From an uncultured Maribacter sp. (GTDB taxonomy: Bacteria; Bacteroidota; Bacteroidia; Flavobacteriales; Flavobacteriaceae), in the NCBI GenBank assembly GCA_947493885.1, contig CANLTE010000003.1, forward strand, positions 124,001 to 188,000: a stretch of DNA of 64,000 nt. Reading direction: 5' to 3'. This document shows, piece after piece, positions 1 through 64,000 of the stretch. The translations under genes were made by a program, and so were the position numbers. Within the stretch, counting starts at the first letter, position 1. Every line of letters starts with the position of its first letter. The notes under the pieces are model-generated. The model was not told where the DNA came from and searched no databases. It saw only the letters and a list, made by a program, of their open reading frames with translations.

Positions 1-1208
1 TTATTGGTTTTGTATGGCCAGAACCTACTTCAACAGCTGCAGGACAGCGTATGTTGCAGCTCATTGAGCAACTACTAAAAGCCCAATATAAAATTACCTT
101 TGCATCCACCGCAAAAAAAACAGAGCTCACCTTTGACTTATCTAAGATTAGAGTTGCCGAAAAGGAAATTACTTTAAATAGCTCCTCATTTGATGATTTC
201 GTTAGGGAATTGAATCCTGATGTTGTTTTTTTTGACCGTTTTATAATTGAAGAACAGTTTGGCTGGCGCGTGGAAGAAAATGTTCCTAATGCCCTAAGAG
301 TTTTAAATACCGAGGATTTACACTCACTACGCAATTCAAGAGAAAAGGCTTTAAAACAAAAGATTAATTTTTCAACTGATTTTTGGAAAGCTCAGGATAT
401 AACCAAAAGAGAAATCGCCAGTATTTTAAGGTCAGACATATCAGTAATTATTTCTTCCCATGAAATGCATTTGTTGGAAGATGAAATAGGCTTAGATAAA
501 AATTTATTGCTGTTTTTACCATTTATGTTTTCAAAAGTTGATGATAGTCCTTTAAGTTTTGAATCACGTAAAGATTTTGTATGCATTGGAAATGGAAAAC
601 ATGCTCCTAATGTTGATGTCATTGTTACATTAAAGAAAGATATTTGGCCAATTATAAGGAAACAATTACCCGATGCACAATTACATATTTATGGAGCTTA
701 TTTACCTGAACATGTTAATCAAATGCATAACGTAAAAGAAGGGTTTATAATTCAGGGCTGGGCAGAAAACGATTTGGATGTTATGTCTAAGTCTAAAGTC
801 TGCTTAGCACCGATCAATTATGGAGCAGGAATAAAAGGAAAACTTTTTACCGCTATGCGGTCTGGTACGCCAAGTGTAACAACAACGGTAGGGGCAGAGG
901 GTATTCTATTTGGTGAAAGTTGGAGTGGTGTAATTACAAAGAATACTTTGGATTTTGTTGAAAATGCTGTTAAGCTATACACAGATAAAGCTGAATGGAA
1001 ACAAGCTCAAAAAATTGGTTTTAAGATTATAAATAACGCTTATAATGCTACAGATTTGGGAAGTGTTTTATTAGATAAAATAGCAGATGTTAGAAAAACA
1101 CTGAGCCAACATAGGAGCACTAATTTTATAGGAAGCGTTTTACAGCATCAAAGCATGAAAAGCACTAAATACATGTCGCGCTGGATAGCATTAAAAAATA
1201 AGAAATAG
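1..1208 (+). CDS. Glycosyltransferase, 5' end outside window
   Basis: The reading frame is open from base 3, before the first ATG at 51, and encodes a typical glycosyltransferase start (GFVWPEPTSTAAGQR), so the true N-terminus lies upstream and ATG 51 is internal. The C-terminal half carries a GT4/GT-B-like donor-binding region: a glycine-rich turn (CIGNGKHAPNVD), then APINYGAGIKGKLFTAMRSG, the usual nucleotide-sugar contact segment, followed by TTTVGAEG. It probably transfers a sugar to a surface glycan or small acceptor; substrate unknown. menB starts 24 bases downstream on the same strand. The family call is secure at fold level and not at substrate level. Confidence 0.8.
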   Translation, partial: IGFVWPEPTSTAAGQRMLQLIEQLLKAQYKITFASTAKKTELTFDLSKIRVAEKEITLNSSSFDDFVRELNPDVVFFDRFIIEEQFGWRVEENVPNALRVLNTEDLHSLRNSREKALKQKINFSTDFWKAQDITKREIASILRSDISVIISSHEMHLLEDEIGLDKNLLLFLPFMFSKVDDSPLSFESRKDFVCIGNGKHAPNVDVIVTLKKDIWPIIRKQLPDAQLHIYGAYLPEHVNQMHNVKEGFIIQGWAENDLDVMSKSKVCLAPINYGAGIKGKLFTAMRSGTPSVTTTVGAEGILFGESWSGVITKNTLDFVENAVKLYTDKAEWKQAQKIGFKIINNAYNATDLGSVLLDKIADVRKTLSQHRSTNFIGSVLQHQSMKSTKYMSRWIALKNKK

Positions 1209-1211
1209 CTG

Positions 1212-1219
1212 TAACTTTG
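1212..1219 (+). promoter_or_regulatory. Candidate -7 element for menB (TAACTTTG)
   Basis: TAACTTTG matches the Bacteroidetes -7 consensus TAnnTTTG and lies 13 bases before the menB ATG. No clear -33 TTG is seen at the expected distance (only TTAAAA near 1191). If used, transcription would begin only a few bases before the start codon. Confidence 0.35.
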
Positions 1220-1232
1220 GATACAAATAATT

Positions 1233-2081
1233 ATGAATATGGAAAAAGCCAACTGGAAAACGGTAAAGGAGTTTGAAGATATCACCTATAAAAAATCTAA
1301 TGGTGTTGCCCGTATAGCGTTTAATAGACCTAACATTCGGAACGCATTTAGACCAAAAACTACAAGTGAGTTGTATGAAGCCTTTTACGATGCGCAAGAG
1401 GATACATCTATTGGAGTAGTACTGTTGTCTGCCGAAGGACCTTCAACAAAGGATGGTGTTTATTCCTTTTGTAGTGGAGGAGACCAAAAAGCAAGAGGTC
1501 ATAAAGGCTATGTTGGTGAAGACGGAATGCATCGTCTTAATATTTTAGAAGTACAACGTCTAATTAGATTTATGCCTAAGGTAGTTATAGCTGTTGTTCC
1601 AGGTTGGGCAGTAGGAGGAGGACATAGTCTTCATGTGGTGTGCGATATGACACTTGCCAGTAAAGAGCATGCCATTTTTAAACAAACTGATGCTGATGTT
1701 ACTAGTTTTGATGGTGGTTACGGTTCTGCGTATTTAGCAAAAATGGTGGGTCAGAAAAAAGCACGTGAAATTTTCTTTTTAGGACGAAATTATTCTGCTC
1801 AAGAAGCTTATGAAATGGGAATGGTAAATGCCGTAATTCCGCATGAAGAATTAGAAGATACTGCTTACCAATGGGCTCAGGAAGTATTAGAGAAATCTCC
1901 AACGTCCATAAAAATGCTAAAATTTGCTATGAACCTTACCGATGATGGTATGGTTGGTCAACAAGTTTTTGCTGGTGAGGCTACACGATTAGCGTACATG
2001 ACAGATGAGGCAAAAGAAGGTAGAAACGCTTTCTTAGAAAAAAGAAAGCCAAATTTTGATAAAAATAGCTGGATTCCTTGA
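1233..2081 (+). CDS. menB: 1,4-dihydroxy-2-naphthoyl-CoA synthase MenB
   Basis: Crotonase-fold enzyme that closes the second ring of menaquinone, turning o-succinylbenzoyl-CoA into 1,4-dihydroxy-2-naphthoyl-CoA in the cytoplasm. Full family length (282 residues). Visible landmarks are the oxyanion-hole segments CSGGDQKARG (80-89) and WAVGGGHSLHVVCDMTLAS, then QTDADVTSFDGGYGS from residue 151. Asp153, Ser158 and Asp160 align with Asp185, Ser190 and Asp192 of the Mycobacterium tuberculosis enzyme. Asp rather than Gly at 153 puts it in the bicarbonate-independent class. The C-terminus keeps AYMTDEAKEGRNAFLEKRKP. The start could be ATG 1233 or 1239. It sits about 20 kb from the other men genes. 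Confidence 0.96.
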   Translation: MNMEKANWKTVKEFEDITYKKSNGVARIAFNRPNIRNAFRPKTTSELYEAFYDAQEDTSIGVVLLSAEGPSTKDGVYSFCSGGDQKARGHKGYVGEDGMHRLNILEVQRLIRFMPKVVIAVVPGWAVGGGHSLHVVCDMTLASKEHAIFKQTDADVTSFDGGYGSAYLAKMVGQKKAREIFFLGRNYSAQEAYEMGMVNAVIPHEELEDTAYQWAQEVLEKSPTSIKMLKFAMNLTDDGMVGQQVFAGEATRLAYMTDEAKEGRNAFLEKRKPNFDKNSWIP

Positions 2082-2128
2082 TTAAATCTAATCTGCGTAT
2101 CATTATAATTTAATAATATAGGTAAGAA

Positions 2129-2884
2129 GTGAAAGTTTGCATTTGGTGTCAAAAGAAAGAATATCGGGTAAGCTTTGATAAAAAAGCTCATACTATACCA
2201 CAATCACTGGGTGGGGGAAATATTTGTAAAAATGTCTGCGATGACTGCAATCATTACTTTGGTTCTCCACAACCTAATTTACCTTCTAGTGAATTAGTGT
2301 TAAAAGAAATGCTTAATATTTCAAAATTCCTTTTTTTAAATAGAACCAATTCTATTCCTAAAAATAAACGTTTTAAATCTGAATATTTTAAACTAAATTT
2401 TCAAAATAAAACTATTAAACTGAAACCAAGGTATTCAGTTAAAAAGGGTTTTCAGGAAAAAACTGGCAGACAATTTAGAAAAGGATTGTATAAAGTATTT
2501 TTAGAAGAAAGAGAGCGCCAAAGAAAAGATGCTCTATCAGAAAGGTTTAATTTTATAAGGGAATTTGCTAGATATGACTTTGGTAACTTGCCAGTTTATA
2601 TTCAAATACCGAAGTTTAAGGCCATATTTACTTCTATACCAGATTTAGTCAATCCACAAATTAGATTTACCGATTATAGTGATGAAATGGACTCAAATTA
2701 TAGAATTTATTCATATGCATTATGCGGACATAATTTTTTAATCCCAACGAGTCCATTGTTCGAAGAACTATGCAAAGACAAATTTTTAAATCATTTATTA
2801 AATATAGATCACCCCTTTGGAACATCTATAAAAGAGATAATTTATGCGGAGGACATAGATTACACATTTAAAACAATTATTTAA
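2129..2884 (+). CDS. HNH-type zinc-binding protein, GTG start
   Basis: A 251-residue protein starting at GTG 2129 after AGGTAAGAAG. The N-terminal 50 residues look like an HNH/McrA-type treble-clef motif: a CIWC pair (residues 4-7), the beta-turn histidine in AHTIPQSLGGGN, then CDDCNHYFG. Such domains act as metal-dependent nucleases or as zinc-binding adaptors. The rest is basic and aromatic (for example a long KKGFQEKTGRQFRKGLYKVF stretch) and I recognise no further domain. It starts 47 bases after menB, possibly on the same transcript, and is followed by a terminator. No partner methylase or toxin is adjacent, so its role is unknown. Confidence 0.7.
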   Translation: MKVCIWCQKKEYRVSFDKKAHTIPQSLGGGNICKNVCDDCNHYFGSPQPNLPSSELVLKEMLNISKFLFLNRTNSIPKNKRFKSEYFKLNFQNKTIKLKPRYSVKKGFQEKTGRQFRKGLYKVFLEERERQRKDALSERFNFIREFARYDFGNLPVYIQIPKFKAIFTSIPDLVNPQIRFTDYSDEMDSNYRIYSYALCGHNFLIPTSPLFEELCKDKFLNHLLNIDHPFGTSIKEIIYAEDIDYTFKTII

Positions 2885-2940
2885 TTTTAAGTGATTACAA
2901 TTGAATAATATAAATCTTTAATTAATTATTGTTACAACTA

Positions 2941-2977
2941 AAAAGAGTCTCGTCAATTAAGACGGGACTCTTTTTTG
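2941..2977 (+). terminator. Rho-independent terminator after HNH gene
   Basis: AAAAGAGTCTCGTC pairs with GACGGGACTCTTTT (one G-U pair) around an AATTAA loop and runs into six T. It ends the menB/HNH transcription unit. Confidence 0.85.
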
Positions 2978-3073
2978 AGAACACTATATGAAAATGAAAA
3001 ATTATTATTTACTCTTATACTGTAAATGTAAAGCGTAAGTACGGTTTTAGGAAAGTATTGTTGTAAGGGGGCA

Positions 3074-3098
3074 GATTTATGTTGTGAAAACATAAATC
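3074..3098. repeat. 10-bp inverted repeat without U-tract
   Basis: GATTTATGTT and AACATAAATC form a perfect 10-bp stem with a 5-base loop. It lies 28 bases beyond the stop of the minus-strand serine hydrolase. Neither strand has a T-run after it, so it is not a canonical terminator; it may stabilise the 3' end of that mRNA. The remaining 2885-3125 interval holds only the terminator above. Confidence 0.4.
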
Positions 3099-3125
3099 AA
3101 TGTAGTATAGTATCAATTAAGGTTA

Positions 3126-4454
3126 CTAATTTATACTATCAATTATTTCTTTTACGAGCTTGTTTAAATCAAAATCTGGATATCCTGCAAGCCCTGTTCT
3201 TACAATAACTAGCTGTTTAGATGGGATAATAATTACATGCTGTCCTTGAAAACCTGTTGCCATATACATATCTCTTGGGGCATCAGGATACTTTCCTCCA
3301 GCGTTTAACCAAAAATGAGCTCCATATTCACCATTAGAATTTTTTGTGGGCTTAGTAATATAATTAATCCAATTAGTAGAAAACAATTGTTCTCCGTTCC
3401 AATTGCCATTGTTTAAATACAGTAGTCCAAACTTTGCCCAATCTCTTGTTGTTGCCCAGGAATAAGATGATGCTATATAATTACCCACAAGATCAGCCTC
3501 AATAAGCATAGAGTACATTCCTATTTTGTCAATTAACTCCTCATAAGGGAAATTTAAGTATTCTTGATGCGTTTTAAATTGCTTTCTTAAAATGCCAGAC
3601 AATAAGTTAGATGTTCCTGAAGAATAGTTCCAGACTTCTGTTGGCTTCGCAACACTGGTTTTTCTTTCTTGAGCTTTCGTCATGTCTGCATCCAAAAAAA
3701 GCATTTTGGTTACATCAGAAATAGCACCGTAGTTTTCTTCCCATTCCAAACCACTTTGCATACGTAATAGGTTATTAATGGTTATTTTTTTTCTATCATC
3801 ATTTTGCCATGAGGCGATTGGTGCTGGTGTATTTACATCTATTTTTTTTTGATAATCTAGAATACCATATAATGTCGCTAAAATACTTTTGGTTATTGAC
3901 CAACCTAAGATTTTAGTTTTTTCATTAAAGCCGCCTATATATTTCTCCGCAATAATATTGTTCTTATAACAAACCAAAAGTGTACGGGTTTTTTGTACTT
4001 CAGGGTTGGAAAAAGCATTCTTAACAGCTTTATGTAATTGGGAGTAATTTATAACATTTAAAATAGTATCCTTAGGTTCTAAATCTCCATATGGAAAAGG
4101 AATTTCATCCTTATGATACCATCTTATTGGACTTAGTTTTGTTCCTAAAGTTTGGTTGTTATTAGTAATTAAAACGCTTCCTAGTCCTTTTCTGAAAACC
4201 GCCTTTCGCTCCATTAAACCATAAACACTCGCTGTTGCAGCGTTTTCCTCTAATTCTACTTTAGAAAGTTTAATAAGTGGCATATTGTTGTCATGCTCGG
4301 TAATAGATTTTGCTGACCTACCTGCTATAAAAACACTCGAAGCCATATTTTTTGCCGCATAACCAGATATAATATTAAGTTTTGGGTAATTATATAGTAT
4401 TGCTGTTATCGTAAGAAGTAAGAATATGAGTAGTATTTTCCATTTTGTTCTCAT
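3126..4454 (-). CDS. Beta-lactamase-family serine hydrolase
   Basis: Exported or membrane-anchored class C/penicillin-binding-protein-like hydrolase (442 residues). An N-terminal hydrophobic segment (residues 7-22) follows a short basic start. The nucleophile motif S-x-x-K is SITK (Ser186-Lys189) in GWSITKSILATLYG, and the second motif Y-S/A-N appears as YSS (277-279) in WNYSSGTSNLLSG. The C-terminal region has HFWLNAGG and ATGFQGQHVIIIPSKQLVIVRTG, the usual stretch near the third motif. Members include D-aminopeptidases, esterases and 6-aminohexanoate-type hydrolases, so the substrate cannot be assigned. It is divergent from the amidase gene at 4553, with 98 bases between them. Confidence 0.88.
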   Translation of the reverse strand: MRTKWKILLIFLLLTITAILYNYPKLNIISGYAAKNMASSVFIAGRSAKSITEHDNNMPLIKLSKVELEENAATASVYGLMERKAVFRKGLGSVLITNNNQTLGTKLSPIRWYHKDEIPFPYGDLEPKDTILNVINYSQLHKAVKNAFSNPEVQKTRTLLVCYKNNIIAEKYIGGFNEKTKILGWSITKSILATLYGILDYQKKIDVNTPAPIASWQNDDRKKITINNLLRMQSGLEWEENYGAISDVTKMLFLDADMTKAQERKTSVAKPTEVWNYSSGTSNLLSGILRKQFKTHQEYLNFPYEELIDKIGMYSMLIEADLVGNYIASSYSWATTRDWAKFGLLYLNNGNWNGEQLFSTNWINYITKPTKNSNGEYGAHFWLNAGGKYPDAPRDMYMATGFQGQHVIIIPSKQLVIVRTGLAGYPDFDLNKLVKEIIDSIN

Positions 4455-4552
4455 GCACTAGTTTTATTGATTATTTCTTTAAATCGGTGGAATTTGGATT
4501 AGTTATTTTGTAAGACAATTTGTTGTAAATTTAGAGAAAGATATTAAATTTT

Positions 4553-5215
4553 ATGCTTCGTAAATTGGCATCAATTTTTTTATTACTACTATTAGTTTCA
4601 TCTTGCTCTACATCTTTAAAAATAATTGATAAACCTATTATTTTTGATGAGGAACGAAAGCATCTTACTTTAGAATACATGTCATCTCGGTATAATATTC
4701 AACAAAAAGAGCCAACTATTGAGCCAGTAATGATAGTACTTCATTGGACGGTTATTCCAACATTACAAGAATCGTATCAGGCATTTTACAATTCAAAATT
4801 ACCAAGTTGGAGACCAGATATTAAAAATGTTAGTGGGTTAAATGTGTCAGCACACTTTATAGTTGACCGCGATGGAACTATTTATCGTCTACTTCCTGAA
4901 AACATTATGGCCAGACATGTTATTGGGTTAAATCATTGCGCAATTGGAATAGAAAACGTTGGAGGAAACAATAATTTACCTTTAACTAAAGCTCAGTTAA
5001 AATCTAACATTAATTTGGTGGAGTATTTATCCAAAAAATATACCATAGAATATGTTATTGGTCACTACGAGTATACTAATTTTGAAAATCATCCATTGTG
5101 GTTAGAAAATGATAGCAGTTACAGAACGGTAAAGGATGACCCGGGAAAAGATTTTACACTAAAAGTTCGTGCTGGTACAAAAAAATATAATTTTAAACCT
5201 ATTCCAAACAATTAA
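4553..5215 (+). CDS. N-acetylmuramoyl-L-alanine amidase lipoprotein (Amidase_2)
   Basis: Lipoprotein with signal MLRKLASIFLLLLLVSSC and lipidation at Cys18. The mature part is an AmpD/PGRP-type zinc amidase that cleaves the bond between N-acetylmuramic acid and L-alanine of peptidoglycan. Likely zinc ligands are His64 (VLHWT), His171 (VIGHYEY) and Asp196 (DDPGKDF); HFIVDRDGTIYRL and ARHVIGLNHCAIGIENVGG are the standard core strands. The gap between the last two ligands is longer than in AmpD. Anchored outside the cytoplasm, it would act in wall turnover. The M14 peptidase begins 4 bases after the stop, so the two are co-transcribed. Confidence 0.93.
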   Translation: MLRKLASIFLLLLLVSSCSTSLKIIDKPIIFDEERKHLTLEYMSSRYNIQQKEPTIEPVMIVLHWTVIPTLQESYQAFYNSKLPSWRPDIKNVSGLNVSAHFIVDRDGTIYRLLPENIMARHVIGLNHCAIGIENVGGNNNLPLTKAQLKSNINLVEYLSKKYTIEYVIGHYEYTNFENHPLWLENDSSYRTVKDDPGKDFTLKVRAGTKKYNFKPIPNN

Positions 5216-5219
5216 TTTG

Positions 5220-6686
5220 ATGCGAAAAACTCATTTGTTTTTGTTACTGTTGTTATTTGCCTTTTTTAAGGTAAATGCGCAAGATGAAATTACTTCCAAA
5301 TTGTATGATTCTTATAATGATTTTAAAGAGGTTAGTTTAAACTCTCGAAGAATAAAATATAACGAGTTGCAGCTTATTATAGACAATTTCAGGAATGATA
5401 ATGTATTTACGATAAAAAAAGTAGGGGAATCTATTCAGGGTAGAAATTTAAATTTAATTAGCATTGGTAGTGGTGATATTGATGTGTTTTTATGGTCACA
5501 AATGCATGGGAATGAACCTACTGCCACACAGGCAATTTTTGATATTTTAAACTTTTTAAAATCAAGTCAATTTCAAAGCGAGAAGGCAGAAATATTGTCA
5601 AAGCTAAAACTCCATTTTTTACCTATGCTAAATCCTGATGGTGCTGAAATTTTTCAAAGGAGAAATATTTTAGGAATTGATATTAACAGAGATGCGTTGC
5701 GTTTACAATCTCCTGAAGGAAGAACGCTAAAGCGAGTGAGAGATAGTTTACAGGCTGAGTTTGGTTTTAATCTTCATGATCAAAGTACATATTATAATGC
5801 TAATTTAACGGACAAACCAGCATCAATATCATATTTAGCACCAGCATATAATTATGAGAAAGAAATTAATGAGGTGCGTGCAAATGCTATGAAAGTGATT
5901 GCTTTCATGAATAAAATAATTCAGAAATATGCTCCTGGACAAGTTGGTAAATATAATGATGATTTTGAACCAAGAGCTTTTGGAGATAATATTCAAAAGT
6001 GGGGGACAAGTGCTATTTTAATTGAATCTGGAGGCTACAAAAATGATGTTGAAAAGCAGGAGATTCGAAAGCTTAATTATGTATCCATTCTGGCTGCAAT
6101 TTATACCATTGCAAAAGAAGGTTATAAAAACATTCCGTTATCAGACTATGATATAATTCCGGAAAACGATAGAAAACTTTTTGATTTAAAAATAGAAAAA
6201 GCGATTTATAATTTGTTGGGGGAGAATTATGTAATTGATATAGGTATAAATTGTTTAGAAGTAGAGACCGAAAACAATAAAGACTTTTGGTACAGTAGCA
6301 GAATAAAAGATCAAGGTGATTTATCTACTTATTTTGGTTATGAAACCATTCAGGCAGAGGGGTACAATATTAAAAGCGCCATAGTGTATCCAGAAATAAT
6401 ACCTTCATTAGAAATGCTAAAAACAAAAGACATATATTCTCTTTTAAAACAAGGTTATGGATATGTACGTTTAGATAAAATTCCAAAAAAAATGTTGAAT
6501 TCACCTTTTCCAATACACATAATTGGTAAAAAACACGAAGTACCTTCTTTATTTTTAGAACCAGGAATTAATCCTACTTTTTTTCTAGAAAAACAAGGAA
6601 AATTACGTTACGCTATTATAAACGGTTTTGCCATTGATTTGGAAGAAAAGCCTGCTTATTTTAAAAATGCGATGATTTTTAGATGA
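5220..6686 (+). CDS. Secreted M14-family zinc carboxypeptidase
   Basis: The ATG at 5220 gives a clean signal peptide (MRKTHLFLLLLLFAFFKVNAQ); an upstream in-frame ATG at 5169 lies inside the amidase gene and is not needed. The protein has 488 residues. Zinc ligands are His96 and Glu99 (MHGNEPTA) and His186 (FNLHDQS); substrate-binding Asn156-Arg157 (DINRDA) and the catalytic Glu269 (ILIESGG) are present, so the enzyme should be active. A C-terminal domain of about 190 residues after the catalytic part has no family I recognise. Pairing with an amidase suggests wall-peptide trimming, though general peptide degradation is equally possible. Confidence 0.9.
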   Translation: MRKTHLFLLLLLFAFFKVNAQDEITSKLYDSYNDFKEVSLNSRRIKYNELQLIIDNFRNDNVFTIKKVGESIQGRNLNLISIGSGDIDVFLWSQMHGNEPTATQAIFDILNFLKSSQFQSEKAEILSKLKLHFLPMLNPDGAEIFQRRNILGIDINRDALRLQSPEGRTLKRVRDSLQAEFGFNLHDQSTYYNANLTDKPASISYLAPAYNYEKEINEVRANAMKVIAFMNKIIQKYAPGQVGKYNDDFEPRAFGDNIQKWGTSAILIESGGYKNDVEKQEIRKLNYVSILAAIYTIAKEGYKNIPLSDYDIIPENDRKLFDLKIEKAIYNLLGENYVIDIGINCLEVETENNKDFWYSSRIKDQGDLSTYFGYETIQAEGYNIKSAIVYPEIIPSLEMLKTKDIYSLLKQGYGYVRLDKIPKKMLNSPFPIHIIGKKHEVPSLFLEPGINPTFFLEKQGKLRYAIINGFAIDLEEKPAYFKNAMIFR

Positions 6687-6854
6687 TTAATACCCAAATT
6701 GTATGTTAGTATGTGTACCAACATAAAGTAATAATATAAACATCGTAAATAGCATAGATACTATTGTTGCAAACAATAGTAAAACCATGCTTTTATACAT
6801 TTTTGAGATCGTGCCAATCGCGCTGTTTTGAATAATTTCGTTAATTACATCCAT
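6687..6854 (-). CDS. 55-residue single-pass membrane protein
   Basis: A minus-strand ORF of 55 codons that abuts the M14 stop codon (TGA 6684-6686, TAA complement 6687-6689). It reads MDVINEIIQNSAIGTISKMY, then a continuous hydrophobic span (about residues 22-44: MVLLLFATIVSMLFTMFILLLY) and a short polar tail ending NIQFGY. The amphipathic head, one clean transmembrane helix and the absence of rare codons make chance unlikely. AAAGAAAATATT precedes the ATG. Function unknown; small flavobacterial membrane proteins of this size are often missed by gene callers. Confidence 0.6.
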   Translation of the reverse strand: MDVINEIIQNSAIGTISKMYKSMVLLLFATIVSMLFTMFILLLYVGTHTNIQFGY

Positions 6855-6964
6855 AATATTTTCTTTAAATTAAACAACATAGTTATAGGATGTTAGTAAA
6901 TGTAAAAATTGGGGTTGTTACTTATAAAACAATTTAAATACCAAAAACCCTACCAAATGAAAAT

Positions 6965-7000
6965 AAAAAAAGGAGCATTACATAGTAATACTCCTTTTTT
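6965..7000 (-). terminator. Terminator of OmpA lipoprotein gene
   Basis: On the minus strand AAAAAAGGAGTATTAC pairs with GTAATGCTCCTTTTTT with a single U-G pair; on the plus strand the same position is a C/A mismatch. It therefore suits the minus-strand gene at 7022-7849, 22 bases upstream on that strand. Confidence 0.8.
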
Positions 7001-7021
7001 ATATTAATGTAAGTTAAGTAA

Positions 7022-7849
7022 TTATAGATTTTCAGCATCTAATAAAGCGAAAAACTTATCTAGATTTGGAAGAATAATTATTCTTGTACGTCTGTTTTTT
7101 GCTCTGTTTTCTCTTGAATCATTTTCTACAAGTGGTAAATATGAACTTCTACCAGAAGCAATTAATTTTGCAGGGTCAACATTGTACTTATCTTGAAGAA
7201 TACGTACGACTGAAGTTGCTCTTTTAACACTCAAATCCCAGTTATCTTTAAACATAGCAGTATTTATGGTTCTAGAATCAGTATGACCTTCAACCATAAC
7301 TTCCATACTAGACTCAGAGTTAATTACTTCTGCAAGTTTTGATAAAACTGGATTAGCCTTACTGCTTACTCTATAACTACCGCTATTGAAAAGTAATTTA
7401 TCAGAAATATTAATCATAACTACTGTTTTATCAATATTTACATCAATATCGCCTTCTTCGTCAGAGATAGAGTTTTTTAATTTGTAAGAGATTGCAAGAT
7501 TCATAGAATCTTGTAATGTTTTAGCTTCTGATAACTTACTAGGGTCTACTTTAGTTAAAGTAGCTCTCATTTTTTCCTTAGTGTTATTGCTCATTACAGC
7601 AACACCGTCAATATCATTTAATTGACTGTCGTTAATTTCTTTTAGAGAATTAATTTTATTATTGTACTCGGCAACTCTAGCTTCAATTTTAGCCATTTTA
7701 GTTTCCAACTCTTCTTTTTCTACCTGAGTTTTAGTAAGTGTAGATTTTGTGTTTGATAAATCGTTTTCTAAAGCAACATATTTCTTTTTGGAAACACACG
7801 AAGCTAATAACACAACAGATAACGTACTTGTAATAAATAATTTTTTCAT
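7022..7849 (-). CDS. OmpA-family lipoprotein with coiled coil
   Basis: Signal MKKLFITSTLSVVLLASC, lipidation at Cys18, then about 65 residues of heptad-rich coiled coil (KKYVALENDLSNTKSTLTK onward), and a C-terminal OmpA domain. The OmpA part has MVEGHTDSRT, LSVKRATSVVRILQDKYNVD and NRAKNRRTRIIILP, the peptidoglycan (diaminopimelate)-binding signature. It is expected to sit in the outer membrane and tether it to the wall, like Pal/YiaD proteins. It is a single-gene unit with its own terminator, and its nearest neighbour downstream is the 55-residue membrane protein on the same strand. Confidence 0.92.
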   Translation of the reverse strand: MKKLFITSTLSVVLLASCVSKKKYVALENDLSNTKSTLTKTQVEKEELETKMAKIEARVAEYNNKINSLKEINDSQLNDIDGVAVMSNNTKEKMRATLTKVDPSKLSEAKTLQDSMNLAISYKLKNSISDEEGDIDVNIDKTVVMINISDKLLFNSGSYRVSSKANPVLSKLAEVINSESSMEVMVEGHTDSRTINTAMFKDNWDLSVKRATSVVRILQDKYNVDPAKLIASGRSSYLPLVENDSRENRAKNRRTRIIILPNLDKFFALLDAENL

Positions 7850-7967
7850 CTTCTTTAAAAAATAGGTTTTGTAGTTATACGGATGAAAGTTTATTTAAGA
7901 TGTTTTTATTATCGTTAATTCCTGGGGTTGTATTTTAATTGGTTGGTATGTAGCTTTTTATGAAATA

Positions 7968-7996
7968 AAAAAAACGCCTTTATATAAGGGCGTTTT
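7968..7996 (-). terminator. Terminator of VWA lipoprotein gene
   Basis: AAAACGCCTT, TATA, AAGGGCGTTTT form a stem with runs of A and T on both sides. It lies just beyond the stop of the minus-strand gene at 8022. Confidence 0.8.
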
Positions 7997-8021
7997 AATA
8001 TTTTTTGAAGCGAATAACAGT

Positions 8022-9119
8022 TTATTCACATCCGCCAGTAAATCCGTTAGCACTAAATTTAGTTTGCACCGCGCCTTGTAAACTACCATTTTTTACTTGA
8101 ATTGCTAAGTTGTTTTCCCCGCTACCATCACGTTTAGGGCTACAATATTCAAATAGGTAAAAACTGTTTGCTTGCTCAGATACTTTTAATGAAATGTCAT
8201 TAAAAGTATTTTCCAAATCGTTTTTGTTTCCAGCGAAAACGCTAAACGTTTTACCAATATTCATAAGTACTTCAGTATCAATTTCAGCACCTAAACCAAT
8301 AGAAAAGAATGAAATGTTCGGATTTGCATCGTTAACTTTTTTCAAAGCAAAGGCTTCGGTATACCTTGAAGCTTGATCGGTCCCATCAGTAAATATTACA
8401 ACAGAAGCCGCTCCAATATTGTTATTTTCTTGTGATTCTTTTAAAAGTTTTTCGGCAGCATCAGTGGATTTTATTACCGCGCCATATAAATCCGTAGAAG
8501 GATCATTACTAATGTTTGGTGTAATATTATCAATCGCTGTAATTAATTCTTGCTTATCAGCGGTTAATGGATTTAGCAGGTGTAACTCATTTTCACCATC
8601 AAACCAATAAATTACCATTTTAAAAGATTCTTGCGTAGTGGCGGGCATTACGTTATTAACAAAGCTTATTGTAGCTTCTTTTAACTCAGTTAAACTACTA
8701 CTTAATACACTATTACTTAAATCAAGAACTAAAATGGTGTTATTTGTAAATATTTGAGAGTTAGGAGAAATTCTTGCAAATGACTCAGAAGTAGAAATTG
8801 TATTAAAACAATCATCGTTTCTGCCTTGCTCATATATTGTAAATTGGTCAGCAGTTAGTTGAGAAACGGGGTTTCCTTCGGTATCCGAAACTTTAAATAA
8901 AATAGAAACCTTTCCAGGAAGGGTAGTATACTGTTCTTGAATGGATAGTACCAAATCGTTTTCTCCTAAATCTAAACATTCGTCAACAGGAGATCCTTTT
9001 CCAAGTGAGTTGCCAAAATTTAGGTTTAAACTAACATCATCATTAGCATTTCCACAAGATAGAGCTAGAAATAAGACACTTATTGCGCCAAATATTTTTA
9101 AAATAGATTTCATTTTCAT
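8022..9119 (-). CDS. von Willebrand factor A domain lipoprotein
   Basis: I chose ATG 9119 (MKMKSILKIF...), which gives a standard lipoprotein signal ending LALSC (Cys22); the longer reading to 9137 starts at TTG. After a short linker comes a beta-rich domain of about 80 residues, then a VWA domain with an intact metal-ion site: DLSNS (D-x-S-x-S) in NTILVLDLSNSVLSSS and VIFTDGTDQ. The tail has a cysteine in EYCSPKRDGSGENN and ends GGCE. VWA domains bind protein partners through the divalent metal; the partner is unknown. It stands alone between two intergenic gaps. Confidence 0.88.
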   Translation of the reverse strand: MKMKSILKIFGAISVLFLALSCGNANDDVSLNLNFGNSLGKGSPVDECLDLGENDLVLSIQEQYTTLPGKVSILFKVSDTEGNPVSQLTADQFTIYEQGRNDDCFNTISTSESFARISPNSQIFTNNTILVLDLSNSVLSSSLTELKEATISFVNNVMPATTQESFKMVIYWFDGENELHLLNPLTADKQELITAIDNITPNISNDPSTDLYGAVIKSTDAAEKLLKESQENNNIGAASVVIFTDGTDQASRYTEAFALKKVNDANPNISFFSIGLGAEIDTEVLMNIGKTFSVFAGNKNDLENTFNDISLKVSEQANSFYLFEYCSPKRDGSGENNLAIQVKNGSLQGAVQTKFSANGFTGGCE

Positions 9120-9267
9120 TTTTTTTGGGTTCAACAAGAAGAACGGCTAAAACCCATATAAATTATGGAGGTTATAAAAAATAGTGTTAAAGAATGTTAA
9201 AGATTCAAACAAGAATATAATAGGTGTTGATTATGAATTAATTTACCGTGAATTGTTTTCATAACTA

Positions 9268-10272
9268 ATGACGCACGAATTAAAAAATATAATTAAAGCT
9301 TTTCTGGAAGCTAAAAAAAAAGGAATAAAATCGGTTTTAGCTACAGTTGTAGCATTAGATGGATCATCTTACCGAAGACCTGGAGTAAGAATGCTGATTA
9401 ATGCAAACGGGCAAATGATAGGCGCTGTTAGTGGTGGTTGTGTAGAGAAAGAAGTTGTAAGACAAGCTCAAAGCGTTTTAGCAAGTGGAGAGGCAAAAGT
9501 AATGACCTATGATGGTCGCTATCGTTTGGGATGTGAGGGAATATTATACATTTTAATAGAAACTTTTTCTCCCAATGACAATTTCATATCTACTTTTAAT
9601 AATGCTGTTATACAGCGAAAAAGTTTTGAAATTCATTCGTACTTTCAAAAAGAAAACAGTACCAGTATTAGCTATGGTTCTGTTTTTAAGTTTGGAGAAT
9701 TAATACAATCCCTATCTAAAAGCACTAATACGGCTAATTTAGTTTTAAAACAGAAAATGTCTCCTAGCACAAGATTGGTAATTATTGGAGCGGAACATGA
9801 CGCGGTTGCATTATGTTCTTATGCTTCTCATATGGGTTGGGAAGTTACCATAGTGGCATCCCCAACCGAGGAAAAGAAAGTTGCCGATTTTCCCGGAGCA
9901 AATACACTATTAAATATTGAAGCAGAGCAGTTGCCAAGTAATTTAATTGATGGCGATACTGCGGTTATGCTTATGACACATAGTTATGCTAAAGATTTAA
10001 AGTTTTTACTACAAATTAAAGATACTTCCCCTGTATATTTAGGAGCTTTAGGTCCAGCTAAACGTAGAGAAAAATTGTTATCGGAATTTATTGAATTAAA
10101 CCCCGAAATTGATATTGAGTTTGTTGAAAAAATTCATGGTCCTGCAGGATTAAATATTGGAGCAGAAACAGCACAAGAAATTGCCGTGGCGATTCTTGCG
10201 GAAATGCTAGCGGTTATTCGTAATCAAAAACCAATAATGTTAATTAACAAATTAACGGGAATACATGATTAA
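9268..10272 (+). CDS. XdhC/CoxI-family molybdenum hydroxylase maturation protein
   Basis: 334-residue two-domain XdhC. The N-terminal XdhC_CoxI domain has GSSYRRPGVRMLINANGQM and GAVSGGCVEKEV; the C-terminal Rossmann domain has LVIIGAEHDAVAL, LGALGPAKRREKLL and IHGPAGLNIGAETAQEIA. XdhC binds molybdenum cofactor, promotes its sulfuration and hands it to xanthine-dehydrogenase-type enzymes in the cytoplasm. It overlaps the next gene by one base (TAATG), so the two are translationally coupled. The client enzyme is not in this window. Confidence 0.93.
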   Translation: MTHELKNIIKAFLEAKKKGIKSVLATVVALDGSSYRRPGVRMLINANGQMIGAVSGGCVEKEVVRQAQSVLASGEAKVMTYDGRYRLGCEGILYILIETFSPNDNFISTFNNAVIQRKSFEIHSYFQKENSTSISYGSVFKFGELIQSLSKSTNTANLVLKQKMSPSTRLVIIGAEHDAVALCSYASHMGWEVTIVASPTEEKKVADFPGANTLLNIEAEQLPSNLIDGDTAVMLMTHSYAKDLKFLLQIKDTSPVYLGALGPAKRREKLLSEFIELNPEIDIEFVEKIHGPAGLNIGAETAQEIAVAILAEMLAVIRNQKPIMLINKLTGIHD

Positions 10273-10871
10273 TGCAATCTAAAAAAATAGCCATTGTAAT
10301 TTTAGCTGCAGGTGTATCAAGCCGAATGCAGAAAAGCAAACAATTGTTGCCATGGAATAATACAACCATGTTGGAACATGCGATTAAAACTGCTAAAGCA
10401 TCAAAAGCAAACAGTATAAAAGTTGTTCTTGGGGCAAATTATCAGCAAATAATCACCGAAATTGAGAATAAACAAACCGAATTTTTAATTAATAAAGATT
10501 GGAAACAAGGTATCGGAAAAAGTATAGCATTTGGTATTGAAAATATTGCGAGCGATTTTGGAGCTGCAATTATAATGCTGGCAGACCAACCTCTTATCGA
10601 TGTATTGTACCTAAATAAGCTTATTGAAACTTTTCAAAATAATAATAGTAAAATAATTGCTACAAAATATAAGAATAGGGTGGGAGTCCCTGCATTATTT
10701 GGAAGTTCGTATTTTACAAAACTTCAGATGTTGAATAGTGATTATGGTGCACGACAATTATTAGTAGAGTACGAGAAAGATGTTTTAAGCGTAGAAGCAG
10801 GGAGTAAAACTGTAGATATTGATACCGAAGAAGATTATAAAAGTGTTTTAAAACTAAATAAGAAATCATGA
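10272..10871 (+). CDS. MocA/MobA-like molybdenum cofactor nucleotidyltransferase
   Basis: 199-residue NTP transferase of the MobA/MocA type. The nucleotide-binding signature is LAAGVSSRMQKSKQLLPW near the N-terminus, followed by MLADQPLID (metal site) and GVPALFGSSYF. MocA adds CMP to molybdopterin-molybdate to give the cytosine dinucleotide form used by xanthine dehydrogenase and related hydroxylases; with XdhC upstream, this is the most likely role. It is shorter and lacks the MobB partner expected for the guanylyl version. It overlaps both neighbours (TAATG upstream, ATGA downstream). Confidence 0.88.
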   Translation: MQSKKIAIVILAAGVSSRMQKSKQLLPWNNTTMLEHAIKTAKASKANSIKVVLGANYQQIITEIENKQTEFLINKDWKQGIGKSIAFGIENIASDFGAAIIMLADQPLIDVLYLNKLIETFQNNNSKIIATKYKNRVGVPALFGSSYFTKLQMLNSDYGARQLLVEYEKDVLSVEAGSKTVDIDTEEDYKSVLKLNKKS

Positions 10872-11950
10872 GTAAATATCTTGGCATTTTTATAGCGTTA
10901 TTCTCAATTACCATATCTCGTTCACAGGAAATGAATTTTGAGAATTACAATCCAAATTCAACCTTGGTAGTACCCGAGCATAAGGTTGAAAAAGCTAAAT
11001 TTCCGTTTATTGATATTCATAGTCATCAATTTAGAATGGGCTCGCAAGATTTATCAAAACTTGTAAAGCACATGGATGCCATGAATATGGCGGTAATGGT
11101 AAATTTAAGCGGGGGTTCTGGTAATGGCTTAAAAAAAATGTTGGATAATGTAAACGCAAATTACCCAAACCGGTTTGTTGTTTTTGCTAATGTAGATTTT
11201 AAGGGAGTTGGTAAAAAAGATTGGGCCGAAAAAGCAGTTAATCAATTAGAAACTGACGTAAAAAATGGAGCAAAGGGGCTTAAAGTATATAAAAGCCTTG
11301 GGCTTCGCAATATAGATGCTGATGGCAATAGAATTGCAATTGATGACTCTAGGTTAGATCCCATTTGGAAAAAATGTGGAGAATTGGGCATTCCAGTATT
11401 AATACATGCTGCTGATCCAAAATCGTTTTGGGATCCAATGGATAATAAAAATGAACGTTGGTTAGAATTAAAAACTAAGCCAAGAAGAAAACGTTCGGAC
11501 ACCAATCCAGCTCCTTGGGAACAAATAATACAGGAGCAGCATAATATGTTCAAAAATCACCCAAAAACAAAATTTATAAATGCCCATATGGGTTGGTATG
11601 CTAATAACTTATCAAAATTAGGAGAGCTGTTAGATGAAATGCCAAATATGTATGTTGGCATTGCTGCTGTAATAGCGGAATTAGGAAGGCAACCAAGAAA
11701 TGCAAAAGCCTTTTTTATAAAATATCAGGATAGAGTATTATTTGGAAAAGATAGTTGGAAACCCGAAGAGTTTCCTACTTATTTTAGAGTATTAGAAACT
11801 AATGATGAATATTTTCCGTACTATAAAAAATATCATGCATTTTGGGCAATGTATGGCTTAGATTTGCCAGATGAAGTCTTAAAAAAAATATATTACAAAA
11901 ATGCACTAAACCTTATAAAAGGATTAGATTTCAGCTTATTTCCTAATTAG
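10868..11950 (+). CDS. Exported amidohydrolase (Amidohydro_2 family)
   Basis: 360-residue TIM-barrel metal hydrolase with a signal peptide (MSKYLGIFIALFSITISRSQ). The first metal pair is H-x-H in DIHSHQ; further barrel motifs are VLIHAADP, INAHMGW and LFGKDSW, the last giving the catalytic Asp. The family includes decarboxylases and lactonases such as 2-pyrone-4,6-dicarboxylate hydrolase; the exact substrate is unknown. The start overlaps the MocA-like gene by 4 bases (ATGA), so it belongs to the same operon as the molybdenum-cofactor genes even though it is exported. Confidence 0.85.
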   Translation: MSKYLGIFIALFSITISRSQEMNFENYNPNSTLVVPEHKVEKAKFPFIDIHSHQFRMGSQDLSKLVKHMDAMNMAVMVNLSGGSGNGLKKMLDNVNANYPNRFVVFANVDFKGVGKKDWAEKAVNQLETDVKNGAKGLKVYKSLGLRNIDADGNRIAIDDSRLDPIWKKCGELGIPVLIHAADPKSFWDPMDNKNERWLELKTKPRRKRSDTNPAPWEQIIQEQHNMFKNHPKTKFINAHMGWYANNLSKLGELLDEMPNMYVGIAAVIAELGRQPRNAKAFFIKYQDRVLFGKDSWKPEEFPTYFRVLETNDEYFPYYKKYHAFWAMYGLDLPDEVLKKIYYKNALNLIKGLDFSLFPN

Positions 11951-12083
11951 ATTTCTCTTCTAATTCAGTTTCAAAATTTGGAGCATCTTGAAAAATACCA
12001 CATGAAATTTCTTTTTTTAAAAGTGAATTCTTTGTTGTCTTTCCTTTCGCAAGCGCTTCAATTTCCGGAGAAAGATATTTCAT
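11943..12083 (-). CDS. Possible 46-residue protein
   Basis: Minus-strand ORF of 46 codons from ATG 12083, preceded by AAAGAG, overlapping the last 8 bases of the amidohydrolase. It starts MKYLSPEIEALAKGKTTKNS, has one Cys in KKEISCGIF, and ends acidic (ETELEEKSN). It is soluble and has no family I recognise. Codon choice resembles the neighbours, but an ORF of this length could arise by chance, so support is moderate. The rest of the 11951-12245 gap shows no other gene. Confidence 0.4.
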   Translation of the reverse strand: MKYLSPEIEALAKGKTTKNSLLKKEISCGIFQDAPNFETELEEKSN

Positions 12084-12245
12084 AACTCTTTATATTTATT
12101 AGACTGCAATAACGTATTTCTAGGTTATTTGTTGTTTATAAGTACATTACTTTACGGTTAATTAACTGATAATAGCATATAAGTTAATTAAAAAATGTGA
12201 TTATTTTCAGATATGGATACTAATAGGTCAACCTAATAGAAATGC

Positions 12246-12734
12246 ATGGGTAATAAAGACGATGAATTTGTATTGTTAATTCAGGAAAATCAAGGTATTA
12301 TTTTTAAAATAACAACGATATATACTGATAATGCAGTTGACCAGCAAGACTTATATCAAGATATAGTATATCAATTATGGAGGTCATATAGCACTTTCAG
12401 AGGGGATGCCAAAATATCTACTTGGATGTACAGAATTGCACTTAACACAGCAATTACCAGACTCAAAAAAGAAAAAAGGACGGGGTATAGAGTGAGTATT
12501 GATCAAGTTGTTTTACAACAGACAGAAAACTACGATATGGAGTTTGAAGAAAAACTCAAAATTCTATATACTAAAATTCATAATCTAAATGTATTTGAAA
12601 AAGGTTTAATGCTTCTTTTACTTGAAGGGAAAAAATATAACGAAATAGCCGAAATAACGGGTATTTCAGCATCAAATGTTGGAACTAAAATATCAAGGAT
12701 TAAGCAAAAATTAAAAAATCAACTAGTAAAATAA
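12246..12734 (+). CDS. ECF-type RNA polymerase sigma factor
   Basis: 162 residues with both sigma regions: region 2 (DQQDLYQDIVYQLWRSYSTF then KISTWMYRIALNTAI) that binds core polymerase and the -10 element, and region 4 (KYNEIAEITGISASNVGTKISRIKQKL), a helix-turn-helix for the -35 element. It is followed 7 bases later by a membrane protein, the usual sigma/anti-sigma layout, so the stimulus is probably sensed at the membrane. ECF factors commonly activate their own operon. Targets are not evident from the window. Confidence 0.92.
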   Translation: MGNKDDEFVLLIQENQGIIFKITTIYTDNAVDQQDLYQDIVYQLWRSYSTFRGDAKISTWMYRIALNTAITRLKKEKRTGYRVSIDQVVLQQTENYDMEFEEKLKILYTKIHNLNVFEKGLMLLLLEGKKYNEIAEITGISASNVGTKISRIKQKLKNQLVK

Positions 12735-12741
12735 TAATATC

Positions 12742-13341
12742 ATGGAACTAGAAGAACTACAAGCAACATGGTTGCAAATGAGTACGGAGTTAGAGAATCA
12801 AAAAAAACTTACTAATGATATTATTATGAAAATGACTCAAGATAAATATGCCAAAAAGTTTAGTAAAATATCAATGTTGGAGACTATTGGAGCCATAATA
12901 TGCTTTATGGTAGTACTTTTACTAATTATAAATTTTAAAAAACTGGATACTCCTTTTTTAATAGGGTGTGGTATTTTAACCCTAATTTTCTTGATAATAT
13001 TGCCTGTAGTTGTTTTGCGTTTACTGTCTAAAATAAGAAACCTAGATATTATTTCTAATACATATAAAGAGACTTTAATTCAATACACTAAAACAAAAAA
13101 TAAGTTATTATTTATTCAGAAAGCAAATCTAGTTTTAAGTTTTGTTTACTTTTTTATCACTTTACCCTTAGCTACTAAAATTATTGGGAACAAAAATTTA
13201 GTTCTGTCAGATAAAGGAGCTTCTTTCTATATTCTGACAATTGTAGTATTGGTTGGACTGTTCTTTTTTGCCCGATGGGGTTATCGTTCATATAAGAAAA
13301 TTATTGCTGGAGCAGAGAATGTGATCAAAGAACTAGAGTAA
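12742..13341 (+). CDS. Membrane protein, probable partner (anti-sigma) of ECF sigma
   Basis: 199 residues. The N-terminal 50 residues are charged and cytoplasmic (MELEELQATWLQMSTELENQ), followed by four hydrophobic spans at about 49-66, 73-92, 130-147 and 158-177. There is no zinc-binding H-x3-C-x2-C anti-sigma motif. Its position 7 bases after the sigma gene suggests an anti-sigma function by context; sequence alone does not prove it. The start ELEELQxxW is common in proteins found behind flavobacterial ECF genes. It converges with the GntR gene 7 bases away. Confidence 0.7.
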   Translation: MELEELQATWLQMSTELENQKKLTNDIIMKMTQDKYAKKFSKISMLETIGAIICFMVVLLLIINFKKLDTPFLIGCGILTLIFLIILPVVVLRLLSKIRNLDIISNTYKETLIQYTKTKNKLLFIQKANLVLSFVYFFITLPLATKIIGNKNLVLSDKGASFYILTIVVLVGLFFFARWGYRSYKKIIAGAENVIKELE

Positions 13342-13348
13342 GAGTGGG

Positions 13349-13984
13349 TTAAATACCTTCTGATAGCTTTTTTTGAATATAATTTAAAATTAGCATCCAA
13401 TTCATTTTTAATAATAATGAGGCTGTAGGCACATTATCATCTTCAATCGCAGAAATAATGGATTCATGCTGATTGTCAGCTTTATTATAAAAAGAATCAT
13501 CAGACATAATCGCTTGTTCATAGAAAAAAATTCTAGCCTTTAAGTCACTTAAAATACGTTGTACAATATCATTTTTATATTCTTTAGTTAACAAAAAATG
13601 AAAATGCATATCTGCATTAATACGATCTATAGCGTTTTGTGCATTTTCGAAAACCTCGTGTTGCTTTTTTAGCTCTGCAATATGAGTTTCTTCAAATACA
13701 GAATTTTCAATGGCTAATACTTCTAAATTGGCAACTAAATCATATAAGTCATGAGCTTCTTTCGAGTTTAATTTTGCAATAATAAACCCTCGGTTAGGAA
13801 TGGCCTCAATAATATGTGATTGTTGTAATTGCGTTAATGCCTCTCTTATTGGTGTAACGCTAACCTTTAATTCCCTAGATAATGCAGCTAAATTAATAGT
13901 ATTCCCAATTTTTAATTGGCCTAAACGAACCTTTTTTAAAAGGTGTTTACGTACGCTATCTCTTAGAATTGATGTCTGTTGCAT
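13349..13984 (-). CDS. GntR-family regulator, FCD (FadR) subfamily
   Basis: 211 residues: an N-terminal winged helix (NLAALSRELKVSVTPIREALTQL, recognition helix included) and a helical FCD effector domain (residues about 75-205). Possible metal/ligand histidines of FCD proteins are in MHFHFLL and NQHESIISAI. These regulators bind organic acids such as pyruvate, glycolate or sugar acids, which weakens DNA binding. A perfect palindrome lies 16 bases before the start codon, so the gene is probably autoregulated. No catabolic operon is next to it; the divergent gene is a lipoprotein. Confidence 0.92.
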   Translation of the reverse strand: MQQTSILRDSVRKHLLKKVRLGQLKIGNTINLAALSRELKVSVTPIREALTQLQQSHIIEAIPNRGFIIAKLNSKEAHDLYDLVANLEVLAIENSVFEETHIAELKKQHEVFENAQNAIDRINADMHFHFLLTKEYKNDIVQRILSDLKARIFFYEQAIMSDDSFYNKADNQHESIISAIEDDNVPTASLLLKMNWMLILNYIQKKLSEGI

Positions 13985-13999
13985 GTTTCAAATATAGTT

Positions 14000-14013
14000 A
14001 ATCGTATACGATT
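14000..14013. promoter_or_regulatory. 14-bp palindrome, probable GntR operator
   Basis: AATCGTATACGATT is a perfect palindrome with a GTATAC core, as in known operators of some FCD-type GntR proteins (for example UxuR/ExuR sites). It lies 16-29 bases before the GntR gene and 103 bases before the divergent lipoprotein gene, so it could control either or both. Confidence 0.65.
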
Positions 14014-14115
14014 TAAGGTGAATACAGTTGCTTTTGTCTAAAACACCAGATTTGTAATACTAAAAGCACCCAAAATTCGTTTCATTTATTGATTTATAAC
14101 CCAATATTATACAAC

Positions 14116-14919
14116 ATGAAGAAACTTAGCTTTTTTAATTCAAAAATTTTATTAATTGCTTTTTTGGCAATTTTTGTAGCAAGTTGCAGCGAGGATGAAA
14201 AAAATGCCATTAACCTAGAACAAGAACAAACGTTAAATAAAACAGATGTAAAAACCATATTGGAAACGGATAATGTATCTGGTATTGCAGATAATGTTAT
14301 CAATAACGTTTTCGTGAATAAAGAAACCGCTTCAAAAACAGCTACCGATGCATGTTATGATGCTGTATATTCAGATACTGGTTTTGTTTTAACTTTTAAC
14401 AATTGTGTATTAAATGGAACAAGTGATGTAAATGGTACTTTAACGGTAGTTTACGCTGCTGGATTAGAAGAATCTGCTTTTACGGTAACTTACAGCGATT
14501 TTTATGTTGGAGCCATTAAAATTAATGGTACACGAAGCATGGCGATTTCAACTGATCAAATGAGCAGTTCAATTAATTTTACAGTTACTAGTGATTTAAC
14601 AGTAATAATGGAGGATGATACCGAAGTAGTAGAGACAGGGACAAAAACTGTTGGAATTGCCTTTGGACAGACTTTAGAGGAAAACATTTTTTCTGTGGAA
14701 GGTAACTGGACGCTTAAAGTTGGTGCAGATACATATTCGGTAAACGTAACAAAAGCTCTTAAATCAAATTTAGCTTGCGATTATGTGGCCGAAGGTACCA
14801 TGGATGTTAATAAAAATGGTCTAGCTGTAACTGTTGATTTTGGATTAGGGGAGTGCGATGATAAGGCGACCTTGACGTACCCTGATGGAACAGAACAAGA
14901 AATTGTTATTGAAGAGTAG
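14116..14919 (+). CDS. Lipoprotein of unknown function, beta-rich
   Basis: Start ATG 14116 gives MKKLSFFNSKILLIAFLAIF followed by VASC, lipidation at Cys24; the in-frame ATG at 14089 would place ten extra residues before the signal. The 267-residue product is rich in Thr, Val and Asp with alternating strands (GTLTVVYAAGLEESAFTVTY), pointing to a beta-sandwich. Four cysteines in the mature part (ACYD, NNCV, LACDY, GECDD) could form two disulfides. No family recognised. It diverges from the GntR gene and shares the operator-bearing gap with it. Confidence 0.75.
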   Translation: MKKLSFFNSKILLIAFLAIFVASCSEDEKNAINLEQEQTLNKTDVKTILETDNVSGIADNVINNVFVNKETASKTATDACYDAVYSDTGFVLTFNNCVLNGTSDVNGTLTVVYAAGLEESAFTVTYSDFYVGAIKINGTRSMAISTDQMSSSINFTVTSDLTVIMEDDTEVVETGTKTVGIAFGQTLEENIFSVEGNWTLKVGADTYSVNVTKALKSNLACDYVAEGTMDVNKNGLAVTVDFGLGECDDKATLTYPDGTEQEIVIEE

Positions 14920-14935
14920 TATAACTTTGTTGGAT

Positions 14936-14977
14936 AAAAAAAAGGGATGTGGTTGATTAAATCACATCCCTTTTTTT
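14936..14977. terminator. Bidirectional terminator
   Basis: AAAAAAAGGGATGTG and CACATCCCTTTTTTT form a long perfect stem around a 12-base loop, with an A-run and a T-run on either side. It ends the lipoprotein gene on the plus strand and the micro-protein pair on the minus strand. Confidence 0.9.
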
Positions 14978-14996
14978 ATTTTTAAATTATGGCTAA

Positions 14997-15110
14997 CTAA
15001 TAGCTATAATTTCTAGACTCTGACCATTGTACTCTTTTAGTATTCTTAAAATTTGATAAGAATATGTACTTTCTAGATGATGTTGGTAACTGCTTGTTAA
15101 AAGTTCTCAT
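14997..15110 (-). CDS. 37-residue basic micro-protein, copy A
   Basis: Minus-strand ORF of 37 codons. It is the downstream member of a tandem pair and matches copy B over its whole length without gaps: 21 of 37 residues are identical (MRTF start, P-T at 9-10, SR at 12-13, FKN at 21-23, KRVQW at 25-29, then E31, R33, Y35), and most other changes are conservative. Of the identical residues, five use different codons that vary only in the third base, which is what coding selection produces. The product is strongly basic (8 Lys/Arg, 1 Glu), has no membrane span or signal, and belongs to no family I recognise. Confidence 0.75.
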   Translation of the reverse strand: MRTFNKQLPTSSRKYIFLSNFKNTKRVQWSESRNYSY

Positions 15111-15143
15111 GATTTGTTTTTTTTAGATTGATAATATGTTTAA

Positions 15144-15257
15144 TTAATGGGTATAGTGTCTTACCTCTGCCCATTGCACTCTTTTACTATTTTTAAACGT
15201 AGAAAAGAATGAATTTCTTCTTGATTCTGTTGGGGTGTTTCTGATGAAAGTTCTCAT
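15144..15257 (-). CDS. 37-residue basic micro-protein, copy B
   Basis: First gene of the tandem pair, 33 bases upstream of copy A on the minus strand. Same length and pattern as A: MRTF, P-T, SR, F17, S19, FKN, KRVQW, E31, R33, Y35, with a His-containing end (RHYTH). Eight Lys/Arg and two Glu make it basic. AATTTAAAAACATACAATT precedes the ATG, an A-rich leader typical of this genome rather than a Shine-Dalgarno site. I see no clear promoter consensus in 15258-15411; readthrough from the cytochrome gene is impossible because it ends there on the same strand only 154 bases upstream without an obvious terminator, so co-transcription with it remains open. Confidence 0.75.
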   Translation of the reverse strand: MRTFIRNTPTESRRNSFFSTFKNSKRVQWAEVRHYTH

Positions 15258-15411
15258 AATTGTATGTTTTTAAATTGATGTAAATAATTTTGTTTTATAT
15301 CTAGAAGACGACGGAGAACTATTTTTGTTACAGTACTATGTAATAAAAGGTACTATTTATGTTTTTTTTAACACAAATGCTTTTATATAAAAAAGAGAGC
15401 AGGGAGTGTAG

Positions 15412-16842
15412 TTATAGTGTTTTCAGGTATTCCAAGATAGCTTTTCTTTCTTCAGAACTAAAAGCATCACCAAATCTATGACCACCATTTCCATAACCTT
15501 TTAGTGTGGTGTTGTATGTATTTACATTTTCTTGTGAAGTTTCTACTTTGTAATTCCAACCTATTTCATTAGTATTATAATCAGTAGAAATAAAAGTTCT
15601 TGACCAAAATTCAGGCCTGTTTTTACTATTAAGTACATGAGCTAGCGTAGGAACTGAAGCGTTATGAAAATATGGAGCAGAAGCCCAAATACCATCTAGA
15701 GGAGGAGCAATGTAACCTTCTTCGGATTTAATTTCTAATGGATTTTCAGAAGAACCAAACCAACCTGTATTAAACCAATCCATAAAATAGTTATTCTGTT
15801 CAGTTGAAGCTGAATAATGATTAGATAGTTCTGGATCAGTTTCAATACTTTCCAAAGCTACTAATAGGTTAGGGTAAATTTCATTCTCTCCGTATGTTCC
15901 ATGGCATGTAGAGCAATTGTTCTCAAATAATACTTTACCAGTATTAGCTTTTTCTGCATCAATAGCAAAAGGATATTTAGGAGCTTCAAGGCTTTGAATG
16001 TAAGCTAAAACATCAACCATTTTTTCATCTACCTCAGTGGCTTTAGTAGCATCACTTAATGTTAACAGGCTAGCTCCAATAAATGATTTGCAAAAGTCTA
16101 ACCTTCCAATTGCTGTGCTAAACATGGCATTTTTCTTTTTAAGCAACCACCAAGCTGGAACATCAGCAGGTAGTACTTCATCAGGAAACACAACGTTAGG
16201 TTCATCTACCCATTCTAAAGTTTCTTTATTTCTATGCGAAATTAATACCTCTGCAATTTTATTGGCAGGATTTACTCCTTTACTTGCCATTATGGTTTTG
16301 GGTCCTATTGCAGTAATACTTTTTCTAAATTGGTCGTAAGCATCCCACTCTTTACTATCCTGACCATATACATTAATTATAGCTGTGTTTAATAAAGACA
16401 CTTCATTTGCTCTATTACTTGTAAAGTTTGAATTATGGTCGCCAAGACCAATAACAAATTCATTATTTAATTTAGATGAATGACAACTTAAGCAGTTTGG
16501 CGCAACAACTTTGGCACCGTTTGAAGCGGTAAATGCAGTGTAATCATGATTTATTATTGCATTATCACCTGTTCTATTAAGTAAATTATCAGTGTTTTCT
16601 CCATTAACAAAAACATAAGCATTATAGGGTATTCCAGAACTCATATAATCTCCAGAAAACAAATACTCTTCACCTTTTACTGGGTCACCCGTACGCTGAG
16701 TTGGAGCAGGTATAGGAGAGCTTTTAATAACAAAAGAATCTTCTTCGTTAGGTAAATCTACAACAGTTTCATTTAGGCTGTCTCCAGAACATGCGCTTAA
16801 TACTATAGCTATTAGTAGTAGGGTAGATAAATTTGTTTTCAA
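15412..16842 (-). CDS. Di-heme cytochrome c lipoprotein
   Basis: 476 residues, signal MKTNLSTLLLIAIVLSAC (Cys18 lipidated). Two c-type heme sites: C-L-S-C-H at 117-121 and C-S-T-C-H at 310-314. Between them PAWWLLKKKNAMFSTAIGRLDF and after them YIAPPLDGIWASAPYFHNASVPTL resemble the large di-heme family that includes cytochrome c peroxidases and RoxA-like oxygenases; I cannot decide between electron carrier, peroxidase and oxygenase. It would be anchored in the periplasm or on the surface. It is divergent from dnaK, with 313 bases between them, and the micro-protein pair follows it on the same strand. Confidence 0.85.
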   Translation of the reverse strand: MKTNLSTLLLIAIVLSACSGDSLNETVVDLPNEEDSFVIKSSPIPAPTQRTGDPVKGEEYLFSGDYMSSGIPYNAYVFVNGENTDNLLNRTGDNAIINHDYTAFTASNGAKVVAPNCLSCHSSKLNNEFVIGLGDHNSNFTSNRANEVSLLNTAIINVYGQDSKEWDAYDQFRKSITAIGPKTIMASKGVNPANKIAEVLISHRNKETLEWVDEPNVVFPDEVLPADVPAWWLLKKKNAMFSTAIGRLDFCKSFIGASLLTLSDATKATEVDEKMVDVLAYIQSLEAPKYPFAIDAEKANTGKVLFENNCSTCHGTYGENEIYPNLLVALESIETDPELSNHYSASTEQNNYFMDWFNTGWFGSSENPLEIKSEEGYIAPPLDGIWASAPYFHNASVPTLAHVLNSKNRPEFWSRTFISTDYNTNEIGWNYKVETSQENVNTYNTTLKGYGNGGHRFGDAFSSEERKAILEYLKTL

Positions 16843-17068
16843 TGTTTATAGAATTACTTGATAGTACTTAAAGTCAATCTGTTAAAATAAATATTTGTAT
16901 TGTATTCTGAAGAAATATCCGTTAAAGGTATAGTAAAAACGATTAAAGCTAAAAAGGTTAAGTATTTCTTCTTCAACAGTACTTATAATTTTAATGCATG
17001 TTAAGAAGACATTATTTCGGTAAGTATGACGGTTAATGTCAAGTATCGCGGGTGTAAATCTATAAAAA

Positions 17069-17081
17069 TGACATCCTGTCA
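17069..17081. promoter_or_regulatory. Inverted repeat TGACA-N3-TGTCA upstream of dnaK
   Basis: TGACATCCTGTCA is a 5-bp inverted repeat with a 3-base centre, 12 bases before the candidate -24/-12 promoter. Its position suits a regulator binding site for the heat-shock gene dnaK. Confidence 0.5.
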
Positions 17082-17093
17082 GTTTTTTTTCCT

Positions 17094-17108
17094 TGGCATA
17101 TTGTTTGT
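17094..17108 (+). promoter_or_regulatory. Candidate sigma-54-like promoter of dnaK
   Basis: TGGCATA-TTGT-TTGT has the sigma-54 layout TGGCACG-N4-TTGC with the GG and the second G ten bases apart, but differs at three positions. Transcription would begin near 17120, giving a leader of about 36 bases. An alternative is a relaxed Bacteroidetes -7 element (TATTGTTTG has one base too many). Confidence 0.4.
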
Positions 17109-17155
17109 CATTCCCATACTGACTGAAATGAATTTTAATATTTAAAATATATAAG

Positions 17156-19066
17156 ATGAGTAAAATTATAGGTATCGATTTGGGAACAACCAACTCTTGT
17201 GTATCCGTAATGGAAGGTAATGAGCCAGTGGTTATACCAAATGCAGAAGGAAAAAGAACTACTCCTTCGGTAATTGCGTTTGTTGAAGGCGGAGAAATTA
17301 AGGTTGGTGATCCTGCTAAAAGACAGGCCGTTACTAATCCTCATAAAACTATTTATTCTATAAAAAGATTCATGGGTAACAAATACTCAGAATCTCAAAA
17401 GGAAGCTAACCGCGTTCCTTATAATGTTGTAAAAGGTGATAATGATACGCCCCGAGTAGATATTGATGGTCGTTTATACACACCTCAGGAATTATCAGCT
17501 ATGATTCTTCAGAAAATGAAGAAAACTGCTGAAGACTATTTAGGTCAAGATGTATCTAGAGCTGTAATTACGGTTCCTGCATATTTTAATGATGCGCAAA
17601 GACAGGCCACAAAAGAAGCTGGTGAAATTGCAGGTTTAACAGTAGAGCGTATTATAAACGAACCTACCGCTGCTTCTTTAGCATATGGTATGGATAAAAA
17701 AGATACTGATCAAAAAATTGTAGTTTTTGACTTTGGTGGAGGTACACACGATGTTTCTATACTTGAATTAGGAGATGGTGTTTTTGAAGTACTTGCTACT
17801 GATGGAGATACACACTTAGGAGGTGATGATGTTGATCAAAAAATTATTGACTGGTTGGCTGATGAATTTAAAGCTGAAGAAAGTATTGATTTACGTGATG
17901 ATGCAATGGCTTTACAACGTCTACGTGAAGCTGCTGAAAAAGCTAAAATAGAATTATCAGCTTCTGCGCAAACCGAAATCAATTTGCCTTATGTTACTGC
18001 TACAGCAACAGGGCCTAAGCACTTAGTACGTACATTAACAAGAGCTAAATTTGAGCAGTTAATTGCTGATTTAGTTAAACGTACTATTGAGCCATGTGAA
18101 ACAGCACTTAAAAATGCTGGTTTATCAAAAAGTGATATTGACGAAATTATTTTAGTTGGTGGATCTACAAGAATTCCTGCAGTTCAAGAAGCTGTTGAAA
18201 AATTCTTTGGAAAAAAACCTTCAAAAGGAGTTAACCCTGATGAAGTTGTTGCGGTTGGTGCAGCAATTCAAGGAGGAGTATTAACAGGAGACGTTAAAGA
18301 TGTATTGTTATTAGACGTAACACCTTTATCTCTTGGTATAGAAACTATGGGTAACGTTTTTACGAAATTAATTGAAGCTAATACCACGATTCCTACTAAA
18401 AAATCACAAGTATTTTCTACTGCTGCTGATAATCAGCCTTCTGTTGAGATTCATGTGTTACAAGGTGAAAGAGCAATGGCTGTGGACAACAAAACAATTG
18501 GTCGTTTCCATTTAGATGGTATTCCTCCTGCACAAAGAGGAACACCTCAAATTGAAGTAACTTTTGATATTGATGCTAACGGTATTATTAAAGTATCTGC
18601 TACGGATAAAGCTACAAATAAGACTCAAGATATTAGAATTGAAGCTTCTTCAGGATTAACTGAGGAAGAAATTGAGAAAATGAAAGCTGAAGCTGAGGCA
18701 AATGCTGAAGCGGATAAGCAAGCTAAAGAAACTGCTGATAAATTGAATGAAGCAGATAGCATGATTTTCCAAACGGAAAAGCAGTTAAGTGAATTTGGAG
18801 ATAAAATTTCTGAAGGAAATAAAAAACCAGTAGAGGAAGCTTTAGAAGAGTTGAAAAAAGCTTATGAAACTAAAGATTTAGCTGTTATTACACCCGCTTT
18901 AGAGAAAATTAATGAAGCTTGGAAAGGAGCATCAGAAGAAATGTACAAAGCTCAGGCAGAAGCGCAACAAGCTGGAGGAGCTGCACCAGAAGGTGATGCT
19001 ACTTCAAGCGAACCTGCTGCTGAAGGTGATAACGTAGAAGACGTAGACTTCGAAGAGGTAAAATAA
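17156..19066 (+). CDS. dnaK: Molecular chaperone DnaK (Hsp70)
   Basis: Full-length Hsp70 (636 residues). The ATPase domain starts [16 protein letters not shown] and contains [39 protein letters not shown] and [13 protein letters not shown]; the substrate domain includes [20 protein letters not shown], and the tail ends EDVDFEEVK, the co-chaperone-binding type of C-terminus. It folds and protects proteins with DnaJ and GrpE, neither of which is nearby. It is a single-gene unit with a terminator 32 bases after the stop. The upstream region contains an inverted repeat and a sigma-54-like sequence instead of CIRCE. Confidence 0.99.
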
Positions 19067-19097
19067 TTATTTCTTCTTATAAAGTTTTAAATCTGAG

Positions 19098-19128
19098 AAG
19101 AGGAACGAAATTATCGTTCCTCTTTTTT
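19098..19128 (+). terminator. Terminator of dnaK
   Basis: AAGAGGAACGA, AATTA, TCGTTCCTCTT: perfect 11-bp stem followed by T-run. Confidence 0.9.
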
Positions 19129-19140
19129 ATTGCGGTAGTT

Positions 19141-19170
19141 TTTGTTGTATAGGATTATATTCTAAATTTA
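19141..19170 (+). promoter_or_regulatory. Candidate promoter TTTG-N18-TAAATTTA
   Basis: TTTG at 19141 and TAAATTTA at 19163 are separated by 18 bases; the -7 element differs from TAnnTTTG in its last base. The following ATG is at 19175, so the transcript would have almost no leader. Confidence 0.35.
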
Positions 19171-19174
19171 CTAC

Positions 19175-20107
19175 ATGGTAAAAAATTACGCTTCTATTAT
19201 TTTATGGATATGTTTTTTGTTTGTATGTGAGTTTTCGAAAGCCCAAGAGATAACTATTTTTTCCTCAAAAGATTTTGACCTGCATGGGAATGTAAAAACA
19301 TGTATTGTAGTGACAAAATATGGTAAAGAAGAATATGATTTCAATAAGGAGGGGTTACTAACTAAATCCGTTACACGTTATAACGACAACGATTATAGTG
19401 TTACCTATTACAAATATGATAAGAATTATTTAATTGAAAAACGTGTTGAAAACTATCATGATAATCAATTTAATACCACAACATCCTTAGCCCATTTTTA
19501 TGTTATAGATTCTACGGGCACAAAAAAAATTACTGAAAAGATTTTTTCATATGATAAAGAAATTTTGGATCAGTATGAATATTGGTACAATTCTGATGAT
19601 GATTTAAAAAAAATAGTGAGAACCAATAATAATGGAGTAGATGAAACTTTGGTCGAGTACAAAAATGTAAAAGGAGAAGCGACAACATCATACCTTTTAA
19701 ATGGAATAATTTTAAAATCAGTTAGAACTTCTAAAAGGAAAAACAAGAATAAAAAGTTAGAAAGAGTAGTGCTCACTAAAAATTATATTACAGGAAAACC
19801 CAATACCGCGGAAGAAGCAATTTATAGTGTGGAAAGTGATAAGTTAATATCCAAGACTACTTATAGGCTTAATGAGAAAGAAAACCAATTTGCTATAGAA
19901 AATGTTACTACATATGGGTATGATACTAAAGGTTTTTTGACTAAAAGCAAGCTTACTAGTGGCGAAAATTTAGAAAATAAAGAATACATTCATCAATTTG
20001 ATGATGAAGAAAAAGGCAACTGGGTAAAACAAATTGTAACACCTGATAATACCTATACTACTCGAAAAATTTCGTACTATCCAGAAGAAACTCTGGTTGA
20101 AGATTAA
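19175..20107 (+). CDS. Secreted protein of unknown function, YD/RHS-like strands
   Basis: 310 residues with an N-terminal hydrophobic segment ending SKAQ (cleavage likely near residue 23). The rest alternates charged and aromatic residues in short repeats of the kind Y-D-K-N-x-L-I-E-K and F-N-K-E-G-L-L-T-K, followed by YGYDTKGFLTKSK. This resembles the beta-strand repeats of YD/RHS and toxin-antitoxin-like MORN proteins, but the match is loose. It lies alone between dnaK and a convergent hydrolase gene. Function unknown. Confidence 0.65.
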   Translation: MVKNYASIILWICFLFVCEFSKAQEITIFSSKDFDLHGNVKTCIVVTKYGKEEYDFNKEGLLTKSVTRYNDNDYSVTYYKYDKNYLIEKRVENYHDNQFNTTTSLAHFYVIDSTGTKKITEKIFSYDKEILDQYEYWYNSDDDLKKIVRTNNNGVDETLVEYKNVKGEATTSYLLNGIILKSVRTSKRKNKNKKLERVVLTKNYITGKPNTAEEAIYSVESDKLISKTTYRLNEKENQFAIENVTTYGYDTKGFLTKSKLTSGENLENKEYIHQFDDEEKGNWVKQIVTPDNTYTTRKISYYPEETLVED

Positions 20108-20125
20108 TTAAGAATACTTTTATTT

Positions 20126-20761
20126 TTAACTTATAAGGGTATTTAATATTTCAACCTTTATTTCGTGTTTTCCATCAAAAATTATTTGATTTACCTTACC
20201 CATAAAAACACTCTGCATTTTAGCTGTTTCCTCTTTAAGTTTTGTCGCAGAAATATATTCATCTTTATCACCAACTAAGCTTATAATATCAGTTTCGTTT
20301 TCATGCAAATGAGTAAAATCCTCAACAGTTAATTCTTTAGGAAGAGCACCCGCATATAAAATTAGTTTACTGCATCTAATTTTTCTTTTAGCAACCCATC
20401 TGGATGCAATTGATACTCCTTGCGAAAATCCTAAAACAATTAAGTTGTGTGTTGAATTTATATTCTCATTTTGTAATATTGCATCCAAATAATTTAACAC
20501 ATTTTCAATCTCAATGAGTGTGTTTTCTTTGGTAAGCCAACTAGCTCCAACACGCTTGTAATTGTTGTTTTGGTAATATTTTGAAGGAGCCTGAGGAGCA
20601 ATAATATAATTTTCCTGAGAAGGTAAATTTTCAAAATACTTTATAAAATATCTACTTAAATAACCAATGCCGTGTAAAACAATCCAAACATTTTTGGTTG
20701 TATTTGTTAGTTCATTTAAAGACTCGTAGGTATTGGTAGCAGTATAATTTACTTGTTTCAT
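20126..20761 (-). CDS. Alpha/beta hydrolase, carboxylesterase/phospholipase type
   Basis: 211 residues with the full catalytic triad of the small esterase family: Ser113 in GFSQG, Asp167 in VGDKDEY and His199 in DGKHE; the oxyanion loop is VLHGIG (29-33). APQAPSKYYQ is the usual segment after strand 4. The family hydrolyses short esters, lysophospholipids or thioesters. It is divergent from menI with 72 bases between starts. MenH (SHCHC synthase) is missing from the window and also has this fold, but the GFSQG motif and short length fit an esterase better. Confidence 0.82.
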   Translation of the reverse strand: MKQVNYTATNTYESLNELTNTTKNVWIVLHGIGYLSRYFIKYFENLPSQENYIIAPQAPSKYYQNNNYKRVGASWLTKENTLIEIENVLNYLDAILQNENINSTHNLIVLGFSQGVSIASRWVAKRKIRCSKLILYAGALPKELTVEDFTHLHENETDIISLVGDKDEYISATKLKEETAKMQSVFMGKVNQIIFDGKHEIKVEILNTLIS

Positions 20762-20833
20762 AAAATAAAAACTTCAATCAAATATACCTTCTTTTATTGT
20801 GTAAGGAATGCTTAATTTTACAAAAAATAATTC

Positions 20834-21256
20834 ATGGAGAACCATAAAGATAAAATTCTTAAAGTTTGTAATGCAGCTTCAAAAAACACTTTAATGGAAA
20901 CTTTGGAGATTGAATACATTGAAGTTGGAGAAAACTTTTTAATAGGTAAAATGCCGGTTTCTTCAAAGGTACATCAACCTGATGGCGTTTTGCATGGTGG
21001 TGCTATGGTTGCATTGGCAGAGAGTGTTGGAAGTATGGCTTCTTATATTTTTTTAGATGGACAGAATTTTTTTGTTCGCGGTATAGAAATCTCAGCAAAT
21101 CATGTTAAAAGTGTCAAAGCCGGAAATGTATTTGCAAAAGCAATAATTGTACATAAGGGTCGTACAACGCAATTGTGGGACATTAAAATAACCGATGAAG
21201 ACTCCAATTTAATTTCGGTTTGTAAGCTTACTACAATTGCTTTGACAAAAAAATAA
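20834..21256 (+). CDS. menI: Hotdog thioesterase, probable DHNA-CoA hydrolase MenI
   Basis: 140-residue PaaI/YdiI-type hotdog protein. The active-site segment is HQPDGVLHGGAMVALAESVG; Gln48, His54 and Glu63 fall at the same positions as in E. coli MenI (YdiI), whose Glu63 is catalytic. It would free 1,4-dihydroxy-2-naphthoate from its CoA ester, the step after MenB. The isochorismate synthase gene starts one base after the stop, so the pair is co-transcribed, which supports the menaquinone role over a generic thioesterase. Confidence 0.88.
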   Translation: MENHKDKILKVCNAASKNTLMETLEIEYIEVGENFLIGKMPVSSKVHQPDGVLHGGAMVALAESVGSMASYIFLDGQNFFVRGIEISANHVKSVKAGNVFAKAIIVHKGRTTQLWDIKITDEDSNLISVCKLTTIALTKK

Positions 21257-21257
21257 T

Positions 21258-22361
21258 ATGATTAACGAGTTAGTGCAAAAGGCACAAAACCAGCTTAATA
21301 AAGAACTCCCTTTTGTTTTGTTTAAAAAGCCAAAACAAAATTTGGTAAAGGGGATTTTTCAAAATGACGCTGAGCTACATTATATCAATGATTTTTTGGA
21401 GCAAGGCTTTGTTTTTGCTCCGTTTAACGATGCAGAAAAAACAATCTTACTAAAGAAAGATGAAGAGTTCTCTGTATCCTATTTGACTGAAAAAAACAGT
21501 TTAATTAGAATAGAATTGAACGACGATGTTTCTGATAAAGAAATTCATATAAATTTAATAAACAAAGGCATTTCAAATATTAAAAAAGGTACGTTTGATA
21601 AAGTAGTACTTTCCAGAAAATTGGATGTAAAAACAACTACAAATGCGCTAGACTTGTTTTTGAGGTTGATTGGAACTTATGATAATGCATTTTGTTATAT
21701 ATGGTATCATCCTAAAGTAGGGATGTGGTTGGGAGCAACTCCAGAAATTTTACTAAGATTAGAGAATAATAGGTTAACAACAATGTCATTAGCAGGAACC
21801 TTACCCTATGCTGAAGATGAAAAACCTAATTGGAGCTTCAAGGAATTGGAAGAACAAAAAATGGTAACAAATTTCATTCGTGACGCTTTAAATGATAAGG
21901 TGACTAATTTAAGTCTGTCTGAAACAATATCAATTAAGGCCGGTAACCTGTGGCATTTACGAACTAAAATTTCAGGTCTATTATTGAGTAATAAGCTAAA
22001 AGATGTTCTTGATGTATTACATCCAACACCTGCAGTTTGTGGTTTACCTAAGAATGAATCTAAAAAATTTATCTTGGAAAACGAAAATTATAATAGAGAA
22101 TTTTATACTGGTTTTTTGGGAGAGCTTAATGTAAAAGAAGAACACCAGAGATCTACTAGAACTAAAAATCAAGAGAATCAGGCCTATAAGACTATAAAAA
22201 CGGTTTCAGAGTTTTATGTTAATCTTCGTTGTATGCAACTTACTAATGATAATGTTACTGTGTATGTTGGAGGAGGTATAACTAAAGATTCTGTTTCAGA
22301 TAAAGAATGGCAGGAAACGGTTAACAAAAGTAAAACCATGTTAAAAATACTTGCTAATTAA
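21258..22361 (+). CDS. menF: Isochorismate synthase (MenF type)
   Basis: 367 residues of the chorismate-binding family; converts chorismate to isochorismate, the first committed step. Core motifs: DKVVLSRK (with the base Lys region), GATPEILLRL, HPTPAVCGLPK and ENYNREFYTGFLGEL, where the Glu binds magnesium. The N-terminal 100 residues are shorter than in E. coli MenF, as usual in Bacteroidetes. Its position between menI and menD marks it as the menaquinone enzyme rather than a siderophore EntC. It is followed by a 45-base gap that holds a candidate menD promoter. Confidence 0.94.
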   Translation: MINELVQKAQNQLNKELPFVLFKKPKQNLVKGIFQNDAELHYINDFLEQGFVFAPFNDAEKTILLKKDEEFSVSYLTEKNSLIRIELNDDVSDKEIHINLINKGISNIKKGTFDKVVLSRKLDVKTTTNALDLFLRLIGTYDNAFCYIWYHPKVGMWLGATPEILLRLENNRLTTMSLAGTLPYAEDEKPNWSFKELEEQKMVTNFIRDALNDKVTNLSLSETISIKAGNLWHLRTKISGLLLSNKLKDVLDVLHPTPAVCGLPKNESKKFILENENYNREFYTGFLGELNVKEEHQRSTRTKNQENQAYKTIKTVSEFYVNLRCMQLTNDNVTVYVGGGITKDSVSDKEWQETVNKSKTMLKILAN

Positions 22362-22369
22362 AGTTAGTA

Positions 22370-22401
22370 TTGGGTTAAGAAATTATCTGGTTGTATTTTT
22401 G
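22370..22401 (+). promoter_or_regulatory. Candidate menD promoter TTG-N21-TATTTTTG
   Basis: TTG at 22370 and TATTTTTG at 22394 are 21 bases apart and match the Bacteroidetes consensus exactly. The start would fall on or next to the menD ATG codons (22407, 22410), predicting a leaderless or nearly leaderless mRNA. Confidence 0.45.
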
Positions 22402-22406
22402 ATGTT

Positions 22407-24158
22407 ATGATGTATTCCAGTATACCTTTAGCCCAGAGCATTGTTAAACATTGTGAAGCTAATGGCATTAAAAATATTGTTTTATCACCTGGCTCCCGAA
22501 ATGCTCCTTTAATTATTGGTTTTTCTGAAAACCCTTTTTTTAAATGTTTTAGTATTGTAGATGAAAGATGTGCTGCTTTTTTTGCTCTTGGTATAGCCCA
22601 GAATTTAAAGGAACCTGTTGCAGTTGTATGTACATCTGGAAGTGCGCTATTAAATTATTATCCCGCTATTGCAGAAGCTTTTTATAGTGATATCCCACTT
22701 ATTGTAATATCTGCAGATAGACCAACTTATAAAATAGATGTTGGTGATGGTCAAACCATAAGACAGGACAATGTTTTTGACAGACATATTGCGTATTCAG
22801 CGAATTTAAAACAAGACGTTTCGCATGCTCCTGAACGTATTGGCATTTACGCTCCAGAATGGATATCAGGAATAACGGTGGAGACAGCTCAAAGTGATAT
22901 TCAAAATTATAATGATGATGAATTAAATAAGGCTTTTAACCTTGCAAATTCTTCAAATTCTCCAGTTCACATTAATGCGCCATTTGAGGAGCCTTTATAT
23001 GAAACTAAAAACCAAGAGGAAGTATCTCTAGTAGTTATTAAAGGTAGTGATGAAATTTTACCAGAATACGATTTTAAAAATATTCAGGAAGCGTGGAAAA
23101 AGGCAAAGAAAAAAATGATACTCGTTGGGGTGAATAAACCCAATGAAATAGACCAAAATTTACTAAATATGTTAGCTGAAGACCCATCAGTTATTGTATT
23201 TACAGAGACAACGTCTAATTTACATCATCCAAATTTTTTTCCAAGTATTGACAGCATTATTGCGCCGATTGAAAAGTCTGGGGACAAGGGTAGCCAATTT
23301 AAAAAACTACAACCAGAAATATTATTGACTTTTGGAGGGTTAATTGTGTCAAAAAAAGTAAAAGCGTTTTTAAGAGCATTTAAACCAATAAAGCATTGGC
23401 ATGTAAATGAGAAAAAAGCTTTTAATACTTTTTTTGCGCTAAGTGATCATTATAAATTACCAATAAATCATTTCCTTAGTCGTCTTTTGCCTAAATCTGG
23501 AAAAACAAAAAGTTTGTATTTTGATTATTGGAATACGGTAAAGTTGAATTATCAGTCCAAAAGAAAAGAATATTTAAAAAATATTTCTTTTAGCGATTTG
23601 AAGGCTTTTGATATTTTATTACGATATATTCCAGATAATTATCAGTTACAATTGGCAAATAGTTCTACGGTGAGATACGTACAACTATTTAATATTAATA
23701 GATCGTTAGAGGTTTTTTGTAATAGGGGAACCAGTGGAATAGACGGAAGTACATCTACAGCTATTGGAGCATCTGTATATAATAAAACTCCCACCGTGTT
23801 AATTACAGGTGATTTAAGTTTTTTTTATGACAGTAACGGATTGTGGAATAATTATATAAAAAACTCATTTAGAATTGTTTTGATAAATAATTCGGGAGGA
23901 GGAATATTTAGAATATTACCAGGAAATAAAAAGGGACCAGAGTTTGAAAACTATTTTGAAACAGCTCATAACTTAAACGCAAAAGGATTATGTGAAATGA
24001 ATGGGTTAGAATATTGTCTGGCCGCTGATGAAGCAACTTTAGAAAAGGAGTTTAAAGAATTTTATGAGGTTTCGGATAGGCCCAAGCTTATTGAGATTAA
24101 TACACCTAGATTAAAAAATGATAAAATTTTGATGGATTACTTCAATTTTATATCTTAG
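22407..24158 (+). CDS. menD: SEPHCHC synthase MenD
   Basis: 583-residue thiamine-diphosphate enzyme that joins 2-oxoglutarate to isochorismate, giving 2-succinyl-5-enolpyruvyl-6-hydroxy-3-cyclohexene-1-carboxylate. Landmarks: LSPGSRNAPL, the cofactor-activating Glu53 in IVDERCAAFFALG, VVCTSGSALLNYYPAIAEA, then the ThDP/Mg site GDLSFFYDSNGLW followed by VLINNSGGGIFRILPG near the C-terminus. The ORF begins ATG ATG; either may serve. It lies between menF and a DUF2853 gene. Confidence 0.97.
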   Translation: MMYSSIPLAQSIVKHCEANGIKNIVLSPGSRNAPLIIGFSENPFFKCFSIVDERCAAFFALGIAQNLKEPVAVVCTSGSALLNYYPAIAEAFYSDIPLIVISADRPTYKIDVGDGQTIRQDNVFDRHIAYSANLKQDVSHAPERIGIYAPEWISGITVETAQSDIQNYNDDELNKAFNLANSSNSPVHINAPFEEPLYETKNQEEVSLVVIKGSDEILPEYDFKNIQEAWKKAKKKMILVGVNKPNEIDQNLLNMLAEDPSVIVFTETTSNLHHPNFFPSIDSIIAPIEKSGDKGSQFKKLQPEILLTFGGLIVSKKVKAFLRAFKPIKHWHVNEKKAFNTFFALSDHYKLPINHFLSRLLPKSGKTKSLYFDYWNTVKLNYQSKRKEYLKNISFSDLKAFDILLRYIPDNYQLQLANSSTVRYVQLFNINRSLEVFCNRGTSGIDGSTSTAIGASVYNKTPTVLITGDLSFFYDSNGLWNNYIKNSFRIVLINNSGGGIFRILPGNKKGPEFENYFETAHNLNAKGLCEMNGLEYCLAADEATLEKEFKEFYEVSDRPKLIEINTPRLKNDKILMDYFNFIS

Positions 24159-24197
24159 GAGTTTTTAAAACCATATTTAATTACAACACTAACAATT

Positions 24198-24536
24198 ATG
24201 AGTAAAAGAGACGAATTAATCGCAAAGTACGAGGTAGATATCAAAGAAAAATTTGGAGAAAAGGCTGACATGGATTTGTTAACCAAAGTAACTATAGGAT
24301 TAGGTCCTTCAATCTATAATCTTGATGCTTCAAAAGTGTCAGGTGGAGATGATAAAGAACTTGAGACTGTAAAAAATAATTACTTAATCAAAAAACTTGG
24401 TTTAGCAGATGGTCCTAAACTAACAGAGGCTATTAATAGCGTCTTAGAAAAGTACGGATCTTCAAATAAAAACAAGCATAGAGCAGTAGTATATTATATG
24501 CTATGTAAGCACTTTGGTAAAGAGTCAATATATTAA
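24198..24536 (+). CDS. DUF2853 family protein
   Basis: 112 residues, soluble and mixed-charge, recognised as DUF2853 from MSKRDELIAKYEVDIKEKFG, LGPSIYNLDASKVS and KNKHRAVVYYMLCKHFGKE. Function not known. It follows menD by 39 bases and is ended by a strong terminator, so it marks the end of the menI-menF-menD unit. The same small gene accompanies menD in many flavobacteria, which may reflect only shared transcription. Confidence 0.85.
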   Translation: MSKRDELIAKYEVDIKEKFGEKADMDLLTKVTIGLGPSIYNLDASKVSGGDDKELETVKNNYLIKKLGLADGPKLTEAINSVLEKYGSSNKNKHRAVVYYMLCKHFGKESIY

Positions 24537-24556
24537 CCAACCTAATTTAATATATT

Positions 24557-24585
24557 TAAAAACCGCTCAATTTGAGCGGTTTTTT
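24557..24585 (+). terminator. Terminator after DUF2853 gene
   Basis: AAAAACCGCTCAA and TTGAGCGGTTTTTT pair perfectly across a two-base centre. Confidence 0.9.
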
Positions 24586-24629
24586 GTTTTAATAACTGTA
24601 GCTAATGACCATATACATAAATTAAAACG

Positions 24630-24637
24630 TAATTTTG
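24630..24637 (+). promoter_or_regulatory. Candidate -7 element TAATTTTG for cvfB
   Basis: Matches TAnnTTTG and ends 4 bases before the ATG at 24642; no TTG at -33. If real, the transcript would be almost leaderless. Confidence 0.3.
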
Positions 24638-24641
24638 CAAA

Positions 24642-25472
24642 ATGATTGAACTTGGTAAATTAAATACACTTAAAATTCTTAGAGATACTAGTGTAGGATT
24701 GTTTTTAGGAGATGAAGAAGGCAATGATGTTTTGTTGCCTATAAAATACATGCCAGAAAGCCATGAAATTGGAGATGAACTTACTGTTTTTTGTTATTTA
24801 GATTATGAGGAACGCCCAATAGCAACAAATCTCGAACCATTTATTATGGTTAACGAATTTAGGTTACTTCAAGTAGTAGAAGTTAATGAAATAGGAGCTT
24901 TCCTTGATTGGGGGTTAGAAAAACATTTACTTGTTCCATTTAGAGAACAGAGAAACAAAATGAAAGAGGGGCAATGGTATGTAGTTTATTGTTATTTAGA
25001 TGAACGTACTAACCGATTAGTTGCCTCCAATAAAATAGACAAATTTTTAAGTAATGATAATATCAATTTAAAAATTTGGGAAGAAGTAGATTTGTTGGTA
25101 ACAAGACAGACAGATTTAGGTTGGGAGGTTGTTGTTAATAATAAACATAAGGGGCTCGTATATTTTAATGAAGTTTTTAAAAGAATAAATATTGGAGATT
25201 CACTTCCAGGTTGTATTAAACACATAAGACCAGATAATAAGTTGGATATTTCATTACAGCCTCTAGGAACAAGAGTTTTGGAGCCAGCAGCAAACAAAAT
25301 ATATGATGTTTTAGTTGCTAACGGAGGTTATTTAGCGTTACATGATAAATCCAACCCCGAGGAAATTAGAGAAGAACTTCAAATGAGTAAAAAAACCTTT
25401 AAAAAAGGAATTGGTACTTTGTATAAAGCCAGAAAAATTGAAATCAAGGAAGATGGAATTCATGCTATATGA
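24642..25472 (+). CDS. cvfB: CvfB-type S1 RNA-binding protein
   Basis: 276 residues: N-terminal S1-like OB folds (LKILRDTSVGLFLGDEEGNDVLLP, then EVNEIGAFLDWGLEKHLLVPFREQ), a third S1 region (VTRQTDLGWEVVVNNKHKGLVY) and a C-terminal winged helix (HDKSNPEEIREELQMSKKTFKKGIGTLYKARKIEI). CvfB binds RNA and affects virulence-gene mRNA stability in Staphylococcus; in Bacteroidetes its targets are not known. Complete and intact. It sits between the menD unit and the SPOR-like/menA genes. Confidence 0.9.
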   Translation: MIELGKLNTLKILRDTSVGLFLGDEEGNDVLLPIKYMPESHEIGDELTVFCYLDYEERPIATNLEPFIMVNEFRLLQVVEVNEIGAFLDWGLEKHLLVPFREQRNKMKEGQWYVVYCYLDERTNRLVASNKIDKFLSNDNINLKIWEEVDLLVTRQTDLGWEVVVNNKHKGLVYFNEVFKRINIGDSLPGCIKHIRPDNKLDISLQPLGTRVLEPAANKIYDVLVANGGYLALHDKSNPEEIREELQMSKKTFKKGIGTLYKARKIEIKEDGIHAI

Positions 25473-25621
25473 ACTTCTTTAATCAATTGCAATGTATTTT
25501 AAAGGAAAATATCTTTGAAAACACTATATTTATCGTGTAATTATGTGTTGTAATACAGTAATTAAACTATTTTATAGTTAACTTTAACGAAAGAATATAC
25601 CTTTTAAATTCACATTTTATT

Positions 25622-26224
25622 ATGCCGTTTATTGAAGAGAGTGATTTATTAGAATTGCATAAAGATATTGACAAGGCGCAAATAATTAATGAGCGATTAC
25701 TTGATCAAATAAAATATAAAAACAAAGAACTTAAAAAGAAAAAAATACAACGCAATATTTTTGCAGGAATAACATGTGTTTTTTTAATAGGAATGCTTGC
25801 TGTTACATCGTATACGGCCGGATTAAGTAGTTCAAATAGCTTTGATAAACAAAACAATAATCTTTTAGTTTCCATTGATAGTTTAGATGCCATAAAAACA
25901 CGAATTGATAATCTAAAACAGCAAAATGAGGAACTGAGTTTAGTTAAAGAATTTTATTTAGCAAAAGAGTTTTTAGAAAAGGAAAAAATTTACTCTGTTC
26001 AAATAAAATCATTTGTGGATAACAACATAACTCTTGCTTCTGAGGCACTAACAAACACGATGTTTGTAAAAACAAACCCTTTTTATTCCTATTCTATTGG
26101 TAATTTTGAAACATTAAAAGAAGCTCAAACCTTTAGACAACAATTAGTAGATTTAGGTTTTCAAGATGCCTTTGTTGCCTCTTATAAAGAGGGTAAACGT
26201 ATTCAAATAGAATCACCTAATTAA
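25622..26224 (+). CDS. Coiled-coil membrane protein with SPOR-like C-terminus
   Basis: 200 residues. A charged N-terminal coiled coil (DLLELHKDIDKAQIINERLLDQ) precedes one membrane span (about 46-68), then a periplasmic coiled coil and a C-terminal domain of about 70 residues: IYSVQIKSFVDNN, FYSYSIGNFETLKEAQTFRQQLVDLGFQDAFVASYKEGKRI. That last pattern matches SPOR domains, which bind denuded septal peptidoglycan. It ends 8 bases before menA, so both probably share a transcript, with no functional link evident. Confidence 0.75.
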   Translation: MPFIEESDLLELHKDIDKAQIINERLLDQIKYKNKELKKKKIQRNIFAGITCVFLIGMLAVTSYTAGLSSSNSFDKQNNNLLVSIDSLDAIKTRIDNLKQQNEELSLVKEFYLAKEFLEKEKIYSVQIKSFVDNNITLASEALTNTMFVKTNPFYSYSIGNFETLKEAQTFRQQLVDLGFQDAFVASYKEGKRIQIESPN

Positions 26225-26232
26225 TTTATAAT

Positions 26233-27141
26233 TTGAATAGTTTTTCGGTTTGGGTAAAAGCAGCTCGATTAAGAACTTTACCACTTTCTATTTCTGGAGT
26301 TGTTGTTGGCACTACTTTAGCGAGGTATTATAATGCCTTTGATGCTACAATTTTTACACTAGCGCTTTTAACCACTATAGGCTTTCAGGTAACGTCTAAT
26401 TTTGCCAACGATTATGGTGATGGGGTAAAAGGTACGGATAACGAAGATCGTATTGGCCCAAAACGTGTACTTCAAAGTGGTTTATTGACAAGGACTCAAC
26501 TAAAAAGAGGAATTATAGTTACTATATTAATTAATATTCTATTAGTTGTAGCTGTTGTTGCATATACCTTTGGGTTAGAAAACTTGGGTTATATAGTATT
26601 GTTTCTATTTTTAGGAGGACTTAGTATCTGGGCAGCAATAAAATATACTGTTGGAGAATCAGCCTATGGATACAGAGGGTTAGGAGATTTATTCGTTTTT
26701 TTATTTTTTGGAATTTTGGGGGTATTAGGCTCAATGTTTTTATACACTAAATTTTTAACGTTCAATGCCTTTTTTCCGGCAATTACAATGGGTTTATTAA
26801 GTACAGGTGTACTCAATTTAAACAATTTAAGAGACTGTGAATCAGATAAAAAATCTGGTAAAAATACTATTATTGTTAAGCTTGGTTATCAAAAAGGAAA
26901 AGTGTACCACTCAGTCATTATGGTACTATCTTTTTTTAGTTTGCTTTTTTTTATTAGCAAAACGTATACCAGTTGGTTTCAGTTTATTCCTATGCTCTTT
27001 TATATTCCAATTGGTGTTCAATTAGTAAAAGTTATAAAGGAGAAACAACCTAAAAACCTTGACCCCGAACTTAAAAAATTGGCCCTAAGTACTTTTGGTA
27101 TTGCAGTACTATTCTATTTTTGTTATCATTATTTTTTGTAA
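26233..27141 (+). CDS. menA: 1,4-dihydroxy-2-naphthoate polyprenyltransferase MenA, TTG start
   Basis: 302-residue UbiA-type membrane enzyme that attaches the prenyl tail to DHNA. The start codon is TTG 26233: it gives MNSFSVWVKAARLRTLPLS, the normal family start, and no ATG is available before the conserved part. The first Asp-rich motif is NFANDYGDGVKGTDNEDRIG (57-74); the second is NNLRDCESDKKSGKNT. Eight to nine hydrophobic helices follow. It closely follows the SPOR-like gene and precedes the response regulator by 33 bases. Confidence 0.95.
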   Translation: MNSFSVWVKAARLRTLPLSISGVVVGTTLARYYNAFDATIFTLALLTTIGFQVTSNFANDYGDGVKGTDNEDRIGPKRVLQSGLLTRTQLKRGIIVTILINILLVVAVVAYTFGLENLGYIVLFLFLGGLSIWAAIKYTVGESAYGYRGLGDLFVFLFFGILGVLGSMFLYTKFLTFNAFFPAITMGLLSTGVLNLNNLRDCESDKKSGKNTIIVKLGYQKGKVYHSVIMVLSFFSLLFFISKTYTSWFQFIPMLFYIPIGVQLVKVIKEKQPKNLDPELKKLALSTFGIAVLFYFCYHYFL

Positions 27142-27174
27142 TTTTGAATAATAACCTTCAAAAAACTATATCAC

Positions 27175-27933
27175 TTGGAAAAGCCAATTAGAATCCTGAT
27201 TGTAGAAGATAATGTCATTATTGCAGATGATATGCAATCCATGCTCGAAGAAATTGGTTACGAAATAGTAGACAATGTAATTGTTTATGAACAAGCTGTT
27301 GAAGTTTTAAAAAATAACCAAGTAGACCTTGTTCTAATTGATATTATTTTGGCGTCTGATAAAACAGGAATAGATTTAGGAAAACATATTAGAGATAATT
27401 ATGACATTCCTTTCATTTTTGTAACCTCAAATTCGGATAGAGCTACTGTTGAAAATGCAAAAACGGTTAAGCCTAATGGATATTTGGTTAAACCTTTTGA
27501 ACAGCAAGACTTGTATACTTCTATTGAAATAGCATTGTCCAACTTCACTTATGGTACTAATAAAAATGCTAATGGATCGGTAAATGAAAGTGAGGAAGAT
27601 GTGCCAATGTCTAATTCCGTTTTAAAAGATTCTATTTTTGTAAAAAAACAGCATCTGTATTATAGAATTCAGTTTGGAGACATTCAATTTATTAAAGCAG
27701 ATAACGTTTATTTAGAAGTTAATACTGTTGACAAAAAATTCTTGGTAAGATCTCCTCTTAAAGATTATTTAGAAAAGTTACCAAAAAACAAATTCTACAG
27801 AGCTCATAAATCTTATATTGTTAATGTTGATCATATAGATGCCATTAACTCTAAGGATATTATGATTAACAATAATTTGATTCCAATTTCGAAGGACTTT
27901 AAAGAGTTTATTATTTCAGCAATGAATTCTTAA
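27175..27933 (+). CDS. LytTR-family response regulator, TTG start
   Basis: 252 residues. Receiver domain: acidic pair Glu11-Asp12, phospho-acceptor Asp56 (LVLIDIILA), Thr84 and Lys106 (YLVKPF). A linker rich in Asn/Ser/Glu (about 125-145) leads to a LytTR DNA-binding domain (QFIKADNVYLEVNT, FYRAHKSYIVNVDHIDAI). TTG 27175 is the only start that preserves the receiver N-terminus. The TPR histidine kinase downstream on the same strand is the likely partner, though a terminator and a 689-base gap separate them, so they are probably separate transcripts. Confidence 0.92.
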   Translation: MEKPIRILIVEDNVIIADDMQSMLEEIGYEIVDNVIVYEQAVEVLKNNQVDLVLIDIILASDKTGIDLGKHIRDNYDIPFIFVTSNSDRATVENAKTVKPNGYLVKPFEQQDLYTSIEIALSNFTYGTNKNANGSVNESEEDVPMSNSVLKDSIFVKKQHLYYRIQFGDIQFIKADNVYLEVNTVDKKFLVRSPLKDYLEKLPKNKFYRAHKSYIVNVDHIDAINSKDIMINNNLIPISKDFKEFIISAMNS

Positions 27934-27957
27934 AAGCTAATCATAACATTATATTAA

Positions 27958-27982
27958 GGACGCCAATAGGGCGTCTTTTTTT
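27958..27982 (+). terminator. Terminator of response regulator gene
   Basis: GACGCC and GGCGTC pair around AATAG, followed by seven T. Confidence 0.85.
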
Positions 27983-28045
27983 GTATCATGTTTTAAATGT
28001 AATACAACAATTTTACATAAGTTCACAACAATACTTTTGTTAAAG

Positions 28046-28178
28046 TGAATTACACATATACTTTAGCGATGTAGTATTGAAATTAATATTTGAATTAGCG
28101 TTAAATAATTTTTTTCATTTTCATATAGTGTTCTCAAAAAAAGAGTTCTGAATTATACGCAGAACTCTTTTCTTTTTT
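28046..28178 (+). ncRNA. Candidate small RNA
   Basis: A TACTTTTG (-7 consensus) at 28032-28039, with only a weak TTTT at the -33 position, precedes about 95 bases with no ORF and a strong terminator at 28137-28178. A promoter and terminator bracketing non-coding DNA suggests a short transcript; the start is a guess from the -7 element. Confidence 0.25.
28137..28178 (+). terminator. Orphan terminator in the 28 kb gap
   Basis: AAAAGAGTTCTG and CAGAACTCTTTT form a perfect 12-bp stem with a 9-base loop and T-rich tail, although no gene ends here and the previous gene already has its own terminator 160 bases upstream. Confidence 0.8.
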
Positions 28179-28415
28179 GATTTCTAGATCTATTTTTTGT
28201 AGGTGATCTCTTCATTTTTAAAAATACCCAATATCGATGAAATGTATTAAAAATAGGCTGAAATACATTAGCTGTTCCTTAAATACCTTTTCACAACAAA
28301 AAAAGGGGGTTACACAACAATAACCAGAAATTTACAGCGACATGCAATATTTTTGATAGGCCTTTTATAGGCTCCCAAATTTTATTATTCAATTTACTTG
28401 TATTGCATTTTTGGT

Positions 28416-28433
28416 AAGGTTAATGTTAACCTT
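28416..28433. repeat. Inverted repeat AAGGTTAA-TG-TTAACCTT
   Basis: Perfect 8-bp arms with a two-base centre, 190 bases before the kinase gene. The form suits a dimeric regulator site better than an RNA hairpin. Confidence 0.4.
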
Positions 28434-28519
28434 TTTAATTGTTTTTTGATTTTTTTTCAAGCCTATGTTTAGGAGGTAAATTAAATTGTAAAATGGGTTT
28501 TAGAGAACACCCCAAGCAA

Positions 28520-28564
28520 TTAAACAACGTTTTTTGTTTAATGAAAGTTGTTTTAGTAAACAAC
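28520..28564 (+). promoter_or_regulatory. Two adjacent hairpins upstream of kinase gene
   Basis: TTAAACAA-N6-TTGTTTAA (28520-28541) is followed at once by GTTGTTT-TAGT-AAACAAC (28547-28564). The AAACAAC in the first arm (28522-28528) can also pair with the GTTGTTT of the second hairpin, so two mutually exclusive folds are possible 58 bases before the kinase start. Confidence 0.35.
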
Positions 28565-28622
28565 AAAAATTTAGTAAAATCAGGTTATAACGTTATGTTT
28601 GATTTTACTGTTTTAATATGAT

Positions 28623-30590
28623 ATGAAAACATTTCTTACCAAAATATTACTTTTAGTACTTACGAGTATAATTACTATATATGAAGTTACAGCCCAAGAT
28701 AGTATTTTAACAACCGAAGATTTTTTTCAAGAATTTCAAAACCTAAAGGAATCTCAAGAACAGTTTAATTATTTTTTTGATACTCCTAATCGCTACAATC
28801 TAAATTCTGCTTACGACTGGTTAGATACAGTTAATTTGTATTTAAACGATGCACAAAAAATAAATGATTCTACCGCGATTAATAACTATAAAATAGTATC
28901 CTCTCAAATCTATTTTGATCTTGGTGATTATGATAAAAGTTTGGCTATTACAAAGGAGTTATACGGTAATAAGAAAAACTTAGATGAAAAATTAAAAGCC
29001 ATAGTACTTAATTTAATGGATAATAATTATTCCAAATTAGAGCTCTATGCGGAACAAATTGAAATTAGAAAAGAAAAGAAAGAGTTAGGTATTACTGAGA
29101 AAGTTGCCTTTTATGATATTTACTCCAATTTGGGGTTACATAGAAAGGCAATGGATGATTATTTTCTGGAAGAGAAAAAAAATGTAAGTGAGAATGATTT
29201 TTATAGCCAGGCAGTTTTTTATAATAATGTTGGAAACTATCTTCGATTAGATAAATCTACGCCAACCGCTCTTAGTACATACAAAAAAGCAAAAGGTTTT
29301 ATTGATGTTTTTTTAAATGATGTTACCAAAATAAAATCTGAAAAAGAGGTTATTGACGGCAACCATTTAAAAGGAATAATAGAAGGAAATATCGGCAAGT
29401 GTTTTTCGCAATTGAAACAATATGAAGAAGCTATTCCGTATTTAGAAAACAGTATATCTATTATTAAAAAATACAATAAGGGTAAGTTCTCTTCTAATGT
29501 TGTTGAGAATACACTTGAAATAGCGTCATGTTATTTACAGCTGGATGATTTTGAAAAAACCACTGACTTTTTAAGTGATAGTATTGACCCAAGAAAAACG
29601 GCAAATATTATTAAAAAAAATAAATTGTTGGCAGCGTATTATGATAAAACCGGAGACTTTGAAAATTCTATTGTTTATTTAAAAAGAAACAATAGAATAA
29701 ATGATTCTATAGATATTAATAAGTCGGCCATTAAAAAACAGCAATTAGCTGCTGTTGTGGGTCAAGATTTAGAGAATTCCAGAATAATGCTGGAAGAACA
29801 GAAAAAGGAGATAGAAAAATCTAGAGACGAAATGATTCAAAAAGAAGAGCAGATAAATCTGGTTTTTATTTCGTTGATATTTACTTTATTAGGTTTTGCG
29901 GGATTAGTTTATGCATATTTAAAAAGTATAAAAAACCAACGTTTAATTGCTGAACAAAAAGGTATTATCGAAAAGGCTCTTGTTGAAAAAGATTCGTTAT
30001 TAAAAGAAATTCACCATCGTGTAAAAAACAATTTACAAATGGTATCAAGTTTGTTAAGTTTACAAACAAAAAATACAAGAAGTAAATCTGCAATAGCTGC
30101 TTTAGAAGAAGGTAAGAGTAGGGTAAAAGCCATGGCGTTAATTCATCAAAAATTGTATCAAAACGATGATTTATCCGTTATTGAAATGCAAGGGTACATT
30201 GAAAGCTTAATTAATAGTGTACAATCTGTTTACAAAAAAGGTGGACATAATATTAATATTACCATTGATGCGGAAGGAGTAGAGTTGGATATTGATAGGG
30301 CTATTCCATTTGGGTTAATGTTAAACGAATTGGTCTCGAACTCATTCAAATATGCTTTCCCTAACGATGAAGACCACGGTAAAATTTATATACATTTAAG
30401 AAAAACCTTGGGTGAAGAAGGCTTTTTTGAGTATACAGATAATGGTATTGGTTTACCAGAAGATACGGATGAAAGAGCGCAGTCGTCAATGGGTATTCGT
30501 TTAATGAATCGTTTAGCAAATCAATTACAAACAAATTTGAATGTAGACAAAACTACAGAGGGAGTTCGTTTTTGGTTTAATTTCAAATAG
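28623..30590 (+). CDS. TPR sensor histidine kinase, HisKA_2 type
   Basis: 655 residues. Signal peptide (ends VTAQ), about 350 residues of periplasmic TPR-like helices, a predicted coiled coil, one membrane span at about 413-435, then a HisKA_2 dimerisation domain with EIHHRVKNNLQMVSSLLSLQ (His464/His465) and an HATPase domain (N-box LNELVSNSFKYAF, G1 EYTDNGIGLPED, G2 SSMGIRLMNRLA). It likely senses an envelope signal through the TPR region and phosphorylates the LytTR regulator encoded upstream. It converges with the SDR gene with a single base between their stops. Confidence 0.92.
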   Translation: MKTFLTKILLLVLTSIITIYEVTAQDSILTTEDFFQEFQNLKESQEQFNYFFDTPNRYNLNSAYDWLDTVNLYLNDAQKINDSTAINNYKIVSSQIYFDLGDYDKSLAITKELYGNKKNLDEKLKAIVLNLMDNNYSKLELYAEQIEIRKEKKELGITEKVAFYDIYSNLGLHRKAMDDYFLEEKKNVSENDFYSQAVFYNNVGNYLRLDKSTPTALSTYKKAKGFIDVFLNDVTKIKSEKEVIDGNHLKGIIEGNIGKCFSQLKQYEEAIPYLENSISIIKKYNKGKFSSNVVENTLEIASCYLQLDDFEKTTDFLSDSIDPRKTANIIKKNKLLAAYYDKTGDFENSIVYLKRNNRINDSIDINKSAIKKQQLAAVVGQDLENSRIMLEEQKKEIEKSRDEMIQKEEQINLVFISLIFTLLGFAGLVYAYLKSIKNQRLIAEQKGIIEKALVEKDSLLKEIHHRVKNNLQMVSSLLSLQTKNTRSKSAIAALEEGKSRVKAMALIHQKLYQNDDLSVIEMQGYIESLINSVQSVYKKGGHNINITIDAEGVELDIDRAIPFGLMLNELVSNSFKYAFPNDEDHGKIYIHLRKTLGEEGFFEYTDNGIGLPEDTDERAQSSMGIRLMNRLANQLQTNLNVDKTTEGVRFWFNFK

Positions 30591-30591
30591 G

Positions 30592-31386
30592 TTACCTAAC
30601 CGCACTTTTTAAAACTATTTTATGTAATAGCTTTGGAAAAAAACGTTTTATATAAACAGCTAAAATTTCTTTTCTACCAATATTTGATTCGTATTTTCTA
30701 CGTTCAATAGCACGTATCATTTTTTTAGCAAAAATAGAAACAGGTATTCCGTTTTGCGTTGCTTCATCTTTTTTATTAAGAGCTGTTCCGTCTTCTGTTA
30801 ATGCATTTTTATCTACATCTGTACTAATAAAACCAGGGCAAATTAAAGTTACATCAATACCATCCTTTTGGTGCTCCATTCTTAATACATCAAAAAAACC
30901 ATGTAATGCGTGTTTAGCTCCACAATAACCAGAACGATATGGTGAACCAAATTTCCCCATGAGACTTGTTATAGTAGCAAAATGACCATTTTTTTGCTTA
31001 ATAAAATAGGGCAAAACGGCTTTACTTAATGCAACCGTTCCTAAGTAGTTAACATCAATAAGCTTTTGATAAACAGAGAAGTCGGTATCTACAATTAGTG
31101 AACGTTGACTAATTCCGCCGTTATTAATCAAGAGGTCAATTTTTCCAAAAAAAGAAGTGGCAGCTTCCGCTTTAAATCTCATATGTTCAAAATCTTCTAA
31201 GTCCAGAGGTAATATTTCAACATTTTCAGAATTACTACAGTTATTTTTAACTTTAAGTAGCGCATCTTCCTTTCTAGAGGATATAATTAACTTACAGTTT
31301 TTATTGTTTAAGGTATATGTTAAAGCTTCTCCAATTCCTGAAGATGCTCCAGTAATCCATACTACTTTTCCATCAATCTTTGACAT
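30592..31386 (-). CDS. Short-chain dehydrogenase/reductase
   Basis: 264-residue classical SDR: cofactor motif TGASSGIG (12-19), INNGG (88-91), and catalytic Ser141, Tyr154 and Lys158 (YCGAK). Asn113 (VNYLG) completes the tetrad. The C-terminus is basic (RRKYESNIGRKEI, then RFFPKLLHKIVLKSAVR), suggesting membrane association as in the DHRS7/keto-lipid reductase branch. A 3-keto-lipid substrate is possible and would match the lipid genes at 54-57 kb, but nothing near this gene shows it. It is divergent from menC (46 bases). Confidence 0.85.
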   Translation of the reverse strand: MSKIDGKVVWITGASSGIGEALTYTLNNKNCKLIISSRKEDALLKVKNNCSNSENVEILPLDLEDFEHMRFKAEAATSFFGKIDLLINNGGISQRSLIVDTDFSVYQKLIDVNYLGTVALSKAVLPYFIKQKNGHFATITSLMGKFGSPYRSGYCGAKHALHGFFDVLRMEHQKDGIDVTLICPGFISTDVDKNALTEDGTALNKKDEATQNGIPVSIFAKKMIRAIERRKYESNIGRKEILAVYIKRFFPKLLHKIVLKSAVR

Positions 31387-31414
31387 ACTATAATTTTAAG
31401 AGCCAAAATATAGC

Positions 31415-31422
31415 TAAATTTG
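31415..31422 (+). promoter_or_regulatory. Candidate -7 element TAAATTTG for menC
   Basis: Matches TAnnTTTG, ends 10 bases before the menC ATG; the -33 site is only a weak TTTTAAG near 31394. Predicts a leader of a few bases. Confidence 0.35.
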
Positions 31423-31432
31423 ACGTCACCAG

Positions 31433-32485
31433 ATGAAAGCTACCTATAAAAAATATATTTTAAATTTTAAACGCCCAAGTGGAACATCAAGAGGGGTGCT
31501 TATTACGAAAGAAACTTGGTTTATCATTTTAGAAAAAAATGGGGAATATGGTATTGGCGAATGTGGAATATTAAGAACTCTTAGTTATGATGATGTGCCT
31601 AATTTCGCAGAAAAATTAAAATGGACTTGCGATAATATTCATTTAGGTTTATACGTGTTATTAGAAAACTTAATTGAGTTTCCGAGTATCCAATTTGGGT
31701 TAGAACAAGCTTTTTTGTCATTAAATGCAGCTACTCCTTTTAAACTTTTTGAATCAGATTTTATAAAAAGAGAAAAATCTATTCCTATTAATGGATTAAT
31801 TTGGATGGGAGATGAAGCTTATATGTTAAAACAAATTAAGGAAAAGTTAACTCAAGGATTTAAATGTATAAAGTTAAAAATAGGAGCTATTGATTTTGAT
31901 ACGGAATTATCGCTATTATCATCTATCCGACACAAATATAATGAACATACTATTGAGTTAAGAGTTGATGCTAACGGGGCCTTTCATCAAACAGAGGCAC
32001 TAGATAGGCTAAAAACGTTATCTGAATTTAAAATACATTCTATAGAACAACCAATTAAAGCAGGAAATTGGAACGCAATGAAAAATTTATGTGAAAACAG
32101 CTCTTTGCCAATTGCTTTAGATGAGGAATTAATAGGCATTTTTAGTGTAACTCAAAAAGAAAAACTACTACAAACAATACAACCACAATATATTATTTTA
32201 AAACCTAGTTTGGTTGGTGGAATTAAGGGTTGTGAAGAGTGGATTTCTCTCGCTGAAAAATGCAATATTGGATGGTGGATAACTAGTGCACTTGAAAGTA
32301 ATATTGGACTTAATGCAATTGCGCAATGGACATATACATTAAATAGTAATATGCTACAAGGTTTAGGGACAGGTGGGTTGTATACCAATAACTTTGATAG
32401 TCCGCTTACAGTAAAAAATGGTGCGTTGTTTTATGATAAAGATAAAAAATGGAAACAAAATTTAATTAATGACTTATGTATATAG
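31433..32485 (+). CDS. menC: o-Succinylbenzoate synthase MenC
   Basis: 350-residue enolase-superfamily enzyme that dehydrates SHCHC to o-succinylbenzoate. Catalytic residues are visible: Lys147 and Lys149 (IKLKIG), metal ligands Asp179 (RVDANG), Glu205 (IEQP) and Asp230 (ALDEE), and Lys257 (ILKPS). The C-terminal strand SALESNIGLNAIAQW is typical. It overlaps the CPBP protease gene by 10 bases, so the men genes here are translationally coupled. It is divergent from the SDR. Confidence 0.95.
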   Translation: MKATYKKYILNFKRPSGTSRGVLITKETWFIILEKNGEYGIGECGILRTLSYDDVPNFAEKLKWTCDNIHLGLYVLLENLIEFPSIQFGLEQAFLSLNAATPFKLFESDFIKREKSIPINGLIWMGDEAYMLKQIKEKLTQGFKCIKLKIGAIDFDTELSLLSSIRHKYNEHTIELRVDANGAFHQTEALDRLKTLSEFKIHSIEQPIKAGNWNAMKNLCENSSLPIALDEELIGIFSVTQKEKLLQTIQPQYIILKPSLVGGIKGCEEWISLAEKCNIGWWITSALESNIGLNAIAQWTYTLNSNMLQGLGTGGLYTNNFDSPLTVKNGALFYDKDKKWKQNLINDLCI

Positions 32486-33438
32486 AGCAAGCATATAAGG
32501 GAAAAAATGATATTTGGAGATACATAATAGGACTTGTTACTATTTTTATTGGATGGCAATTCGTTGGAATGATTCCTTTAGCTATATTTCTTTTTCCAAA
32601 AATGATGGAGGGAGGTAAAATGGTAAGCGAGGTTTCGGAAATGAGTAATTTGCTAGGGTCTAATCTGTTTTTGTTTTTAATGCTATTGTCCTTTACATTT
32701 GGTCTTGTAGCTACTTTTTTTACTTGTAGAAGTATACATCTAAGAAGCATTACTACATTAACGACTTCCCGAAAAAAAATTGATTGGAAAAGAATATTTT
32801 TTGCATTTACTTTTTGGGCAATTATAACCATAAGCTTAACGGGAGTGGATATTTTATCCTCTCCAGAGGACTATGTATATAATTTTGAGTTAACTCCTTT
32901 TTTAATTCTTTTAGTAATAACGGTATTGTTTATACCACTGCAAACAAGTTTTGAAGAATATTTTATGCGTGGTTATTTAATGCAAATGATAGGATTAGCT
33001 GCTAAAAATAGATGGGTACCTTTGCTAATAACCTCTGTTTTTTTTGGATTCCTTCATGTTTTTAATCCCGAGGTAGAGAAATTGGGTTATGGTATTATGG
33101 TGTACTACATTGGTACGGGGCTTTTTTTAGGAGTATTAACCCTTATGGATGACGGTTTAGAACTTGCTATTGGTTTTCATGCGGCTAATAATTTAATTAC
33201 CGCACTTTTGGTAACTGCAGATTGGACAGCTTTTCAAACGCATTCACTTTATAGAGATGTTTCCGACCCAGCATTAGGATGGGATGTGTTTGTACCCGTA
33301 TTAATAATTTACCCCTTATTATTATTTATATTTTCAAAGAAATACAAATGGACCAATTGGAGAGAAAAGCTTACGGGCAATATCATATCTAAAGAAGCAA
33401 TATTGGGTGAAGATGAAGTTAACCAAATAGGGATTTAG
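32476..33438 (+). CDS. CPBP intramembrane metalloprotease (Abi family)
   Basis: 320 residues with about eight hydrophobic spans. The CPBP motifs are all present: EE-x3-R in SFEEYFMRGYL, FxxxH in FGFLHVFNPE and H-x3-N in GFHAANNLI. Such proteins cleave or process substrates within the membrane; some modify prenylated proteins or give immunity to peptides. It sits between menC (10-base overlap) and menE (1 base) in one operon, so it is always made with menaquinone enzymes; why is not known. Confidence 0.9.
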   Translation: MYIEQAYKGKNDIWRYIIGLVTIFIGWQFVGMIPLAIFLFPKMMEGGKMVSEVSEMSNLLGSNLFLFLMLLSFTFGLVATFFTCRSIHLRSITTLTTSRKKIDWKRIFFAFTFWAIITISLTGVDILSSPEDYVYNFELTPFLILLVITVLFIPLQTSFEEYFMRGYLMQMIGLAAKNRWVPLLITSVFFGFLHVFNPEVEKLGYGIMVYYIGTGLFLGVLTLMDDGLELAIGFHAANNLITALLVTADWTAFQTHSLYRDVSDPALGWDVFVPVLIIYPLLLFIFSKKYKWTNWREKLTGNIISKEAILGEDEVNQIGI

Positions 33439-33439
33439 T

Positions 33440-34504
33440 TTGGAACTTACTAGAATACATCCAGATTTTAAATTCAATGGAGTTCACTATAACTATAAAG
33501 AATTACATAAAGTAGCTCAAGATTTACTAAAAACTAATCAACCATTTGAAAATGAGATAGGGTTGTTTTTTAATAGCTGGATAAACAGTAATCCTATGAT
33601 TGAGGTTAGTACTTCTGGTTCCACTGGTACGCCTAAAAAGATTCTATTAAAAAAAGAATCAATGGTAAATTCGGCGTTGGCAACAGGAGATTTTTTAGGG
33701 CTTAAACCAAAAAATAAAGCACTTCATTGTTTGCCAACGAAGTTTATTGCAGGAAAGATGATGCTTGTTAGAGCAATGGTTCTTGGATTGGAAATTGATT
33801 GCGTAGCCCCAACATCAAATCCTTTGTTAGAAATTAATGAAGATTATGATTTTTGCGCTATGATACCGCTTCAGGTTGAAAATTCAGTGGATAAGCTAAA
33901 TTTGTTTAAAAAGCTTATAGTTGGAGGAGCAAAACCTTCTAATCAACTCATCAGTAAAATTCAAAATAGTACTGCAGATGTATATGAAACTTATGGAATG
34001 ACGGAAACCATAACGCATATTGCACTAAAAAAACTTAATAAGTCAAAGGAAGATTACTTTACGGCATTACCAAATATAATAGTTGCTAATGATCATAGAA
34101 ATTGTTTAGCGATATTTGCTCCAAGAATTTCGAAAAAATCGGTTGTTACGAATGATATTGTGGAAATTATTAATGATAAGCAGTTTAGATGGATAGGGAG
34201 GTATGATTCTGTTATTAACTCAGGGGGAGTAAAGCTAATTCCCGAGGAAATAGAACAAACACTTTCAACATTAATTCATAAACCTTTTTTTATAACTGGA
34301 ATTTCAGATGATGTTTTGGGTCAAAAGCTGGTTTTGGTGATAGAAAATAGTACTAAAATTCCAGATATGGAGGTTGCAGTTATGGAAAATAAATCGCTTT
34401 TAAAATTTCAAAAGCCAAAACAAATTTTTTACTTGCCCCAATTTGTATTAACCGAAAACGGAAAAATTAATAGAAGATTAACAATAGCTCTTTTAAACTT
34501 GTAA
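33440..34504 (+). CDS. menE: o-Succinylbenzoate-CoA ligase MenE, TTG start
   Basis: 354-residue acyl-adenylate enzyme, shorter than the roughly 450-residue E. coli MenE. ATP loop VSTSGSTGTPKK (56-67), ETYGMTETITHIALKK (adenine contact), and the C-terminal GGVKLIPEEIEQ and ENGKINRR with the catalytic Lys. It makes o-succinylbenzoyl-CoA for MenB. TTG 33440 lies one base after the stop of the protease gene (TAG-T-TTG), and no ATG precedes the conserved region. Its last 12 bases overlap the convergent carboxylase gene. Confidence 0.93.
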   Translation: MELTRIHPDFKFNGVHYNYKELHKVAQDLLKTNQPFENEIGLFFNSWINSNPMIEVSTSGSTGTPKKILLKKESMVNSALATGDFLGLKPKNKALHCLPTKFIAGKMMLVRAMVLGLEIDCVAPTSNPLLEINEDYDFCAMIPLQVENSVDKLNLFKKLIVGGAKPSNQLISKIQNSTADVYETYGMTETITHIALKKLNKSKEDYFTALPNIIVANDHRNCLAIFAPRISKKSVVTNDIVEIINDKQFRWIGRYDSVINSGGVKLIPEEIEQTLSTLIHKPFFITGISDDVLGQKLVLVIENSTKIPDMEVAVMENKSLLKFQKPKQIFYLPQFVLTENGKINRRLTIALLNL

Positions 34505-36121
34505 CACACCTAAATTAAAGGGCTTTTCTATTGGAGCGTGATTAGCCGCATCAATACCCAATGAAATCCATTTTCTTGTTTCTAGCGGATCAATTATAGC
34601 ATCTGTCCATAAACGAGAAGCAGCATAATAGGGTGATACCTGATTATCATAACGCTCCTTTATTTTTGAAAACATTTCCTTTTCTTTAGCTTCAGTTATA
34701 GTTTCACCTTTTTTCTTTAGGGAAGCTTTTTCTATTTGTAGAAGAACTTTTGCTGCAGAATTACCGCTCATAACAGCTAACTCTGCGCTTGGCCATGCAA
34801 CTATAAGTCTTGGGTCATATGCTTTTCCACACATCGCATAATTACCCGCTCCATAGCTGTTGCCAATAATAATGGTAAATTTTGGTACAACCGAATTACT
34901 TACTGCATTCACCATTTTCGCCCCATCCTTGATAATACCACCATGTTCACTTTTACTGCCAACCATAAATCCAGTAACATCTTGTAAAAATACTAGAGGA
35001 ATTTTCTTTTGGTTACAGTTGGCAATAAATCTTGTCGCCTTGTCCGCAGAATCAGAATAGATTACTCCACCAAATTGCATTTCTCCTTTCCCGTTTTTAA
35101 CCACCTTTCTATGATTAGCTACAATACCAACAGCCCAACCATCTATGCGAGCGTATCCCGTAATTAATGTTTTTCCATAATCTTCTTTATAGTGCTCAAA
35201 TTCTGAATTATCTACCAACCTTTTTATAATCTCCACCATATCATACTGTTCGGAACGTGAGGCTGGTAAAATCCCATAAATATCTTCGGGGTTATCCTTA
35301 GGTTTTATACTCTTTTTTCTATTGTAGCCAGTCGGAGTGTTGTCTCCAATTTTATCAATTATTCTTTTGATTTTGTTTAAAGCATCTTTGTCGTCCTTGG
35401 CTTTATAATCCGTGACACCACTAATTTCACAATGTGTACTTGCTCCGCCTAAGGTTTCATTGTCAATATCTTCTCCAATCGCAGCTTTTACGAGATAACT
35501 ACCCGCTAAAAAAATACTTCCAGTTTTATCCACAATCAATGCTTCATCACTCATTATTGGAAGATATGCACCACCTGCAACGCAACTACCCATTACGGCG
35601 GCAATTTGAGTAATTCCCATACTGCTCATAACCGCATTATTTCTAAATATTCTACCAAAATGCTCTTTGTCAGGAAATATTTCATCTTGTAGTGGCAAAT
35701 AAACACCAGCACTATCAACTAAATAAACAATAGGTAATCTATTTTCAATGGCTATTTCTTGGGCTCTTAAGTTTTTCTTTCCGGTAATAGGAAACCAAGC
35801 ACCAGCTTTTACTGTAGCGTCATTAGCAACAACAACACATTGTTTCCCCTGAATATATCCAATTTTAATAACAACACCTCCAGATGGGCAACCACCATGT
35901 TCTTCGTACATTCCGTCACCAACTAAAGCACCTATTTCAATACTTTCTTTGTTAGAATCTAAAAGAAAATCAACACGTTCTCTGGCAGTCATTTTACCTT
36001 GAGTATGCAATTTTTCAATACGTTTTTTACCTCCACCCAGTTTTACCTGAGCGATACGTTTTTTAAGTTGAGATAGTTGTAATTTATTAAAGTCTTCGTT
36101 TTTATTAAACTTTAAGTTCAT
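34493..36121 (-). CDS. Acyl-CoA carboxylase beta (carboxyltransferase) subunit
   Basis: 542 residues of the biotin-dependent carboxyltransferase family (methylcrotonyl- or propionyl-CoA carboxylase beta). Landmarks: GKMTARERVDFLLD at the start, VVVANDATVKAGAWFP, GSCVAGGAYLPIMSDEALIV (acyl-CoA oxyanion site), and in the second half FLQDVTGFMVGSKSEHGGIIKDGAKM and IIGNSYGAGNYAMCGKAYDPRL (biotin site). The KxxGxTITEAKE segment resembles methylcrotonyl-CoA carboxylase. The alpha/biotin subunit is not adjacent. The 3' end overlaps menE. Confidence 0.93.
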   Translation of the reverse strand: MNLKFNKNEDFNKLQLSQLKKRIAQVKLGGGKKRIEKLHTQGKMTARERVDFLLDSNKESIEIGALVGDGMYEEHGGCPSGGVVIKIGYIQGKQCVVVANDATVKAGAWFPITGKKNLRAQEIAIENRLPIVYLVDSAGVYLPLQDEIFPDKEHFGRIFRNNAVMSSMGITQIAAVMGSCVAGGAYLPIMSDEALIVDKTGSIFLAGSYLVKAAIGEDIDNETLGGASTHCEISGVTDYKAKDDKDALNKIKRIIDKIGDNTPTGYNRKKSIKPKDNPEDIYGILPASRSEQYDMVEIIKRLVDNSEFEHYKEDYGKTLITGYARIDGWAVGIVANHRKVVKNGKGEMQFGGVIYSDSADKATRFIANCNQKKIPLVFLQDVTGFMVGSKSEHGGIIKDGAKMVNAVSNSVVPKFTIIIGNSYGAGNYAMCGKAYDPRLIVAWPSAELAVMSGNSAAKVLLQIEKASLKKKGETITEAKEKEMFSKIKERYDNQVSPYYAASRLWTDAIIDPLETRKWISLGIDAANHAPIEKPFNLGVLQV

Positions 36122-36290
36122 ATAAAGGTGTTTCTATTTTTCTTTGATAAAGATAAGGAGTATACACTAAATTTAAATGTACAAATTATTAGTAGTAAAT
36201 GTTTTTATGAAGAATTAAAATTGATGATATCATAGAAATACTAGGAAAATTTACGATATTTGATTTTACGAAAAACCAAACTAAGATACT

Positions 36291-36473
36291 ATGGGAATGA
36301 ATAAAAATACCGTGCTTGCATTGGCTACTTTTATAATGATATTTGTAGGGTTGGCACTTATTGCACTCGGTGCTTTTAGATATGATGAAATTGCAGGATG
36401 GGGGTTTGCTTCTGTTGGAATTGGCTTTTTTGCAATTGCTTGGGTGTTTAACGCACTTAAGGGGCGCGTATAA
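36291..36473 (+). CDS. Small two-helix membrane protein (CAL67264 family)
   Basis: 60 residues: NTVLALATFIMIFVGLALIA forms the first helix, GFASVGIGFFAIAWVF the second, with a loop FRYDEIAGWG. I recognise the pattern of the CAL67264 family of short flavobacterial membrane proteins; their role is unknown. Starts at ATG 36291 or 36297 (MGMNK or MNK). It precedes ettA by 45 bases, an arrangement common in this family of bacteria. Confidence 0.8.
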   Translation: MGMNKNTVLALATFIMIFVGLALIALGAFRYDEIAGWGFASVGIGFFAIAWVFNALKGRV

Positions 36474-36518
36474 ATACTTAAATCTTCATCTAAATTAATT
36501 AAGAAATAAAAAATATCA

Positions 36519-38210
36519 ATGTCTGACGATAAGAAAGTTATTTTCTCCATGTCTGGAGTTACTAAGACGTATAAAAATGCCAACACACCAGTACTTAAAA
36601 ATATTTATTTAAGTTTTTTCTATGGAGCAAAAATTGGAATTTTAGGTTTAAATGGCTCAGGTAAGTCTACACTTTTAAAAATAATAGCGGGTGTAGATAA
36701 AAATTTTCAAGGCGATGTAGTTTTTTCTCCAGGTTACAAGGTTGGATATCTGGAACAAGAGCCACAGCTTGATGAAAACAAAACCGTTTTAGAAATTGTA
36801 AAAGAAGGTGTTGCGGAAACTGTTGCTATTCTTGACGAGTACAATAAAATTAATGATATGTTTGGGCTTCCTGAAGTCTATGAGGATGCAGATAAAATGC
36901 AAAAACTTATGGATAAACAAGCTGAACTGCAAGATAAAATTGATGCATCAAATGCTTGGGAATTGGATACAAAACTCGAAATTGCAATGGATGCATTGAG
37001 AACTCCAGATTCCGATAAAAAGATAGGAGTGCTGTCTGGAGGAGAAAGAAGAAGAGTGGCGCTATGTAGATTATTACTGCAAGAACCAGAGATACTTTTA
37101 TTGGATGAACCAACAAACCATTTAGATGCAGAATCTGTTCATTGGTTAGAGCATCATTTAGCACAATATAAGGGAACTGTAATAGCAGTTACTCATGATA
37201 GATACTTTCTTGATAATGTTGCAGGTTGGATTTTAGAATTAGATAGAGGAGAGGGTATACCTTGGAAAGGAAATTACAGTAGCTGGTTAGATCAAAAGTC
37301 TAAGCGATTAGCTCAAGAGAGTAAGCAAGTTTCAAAACGTCAAAAAACATTAGAACGGGAGTTGGATTGGGTTAGACAAGGAGCAAAAGGTAGACAAACT
37401 AAGCAAAAAGCTCGTTTAAAAAATTATGACAAGTTAATGAGTCAAGACCAAAAACAACTTGATGAAAAACTTGAAATTTATATTCCGAATGGACCACGTC
37501 TTGGAACCAATGTTATTGAAGCGACAGGAGTTAGTAAGGCGTATGATGATAAAATTTTATATGAAGATTTAAAGTTTAATCTTCCGCAAGCCGGTATTGT
37601 GGGGATTATTGGGCCGAATGGAGCTGGTAAAACCACTATTTTTAGAATGATTATGGGAGAAGAAACTCCCGACAATGGAGAATTCGTAGTTGGTGAAACA
37701 GCTAAAATTGCTTACGTAGACCAAAGTCATTCAAATATTGATCCAGAAAAAACCATTTGGCAGAACTTTAGCGACGAGCAGGAATTAATAACGATGGGAG
37801 GACGCCAGGTAAATTCAAGAGCTTATTTGAGTAGATTTAATTTTTCGGGAAGTGAGCAAAATAAAAAAGTAAATATGCTCTCCGGTGGTGAGCGTAACCG
37901 TTTACATTTGGCAATGACCTTAAAGGAGGAAGGTAATGTATTGTTGTTGGATGAGCCCACAAACGATTTAGATGTAAATACACTTAGAGCTTTGGAAGAA
38001 GGATTAGAAAATTTTGCTGGATGCGCTGTAGTAATATCTCACGACAGATGGTTTTTAGACAGAATATGTACACATATTTTGGCGTTTGAAGGAGATTCAC
38101 AGGTTTATTTTTTCGAAGGTTCTTTTTCCGATTATGAAGAAAATAAGAAAAAACGACTTGGAGGAGATCTTATGCCAAAGCGTATAAAATATAAAAAGCT
38201 TATTCGTTAA
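36519..38210 (+). CDS. ettA: Energy-dependent translational throttle protein EttA
   Basis: 563-residue soluble ABC-F protein with two ATPase cassettes: Walker A GLNGSGKST (about 43-51) and GPNGAGKTT (about 366), signatures LSGGERRR and LSGGERNR, Walker B ILLLDEPTNHLD and VLLLDEPTNDLD. The linker between them (SKRLAQESKQVSKRQKTLER) is the arm that reaches the ribosomal E-site region. EttA senses the ATP/ADP ratio and gates the first peptide bond. Ended by a terminator 24 bases after the stop. Confidence 0.96.
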   Translation: MSDDKKVIFSMSGVTKTYKNANTPVLKNIYLSFFYGAKIGILGLNGSGKSTLLKIIAGVDKNFQGDVVFSPGYKVGYLEQEPQLDENKTVLEIVKEGVAETVAILDEYNKINDMFGLPEVYEDADKMQKLMDKQAELQDKIDASNAWELDTKLEIAMDALRTPDSDKKIGVLSGGERRRVALCRLLLQEPEILLLDEPTNHLDAESVHWLEHHLAQYKGTVIAVTHDRYFLDNVAGWILELDRGEGIPWKGNYSSWLDQKSKRLAQESKQVSKRQKTLERELDWVRQGAKGRQTKQKARLKNYDKLMSQDQKQLDEKLEIYIPNGPRLGTNVIEATGVSKAYDDKILYEDLKFNLPQAGIVGIIGPNGAGKTTIFRMIMGEETPDNGEFVVGETAKIAYVDQSHSNIDPEKTIWQNFSDEQELITMGGRQVNSRAYLSRFNFSGSEQNKKVNMLSGGERNRLHLAMTLKEEGNVLLLDEPTNDLDVNTLRALEEGLENFAGCAVVISHDRWFLDRICTHILAFEGDSQVYFFEGSFSDYEENKKKRLGGDLMPKRIKYKKLIR

Positions 38211-38234
38211 TATAAGTTGCGATGCTAATTTTAC

Positions 38235-38263
38235 AAAGAGAGTTATTATTGCTCTCTTTTTTT
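38235..38263 (+). terminator. Terminator of ettA
   Basis: AAAGAGAG and CTCTCTTT pair around a 9-base loop and run into T7. Confidence 0.85.
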
Positions 38264-38409
38264 GTTTTTTAAATATTTGATTTTGAGTTATTTAAAATGA
38301 TGTAAAAAACTTTTTTAACATAAAAAAATCTAAAATAAATAATATTGCGTATATAATTTCGATACAAACATTTTATTTGAAAGTTATTCTATAACTAATT
38401 TTAATTATT

Positions 38410-39297
38410 ATGACTGAAACAAAAAATAACAACGGATTAAAGGTATTGGCAGGTTTGTTAGGTGTGATTCTTTTGGGGACCATTATCTATACAGTTAGTC
38501 TTTTTCAAGACAAAAAGAAAACTGAAGCTGTTCTTACAAAAGAAAAAGAAGTGGTAATTGGAGATTTAAACAGTTTAAAGTCGGAATACGACAAAGCTAT
38601 TTTAGAAAGCAATGCTACCAATGAAGAATTAGTTACCGCAAGGGATAATATTGCAAGGTATATTGACTCTGTAAAAACAATGAAAGCTGATATCTCTTCT
38701 TTATATAGATATAGAAGACAAGTTGGTGTTTTAAAGGCAGAAAGAGAGCAGTTATTAAAACAAGTAGATTCTCTTACACGTTCTAATACGCTTATTGCAA
38801 TGCAAAGAGATAGTACTTATGTAGAATTAGAAAAACAAACCGTTTTTAACGATTCGTTGGTTGTTCAAAATACACAATTGGCAGATGTAGTTGAAAAAGG
38901 ATCTGCTTTAAATTTATCTAAATTTACTGTAGATGCCGTTAAAGAGCGTAATAGTGGTAAGTTGGTTTCTACTTCTAGAGCAGGAAGAACGGATAAATTT
39001 AAAATATGTTTTACTATAGCTGATAATGTTATAGCACAAGCAGGTGATAGAGAGTTTTTTATTGAGGTACTTGATCCTCAAGGAAATGTTTTAGGAGAAA
39101 GTTTTTCTAAGACTAGCGACTCTGGAGCTTCTGTAACATATAGTAAGGGAACAGATTTCTATTATGAGAACAAGTCTTTAGACGTTTGTGATTACATTAA
39201 TAAGCCATCAGGAGATTTCCAAAAAGGAAATTATATGGTTAATGTTTATGATGATAAATTAAAATTATTAGGAACTTCAAAGTTCACATTGAAATAG
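38410..39297 (+). CDS. Coiled-coil membrane-anchored protein of unknown function
   Basis: 295 residues. One N-terminal span (about 9-30, VLAGLLGVILLGTIIYTVSLF), a coiled coil from about 33 to 165 with regular heptads (KSEYDKAILESNATNEELVTARD), then a beta-rich domain of about 120 residues: GKLVSTSRAGRTDKFKICFT, IEVLDPQGNVLGES, CDYINKPSGDFQKGNYMVNVY. Such proteins are widespread in flavobacteria and sometimes mislabelled as partitioning proteins. It should face the periplasm. It is a single-gene unit between terminators. No function is evident. Confidence 0.75.
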   Translation: MTETKNNNGLKVLAGLLGVILLGTIIYTVSLFQDKKKTEAVLTKEKEVVIGDLNSLKSEYDKAILESNATNEELVTARDNIARYIDSVKTMKADISSLYRYRRQVGVLKAEREQLLKQVDSLTRSNTLIAMQRDSTYVELEKQTVFNDSLVVQNTQLADVVEKGSALNLSKFTVDAVKERNSGKLVSTSRAGRTDKFKICFTIADNVIAQAGDREFFIEVLDPQGNVLGESFSKTSDSGASVTYSKGTDFYYENKSLDVCDYINKPSGDFQKGNYMVNVYDDKLKLLGTSKFTLK

Positions 39298-39314
39298 TCA
39301 CACTATCCATTAAT

Positions 39315-39350
39315 AAAAAAAGGGTCAATCGAAAGATTGACCTTTTTTTT
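39315..39350. terminator. Bidirectional terminator with GAAA tetraloop
   Basis: AAAGGGTCAATC-GAAA-GATTGACCTTT with A/T runs on both sides; serves the coiled-coil gene (+) and fumC (-). Confidence 0.9.
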
Positions 39351-39371
39351 GTTTACAAAGTAAATTTAAAG

Positions 39372-40769
39372 CTATTTTAAACTTCCGACCATATCTTCAG
39401 GTTTTACCCATGCATCATAATCTTCGGCAGTTACATAACCTAAATTTATGGCTTCTTCTTTTAAGGTAGTACCATTTTTATGTGCTGTATTTGCTATTTC
39501 CGCAGCTTTGTAATAACCAATTTTAGTATTTAAAGCGGTTACTAGCATTAAAGAATTGTTTAATAACTCTTTAATCACCCCATGATTTGGTTCAATACCA
39601 GATGCGCAATTAACTTCAAAGCTAACACTGGCATCACCAAGTAATTCGGCAGACTGTAAAATATTAGCAGCCATTAGCGGCTTAAATACATTTAATTCAT
39701 AATGTCCTTGTGTTCCTCCAACACTAATAGCTACATCATTACCCATTACCTGAGCGCAAACCATAGTTAAAGCTTCACATTGTGTTGGATTAACTTTTCC
39801 TGGCATAATAGAACTACCAGGCTCATTTGCAGGGATAATTATTTCACCAATACCTGAACGTGGTCCTGAGGCCATCATTCTAATATCATTGGCAATTTTA
39901 TTTAACGAAACCGCTAGTTGTTTTAGCGCACCATGACTTTCAACAATTGCATCATGAGCTGCCAAAGCTTCAAATTTGTTTTCAGCGGTAATAAAGGGTA
40001 ATCCAGAAAACTCGGCAATATATTTTGCTACAAGTACATCGTACCCTTTAGGTGTATTAAGTCCTGTACCAACTGCCGTACCCCCTAAAGCCAGTTCAGC
40101 CAGATGTGGCAAAGTGTTTTTAAGCGCTTTTATCCCATGGTCTAGTTGAGAAACATAACCAGAGAATTCTTGTCCTAAGGTTAGTGGGGTGGCGTCCATT
40201 AAATGTGTCCGACCAATTTTTACTACATTTTCAAATTCCTTAACTTTTTTTGCAAAGGTGTCTTTTAATTGCATTATACCTGGAATAGTAACTTCTACTA
40301 TTTTTTTATAAGCAGCAATGTGCATACCTGTTGGAAAAGTATCATTTGATGACTGTGATTTGTTAACATCATCATTTGGTTGGATTGTTTTTTCACCTTC
40401 TCCAATTTTCTTTCCTGCTATTTCATGTGCTCTGTTTGCTATTACTTCATTAAGGTTCATATTACTTTGTGTTCCAGAACCTGTTTGCCAGATTACTAAA
40501 GGGAATTGGTCATCTAATTTCCCAGCTAAAATTTCATCACAAACGGCAGCAATTAAATTACGTTTTTCCTCTGCTAACACACCAAGTTCGCAATTTGCAT
40601 ATGCTGCAGATTTTTTTAAGTATGCAAAACCATAAACAATATCTAAGGGCATGGAAGCAGAAGGTCCAATTTTAAAATTATTTCGAGAACGTTCTGTTTG
40701 GGCCCCCCAATATTTGTCACTTGGGACTTTTACTTCCCCCATAGTATCCTTTTCTATTCTAAAGCTCAT
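39372..40769 (-). CDS. fumC: Class II fumarate hydratase
   Basis: 465-residue fumarase C, iron-independent, converting fumarate to malate in the citric acid cycle. Signature [16 protein letters not shown] is present, along with the substrate-site segments [35 protein letters not shown] and [18 protein letters not shown]. Full length and intact. The only fumarase in the window; it shares a terminator with the neighbour at 38410. Confidence 0.98.
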
Positions 40770-40838
40770 TTTATAAAGATTTTGTTTGAAACAAAGGTAA
40801 TTCTTTACCTAATTATTTTTGTTTTTTTCGCGCTGAGA

Positions 40839-40871
40839 TTTGTCAGTTTATGGTATTTACAACTATATTTG
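40839..40871 (+). promoter_or_regulatory. Promoter TTTG-N21-TATATTTG
   Basis: Both boxes match the Bacteroidetes consensus exactly (TTTG at 40839-40842, TATATTTG at 40864-40871) with a 21-base spacer. It sits 20 bases before the ATG of the 57-residue membrane protein. Confidence 0.65.
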
Positions 40872-40891
40872 TTGCGTAAAAAATATTTTAG

Positions 40892-41065
40892 ATGTTTGAT
40901 TTTGACCAATACTTAGGATTTTTAGCGTTTTTAACCATATTAACTATTGGTTTTTGGTTAATGATTTTCTTATTGATGTTCGTAGTACCTTACTGGTTAG
41001 GGGGTAATATTATGGAACTTTTGAAAGAAAAAAGAGAAGCTAAAAAAGCTAAACGAAACGAATAA
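40892..41065 (+). CDS. 57-residue membrane protein with basic tail
   Basis: ORF of 57 codons: MFDFDQYLGFLAFLTILTIG..., a long hydrophobic part (about 8-36) and a strongly basic end (LLKEKREAKKAKRNE). It has its own consensus promoter and is ended by a perfect terminator palindrome, so it is a complete transcription unit. The topology (one membrane helix or helical hairpin, cytoplasmic basic tail) suggests a small membrane regulator, but no function is known. It is too short for standard ORF cut-offs. Confidence 0.75.
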   Translation: MFDFDQYLGFLAFLTILTIGFWLMIFLLMFVVPYWLGGNIMELLKEKREAKKAKRNE

Positions 41066-41096
41066 AAAAAGGAGCTAATTAATTAGCTCCTTTTTT
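41065..41096. terminator. Perfect 32-bp palindromic terminator
   Basis: AAAAAAGGAGCTAATT and AATTAGCTCCTTTTTT are exact reverse complements; ends the 57-residue gene (+) and the receptor gene (-). Confidence 0.92.
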
Positions 41097-41118
41097 ATAA
41101 TATTTCTAAGGAGCGTGT

Positions 41119-43632
41119 TTATCCTTCAAATTCAAAATCGTCTCCACTATTATTTCTCATGCCATTTCCACCTTTTTGTTTTTGTGGTTCGTTAAACCTG
41201 TATTGGAAAGTTAAAGTTATTTGTCTTTGCCTCCGCTGAAATTCACTTTCTGTTGTAGCAAAAATAGTAGTGGTAGTTGATTGTCTTTTTCTTGTATTAA
41301 ATAAATCACTTATATTAAGTGATAATGACGCCTTATCCTTTAAAATGTCCTTACTAAATGCGAGATTAGTACTTAACATTCCTTTGGTGTTTGTCTGAGC
41401 ATTTTTTCGTGGTCCTCTGTAAAAAATATTAGATTGCAAGGCTATTTTATATGGTAATGGAACTTTTGCACTTAATCTTGTAAACCACGTAAGGTTTTTT
41501 GCATCAAAATTTTGATTCACAGTTTCTCCAATACTATTTACATAATTATAGTCTCCCTTTTGAATGTTATTGAATAAATTTAAATTCCAGGTTAACCGCC
41601 ATTTTCTTTTTGGAACAAACGTACTTGTAAAATCTATTCCATATCGTGTAGCTGTGGCTAAGTTAATTGGTTGACGAACTTGAACAGGTACTAAAATATT
41701 TTCAAGAGAATTATTAGGGTCCTCTAATTCAACAAACTCCCCTGTTTCTTTACTGATAAATTGAAATACTCCAGTTGAATAATTATAGTAAATAGATGAA
41801 GTAAGTGTTACTTTATCCCAACGTTTCATATAGCCTAAGTCATAAGCATCAGTGTAAGTTGGGTCTAAATCTGGATTTCCTTGAAAGAAATTGGTGTTAC
41901 TTGATCTTGAAGGAAACGGATTTATCATTCGAGAGCGAGGTCTTCGCAATCTTCTACTATAGCTTACAGTTATTTGTTCTGTTTCTGAAAATTCGTACCC
42001 AAGAAAAAGTGAGGGAAACCAATTATCGTATGTTTTACTTGTGAAGTCATTTGTGTCCAACAATTCCACATCAATATCTGATGCTTCATAACGTAGCCCT
42101 CCTAGTATATTAAACTTGTTAAACTTGCTGCCTAACTGAAGATAAGCAGCGTTAACATATTCTTTATAATTAAGATTATTACTAATACTTTGGTCTATGA
42201 TAAAGTCTGAATTTTCGATAACACCAAAATCATAATCTGTATTAAATTTATTAAACGTTCCGCGATATCCCAGTTCCAATTGTGATACATTATCCTTTCC
42301 AAATGGAAGTTTATAGTCCATTTGAACCAATTCTTTGACAACTGATTCGTTATTAATTATTTGCTCAGGAGCCAAACTTTCATTTGTTGTTAATATTGTT
42401 TCATTTATTAAGTTTTCTTCAATTTCATCTCCAGAAGAATATTGATAATCAAGGGTTAATTCATGACCTTCATTATTAAACTTCTTTTGATAGTTTACAG
42501 CATATTGGATATTTTCGTCATTTTCATTTTCATTAGTATATCTGTTTCGTATTAAAGATAATATTCGTTCACTATCATAATTCATGAAATCTACATCTAC
42601 ATTGGTTCCTCCAATAGATTGCCTATATACCATTGAATTCGTAATACTGCTTGTTTTATTTATAAAATATTCAAAACCTATATTAGTGTTATAATTTTTG
42701 TTTTTTCTATAATAGTTTCTGAATTCATCCTGAAACCCAATGGTTAATCCAGTATTTCTGTCAAAGTTTTCTTGTAAAAATTCAGCATTTCCAGGAGCAT
42801 TTCTATATCGGTACGAAGTGTTTGTAAAAATATTAAACTTATCTCTACGTAAATTAAGGTTTACCGAACCTCCGATATTATCAGGATTTCCGGCATAAAC
42901 ACTAAGAGATCCATTTATGCCAGTAGTTTTACTTTGTTTAAGAATAATATTTAGTATTCCTGAGGTTCCTTCAGCATCATATCTAGCCGAAGGATTGGTA
43001 ATTACTTCAATTTTTTCAATGGTATCCGCGGGTAATTGTTGTAAAGCTTGGGAATTTAATCCTGATAGAGCAGAGGGCTTACCATTAATTAAAATTCGAA
43101 CACTTTCATTACCTCTTAAACTAATTACACCTTCTTCATCTACTGTAACCGATGGTACGTTGTCTAAAACGTCTGTAACGGAGCCACCTTTCACAGTTAA
43201 GTCTTGACCAACATTATACACCTTTTTATCCAGGCGTAATTCAACCGTAGTGCGCTCAGCTGTAATTTCTACTTCATTTAACTGTGCAACATCAACTCCT
43301 AGTTTAATTACACCTAAATCTTTAGAACCCGTAAAAATTTGATTTTTTAACTCGTGAGTTTTGAACGATATGTATTCTACTCGAACATTATATTTACCAG
43401 GAAAAACCTCTACCTCAAACTTTCCTTGTGCGTTGGATATACCTCCTGTAATTTTATTTGGATTACGAAGACTTTGAACCACTAAAGTAGCGTACTCTAA
43501 AGGTTTGTTGGTGCTTTTATCTAAAACTGTTGCTGTAATTTTTACTAGCTGCGGTTTTTGACCTTTTGGACGTTGCCCATTTATTGAAATTGATATTAAC
43601 AATAATACTATCGGCAACAGTCGTTTTTTCAT
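41119..43632 (-). CDS. Outer membrane beta-barrel receptor (TonB-dependent-like)
   Basis: 837 residues. Signal peptide (ends INGQ), a carboxypeptidase-regulatory-like domain (about 30-120: ITATVLDKSTNKPLEYATLVV, GKFEVEVFPGKYNVRVEYISF), a plug domain (GGSVTDVLDNVPSVTVDEEGVI..., GLNSQALQQLPADTIEKIEV, YDAEGTSGILNIILK) and a 22-strand-type barrel of the OMP_b-brl_3 family. No SusD partner is adjacent, so glycan import is not implied; metal, peptide or small-molecule uptake are possible. Co-transcribed with the Gly/Tyr-rich gene 2 bases upstream. Confidence 0.9.
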   Translation of the reverse strand: MKKRLLPIVLLLISISINGQRPKGQKPQLVKITATVLDKSTNKPLEYATLVVQSLRNPNKITGGISNAQGKFEVEVFPGKYNVRVEYISFKTHELKNQIFTGSKDLGVIKLGVDVAQLNEVEITAERTTVELRLDKKVYNVGQDLTVKGGSVTDVLDNVPSVTVDEEGVISLRGNESVRILINGKPSALSGLNSQALQQLPADTIEKIEVITNPSARYDAEGTSGILNIILKQSKTTGINGSLSVYAGNPDNIGGSVNLNLRRDKFNIFTNTSYRYRNAPGNAEFLQENFDRNTGLTIGFQDEFRNYYRKNKNYNTNIGFEYFINKTSSITNSMVYRQSIGGTNVDVDFMNYDSERILSLIRNRYTNENENDENIQYAVNYQKKFNNEGHELTLDYQYSSGDEIEENLINETILTTNESLAPEQIINNESVVKELVQMDYKLPFGKDNVSQLELGYRGTFNKFNTDYDFGVIENSDFIIDQSISNNLNYKEYVNAAYLQLGSKFNKFNILGGLRYEASDIDVELLDTNDFTSKTYDNWFPSLFLGYEFSETEQITVSYSRRLRRPRSRMINPFPSRSSNTNFFQGNPDLDPTYTDAYDLGYMKRWDKVTLTSSIYYNYSTGVFQFISKETGEFVELEDPNNSLENILVPVQVRQPINLATATRYGIDFTSTFVPKRKWRLTWNLNLFNNIQKGDYNYVNSIGETVNQNFDAKNLTWFTRLSAKVPLPYKIALQSNIFYRGPRKNAQTNTKGMLSTNLAFSKDILKDKASLSLNISDLFNTRKRQSTTTTIFATTESEFQRRQRQITLTFQYRFNEPQKQKGGNGMRNNSGDDFEFEG

Positions 43633-43634
43633 AG

Positions 43635-44129
43635 CTAGTCTTTAGTTTTCTTACGCTTTTTACGTTTTTCCTTTTTGTTTTTACGTTTTGTTTTATCTAT
43701 TCCGTTTTTCTGCATCTCAACAAAAGCTTCATACTTTTCAAGGGGCAGTCCGGCTTTTAATTCTTCATCTTGACGTTCTGTAATTTTATTATAACCCTCA
43801 CGCATTTTTTCAGGGCTAAGTTTTAAAATTTGCATTTCAATACGTTCTTTCAAATACTTTTTTAAAACTGAACTCATTACAGCTGCTTCAAATTCGTTTA
43901 AGTCAATAGCCTCAATTATAGAAGGCATTCCTTCATCAACAATTTGTTCGGCGGTTTTGGGTTCTGGTTCTTTTGGAGTTTCTTGAGCTTGAGGAATGGC
44001 AGATCTTTGTCTTCCATAACCGTAACCTCCTCTTCCATAGCCATTTCCGTAGCCATACTGTGCGCAAACATCTGTTCCCAAAAGAAGTATTGTAAAAAGG
44101 ACTAATAAGCTTAATGTATTAAGTTTCAT
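43635..44129 (-). CDS. Secreted Gly/Tyr-rich protein with lysine-rich tail
   Basis: 164 residues. Signal peptide (MKLNTLSLLVLFTILLLG...VCAQ), then a low-complexity Gly-Tyr-Arg segment (YGYGNGYGRGGYGYGR), a helical middle (about 60-130: SIIEAIDLNEFEAAVMSSVLKKYLKER) and a strongly basic end (TKRKNKKEKRKKRKK). The helical part resembles periplasmic Spy/P-pilus-assembly-type repeats only loosely. It is the first gene of the receptor operon and lies directly behind the consensus sigma-54 promoter. Function unknown; export plus a polybasic tail may mean binding to the envelope. Confidence 0.75.
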   Translation of the reverse strand: MKLNTLSLLVLFTILLLGTDVCAQYGYGNGYGRGGYGYGRQRSAIPQAQETPKEPEPKTAEQIVDEGMPSIIEAIDLNEFEAAVMSSVLKKYLKERIEMQILKLSPEKMREGYNKITERQDEELKAGLPLEKYEAFVEMQKNGIDKTKRKNKKEKRKKRKKTKD

Positions 44130-44183
44130 AATCTTTTATGTTTATTGGATTGTAAAAATAACTTTAGGTTTAATTTCGTTTTG

Positions 44184-44206
44184 TTAATTCTTTGTTAAAG
44201 AATTAA
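44184..44206. repeat. 10-bp inverted repeat at predicted start site
   Basis: TTAATTCTTT-GTT-AAAGAATTAA is perfect. It begins at the -12 box of the sigma-54 promoter and spans the predicted transcription start near 44195, a position suited to a repressor. Confidence 0.5.
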
Positions 44207-44222
44207 GCAATGAACGTGCCAA
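44205..44222 (-). promoter_or_regulatory. Consensus sigma-54 promoter of receptor operon
   Basis: On the minus strand TTGGCACG-TTCA-TTGCTT matches the RpoN consensus TGGCACG-N4-TTGCW at every defined position. Initiation near 44195 gives a leader of about 66 bases to the ATG at 44129. It lies in the gap after arsC. Confidence 0.7.
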
Positions 44223-44241
44223 TAAAGTTACTGAAAACTTA

Positions 44242-44586
44242 TTATTTCAAAATTTCTATTATTTTTTCGATAGGCCTACCAATAACTGCCTTATTTCCAT
44301 TAATAATGATTGGACGTTCAATTAATTTTGGGTGAGCTAACATGGCATTTATGATATCTTCATCAGAGAGCTGTTTTCCTTTATAGTTTTCCTTCCAAAT
44401 AGCCTCGCCTTTTCTAACAAGGTTTTCGGGGGAAATACCAAGAAGTTGTATTACTTCTTTTAATTCCTCTATAGTTGGAATATTATCTAAGTATTTTATT
44501 ATTTCAACCTCTTTTCCTGTTTCTTGAAGAATAGCAAGACCTTGACGCGATTTGCTACATCTTGGATTATGGTATATTTTTATCAT
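44242..44586 (-). CDS. arsC: ArsC-family (glutaredoxin-coupled) reductase-like protein
   Basis: 114 residues, thioredoxin-fold ArsC family. Cys10 in HNPRCSKSRQ is the nucleophile, followed by the family helix; the C-terminal RPIIINGNKAVIGRP loop matches arsenate reductase ArsC, including the Arg that contacts arsenate. It would reduce arsenate to arsenite with glutathione/glutaredoxin, but flavobacteria mostly lack glutathione, so a different thiol or another role (Spx/YffB-like) is possible. It lies 16 bases after prfB on the same strand. No arsB or arsR nearby. Confidence 0.8.
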   Translation of the reverse strand: MIKIYHNPRCSKSRQGLAILQETGKEVEIIKYLDNIPTIEELKEVIQLLGISPENLVRKGEAIWKENYKGKQLSDEDIINAMLAHPKLIERPIIINGNKAVIGRPIEKIIEILK

Positions 44587-44602
44587 TTTTTAATAAGCTA
44601 AT

Positions 44603-45698
44603 TTATTCTTCTTTTTGACCCATCGCCATTAAATATGCCTTTAAAAAAGGGTCAATTTCTCCATCCATAACGGCGTCAACATTTCCTGTTTCTTGGCCTG
44701 TACGCACATCTTTCACAAGTTTGTACGGATGCATGACATAGTTACGAATTTGAGAGCCCCATTCAATTTTCATTTTTGAAGATTCAATTTCTTGTCGTGC
44801 TTCCATTTTTTTTCGAAGTTCAATTTCATACAATTGTGACTTAAGCATTTTCATCGCCGTAGCACGGTTATCATGCTGACTTCTTGAATCTGAACACGAA
44901 ATTTGAATCCCTGTTGGTTTATGTACCAATTGAACCTTAGTTTCTACTTTGTTAACGTTTTGACCTCCAGCTCCACTAGAACGAGCCGTTGTTATTTCGA
45001 TATCAGAAGGATTTACTTCTATTTCAATACTATCATCAACTAAGGGATACACATAAACAGAAGCAAAAGAAGTGTGGCGTTTGGCATTACTATCAAACGG
45101 AGAAATTCTCACCAATCTGTGAACTCCATTTTCTCCTTTTAACCATCCAAAACCATATTCACCCTCTATTTCCAAGGTAACCGTCTTTATGCCTGCAACG
45201 TCTCCGTCTTGGTAATTAAGCTCCTTAACTTTATACCCATTTTTTTCTGCCCACATCATATACATGCGCATTAGCATTGCCGCCCAATCACAGCTTTCTG
45301 TTCCCCCAGCACCTGCCGTTATCTGTAAAACAGCAGTTAATTCATCTCCTTCTTCAGAAAGCATGTTTTTAAACTCTAATTTTTCGATTAAGTTTATGGC
45401 TTTTTCATATTGCACAGTTACCTCTTGTTCTGTAACATCTCCTTCTTGAAAAAATTCCATAAGAACTTCCAAATCCCCGATTAAACTTTTTCCCATATTA
45501 AAATCATCAACCCACTTTTTTTTGGATTGAATAAATCTCATATGCTCTTGCGCCTTTTGTGGATTGTCCCAAAAATCAGGGGCTAGGGTTTTTTCTTCTT
45601 CGTTTTCTATTTCAATAAGTTTGGCATCTATGTCAAAGATACCTCCTTAACGCTCCAAGGCGCTCAATAAGATCTTTAGATTGATCTGTAGTAATCAT
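44603..45698 (-). CDS. prfB: Peptide chain release factor 2, programmed +1 frameshift
   Basis: The gene starts at ATG 45698, reads 21 codons to an in-frame TGA (45635-45633), shifts +1 and continues for 343 codons, giving 364 residues, the normal RF2 length. The longest single-frame ORF in the downstream frame starts late and would lack the first domain. RF2 releases finished proteins at UGA and UAA: the catalytic GGQ motif is [13 protein letters not shown] and the stop-recognition tripeptide SPF is in [12 protein letters not shown]. Autoregulation is built in, since scarce RF2 favours the shift. arsC follows 16 bases later. Confidence 0.96.
45632..45647 (-). promoter_or_regulatory. RF2 frameshift site AGGAGG-TAT-CTT-TGA-C
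   Basis: Internal Shine-Dalgarno AGGAGG directly precedes TAT, the slippery codon CTT and the TGA-C stop context, the same layout as E. coli prfB (AGGGGG-TAT-CTT-TGA-C). Confidence 0.93.
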
Positions 45699-45869
45699 AA
45701 ACTAGTAATTTTTTTCAAAAATAAGATTTACCAAACTTTAATGCTCTATTAAAAAGAAATATTACAAAACACTTGTTTACATTATCTGCATAAATAGGGT
45801 AAGTACATTCGAAATTTAATCATATTTTTTGATTGATTTTGGTTACATTTAGTCATAAATTTTTTAAAA

Positions 45870-48260
45870 ATGAAAAATATAGTGTGCATTTTATGTTTTC
45901 TGCTTTGCTCACAAATAGTAGTTTCTCAATTTTCTGAAAAGAGTAAAAATTTTCAAAAATATAACGGATTGTTTAACTTTCAATATGACCAAAAAAATGA
46001 CAAGATTTATTTGGAGATTAAAGAGCTTAACAAGCCTTTTTTATATGTGTATTCGCTGAGTAGTGGAATTGGAAGTAATGACATAGGTTTGGATAGAGGG
46101 CAACTTGGTAATGAGCAAGTTGTGTATTTTGAAAAGTCAGGAAACAAAATACTTATAGTTCAGCCAAATTTAAAATTTAGAGCTTTAACAAATAACAAAC
46201 TCGAGCAGAAATCAGTAGAACAAGCTTTTGCAAAATCCGTGCTATATGGATTTAAAATTGAAGAAGAAAAGAATGGTAAATTCATTGTGGATGCTACTGG
46301 TTTTTTTATGCAAGACACGCATGGTGTTATAAATCGACTAAAAAGATTAAAACAAGGTTCTTATAAATTAAATGAGAAAAAAAATGTGTTTGATTTGGAG
46401 CGTACTAAAGCATTTCCGAAAAATGTTGAATTTGATGTTATGTTAACTTTTGAAGGTGAGGCACAAGGGAGTTATATTAAATCTGTAACTCCAAATTCCA
46501 AATTTGTTACAGTATCACAGCATCATTCTTTTATTGAACTTCCTGATGATAATTACAAAAAAAGAGTATTTGACCCCAGATGCGGTTCATATCCGCTTTC
46601 TTATTATGATTATGCGACACCGGTTCAAGAACCTATTTTAAAACGGTACATAACCAGGCATAGGTTAGAAAAGAAAAACCCTAAGCAAAAGATTAGCGAA
46701 GCTGTTAAACCAATAATTTATTATTTAGATAACGGAACTCCAGAACCTGTACGTTCTGCACTGTTAGAGGGAGGAAAATGGTGGAATCAGGCCTTTGAAG
46801 CAATAGGGTATAAAAATGCTTTTCAAGTTAAAATATTACCTGATGATGTTGACCCTCTTGATGTTAGGTATAATGTAATACAGTGGGTCCATCGTTCAAC
46901 AAGAGGTTGGAGTTACGGTAGTAGTATTACAGACCCTAGAACAGGAGAGATAATTAAAGGGCATGTAAGTTTAGGTAGCTTAAGAATTCGGCAAGATTTT
47001 TTAATAGCACAGGCCTTAATGAATAAACCCTTTAAGGAACGTGATGACGATTACAAACCAATGCTAGATTTGGCTTTGGCAAGAATAAGACAACTTTCTG
47101 CACACGAAATTGGTCACACACTTGGTTTTGCACACAATTTTGCTGCAAGCTCAAATAACAGAGCCTCCGTAATGGATTACCCGCATCCACAAATTAATAT
47201 TAAAAATAATGAAATTGATTTTTCAAATGCTTATGATGATGGAATCGGAGAATGGGATAAATACACTGTTGCTTATTCTTATGGCGATTATACTAACGAA
47301 AAAGAAGAATTGAACAAATTATTGATGAAGGCTTCTAGTGAAGGATTGCGTTATGTTTCTGACCAAGACGCAAGACCTCAAGGAGGAGCTCATGCTTATG
47401 CACATTTGTGGGATAATGGAAAGGATATAGTGAATGAACTCAATAATGTATTGGCAGTAAGAAAATTAGGGATTAAGAATTTTTCTATACATAATATTAG
47501 AATAGGAGAATCTAATGCCACTTTAGAAGATGTTTTTGCGCCGTTATATTTTTTCCATAGGTATCAAACAGAAGCAGTGGCCAAAATTGTTGGAGGGTTA
47601 AATTATTCTTATAATGTTCGAGGCGACAATCAAAAAAGCGTTAAAACCGTAGACGTCGTAACTCAAAGAAAAGCATTAAATACCATTTTAAAAACATTGG
47701 ATGCTTCTGAAATAGCTATTCCTAAAGATAAATTAACGCTCTTCCCACCAAGAGCAATTGGATATTATAGAACACGAGAATCTATTAAAGGTAAAACAGG
47801 AGTAGCTTTTGACCCTCTTTCTGCAGCTGAAACTGCTGGAGATATGACACTTGGCTTGTTACTTCATCCAGAAAGAGCATCTAGATTAATTCAACAAAAA
47901 AGTTTGAATAAAAATCAACTGGGATTAGAAGAAGTCTTGAATACTCTAACAAAGAATACTTTTTTAAAGAGTACAAAAGACGCTTACCTATCAGAAATCC
48001 AATGGAATATAAATTTTAGAGTGCTTGATTATATAATGAATTTAGCTGCTAATGCCAATGTACATCCACAGGTTAATGCAATAGCTTTTAAAGTTTTAAA
48101 CAATTTAAAAACCAGTTTAAATAGTGGTTCTGATAGTGCAATTTCAAAAGAGGTAATTCGAAGAATTAACAAATTTAGCAGTGACCCCAGTCAATTTAAA
48201 TCCAAAGTTTCTCCAAAAATTCCTGATGGTTCACCAATAGGAATGAATTGTTTGAATTAA
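45870..48260 (+). CDS. Secreted zinc metalloprotease (DUF5117/DUF5118 type)
   Basis: 796 residues with a signal peptide ending VVSQ. After an N-terminal beta-rich region of about 280 residues comes a metzincin catalytic domain: HEIGHTLGFAHNF (His412, Glu413, His416, His422) with the Met-turn VMDYPHPQ. A helical C-terminal domain of about 300 residues follows. Such proteases are common in Bacteroidetes with unknown substrates. No type IX secretion C-terminal domain is visible, so it probably stays in the periplasm. Stands alone, divergent from prfB. Confidence 0.9.
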   Translation: MKNIVCILCFLLCSQIVVSQFSEKSKNFQKYNGLFNFQYDQKNDKIYLEIKELNKPFLYVYSLSSGIGSNDIGLDRGQLGNEQVVYFEKSGNKILIVQPNLKFRALTNNKLEQKSVEQAFAKSVLYGFKIEEEKNGKFIVDATGFFMQDTHGVINRLKRLKQGSYKLNEKKNVFDLERTKAFPKNVEFDVMLTFEGEAQGSYIKSVTPNSKFVTVSQHHSFIELPDDNYKKRVFDPRCGSYPLSYYDYATPVQEPILKRYITRHRLEKKNPKQKISEAVKPIIYYLDNGTPEPVRSALLEGGKWWNQAFEAIGYKNAFQVKILPDDVDPLDVRYNVIQWVHRSTRGWSYGSSITDPRTGEIIKGHVSLGSLRIRQDFLIAQALMNKPFKERDDDYKPMLDLALARIRQLSAHEIGHTLGFAHNFAASSNNRASVMDYPHPQINIKNNEIDFSNAYDDGIGEWDKYTVAYSYGDYTNEKEELNKLLMKASSEGLRYVSDQDARPQGGAHAYAHLWDNGKDIVNELNNVLAVRKLGIKNFSIHNIRIGESNATLEDVFAPLYFFHRYQTEAVAKIVGGLNYSYNVRGDNQKSVKTVDVVTQRKALNTILKTLDASEIAIPKDKLTLFPPRAIGYYRTRESIKGKTGVAFDPLSAAETAGDMTLGLLLHPERASRLIQQKSLNKNQLGLEEVLNTLTKNTFLKSTKDAYLSEIQWNINFRVLDYIMNLAANANVHPQVNAIAFKVLNNLKTSLNSGSDSAISKEVIRRINKFSSDPSQFKSKVSPKIPDGSPIGMNCLN

Positions 48261-48274
48261 TAGAATTGTATCTG

Positions 48275-49297
48275 ATGAAAATTAATTTAGTAAGTGATAC
48301 TGTAACAAAACCAACCAAAGGAATGTTAGAGGCCATGATGGATGCGGATGTGGGAGATGATGTATTTAAAGAAGATTCAACAGTTAATCTTTTTGAAGAA
48401 AAAGTAGCTAGACTATTTAATAAAGAAGCTGCATTGTTTTTTCCGAGTGGCACTATGGCCAATCAAACAGCAATTAAAATACATACACAGCCAGGCGAAC
48501 AATTAATATGTGATAAATATTCACATATTTTTAATTATGAAGGTGGAGGAGTTAGTTTTAATAGTGGAGTTTCATGCAGGTTAATTGATGGTGATAGAGG
48601 AATGATGACAGCTGAAGAGATAGGTAAAGCTATAAATCCTCCGGATTTTTATCATAGTCCGTTAACAAGCTTAGTTAGTATAGAAAATACAACTAATAAA
48701 GGGGGAGGAGCCTGTTGGGATTACACGGAGCTTGAAAATATTAAAAAAGTTTGTTTGGATAATAACTTGGCATACCATTTAGATGGTGCTCGTTTATGGA
48801 ACGCTATGGTAGCTAAAAATGAAAAACCAAATAAATACGGAGAGCTGTTTGATACTATTAGTATATGTTTTAGTAAAGGTTTAGGATGTCCCGTAGGTTC
48901 TGTTTTAGTAGGTAATGATGAAAGTATTCATAAAGCACTTAGGATACGAAAAGTTTTAGGTGGAGGTATGCGTCAAGCAGGGTACTTGGCTGCTGCAGGA
49001 ATTTACGCTTTAGAAAATAATATAGAAAGATTAACTGAGGATCATAAAAAAGCTAAAGAAATAGGCAGAGAACTTTCTATTTTAAATTTTGTAAAAAAAG
49101 TAGAGAAAATCGAAACCAATATTGTAATATTTGAGATTGATGAAAATTATATGACCGCAAATACTTTTGTACAAAAGTTAAAAGATAAAAATGTTCATAT
49201 AATTGATATGGGACAAGGAAAACTAAGGGCGGTAACACACTTGGATTATTCAGAAGCTATGCACAATCATTTTATTGAAATACTAAGGCAATTATAG
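48275..49297 (+). CDS. Threonine aldolase (low specificity)
   Basis: 340-residue PLP enzyme that splits L-threonine or L-allo-threonine to glycine and acetaldehyde. Start ATG 48275 gives MKINLVSDTVTKPTKGML, the usual N-terminus; the in-frame TTG 27 bases before is not needed. Motifs: FFPSGTMANQTAIK, DKYSHIFNYEGGG, YHLDGARLWNA and CFSKGLGCPVGSVLVG, the last holding the PLP-binding Lys. It follows the metalloprotease by 14 bases and overlaps the convergent YegP gene by six bases. Confidence 0.94.
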   Translation: MKINLVSDTVTKPTKGMLEAMMDADVGDDVFKEDSTVNLFEEKVARLFNKEAALFFPSGTMANQTAIKIHTQPGEQLICDKYSHIFNYEGGGVSFNSGVSCRLIDGDRGMMTAEEIGKAINPPDFYHSPLTSLVSIENTTNKGGGACWDYTELENIKKVCLDNNLAYHLDGARLWNAMVAKNEKPNKYGELFDTISICFSKGLGCPVGSVLVGNDESIHKALRIRKVLGGGMRQAGYLAAAGIYALENNIERLTEDHKKAKEIGRELSILNFVKKVEKIETNIVIFEIDENYMTANTFVQKLKDKNVHIIDMGQGKLRAVTHLDYSEAMHNHFIEILRQL

Positions 49298-49612
49298 TTT
49301 TTTATCTACTAAAAGACTAATACTTTTTTTTAAATTTTTAATTCCGTTTTCCATTCCTGCTTCAGAAGAATATAATTCACTTTGTCCAATTAATTCACCT
49401 ATACTATTTTTAATACTGAATAAAAATTTTCCCTCGAAGTTTGTCTTCCTTTCAAAAGTATTTCTATTGTCGTTAATTCTAACAACTTCTTTAATTACAT
49501 TGTTTAACAAATTTTTGTTTGCAAAAACTACACTCCTCATTAAAGTAGAACCTGAGGTGCTTTTAATCTTAAACATGAATTTATTATCACTTGTTTTTTT
49601 AATCTCAATCAT
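49292..49612 (-). CDS. YegP/DUF1508 family protein
   Basis: 106 residues made of two tandem DUF1508 units: KKTSDNKFMFKIKSTSGSTL and, after it, NTFERKTNFEGKFLFSIKNS. The family forms a small beta-alpha barrel of unknown function found in many bacteria. It is convergent with and overlaps threonine aldolase by six bases at the stop codons. Confidence 0.85.
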   Translation of the reverse strand: MIEIKKTSDNKFMFKIKSTSGSTLMRSVVFANKNLLNNVIKEVVRINDNRNTFERKTNFEGKFLFSIKNSIGELIGQSELYSSEAGMENGIKNLKKSISLLVDKKL

Positions 49613-49797
49613 ACAATCAAAAGCTTAGTTATAACAAGGTAAGAAATATTCTAAAGATTACTCAACAATTACTTTTAACATTTCTTTAAACTTTTTTACA
49701 CTTTCGGGTGACTTTTTAAAAAACCTTGTTTCTAACGTAATGTATAGAAGTTACAATGTTTAACCAAAAAAAGAAAACTATTTAAACACTATTCATT

Positions 49798-50898
49798 ATG
49801 AGAAAAAAACTATTATTATTAGCGGTAATGACGGCATCTTTTGCTGCGGCTCAAGATTTACCAGAAAATCCACAACCTGGTAAATGTTATGTACGTTGTA
49901 CAACACCAGATGTTTATGTAAATGAGACGGAAACTATTACTTTAAAGCCAGCTTATAAAGTTTTAAAAACGGTACCAGCAACATTTAAAACAGTTACGGA
50001 AAGAGTAGAAGTAAAGGCAGCTGGGAAAAAGTTGACAGTTGTTCCAGAAAAATGGGGAACAGAAACCGTTTCTTATGTTTCTAAACAAGGAGGTAATACC
50101 TTAAGAATTACTCCAGCATCTTTTAGACCAAGTTCTGAAACTATTGAAATTAAGCCAGCTTATGCGCAATGGGAATTAGGAGCTGCAGCACCAGACTGTG
50201 AGTCAGGTAATCCGGACGACTGTAGATATTGGTGTTACAAAGGATATCCGGCAGAATTTACAACTGTTGATACTCAGGTTTTGGGAGTGGATGCTTCAAC
50301 ATCAAAAACACCAATAGGGTCTAAAAACGCGTCATATACAAAAAGAGTTCTTTTAGAACCAGCCAGAGTAATTGAAGAGGTTATTCCTGCAGAGTATAAG
50401 ACGATAACTAAGACAGTTTTAGATAAAGATGCTTACACAGTAGAAGAAACTATTCCTGCAGTTACAAAAACAATTTCAAAAGAAGTATTGAAACAAAAAG
50501 GAGGTTTAACTACATGGAAAGAGGTAGAATGTTCTTTAGTAGAGTATCAGGCATTACCCATTAACTGGAACTTGGGTAGCGCAACTTTAACTTCAGCTGC
50601 TAAAAGAATTATTGACACACGTTTGTTACCAGTTTTATCCCAAAATCCTGGAGTTAAATTAGAAATAGCTTCTCATACCGATGTTAGAGGAAATGCAGCT
50701 TCTAATCAAGATTTATCAGAAAGAAGAGCAAAAGCTGTTGCTGATTATTTAATCTCTAAAGGAATAAATTCCAGCTTATTGGTTGCTAATGGTTATGGAG
50801 AAAATAAAACTAAAAACAGATGTAAAGAAGGTGTTTCTTGTACTGAAAGAGAGCATGCTGTAAATAGAAGAACTGAATTTAGATTGATAAACAACTAA
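49798..50898 (+). CDS. OmpA-family outer membrane protein with repeated N-terminus
   Basis: 366 residues. Signal peptide MRKKLLLLAVMTASFAAAQ, then about 225 residues of degenerate repeats of the type PAxYKTVxxxVxVK (PAYKVLKTVPATFKTVTERV; PAEYKTITKTVLDKDAYTV and others), with Cys pairs (CYVRC, CESGNPDDCRYWC). The C-terminal OmpA domain has the peptidoglycan site (ASHTDVRGNAASNQDLSERRAKAVADYL, then NRRTEFRLI). It anchors a repeat-rich surface part to the wall. A single-gene unit, convergent with a thioredoxin-like gene. Confidence 0.9.
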   Translation: MRKKLLLLAVMTASFAAAQDLPENPQPGKCYVRCTTPDVYVNETETITLKPAYKVLKTVPATFKTVTERVEVKAAGKKLTVVPEKWGTETVSYVSKQGGNTLRITPASFRPSSETIEIKPAYAQWELGAAAPDCESGNPDDCRYWCYKGYPAEFTTVDTQVLGVDASTSKTPIGSKNASYTKRVLLEPARVIEEVIPAEYKTITKTVLDKDAYTVEETIPAVTKTISKEVLKQKGGLTTWKEVECSLVEYQALPINWNLGSATLTSAAKRIIDTRLLPVLSQNPGVKLEIASHTDVRGNAASNQDLSERRAKAVADYLISKGINSSLLVANGYGENKTKNRCKEGVSCTEREHAVNRRTEFRLINN

Positions 50899-50924
50899 AA
50901 TTTGGTATATAAATTAGTGCAATA

Positions 50925-50954
50925 AAAAAGGGCTTTCATTTGAAAGCCCTTTTT
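50925..50954. terminator. Bidirectional terminator
   Basis: AAAAAGGGCTTTCA and TGAAAGCCCTTTTT are exact reverse complements around a two-base loop. Confidence 0.92.
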
Positions 50955-50959
50955 GTATT

Positions 50960-51400
50960 TTATTTATGTTTATTCAACATATCTAAATGATATTGGATTT
51001 CTCCATTCATACTATAGCCCGAGTACTCGTCAATAAGCCTACCCTTAGCATTAATTATTTGCAGCATAGGAAATACACCTTTTTTATTATACTTAGAAAG
51101 TAGCTCTTTATTGTGTTTCATCTGCACTTCAGAAATTAAATCTTTATTTCTTGGAATATCAATGTATAGCAAAGCATATTTATCTGCTAACGCTTCAAAT
51201 TCGACTGAATTAAACAGGTCATTTTTTAAACTTTTACATGGAGGGCACCAATCGCTACCCGTAAAATATAACAAAACGTATTTATCCTCCTTTGAAGCTT
51301 TTTTTACTGCTTTCTCATAATCAGTCAACCAATCAATTTTTTCATTAGATTGAGCTCCTAAGAGAATAGGAAAAAGTAATACTAATAGTAAACGTTTCAT
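50960..51400 (-). CDS. Exported thioredoxin-fold protein, CPPC active site
   Basis: 146 residues with signal peptide MKRLLLVLLFPILLGAQS. Active site W-C-P-P-C (Cys52, Cys55) in FTGSDWCPPCKSLKND, the DUF255/thioredoxin_7-like form often seen in periplasmic thiol reductases. Acts as a disulfide reductase or isomerase in the periplasm; with the cysteine-bearing OmpA protein convergent to it, a role in its folding is conceivable but unproven. It starts 40 bases after ybaB on the same strand. Confidence 0.9.
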   Translation of the reverse strand: MKRLLLVLLFPILLGAQSNEKIDWLTDYEKAVKKASKEDKYVLLYFTGSDWCPPCKSLKNDLFNSVEFEALADKYALLYIDIPRNKDLISEVQMKHNKELLSKYNKKGVFPMLQIINAKGRLIDEYSGYSMNGEIQYHLDMLNKHK

Positions 51401-51440
51401 TCTTTTGTTTTTACAAAGAGGACAAAAAGTGTTCCAAATT

Positions 51441-51767
51441 TTATTTAAATAACGAATCCATTCCTGGAATATTGGGCATTCCTTCTTTAGCTACCGCTGC
51501 CAGCTCCGTTTCATTGACTTTAGTTGCATTGGCTATAGCTTTGTTAATAGTGAGGATTAAATAGTCTTCAAGTTGTTCTTTATCTTCAAGCAGCGAGTCG
51601 TCAATTTTTATTTCCTTGAGTTCCCTGTTAGCAGTTATCGTTACTTGCAACAAGTCATCTTGCGATTTTTCATCTAATAAAACGGTATTCAAACGCTTTT
51701 TAGTAGCTTCTACTTTTTCTTGGGTTTCTTTGAGCTTGCCCATCATACCCATCATGTCTCCAAACAT
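51441..51767 (-). CDS. YbaB/EbfC nucleoid-associated protein
   Basis: 108 residues with the family start [20 protein letters not shown], a three-strand sheet ([20 protein letters not shown]) and a C-terminal helix. YbaB binds DNA as a dimer and compacts it; in many bacteria it sits beside recR or dnaX, but neither is here. The preceding gap (51768-51913) holds the promoter of the divergent peptidase. Confidence 0.9.
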
Positions 51768-51877
51768 CTTTTATTGTTTTGTGAAATTTAACAATTCAAA
51801 ATTACTAAATTGATTGTTGGGGTAACTATATTTTATAACACATTTAAGAAAAAAGTCTTCATTTTTATATTAAGCCC

Positions 51878-51885
51878 TATTTTTG
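51878..51885 (+). promoter_or_regulatory. Candidate -7 element TATTTTTG for peptidase gene
   Basis: Matches TAnnTTTG 28 bases before the ATG at 51914; no clear TTG at -33. Confidence 0.3.
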
Positions 51886-51913
51886 TCGCTTCGCGATAAA
51901 ATCAATCAGAAAA

Positions 51914-53971
51914 ATGACAAAGCCAATAGCTCCAATAGCAAATAAAAACTCAAAGAAAATAATTACGCATGATGATGTAAGAATTGATAATTATTATTGG
52001 CTAAATGATAGAGAGAATAGTGAGGTAATTAATTATTTGGAAAAAGAAAAGGAGTATTACGATGCCATGACCGCTCACACTAATGTTTTTCAAGAGTCAT
52101 TATTTCACGAAATGAAATCTCGAATAAAAGAAGATGATACTTCTGTGCCTTATAAACTAAATGGATATTGGTACATTACCCGTTTTGAAAAAGGAAAGGA
52201 GTATCCTATATATTCACGACATAAAGAAAATCTTAGTGCTCCTGAGGAAATTTTGTTTGATGGAAACGAAATGGCAAAGGGTCATGATTATTTTAATATT
52301 GGCGGAGTCTCTATAAGTCCAGATAATAATTATGCAGCTTTTGGTATAGATACGGTCTCAAGAAGACAGTATACTATTAAAATTAAAAATTTAGTTACTG
52401 GTGAAGTTTTATCAGATAAAATAGAAAACACTACGGGTAGCACTGTATGGGCAAATGATAATAAAACTTTGTTTTATTCAAAAAAGGATGCAACAACCTT
52501 ACGTGCAGATAAAATCTATAAACATATAAAAGGAAATTCAGAAAATGATGTTTTAGTTTTTCATGAGGAGGATGAAACATACAATACCTTCGTATATAAA
52601 ACTAAATCTAAAAAGTACATTGTAATAGGTTCTGTAAGTACACTAACAACAGAATATAGAACAGTAAATGCGGATACTCCGAATGATGAATTTAAGGTTT
52701 TTGCAGAACGAAAAAGAGGAGTTGAGTATTCTATTTTACATTTTGAAGATAGTTTTTACATTCTAACAAACAAAGATGGCGCCTTAAACTTTAAATTAAT
52801 GCGTGCCAAAGAGAGTAATACAAAAATGGATAGTTGGGAAGAGTTTGTACTACACCGAGAAAATGTATTATTGGAAGATGTAGATATTTTTAAAGATTAT
52901 TATGTTCTATCAGAAAGAGAAAACGGACTCAATAAAATAAAGGTTATAAAATGGAACAATAACCAAAGCTATTATTTGCCTTTTAATAATGAAACATACA
53001 CGGCAGACGTGGGCAATAATCCGGATTTTGACACTGAAACTCTTCGTTTTGTATATAATTCTATGACAACGCCAAACTCAGTTATAGATTTTAATATGAA
53101 AACTAGGGAAAAAGAAATAAAAAAAGAACAAGAGGTTCTTGGTGGTGCTTTTGATAAAGAAAACTATGTATCCGAAAGACTCTGGGCAGATGCTCGAGAT
53201 GGAGTGAAAGTCCCAATATCCATAGTATATAGAAAAGATACTAAAATCAATGAATCTACTCCAATTCTTCAATATGCTTATGGCTCATACGGTAGTACTG
53301 TGGATCCATATTTCTCCTCTATACGCTTAAGCCTTTTAGATAGGGGGTTTGCATTTGCAATTACACATATCAGAGGTGGTGAATACTTAGGAAGAGCTTG
53401 GTACGAAGATGGTAAGCTACTAAAGAAAAAAAATACCTTTACAGATTTTATTGATTGTTCAAAGTTTTTAATTGAGCAGAAATATACAAGTTCTGAACAT
53501 TTATATGCGATGGGGGGCTCCGCCGGTGGACTGTTAATGGGGGCAGTGGTAAATATGGAGCCAGAGCTTTATAATGGAGTAATCGCCTCCGTGCCTTTTG
53601 TAGATGTTGTAACCACAATGTTAGATGATACTATTCCTTTAACAACTGGAGAATATGATGAATGGGGAAATCCAAACGATAAAACCTACTATGACTATAT
53701 GAAATCTTACTCACCGTATGATAATGTGCGAAAATTAAACTATCCAAATTTATTAATTACCACAGGGCTTCATGATTCTCAAGTGCAATATTTTGAACCT
53801 GCAAAATGGGTTGCCAAATTAAGAGATTACAAAAAAAATAATAACTTATTATTGTTTGATATTAACATGGATGCTGGTCATGGGGGAGCATCCGGAAGAT
53901 TTGAATCCCTTAAAGAAATTGCTAAAGAATATTCATTTTTATTAGATTTAGAACGCAAAATTCCGTCATAA
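51914..53971 (+). CDS. S9A serine peptidase, oligopeptidase B type
   Basis: 685 residues. N-terminal seven-bladed propeller, C-terminal alpha/beta hydrolase with the triad Ser536 (GGSAGG), Asp in GLHDSQVQYFEP and His in MDAGHGGASGRF. The sequence around the active site (GEYDEWGNPNDKTYYDYM) and the YGxYG (AYGSYGSTVDPYFSS) match oligopeptidase B, which cuts short peptides after Arg/Lys in the cytoplasm. No signal peptide, consistent with that location. Confidence 0.94.
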   Translation: MTKPIAPIANKNSKKIITHDDVRIDNYYWLNDRENSEVINYLEKEKEYYDAMTAHTNVFQESLFHEMKSRIKEDDTSVPYKLNGYWYITRFEKGKEYPIYSRHKENLSAPEEILFDGNEMAKGHDYFNIGGVSISPDNNYAAFGIDTVSRRQYTIKIKNLVTGEVLSDKIENTTGSTVWANDNKTLFYSKKDATTLRADKIYKHIKGNSENDVLVFHEEDETYNTFVYKTKSKKYIVIGSVSTLTTEYRTVNADTPNDEFKVFAERKRGVEYSILHFEDSFYILTNKDGALNFKLMRAKESNTKMDSWEEFVLHRENVLLEDVDIFKDYYVLSERENGLNKIKVIKWNNNQSYYLPFNNETYTADVGNNPDFDTETLRFVYNSMTTPNSVIDFNMKTREKEIKKEQEVLGGAFDKENYVSERLWADARDGVKVPISIVYRKDTKINESTPILQYAYGSYGSTVDPYFSSIRLSLLDRGFAFAITHIRGGEYLGRAWYEDGKLLKKKNTFTDFIDCSKFLIEQKYTSSEHLYAMGGSAGGLLMGAVVNMEPELYNGVIASVPFVDVVTTMLDDTIPLTTGEYDEWGNPNDKTYYDYMKSYSPYDNVRKLNYPNLLITTGLHDSQVQYFEPAKWVAKLRDYKKNNNLLLFDINMDAGHGGASGRFESLKEIAKEYSFLLDLERKIPS

Positions 53972-54049
53972 TGCTAAAAAAGTAGTAATATTGTAGCATA
54001 ATTTTACGATATAAAACTTTTAAGCTATCGTGATTTAGAAGGTTGATTT

Positions 54050-55090
54050 ATGGAAAATAAGATAAATGCTTATAACAACGTTTTAGAACTCGTTGGTAAT
54101 ACACCTCTTATAAAGTTAAATAAAATTACATCTAAGTTTTCGGGAAATTTTTACGCTAAAGTAGAAGGTTTTAACCCAGGACATTCCTCTAAAGATCGCG
54201 TTGCGATACATATAATTGAACAAGCAGAGCGTAGTGGTCTTTTGAAAAAAGGAAGCACAATTATAGAAACGACATCTGGTAATACGGGCTTTAGTTTAGC
54301 CATGGTTAGTATTATAAAAGGGTATGATTGTATTTTAGCCGTTAGTTCTAAATCATCTATGGACAAAATAGACATGTTGCGCTCCATGGGTGCTAAAGTT
54401 TATGTTTGCCCCGCTCATGTAAGCGCAGATGATCCTAGGTCATATTATGAAGTAGCCAAAAGACTCCATAAGGAAACAGAAGGGTCTATTTATATAAATC
54501 AGTATTTTAATCAATTAAATACTGATGCACATTATCATACTACTGGAAAGGAGATATGGGAGCAAACAGGAGGACAGATTACTCATTTGGTAGCATGTAG
54601 TGGTACTGGAGGAACAATTTCTGGTGTTGCTAAATATTTGAAAGAAAAAAATCCAGATATAAAAGTTTTTGGAGTAGATGCTTATGGTTCTGTTTTAAAA
54701 AAATATCATGAAACGGGAAAGGTTGATCAAGACGAGATATACCCATATAGAATTGAAGGATTAGGAAAAAACTTAATACCTACCGCTACCAACTTTGAAG
54801 TGATTGATGAGTTTATAAAAGTAACTGATGAGGACAGCGCACATACTGCAAGGGAAATTGCCAAAACCGAAGGTTTATTTGTTGGGTATACAAGTGGCGC
54901 AGCCACTCAAGCCCTAAAACAATTAAACGATTTAGGCAAGTTTACTAAAAATAGCAATGTGGTTGTTATTTATCCTGACCATGGGTCACGCTATATGAGT
55001 AAAGTATATTGTGATAAATGGATGGAAGACCAAGGTTTTCTTAAAACTGAAGTTGTGGAAGAAAATCAGGAAATACAGTTTATTAAATAG
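54050..55090 (+). CDS. PLP-dependent cysteine-synthase-family enzyme, probable cysteate synthase
   Basis: 346-residue fold-type II PLP enzyme: Lys48 (SSKDRVAIH) binds PLP, SGNTG (76-80) and [14 protein letters not shown] complete the cofactor site. It is CysK/CysM-like but has an unusual segment ([20 protein letters not shown]) as found in Bacteroidetes cystathionine-beta-synthase-like proteins. Its neighbour is an alpha-oxoamine synthase that in Flavobacterium johnsoniae condenses cysteate with an acyl group, so by context this may make cysteate from phosphoserine and sulfite; ordinary cysteine synthase remains the alternative. Confidence 0.75.
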
Positions 55091-55117
55091 CAGTAACACA
55101 TTTATGTAATAAGAGTT

Positions 55118-55149
55118 AAGCAGTAACATGATTTGTTGCTGCTTTTTTT
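55118..55149 (+). terminator. Terminator after PLP-synthase gene
   Basis: AAGCAGTAACA and TGTTGCTGCTT pair (one U-G) around TGATT and lead into seven T. It separates this gene from the next one, so the pair is not a simple operon. Confidence 0.88.
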
Positions 55150-55186
55150 GGCTTTAATTTATTTATGAATCCTAGTTAAAAATCTC

Positions 55187-55194
55187 TATTTTTG
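55187..55194 (+). promoter_or_regulatory. Candidate -7 element TATTTTTG
   Basis: Matches TAnnTTTG and ends 21 bases before ATG 55216, supporting that start over the upstream TTG (55192), which overlaps the element. No good -33 box. Confidence 0.4.
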
Positions 55195-55215
55195 CATTTA
55201 GAACCAACGATTCGC

Positions 55216-56475
55216 ATGAAAGACTTATTTGAGAGAATTATAGCAAACAAAGGGCCTTTGGGAAAATGGGCTTCACAAGCAGAAGGTTATTTTGTTTTTC
55301 CAAAATTAGAAGGACCTATTTCAAATAGAATGAAATTCCAAGGAAAAGATGTAATTACTTGGAGTATAAATGATTATTTAGGACTTGCAAATCTTCCTGA
55401 AATAAAAAAGGTAGATGGTGAAGCTGCGTTAGAGCATGGAGCGGCTTATCCAATGGGAGCAAGAATGATGAGTGGTCATACCGAATACCATGAACAATTA
55501 GAAAATGAGTTGGCTGCTTTTTCTCAAAAGGAGGCGGCTTATCTTTTAAATTTTGGTTATCAAGGGTTTATGTCTGTAATAGACGCTTTGGTTACCAAAG
55601 ATGATATTATAGTTTATGACGTTGATTGTCATGCATGTATTATAGATGGTGTTCGTTTGCATATGGGTAAACGTTTTACTTTTACACATAATAACCCTGA
55701 AAGTCTTGAAAAAAACCTAGAGAGAGCTACCAAGTTAGCTGAACAAACAGGAGGCGGTATTCTAGTAATTTCAGAAGGGGTTTTTGGAATGCGTGGAGAG
55801 CAAGGGATTTTAAAGGAAATAGTAGCGTTAAAGAAAAAGTTCAACTTTAGGTTATTGGTAGACGATGCACATGGTTTTGGAACTCTTGGAAAAACAGGAG
55901 CAGGAGCAGGAGAAGAACAAGACGTTCAAGACGATATAGATGTGTATTTAGCTACTTTTGCTAAGTCTATGGCGAGTATAGGTGCTTTTGTGTCAGCAGA
56001 TCAAGAAATTATTGACTATCTGAAATACAATTTACGTTCTCAAATGTTTGCAAAATCATTACCCATGGTTTATGTAAAAGGAGCGTTAAAACGCTTGGAT
56101 ATGATGCGCACACAGCCTGAACTTAAAGCCAAACTTTGGGAAAATGTTAATGCCTTACAATCTGGTTTAAAAGAAAGAGGTTTTGATATTGGAACAACGT
56201 CTAGTTGTGTAACTCCAGTATATTTAAATGGTAGTATTCCAGAAGCGATGGCCTTGGTTAAAGATTTACGAGAAAATTTTGGAATTTTTTGCTCTATAGT
56301 TGTTTATCCGGTGATTCCTAAAGGATTAATTCTTTTAAGATTAATTCCTACCGCGACACATACCTTAGATGATGTAAACGAAACATTGGAAGCGTTTTCT
56401 GCAATTAGAGATAGACTTTCTAATGGAACTTATAAAAGATTATCTGCAGCTGTAGCTGCGGCTATGGGAGAATAA
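55216..56475 (+). CDS. Alpha-oxoamine synthase, probable cysteate acyltransferase (sulfonolipid)
   Basis: 419 residues from ATG 55216. Fold-type I PLP enzyme of the serine palmitoyltransferase/KBL family: DCHACIIDG, LLVDDAHGFGTLG (PLP Asp/His near 217-219) and the Schiff-base Lys250 in ATFAKSMASIGAF; the C-terminus ends GLILLRLIPTATHT. It condenses an amino acid with an acyl thioester with loss of CO2. In flavobacteria the homologue makes 3-ketocapnine, precursor of sulfonolipids; a sphingolipid serine version or KBL are alternatives. Cysteate-synthase-like gene upstream and GNAT gene downstream support the first. Confidence 0.82.
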   Translation: MKDLFERIIANKGPLGKWASQAEGYFVFPKLEGPISNRMKFQGKDVITWSINDYLGLANLPEIKKVDGEAALEHGAAYPMGARMMSGHTEYHEQLENELAAFSQKEAAYLLNFGYQGFMSVIDALVTKDDIIVYDVDCHACIIDGVRLHMGKRFTFTHNNPESLEKNLERATKLAEQTGGGILVISEGVFGMRGEQGILKEIVALKKKFNFRLLVDDAHGFGTLGKTGAGAGEEQDVQDDIDVYLATFAKSMASIGAFVSADQEIIDYLKYNLRSQMFAKSLPMVYVKGALKRLDMMRTQPELKAKLWENVNALQSGLKERGFDIGTTSSCVTPVYLNGSIPEAMALVKDLRENFGIFCSIVVYPVIPKGLILLRLIPTATHTLDDVNETLEAFSAIRDRLSNGTYKRLSAAVAAAMGE

Positions 56476-56497
56476 CCCACAATTGATTGTATCCACT

Positions 56498-56536
56498 AAA
56501 AAACCTCAAATATTTGTTAAGTATTTGAGGTTTTTT
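56498..56536. terminator. Bidirectional terminator
   Basis: AAACCTCAAATA and TATTTGAGGTTT around a 9-base loop, A/T runs both sides; between the oxoamine synthase (+) and GNAT gene (-). Confidence 0.9.
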
Positions 56537-56538
56537 AT

Positions 56539-57660
56539 TTAAGATAAATTTTTACGATAAGTTCTTCTTCTTTTAAACACTTCTGGGTTAAAATGCTTCC
56601 ACATTTGTCTAATGGCAATATTGTCAGACAGTTCAGGTGTTCGTATACAATTTTGAATGCCCTTTTTTGTAAACGTTTTATAGTACTCGCTAAATATAAT
56701 GGCGGTTAGTCCTTTATTTTGATATTCAGGGTGTATGCCTATTAAATAAAATAGAACGTCCTTACTATTCTTTTTAGCCTTTAAGAGATGAAACAACCCA
56801 AATGGAAACAACTTTCCGTTTGCCTTTTGTAATGCCTCAGAAAATGAAGGCATAACAATACTGAATGCAACCAAATTTTCATTTTCGTCTACAATAAACT
56901 TTATATACTCAGGATTAATGAAACTGATATACTTTTTTTTGAAGTATTCTTTTTGGATATCTGTTATGGGAACAAAAGACGCCAACGAAGCGTAGGTTTC
57001 ATTAAATAAATCAAACATTTTGTTCGCTAAAGGCATTACCTCTTTAGTTTTGGTAAAATTAATTGCTTTTAAATTATATCTTTTTTTAATAAGTCTATTT
57101 GCTTTTTCAAAAGATTCTGGTTTTGTATTTGAGAACAAAAACCTGTTTTCTAGATATTCTTTTTCCGTTACAAAGCCTAATGCTGTGTAGTGATTTTTAT
57201 AATACGGATGATTGTACCAAGTAATCATACTACCTATTATATCAAAGCCATCAACCAGTACGCCAACTTTATCTAAATTAGAAAAACCAACAGGTCCTTC
57301 CATGTAGTCAAGGTTATTTTCTTTTCCAATAGCTTCAACTTTTTCAAGTAACGCTTTAGAAACTTCAGGGTCATCAACAAAATCAAACCAACCAAAACGC
57401 ATTTTCTTTACTTTTTGTTGATTTACTTCAATCCAGTTAATAATTGCTGCTATTCGACCAACAATTTTATTGTTTTTATATGCTAGAAAAAATTGTGCTT
57501 GCGCATCTTTAAATACAGGGTTTTTTTCTGTATTAAAAGTTTCTAATTCATCATTAACAATAGGGGGTACCCAATATTTAGAATCTTTATAAAGCGAAAA
57601 AGGAAATTTTACAAACTTTTTTAATTCTGCTTTGTTTTTAGCTTCTTTTAAAACAATCAT
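56539..57660 (-). CDS. GNAT-family acyltransferase, large form
   Basis: 373 residues with two GNAT-like halves. The N-terminal part has KNNKIVGRIAAIINW and FGWFDFVDDPEVSKALLEKVE; the C-terminal part has LVAFSIVMPSFSEAL and LIGIHPEYQNKGLTAIIFSEYY, the Q/R-x-x-G-x-G/A acyl-CoA loop. Large GNAT proteins of this type occur beside sphingolipid/sulfonolipid synthases in Bacteroidetes, and the bacterial ceramide synthase of Caulobacter is also GNAT-related, so N-acylation of a capnine-like base is a fair inference. Convergent with the oxoamine synthase. Confidence 0.72.
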   Translation of the reverse strand: MIVLKEAKNKAELKKFVKFPFSLYKDSKYWVPPIVNDELETFNTEKNPVFKDAQAQFFLAYKNNKIVGRIAAIINWIEVNQQKVKKMRFGWFDFVDDPEVSKALLEKVEAIGKENNLDYMEGPVGFSNLDKVGVLVDGFDIIGSMITWYNHPYYKNHYTALGFVTEKEYLENRFLFSNTKPESFEKANRLIKKRYNLKAINFTKTKEVMPLANKMFDLFNETYASLASFVPITDIQKEYFKKKYISFINPEYIKFIVDENENLVAFSIVMPSFSEALQKANGKLFPFGLFHLLKAKKNSKDVLFYLIGIHPEYQNKGLTAIIFSEYYKTFTKKGIQNCIRTPELSDNIAIRQMWKHFNPEVFKRRRTYRKNLS

Positions 57661-57721
57661 AAACTATTATTAGGGTATATCAATATTACGCATTATTACT
57701 AAGGCTGTAAAACACTATTTT

Positions 57722-58333
57722 TTACACGATAACTTTTGCGGAGTTTATCATAAAATAATCTTGCAAACGTTCTAATTTAGGGCTCATTTTTTCAGCGAAT
57801 ACTACGTATTGACATTTTTTAATACTCTCAGATAAAGATGTAATGGCCATTAAATCCCCTCTTTGAATTAAAAAATCAGCCTCACTAATGGCAAAAATTT
57901 TAAGTTGCGATAAACTTACTCCATTTGATAAAAATAGTTGATAAATATTTTTAGGAGTAGTAATTAAAACATCAACACCCATAAAGATTTCGGATTTTTG
58001 AACATCAATATGCAATTTTTCATAACCCATATAAACTCGGATTCCCATATATCTTGTGAATTCAACGAACTTGGTGTGTAAGGCTATAGCTTTTTCTTTG
58101 TTTTCAACAATAATAACAGCTCTAGGAGCATTACCTTCTGGGGCACACTGTAGTTTTTGTAATATAGATATTATTAATGAGGTGGTTTTTCCACTATCTT
58201 TTGGTGCTATGCCGTATACATTAGCACCACTTTTAATTTTCTTTATTCCTATTTGTTGAAAAGGGGTAGGAGTTTCAATATTTAAAAGAGTTATAATTTC
58301 TTTAAGTGCGGGATGTAATTTTCTAAAAGCCAT
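57722..58333 (-). CDS. Degenerate single-domain DEAD-box protein
   Basis: 203 residues from ATG 58333 (the longer reading starts at TTG 58339). Only the first RecA lobe is present. Q-motif TPTPFQQIGI (21-30) and Walker A APKDSGKTT (43-51) remain, and motif Ib TTP (125-127), but motif II is SEAD (150-153) in place of DEAD and motif III (SAT) is FAEK. The second lobe needed for unwinding is missing entirely. It can probably still bind ATP; it may be a non-catalytic partner of RNA processing. The frame is intact, so it is not an obvious pseudogene. Confidence 0.8.
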   Translation of the reverse strand: MAFRKLHPALKEIITLLNIETPTPFQQIGIKKIKSGANVYGIAPKDSGKTTSLIISILQKLQCAPEGNAPRAVIIVENKEKAIALHTKFVEFTRYMGIRVYMGYEKLHIDVQKSEIFMGVDVLITTPKNIYQLFLSNGVSLSQLKIFAISEADFLIQRGDLMAITSLSESIKKCQYVVFAEKMSPKLERLQDYFMINSAKVIV

Positions 58334-58344
58334 AAACAAGAACT

Positions 58345-58370
58345 AAAAAAGAAGCAAATAAGCTTCTTTT
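58345..58370 (-). terminator. Terminator between OMP gene and helicase-like gene
   Basis: On the minus strand AAAAGAAGC, then GCTTCTTTTTT with a 6-base loop; beyond the start of the 57722 gene and 58 bases before the 58428 gene's stop, so it likely belongs to the OMP transcript only if read past its stop codon on the minus strand. Confidence 0.6.
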
Positions 58371-58427
58371 ATACAATGCAAATATAGCTTGAATTATAGC
58401 TATATATGAAGATATTAATAAGATTAG

Positions 58428-59510
58428 TTAAAAATCTATTACTCCATTGTCTTCTTCTTTTTGTTTCTTTTTTTCTTTTTTACGCTGTTTTCTCAGTTGT
58501 TTTTTGCTCGGGCTTAAATCAATATCTTCAGCGCCAGATCCCTTTTTAGTAGCTCTTTTTTCCTTCTTTTTTTTCTTTTTCATGGCGCCTTTTTTAATTT
58601 CTCCACCATTTTCGTTTGCTTTTTGCTCTTCAATAGAAATTACCTTATCCTTATGCATATCAAATCTGTAAGAGCCTCCAAGTCCAATAAACAATCTAGA
58701 TGGAGTATCTTTAATACCCGTTCCTATATTAAAATCCGCTTGTAAGGTTTCATTAAATAAATAGGCAAAACCACCTCGAAATAAGTTATCTGAATAACGA
58801 TCACTTTTAATGCCTTGATTTTCTATGAAAAAACTCCACTTAGGATTTCTAAAAGCTCTAGTAAACGAAACAATGTAACTCATTTCAGGGAAATCTGTTC
58901 CAAGACGATCATAAGCACAGTTCATTATTAAAACGGTTCTTGGCGTTAATCTACTCTGGGTAGCTACCATAACTCTAGGTGAAATTGTAGGGTCTCCAAC
59001 ATAAAACGGATTGTCACCAATTATAAAGTTGGCACCTCCGTAAATAGAAACGGCTGGTAATAAATTTTTCCATTGAAATCTATGATTAGCTTTCCAACTA
59101 TATAAGTTTGGTTTGTTATTTTCAGGATTTTTAAATGGATCATAAACCAAAAATTTTAACCCTAACCTATTTCTATAAAAATTGGTTTTTGAGCTTTTAA
59201 CATTCGTTTCCTGATGTGTAATGTTTTGGTTTTGATATGTGCCTTCCCAGTTAATTTCAAGACGTTCAAATAATAAACCGTATCGGAGTGATATATCGCT
59301 TCCAAGAATGTTTGATTTAGTATTTAATAGTGCGTGATCTTGTTGTTCATATATAATTCCACCTTCTACTTGAATAACGTTTTTTCCCACGGCATATGCA
59401 CTTGCAGATTGTCCGGGTCTGTTAGAGTTAATAACATCTGTATATTGCGAAAAAGTAAAAAAAGGGGCTATAGCAATAGCAAAAGTGGTTATAAGATTGA
59501 GTTTATTCAT
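58428..59510 (-). CDS. Outer membrane beta-barrel protein with lysine-rich tail
   Basis: 360 residues. Signal peptide (MNKLNLITTFAIAIAPFFTFSQ), then a predicted barrel of the phenol/MetA-pathway family (Phenol_MetA_deg): SNRPGQSASAYAVGKNVIQVEGG, YGGANFIIGD, TPSRLFIGLGGSYRF. The last 80 residues are an unusual polybasic tail (KKGAMKKKKKKEKRATKK, then KKQLRKQRKKEKKKQKEED). Transport of a small molecule is the family's suggested role; the tail may bind LPS or the wall. It is divergent from the DUF4834 gene. Confidence 0.8.
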   Translation of the reverse strand: MNKLNLITTFAIAIAPFFTFSQYTDVINSNRPGQSASAYAVGKNVIQVEGGIIYEQQDHALLNTKSNILGSDISLRYGLLFERLEINWEGTYQNQNITHQETNVKSSKTNFYRNRLGLKFLVYDPFKNPENNKPNLYSWKANHRFQWKNLLPAVSIYGGANFIIGDNPFYVGDPTISPRVMVATQSRLTPRTVLIMNCAYDRLGTDFPEMSYIVSFTRAFRNPKWSFFIENQGIKSDRYSDNLFRGGFAYLFNETLQADFNIGTGIKDTPSRLFIGLGGSYRFDMHKDKVISIEEQKANENGGEIKKGAMKKKKKKEKRATKKGSGAEDIDLSPSKKQLRKQRKKEKKKQKEEDNGVIDF

Positions 59511-59614
59511 CTTTAAAAAGTTACCTTTAACTAGGATTTTATTAATATTTTAAGATTTTTGCTCTGCTAATACAACGGTAGAATTGTACTTTTGATATAC
59601 TTTAATAAAATAAA

Positions 59615-59878
59615 ATGGCATTTTTTAAAACGATTTTAATAATTCTCTTAATTTATTATTTGCTTAAAATAGTAGTACGCTTGTTTGCCCCTAAAATATT
59701 AAACTACGCTGCTAAAAAAACAGAAGCACATTTTAGAGGAGCTTTTAATGATTTTTCAGAAACAAATTCTAAAAGCGAGGAAAAAGTAGGGGATGTTATT
59801 ATAGATAAAAACACAACTAAGAAAGGTTCTTCGTCAAAAAAAGTTGGTGAGTATATCGATTTTGAAGAGGTAGAGTAA
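59615..59878 (+). CDS. DUF4834 family membrane protein
   Basis: 87 residues: one N-terminal membrane helix (FFKTILIILLIYYLLKIVVRLF), a short helix, and a charged tail ending GEYIDFEEVE. It matches DUF4834, a small flavobacterial family found next to YfhO genes. Function unknown. YfhO starts 33 bases downstream on the same strand. Confidence 0.85.
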   Translation: MAFFKTILIILLIYYLLKIVVRLFAPKILNYAAKKTEAHFRGAFNDFSETNSKSEEKVGDVIIDKNTTKKGSSSKKVGEYIDFEEVE

Positions 59879-59911
59879 TTATATTTACAAAACCAACTAC
59901 TATTATTCTAT

Positions 59912-62350
59912 ATGAAAACTGGCTTAAACGCATTTCTTAAACATTTTTTTGTACTTGTTCTTTTTGTAATTACGGCACTTTTATATTTTAACCCTGTACT
60001 TCAAGGTAAGGTCATTCAACAATCTGATATTGTTCAGTATACAGGTATGGCCAAAGAACAAAACGATTTTAGAAAAAAGCAAGGCGAAGAGCCGTATTGG
60101 ACCAATAGTGCATTTGGTGGTATGCCAACGTATCAGTTAGGGGCGTATTATCCTCATAATTATGTCAAAAAACTGGACCGAGTTATTAGATTTTTACCGA
60201 GACCTGCAGATTATATGTTTATTTATTTTCTTGGATTTTACATTTTATTATGTTGCTTAAAAGTAGATAACAGGTTGGCAGCTCTAGGGGCATTAGCTTT
60301 TGGTTTTTCTACCTATATGATAATTATTCTTGGTGTAGGGCATAATGCAAAAGCACATGCAATAGGTTATTTGCCAATGCTTTTAGGAGGAATAATACTG
60401 GTGTTTCGAAAAAAATATATCTGGGGCTTTGTGCTAACAGCTGTAGCAATGGCATTAGAGGTGGGGGCAAATCATTTTCAAATGACATATTATTGTATGT
60501 TGCTGATTCTAATTCTTGGAATTGTGTATTTAGTGAATGCAGTTAAGCAAAAACAATTAAAACATTTTTTTACGTCTGTTGGTGTTTTAATTATTGCTGT
60601 TGTGATTGGGATTGCTTCAAATGCTACCAATTTAATGTCAACAAAAGAGTATGCTGATTGGAGTACTAGAGGAAAATCTGAATTAACTGTCAATCCTGAT
60701 GGTTCATTAAAAGAAAGTACAGGAGGACTTAGTAAAGAGTATATTACCCAATACAGCTACGGTATAGTAGAATCACTGAATATTTTCGTACCACGATTAT
60801 TTGGAGGTTCTAATGGAGAAGATTTAGAAGCGGATTCTAAAACATACGATTTTTTAATAGACCAAGGAATATCAAGAAAACAAGCTTTAAATTTCTCATC
60901 TGGACTACCCTTATATTGGGGAGATCAACCAGGTACAGCTGGACCAGCATATATTGGTGCAGTAATATTTTTTCTGTTTGTTTTAGGACTTTTTATTTCA
61001 AGAAATAAAGCTAAGTGGTGGTTGCTAGGTGGAGTTATAATGTCATTACTACTTTCATGGGGTAAAAATTTTAGTGTATTGACCGACTTCATGATAGATT
61101 ATTTTCCACTGTATGATAAGTTTAGGGCGGTATCTTCTATTCAAGTAATTCTTGAAATATGTACTCCAGTTGTTGCTATTTTAGCTTTAGTAGCTCTTTT
61201 TTCGAAATCTATTGAACGTTCGGAAAAAATTAAGGCATTAAAACTTTCAGCAATAATAGTTGTTGGTTTAGGTGTGTTGTTATTTTTGGTTAAAGGAATG
61301 TTTAGTTTTTCAGGAGCTAGTGACGGCTACTTGGAGCAAAACTATGGAAAAGAATTAATGACGTTAATTGAGCTAGATAGAAAACAAGTTTATACTAGCG
61401 ATTTATTGCGTTCTCTTATTTTTGTTTTGTTATCAGTAGTAGCGTTATGGTTTTTTATTAAAGAAAAAATAAAGGAAAACCTCTTATTAATAATACTGGG
61501 AGCTCTTATAGTATTTGATTTGGTTGGAGTAAATTTAAGATACGTGAATAAGGATGATTTTGTAGCCAAAAGAAGAATGGCAGAACCTTTTCCTGAAACA
61601 ACCGTAGATAAACAATTAAAAGAAGATCAAAGTATATATAGAGTATATGACCCTTCAGAGGGTTTAAATGGTGCTAGAACATCTTATTACCACAAATCTA
61701 TAGGAGGTTATCATGCGGCAAAACCTGCAGCGATACAAGATCTTTTTGATTTTCATATTTATAAAGGACATGTAAATGTTTTAAACATGTTGAATGTAAA
61801 ATACGTGTTGCAACAAGATGAAGAAGGAAAAAGTTACCCTGCGGTAAATCCAGAAGCAAACGGAAATGCCTGGTTCATCAAAAAAATAAAGCCTGTAACC
61901 AATGCTGACGAAGAAATTCAAGGGCTTGAAAATTTAGATACTAAAAGTGAAGCTGTAGTAAATACATCAAGGTTTACCTCGTTAAACCTATTAGATTTTC
62001 AAGTAGATTCTTTAGCTACAATAACACTTACCAAGTATAGTCCAAATCATTTAACATATCGTTCTAATAATAGTCATTCTGGGGTAGCAGTTTTTTCCGA
62101 AATGTATTATGAAAATGGTTGGAATGCCTATATAGATGGAAAACCAGTTGATCATTTTAAGGTAAACTATACGCTAAGAGGGTTAAAAGTTCCAGCAGGA
62201 AAGCATTCAATAGTTTTTAAATTTGAACCAAACATTGTTAAAGAAGGTAGTTCAATAGCCTTAGCAAGTTCAATTTCTTTAGGAGTTTTAATTTTAATTG
62301 GAATAGGTTTTACATTTTGGCGTTCTAAACAGGGAGAAGAAAAAGAATGA
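59912..62350 (+). CDS. YfhO-family membrane protein (GT-C-like)
   Basis: 812 residues with about 13 hydrophobic spans and a long periplasmic C-terminal region (about 560-770: YRVYDPSEGLNGARTSYYHK, GGYHAAKPAAIQDLFDF, YENGWNAYIDGKPVDHFKVNY). An early loop QSDIVQYTGMAKEQNDF with acidic residues fits the catalytic loop of GT-C-type glycosyltransferases; YfhO of Bacillus glycosylates teichoic acids. Here it would modify a lipid-linked or surface glycan. It overlaps the next glycosyltransferase by 4 bases (ATGA), so they are coupled. Confidence 0.87.
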   Translation: MKTGLNAFLKHFFVLVLFVITALLYFNPVLQGKVIQQSDIVQYTGMAKEQNDFRKKQGEEPYWTNSAFGGMPTYQLGAYYPHNYVKKLDRVIRFLPRPADYMFIYFLGFYILLCCLKVDNRLAALGALAFGFSTYMIIILGVGHNAKAHAIGYLPMLLGGIILVFRKKYIWGFVLTAVAMALEVGANHFQMTYYCMLLILILGIVYLVNAVKQKQLKHFFTSVGVLIIAVVIGIASNATNLMSTKEYADWSTRGKSELTVNPDGSLKESTGGLSKEYITQYSYGIVESLNIFVPRLFGGSNGEDLEADSKTYDFLIDQGISRKQALNFSSGLPLYWGDQPGTAGPAYIGAVIFFLFVLGLFISRNKAKWWLLGGVIMSLLLSWGKNFSVLTDFMIDYFPLYDKFRAVSSIQVILEICTPVVAILALVALFSKSIERSEKIKALKLSAIIVVGLGVLLFLVKGMFSFSGASDGYLEQNYGKELMTLIELDRKQVYTSDLLRSLIFVLLSVVALWFFIKEKIKENLLLIILGALIVFDLVGVNLRYVNKDDFVAKRRMAEPFPETTVDKQLKEDQSIYRVYDPSEGLNGARTSYYHKSIGGYHAAKPAAIQDLFDFHIYKGHVNVLNMLNVKYVLQQDEEGKSYPAVNPEANGNAWFIKKIKPVTNADEEIQGLENLDTKSEAVVNTSRFTSLNLLDFQVDSLATITLTKYSPNHLTYRSNNSHSGVAVFSEMYYENGWNAYIDGKPVDHFKVNYTLRGLKVPAGKHSIVFKFEPNIVKEGSSIALASSISLGVLILIGIGFTFWRSKQGEEKE

Positions 62351-63618
62351 AAAAAGTACTCATCATTGCTTATTATTGGCCTCCAGCAGGTGGACCAGGA
62401 GTGCAGCGGTGGTTGAAATTTATAAAATATTTAAGGGATTTTAATGTTGAACCTGTATTGTACATTCCTGAAAATCCGCATTATCCAATTCAAGATGAAA
62501 CTTTGATTGGTGAAATTCCCTTAGACCTAAAAATTTATAGGCATCCTATTTTTGAACCCTATAAGGCTGCAAGTGTTTTTTCTTCTAAAAAAACAAAACG
62601 AATTAGTTCTGGTATAATCCAAGCCAAAAAGCAATCTACATTAGAAAAACTTTTTTTGTGGATTAGAGGAAATTTATTTATTCCAGACGCTCGTAAATTC
62701 TGGATAAAGCCATCTGTTAATCGCCTTACTAAAATTATTAGTCAAGAACAAATAGACACCGTAATTACAACGGGACCACCTCACAGCGTTCATTTAATAG
62801 GTCTGCATCTAAAAATGCAACTACAAATAAAATGGATTACAGATTTTAGAGACCCATGGACAACAATTGGTTACCATAAAAAATTAAAATTAACCCAATG
62901 GGCCGCCATTAAGCATAAAAAGTTAGAAAAAAGTGTTTTAACTAATGCAGATACCATTATTGTAACTAGTCCGAGTACCAAAATAGAATTTGAATCTTTA
63001 ACTAATAAACCAGTGGTATTAATTACCAATGGGTATGATACGGATTTTAAAAGTGATATTACTCTAGATCAAAAGTTTACACTTTCTCATATTGGTTCTT
63101 TGCTTACAGGACGTAATCCTCATAATTTATGGCAGGTGTTAATGGAGCTTGTTGATGAGAATGAGGATTTTAGAAATTCTTTTAAGCTTCAATTAATAGG
63201 AGTGGTTAGTAAAGATGTTCTCGAAACTGTATACAAATATGGGTTAGAGAAATGGACAGATGTTTTAGGGTATCAGACCCACAAAAATGCCATAAAACAG
63301 CAGCAAAAGTCTCAAGCGCTGCTTCTTGTAGAAATTAATTCTGAGGAAACTAAAGGCATAATTCCTGGTAAATTGTTTGAGTATATGGCAGCAAACAGAC
63401 CAATATTAGGTTTAGGACCTAAAAATTGGGATGTAGACGCTATTATTAGCTCAACTAAATCAGGAGTTACATTCACGTATGATCAAAAAGCTGAATTAAA
63501 AACAGTACTTTTAAAATGGTTTGAAGCTTTTAAATTAGGTGAGTTACAAAACAAACCGGAAAACTTAACGGCATACAGCAGACGTGAATTAACTCGTAAA
63601 TTGGTTAAAAACCTCTAA
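62347..63618 (+). CDS. Glycosyltransferase family 4-like
   Basis: 423 residues, GT-B fold. N-terminal YYWPPAGGPGVQRWLKFIKYL contains the glycine-rich loop typical of family 4; KWITDFRDPWTTIGYHKK and ITNGYDTDFKS mark the interface; the C-terminal donor segment is EETKGIIPGKLFEYMAANRPILGLGP, with the Glu of the E-x7-E signature. Probably a cytoplasmic sugar transferase for a surface polysaccharide. The start overlaps YfhO by 4 bases and the stop overlaps the flippase gene by one. Confidence 0.88.
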   Translation: MKKVLIIAYYWPPAGGPGVQRWLKFIKYLRDFNVEPVLYIPENPHYPIQDETLIGEIPLDLKIYRHPIFEPYKAASVFSSKKTKRISSGIIQAKKQSTLEKLFLWIRGNLFIPDARKFWIKPSVNRLTKIISQEQIDTVITTGPPHSVHLIGLHLKMQLQIKWITDFRDPWTTIGYHKKLKLTQWAAIKHKKLEKSVLTNADTIIVTSPSTKIEFESLTNKPVVLITNGYDTDFKSDITLDQKFTLSHIGSLLTGRNPHNLWQVLMELVDENEDFRNSFKLQLIGVVSKDVLETVYKYGLEKWTDVLGYQTHKNAIKQQQKSQALLLVEINSEETKGIIPGKLFEYMAANRPILGLGPKNWDVDAIISSTKSGVTFTYDQKAELKTVLLKWFEAFKLGELQNKPENLTAYSRRELTRKLVKNL

Positions 63619-64000
63619 TGGGAATTGTATTTAAACAATCATTTAAAAATACTGTAATTACATATTTAGGCTTTGCAGTAGGAGCAGTAAATGTACTTTT
63701 TTTGTACACCAATTTTCTGTCTGAGGACAACTATGGTTTGGTGGCAGTAATACTTTCTATAGCGTCTATTTTAATGCCCGTACTTGCTTTTGGTGTGCCT
63801 AATACTATAGTAAAGTTTTATAGTGGTTATAGCAGCCAAAAGGTTGCAAATGGTTTTTTAACCCTGATGCTACTTTTGCCATTGGTTGTAATTATTCCTG
63901 GAGCACTATGTATTTACTTTTTTTATGAAGAAATAGGTTCCTTTTTGTCAAAGGAAAATCCAATTGTAGAAAGTTATATATGGTACATTTTTTTAATAGG
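63618..64000 (+). CDS. Oligosaccharide flippase (Wzx/polysaccharide biosynthesis), 3' end outside window
   Basis: 127 codons are visible. The start ATG overlaps the previous stop (TAATG). It begins MGIVFKQSFKNTVITYLGFA and continues through an N-terminal segment with several hydrophobic helices (LGFAVGAVNVLFLY; LVAVILSIASILMPVLAFG; LTLMLLLPLVVIIPGALC) as in MATE/Wzx-type flippases that turn lipid-linked oligosaccharides across the membrane. The position behind two glycosyltransferase genes supports this. The family call rests on the N-terminal third only. Confidence 0.82.
   Translation, partial: MGIVFKQSFKNTVITYLGFAVGAVNVLFLYTNFLSEDNYGLVAVILSIASILMPVLAFGVPNTIVKFYSGYSSQKVANGFLTLMLLLPLVVIIPGALCIYFFYEEIGSFLSKENPIVESYIWYIFLI

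Follow-up and report, generated by a model that had tools for sequence, protein, structure and literature searches.

Tandem microprotein arrays in Flavobacteriaceae share a predicted operator with a PadR/PspC/Toastrack operon

Results

Two tandem microprotein ORFs in a Maribacter window

The window, i.e., the whole stretch of 64,000 nucleotides of uncultured Maribacter DNA that was analyzed, contains a pair of short minus-strand ORFs, a leader with promoter- and operator-like motifs, and a terminator-like hairpin:

15367..15372, minus strand: GTTAAA box upstream of the dyad; a second box is unclear in the window copy
15333..15353, minus strand: predicted dyad operator, GTACCTTTTATTACATAGTAC; a dyad of the same kind precedes the padR operon
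15327..15332, minus strand: -35-like box TGTAAC of a putative ECF-type promoter (leader motif)
15307..15310, minus strand: -10-like box CGTC, 16 nt past TGTAAC (leader motif)
15144..15257, minus strand: ORF for microprotein copy 1, 37 aa (MRTFIRNTPTESRRNSFFSTFKNSKRVQWAEVRHYTH)
14997..15110, minus strand: ORF for microprotein copy 2, 37 aa (MRTFNKQLPTSSRKYIFLSNFKNTKRVQWSESRNYSY)
14937..14977, no strand assigned: symmetric terminator-like hairpin at the boundary of the array and the lipoprotein gene

Two 37-codon ORFs lying 33 nt apart on the minus strand had been proposed from the letters of the window, and their coordinates were confirmed, as were the gapless alignment with 21 of 37 residues identical (copy 2 shuffled 20,000 times reached at most 11 identities with copy 1) and the codons that differ only at the third base for five identical residues (4, 12, 19, 22, and 27). 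Both products are strongly basic as claimed, with hand-counted net charges of +6 and +7, and no hydrophobic signal-like stretch was visible by eye in the microproteins. Taken alone, the window pair exhibits a mild codon bias (codon positions 1, 2, and 3 differ 9, 10, and 14 times, respectively), and with a dN of 0.31 and a dS of 0.87 it is more diverged than the family pairs compared below. AlphaFold modeled copy 1 with helices at residues 9-22 and 25-34 at low confidence (pLDDT 66.6, pTM 0.28).

The suggested bidirectional terminator has a counterpart in the symmetric terminator-like hairpin, which sits between the array and the convergent lipoprotein-like gene (14119-14919), for which no Pfam match was found. 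The window transcript, terminator hairpin included, folds more stably than its shuffled versions (z of -3.6). The cytochrome gene upstream of the array, on the same strand, is RoxA-like (PF21419). The window also contains, in this order, genes for an ECF sigma factor and a membrane protein (12246-13341), and relatives of these two genes recur near arrays in several genomes.

A family of small basic proteins under purifying selection

Homologous short ORFs, whose presence in related genomes had been proposed as a check on the original prediction, were found there: relatives of copy 1 occur in 53 of 397 Flavobacteriaceae genomes (E ≤ 0.01, own genome counted), with up to 9 matches per genome, and they carry a strong third-position bias. 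A profile search of a phylum-wide sample matched 4 of 395 genomes, all four from Flavobacteriaceae. By use of a DNA pattern, we identified 76 stretches in named contigs, mainly from Maribacter, Eudoraea, Robiginitalea, Muriicola, Saonia, Pricia, Kriegella, Lutimonas, and unclassified Flavobacteriaceae. Profiling of the loci numbered L033 onward together with the window yielded 242 distinct copies and 217 distinct peptides, with 194 of the 242 being exactly 37 aa in length. Among 198 distinct 36-38-mers, numbered according to copy 1, the near-fixed residues are F18 (192), S19 (185), K25 (189), R26 (194), W29 (196), and R33 (190); position 11 is acidic (E in 155 of 198), and residues 8-24 of the 37-mers are likewise conserved. 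Exactly one Trp is present in each of 216 36-38-mers and in each of 79 26-30-mers, the latter set having been picked by a Trp-containing motif. The microproteins are soluble by composition, with a median GRAVY of -1.22 and a median net charge of +6.5. Near-identical tandem copies occur in some genomes, and a test for concerted evolution gave a mixed picture, with 53 of 150 copies having their nearest DNA neighbor within their own array.

No described family was recovered as a significant profile match in the libraries searched. Pfam provided zero matches for the 37-mers, a 28-mer, and a 42-mer, and a below-cut-off match of a 44-mer to bPH_1 (E of 0.073); NCBIfam and PADLOC provided zero matches for the microproteins; and PHROGs returned weak matches only (best E of 0.016 for the 44-mer and 0.12 for one 37-mer). 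A sequence search of the PDB, which covered ribosomal chains, gave nothing significant (best E of 0.48 and 1.1); a resemblance to methylguanine-DNA methyltransferase with an E of 1.1 was judged to be due to chance, and a guess that the peptides might be the ribosomal protein bL38 was abandoned for want of a PDB match. No description of these arrays was found in the open-licence literature searched, and the microprotein set, a large one, is apparently undescribed so far.

We estimated selection from 184 copies of 37 aa, taken as 80 non-overlapping pairs with 70-95% DNA identity and with shared ancestry uncorrected. The median dN/dS was 0.091, with values below 1 in 79 of 79 defined pairs (1 undefined), and the pairs differed at 264, 223, and 780 sites in codon positions 1, 2, and 3, respectively. 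For the 28-mers described below, the median was 0.208 over 36 pairs, and 34 of 34 defined values were below 1 (2 undefined). The purifying dN/dS and the third-position excess therefore indicate that the ORFs are proteins, and the earlier reading of a duplicated small basic protein selected at the protein level is strongly supported by the 242-copy set and these ratios.

The translation starts point the same way. An ATG begins 235 of the 242 copies, and before these 235 starts A accounts for 85-95% of the bases at each of positions -13 through -10, position -3 is a purine in 99%, and an SD-like motif is present in 2 of the 235. In Flavobacterium johnsoniae, A at -3, -6, -12, and -13 accompanies high translation, according to the available text of PMC6847099. 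The A-rich start region matches these positions, and strong translation is therefore predicted for the microproteins; judged from the DNA, SD-less start signals of the strong kind precede the copies.

One could suppose instead that the repeats are RNA or DNA elements rather than proteins, as might be suggested by the near-identical tandem copies and by the hairpins in the window transcript. This reading is extremely improbable in light of the third-position excess, the low dN/dS, the predominance of ATG, and the start-site signature. At gathering score, Rfam revealed no family in 7 array loci and only a tRNA in 20 further loci; the two matches in window positions 12000-18000 fell far below that score.

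Array layout and neighboring genes

We compared the layout of 42 arrays, drawn from the window and 40 fetched regions, in which genes were called by a simple script. The arrays contain 1-4 copies, and up to 5 are present in other loci; the median gaps are 316 nt upstream and 88 nt downstream. A convergent gene lies downstream of 29 of the 42 arrays, and at 22 the upstream gene is on the same strand. The lipoprotein and cytochrome genes that drew attention in the window are not general partners, for of 41 loci 7 have the lipoprotein cluster, convergent with the array, at a distance of up to 150 nt and 4 have the cytochrome cluster. A partnership with the neighboring lipoprotein, the cytochrome, or the window ECF gene was dropped because the neighbors vary between loci. 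A setting with an EF-G-like gene upstream and the lipoprotein gene or a methyltransferase gene downstream recurs in several genera. We also dropped a mobile or phage origin of the arrays, as a tblastn search of phages and plasmids with one 37-mer gave no match and an exact-pattern search of viral contigs found none.

A conserved leader element with promoter- and operator-like parts

Most arrays are preceded by an element that consists of a GTTAA-type box, the dyad GTACYWT...ATAGTAC, TGTAAC, 16 nt, and CGTC. The word GTACTGTA occurs in 55 of 77 non-redundant leaders versus 0.5 in shuffles, and the box GTAYYGTAAC occurs in 74 of 99 first-copy leaders, leaving 25 of 99 that lack it. The spacing between GTAAC and CGTC in the 74 boxed leaders is 16 nt in 62, 13 nt in 8, and 17 nt in 4; at 69 element loci it is 16 nt in 60 and 13 nt in 6, with none found in 3, and two TTAA boxes are present in 56 of these 69. 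ECF sigma factors of the SigX/W/M type recognize a consensus with TGTAAC at -35 and CGTC at -10, 16-17 nt apart. By this consensus, the predicted array promoter is ECF-type. ECF (SM6) promoters of Flavobacterium psychrophilum are distinguished by a CGT -10 box; their regulon includes T9SS genes, and the strings TGTAAC, CGTC, and "palindrom" are absent from the main text of that study (PMC9723704). The Bacteroidetes primary promoter was unsupported, with TAnnTTTG in 26 of 99 leaders compared to 33% in shuffles.

A 28-nt version of the element has one site in the own genome at up to 3 mismatches (control, 0); when up to 2 mismatches were allowed, 121 of 397 genomes contained it, with 0 for the control among the matches listed. 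By a hand tally, it is present in 44 of the 53 genomes with 37-mers versus 77 of the 344 others (Fisher p of 1.5e-17, relatedness ignored), and the other 9 of the 53 have no element at up to 2 mismatches. The own genome also encodes an ECF sigma factor (locus L204, 1686-2635) that carries its own TGTAACA..CGTCTAT promoter and precedes a gene for a small membrane-type protein with no Pfam match; this ECF gene is a candidate driver of the arrays. The conserved operator/promoter and the wider microprotein set, neither of which formed part of the original prediction, carry most of the information.

A shared C-terminal tail in microproteins of several lengths

From about 138 element sites (hand count), 70 loci were read and 69 elements found, the ORFs having first been filtered for a length of 22 aa or more and an A-rich start region. 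Behind 66 of the 69 elements, at least one ORF of up to 50 aa whose product bears a W...[RK].[YFH] tail lies within 900 nt; the three elements with no such ORF are L180, L188, and L227. Genomes that lack 37-mers mostly possess 28-mers of the type MRTLNSNQLT...TKSxxWNSKRRYR, often followed by a 44-mer. The 28-mers are present as 1-3 copies as a rule and as at least 5 in L214. In an order-level sample, the 28-mer profile matched 10 of 376 genomes, all Flavobacteriaceae, one match being weak and having an internal stop. At least 12 loci (e.g., L165, L183, L186, L210, and L326) have a gene on the same strand after the 28-aa/44-aa array that resembles ExbD/TolR, an assignment for which one fragment was tested by profile.

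The tail W-x3-R-x-[YF], situated 7-8 residues before the stop, is often common to the 37-, 28-, and 44-aa microproteins. The distance from Trp to the C-terminus is 7-8 residues in 221 of 227 sequences of the 37-type, 87 of 88 of the 28-type, and 21 of 21 of the 44-type, the latter two sets having been picked by the tail motif; among all 42 ORFs of 42-46 aa, the tail is found in just 20 (hand count). The N-terminal lengths differ among the three classes while the distance from Trp to the end holds. Alignment of the class pairs by hhalign gave E values of 2.5e-4, 2.2e-4, and 1.6e-4 with probabilities of 43-50%, and intermediates between the classes were observed at L175, L179, L220, L221, and L235. 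Common descent of the three classes is likely, though not proved, from these comparisons.

The constant position of the tail is an argument for the C-terminus as the functional end. A different account of the same constancy is that it acts in the nascent chain, where a tail at a set distance from the stop would cause ribosome arrest or slow termination and translation itself would be the output. The Trp-to-stop distance of 7-8 codons in three classes of differing N-terminal length fits with such a role, as does the stable fold of the window transcript. The account is nonetheless distinctly improbable, because the next gene is convergent at 29 of the 42 arrays, so no regulated gene follows there, and because residues 8-24 of the 37-mers are conserved as well.

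The dyad is shared with a padR operon

Within 1 mismatch, the own genome contains two dyads, one at the array and one approximately 40 nt before a padR operon; at 3 mismatches, the matches equal the control (6 and 9 versus 6 and 9). The operon encodes DUF4870, PadR, a PspC/LiaI-LiaF-TM/Toast-rack protein, and a DUF2807 protein. The PadR, PspC, LiaI-LiaF-TM, Toast-rack, and DUF2807 matches exceed the Pfam cut-off, and a HAAS match (E of 0.0014, 19.4 bits) falls below its cut-off of 27. Each of 30 genomes examined (30/30) contains one PadR match (E ≤ 1e-25), the proteins being 73-95% identical, and in all 30 the dyad, taken as the best site upstream on the padR strand, precedes the operon with 0-3 mismatches, ahead of a TATATTTG box. 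Two TTAA boxes are present at 27 of the 30 operons.

An exact dyad pattern, written from both site sets and searched in 40 genomes, 32 of which had been chosen for holding an element or array, identified 81 distinct sites in 38 of them. These sites are of the padR type in 35 cases and of the microprotein type in 41 (76 of 81), leaving 5 others compared to 9 matches of the reversed pattern. By location, 25 sites lie at located padR genes, 40 at known elements, and 16 remained. Among the latter, 8 have a PadR motif nearby (L307, L310, L319, L323, L324, L327, L329, and L330), L331 shows the DUF4870 start, L328 shows a padR-type promoter with its gene outside the piece fetched, L326 is a further microprotein array, and L332-L335 have no boxes and are chance-like. 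To judge from these sites, the dyad is shared almost exclusively with the DUF4870-PadR-PspC/Toastrack operon.

The last remaining site, L336 (site 1157, minus strand), has GTTAA boxes and the dyad before an ORF with a signal peptide and ankyrin-like sequence in genome G127, which contains no 37-mer or element match; this ORF is a possible extra PadR target.

Discussion

To our knowledge, little is known of what PadR-type phage-shock-like systems control in Bacteroidota. The best explanation of the observations is that the two window ORFs form a short array of a flavobacterial microprotein superfamily and are transcribed from their own promoter. A conserved envelope-stress switch of the PadR/PspC/Toastrack kind probably has such arrays as its main second target, as the distribution of the dyad suggests. 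Comparative work has led to the proposal that, in membrane stress, HAAS-PadR pairs with PspC and Toastrack domains take the place of two-component systems (PMC11237479). In Listeria, a PadR repressor and a sigma-factor feedback loop are joined in one operon (PMC6624303). By analogy with these two systems, the array would be repressed by PadR and activated by an ECF factor. PadR would bind the dyad, holding the array off and repressing its own operon too until membrane stress occurs; a disturbance of the membrane, sensed by the PspC/Toastrack membrane protein, would then release PadR while an ECF sigma factor drives the array promoter. The outcome would be a burst of cationic, soluble peptides made in the cytoplasm, for which the tandem copies may raise the dose and allow variants.

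At the level of molecular action, the W-x3-R-x-[YF] tail would be the working end and would dock on an acidic partner. As this partner we tentatively favor either the membrane, at its cytoplasmic face, or the PspC/Toastrack complex, with RNA or ribosome binding next. A fuller picture, which we regard as plausible yet still short of probable, is a stress circuit with essentially two targets, in which the core PadR/PspC/Toastrack sensor operon is joined by a battery of tandem microproteins; a dedicated partner would recognize their fixed C-terminal tail and might even act back on the sensor itself.

Short, basic, stress-made ribosome proteins such as SRA/RpsV and RMF offer another template, and the cationic peptides might accordingly be stress factors that bind ribosomes, tRNA, or mRNA, much as small ribosome proteins of hibernation or stationary phase do. 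Their charge, hydrophilicity, and single Trp would suit such binding, as would the strong-translation signals and the multi-copy dosage. We consider this rather unlikely, however, since the microproteins have no significant sequence match to any PDB chain, the predicted stress regulon is of the envelope type, and an acidic residue is kept at position 11.

Leaderless multi-peptide bacteriocins such as aureocin A70 and garvicin KS likewise comprise tandem short cationic peptides with no leader; they are hydrophobic or amphipathic and are accompanied by exporters. An antimicrobial role for the arrays would agree with their tandem short cationic paralogues, the Trp/Arg-rich end, and control by a phage-shock-like system. 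In contrast to those bacteriocins, the microproteins are very hydrophilic, with helical moments of 0.09 and 0.36 for the two modeled helices of copy 1; no exporter-like or immunity gene stood out among the 30 neighbor clusters listed; and selection is purifying rather than diversifying. The peptides thus lack the hydrophobic or amphipathic character of leaderless bacteriocins and, among the neighbor clusters listed, their dedicated exporter or immunity genes, and an antimicrobial role is improbable.

Among known systems, those closest to the PadR/PspC/Toastrack switch favored here are the HAAS-PadR-PspC/Toastrack systems, with which the padR operon shares PadR, PspC, LiaI-LiaF-TM, and Toast-rack domains, its HAAS match being weak; a tandem microprotein output is not mentioned in the available text on those systems (PMC11237479), whereas the arrays would be the main second target here. 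The Listeria sigC operon under LstR likewise places PadR repression and an alternative sigma factor (sigma-C) on one operon, but its target, as described in the available text, is not a microprotein array and the phylum differs (PMC6624303).

A protein set with no library match thereby gains a putative regulatory home, and the predicted output of a PadR-type switch, proteins of 28-44 residues, becomes readable from DNA. Gene callers tend to miss proteins of this size. If the proposal is correct, the arrays would represent a novel class of stress effector in bacteria, namely a swarm of peptides that carry an address at the C-terminus, which is widespread in Flavobacteriaceae and absent from the profile libraries searched. 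Should the tail have a dedicated partner, this major family of marine bacteria would possess a peptide-recognition module of a new kind.

Several loci contain variants on the common layout. At L188, four tandem 29-aa ORFs of the MRTSSETKNRKQFMNSEATSLGYFKRRIA type with no Trp tail lie behind the element. At L044, L054, L114, L174, and L184, a further short ORF (about 39-42 aa) whose product has a motif resembling GxGWNTDR.Y was observed before or between copies; it may be another branch of the superfamily. In many arrays the last copy is strongly diverged, sometimes with loss of the W or the tail (L177, L178, L184, L187, L191, and L192), as if these copies had been released from constraint or re-purposed.
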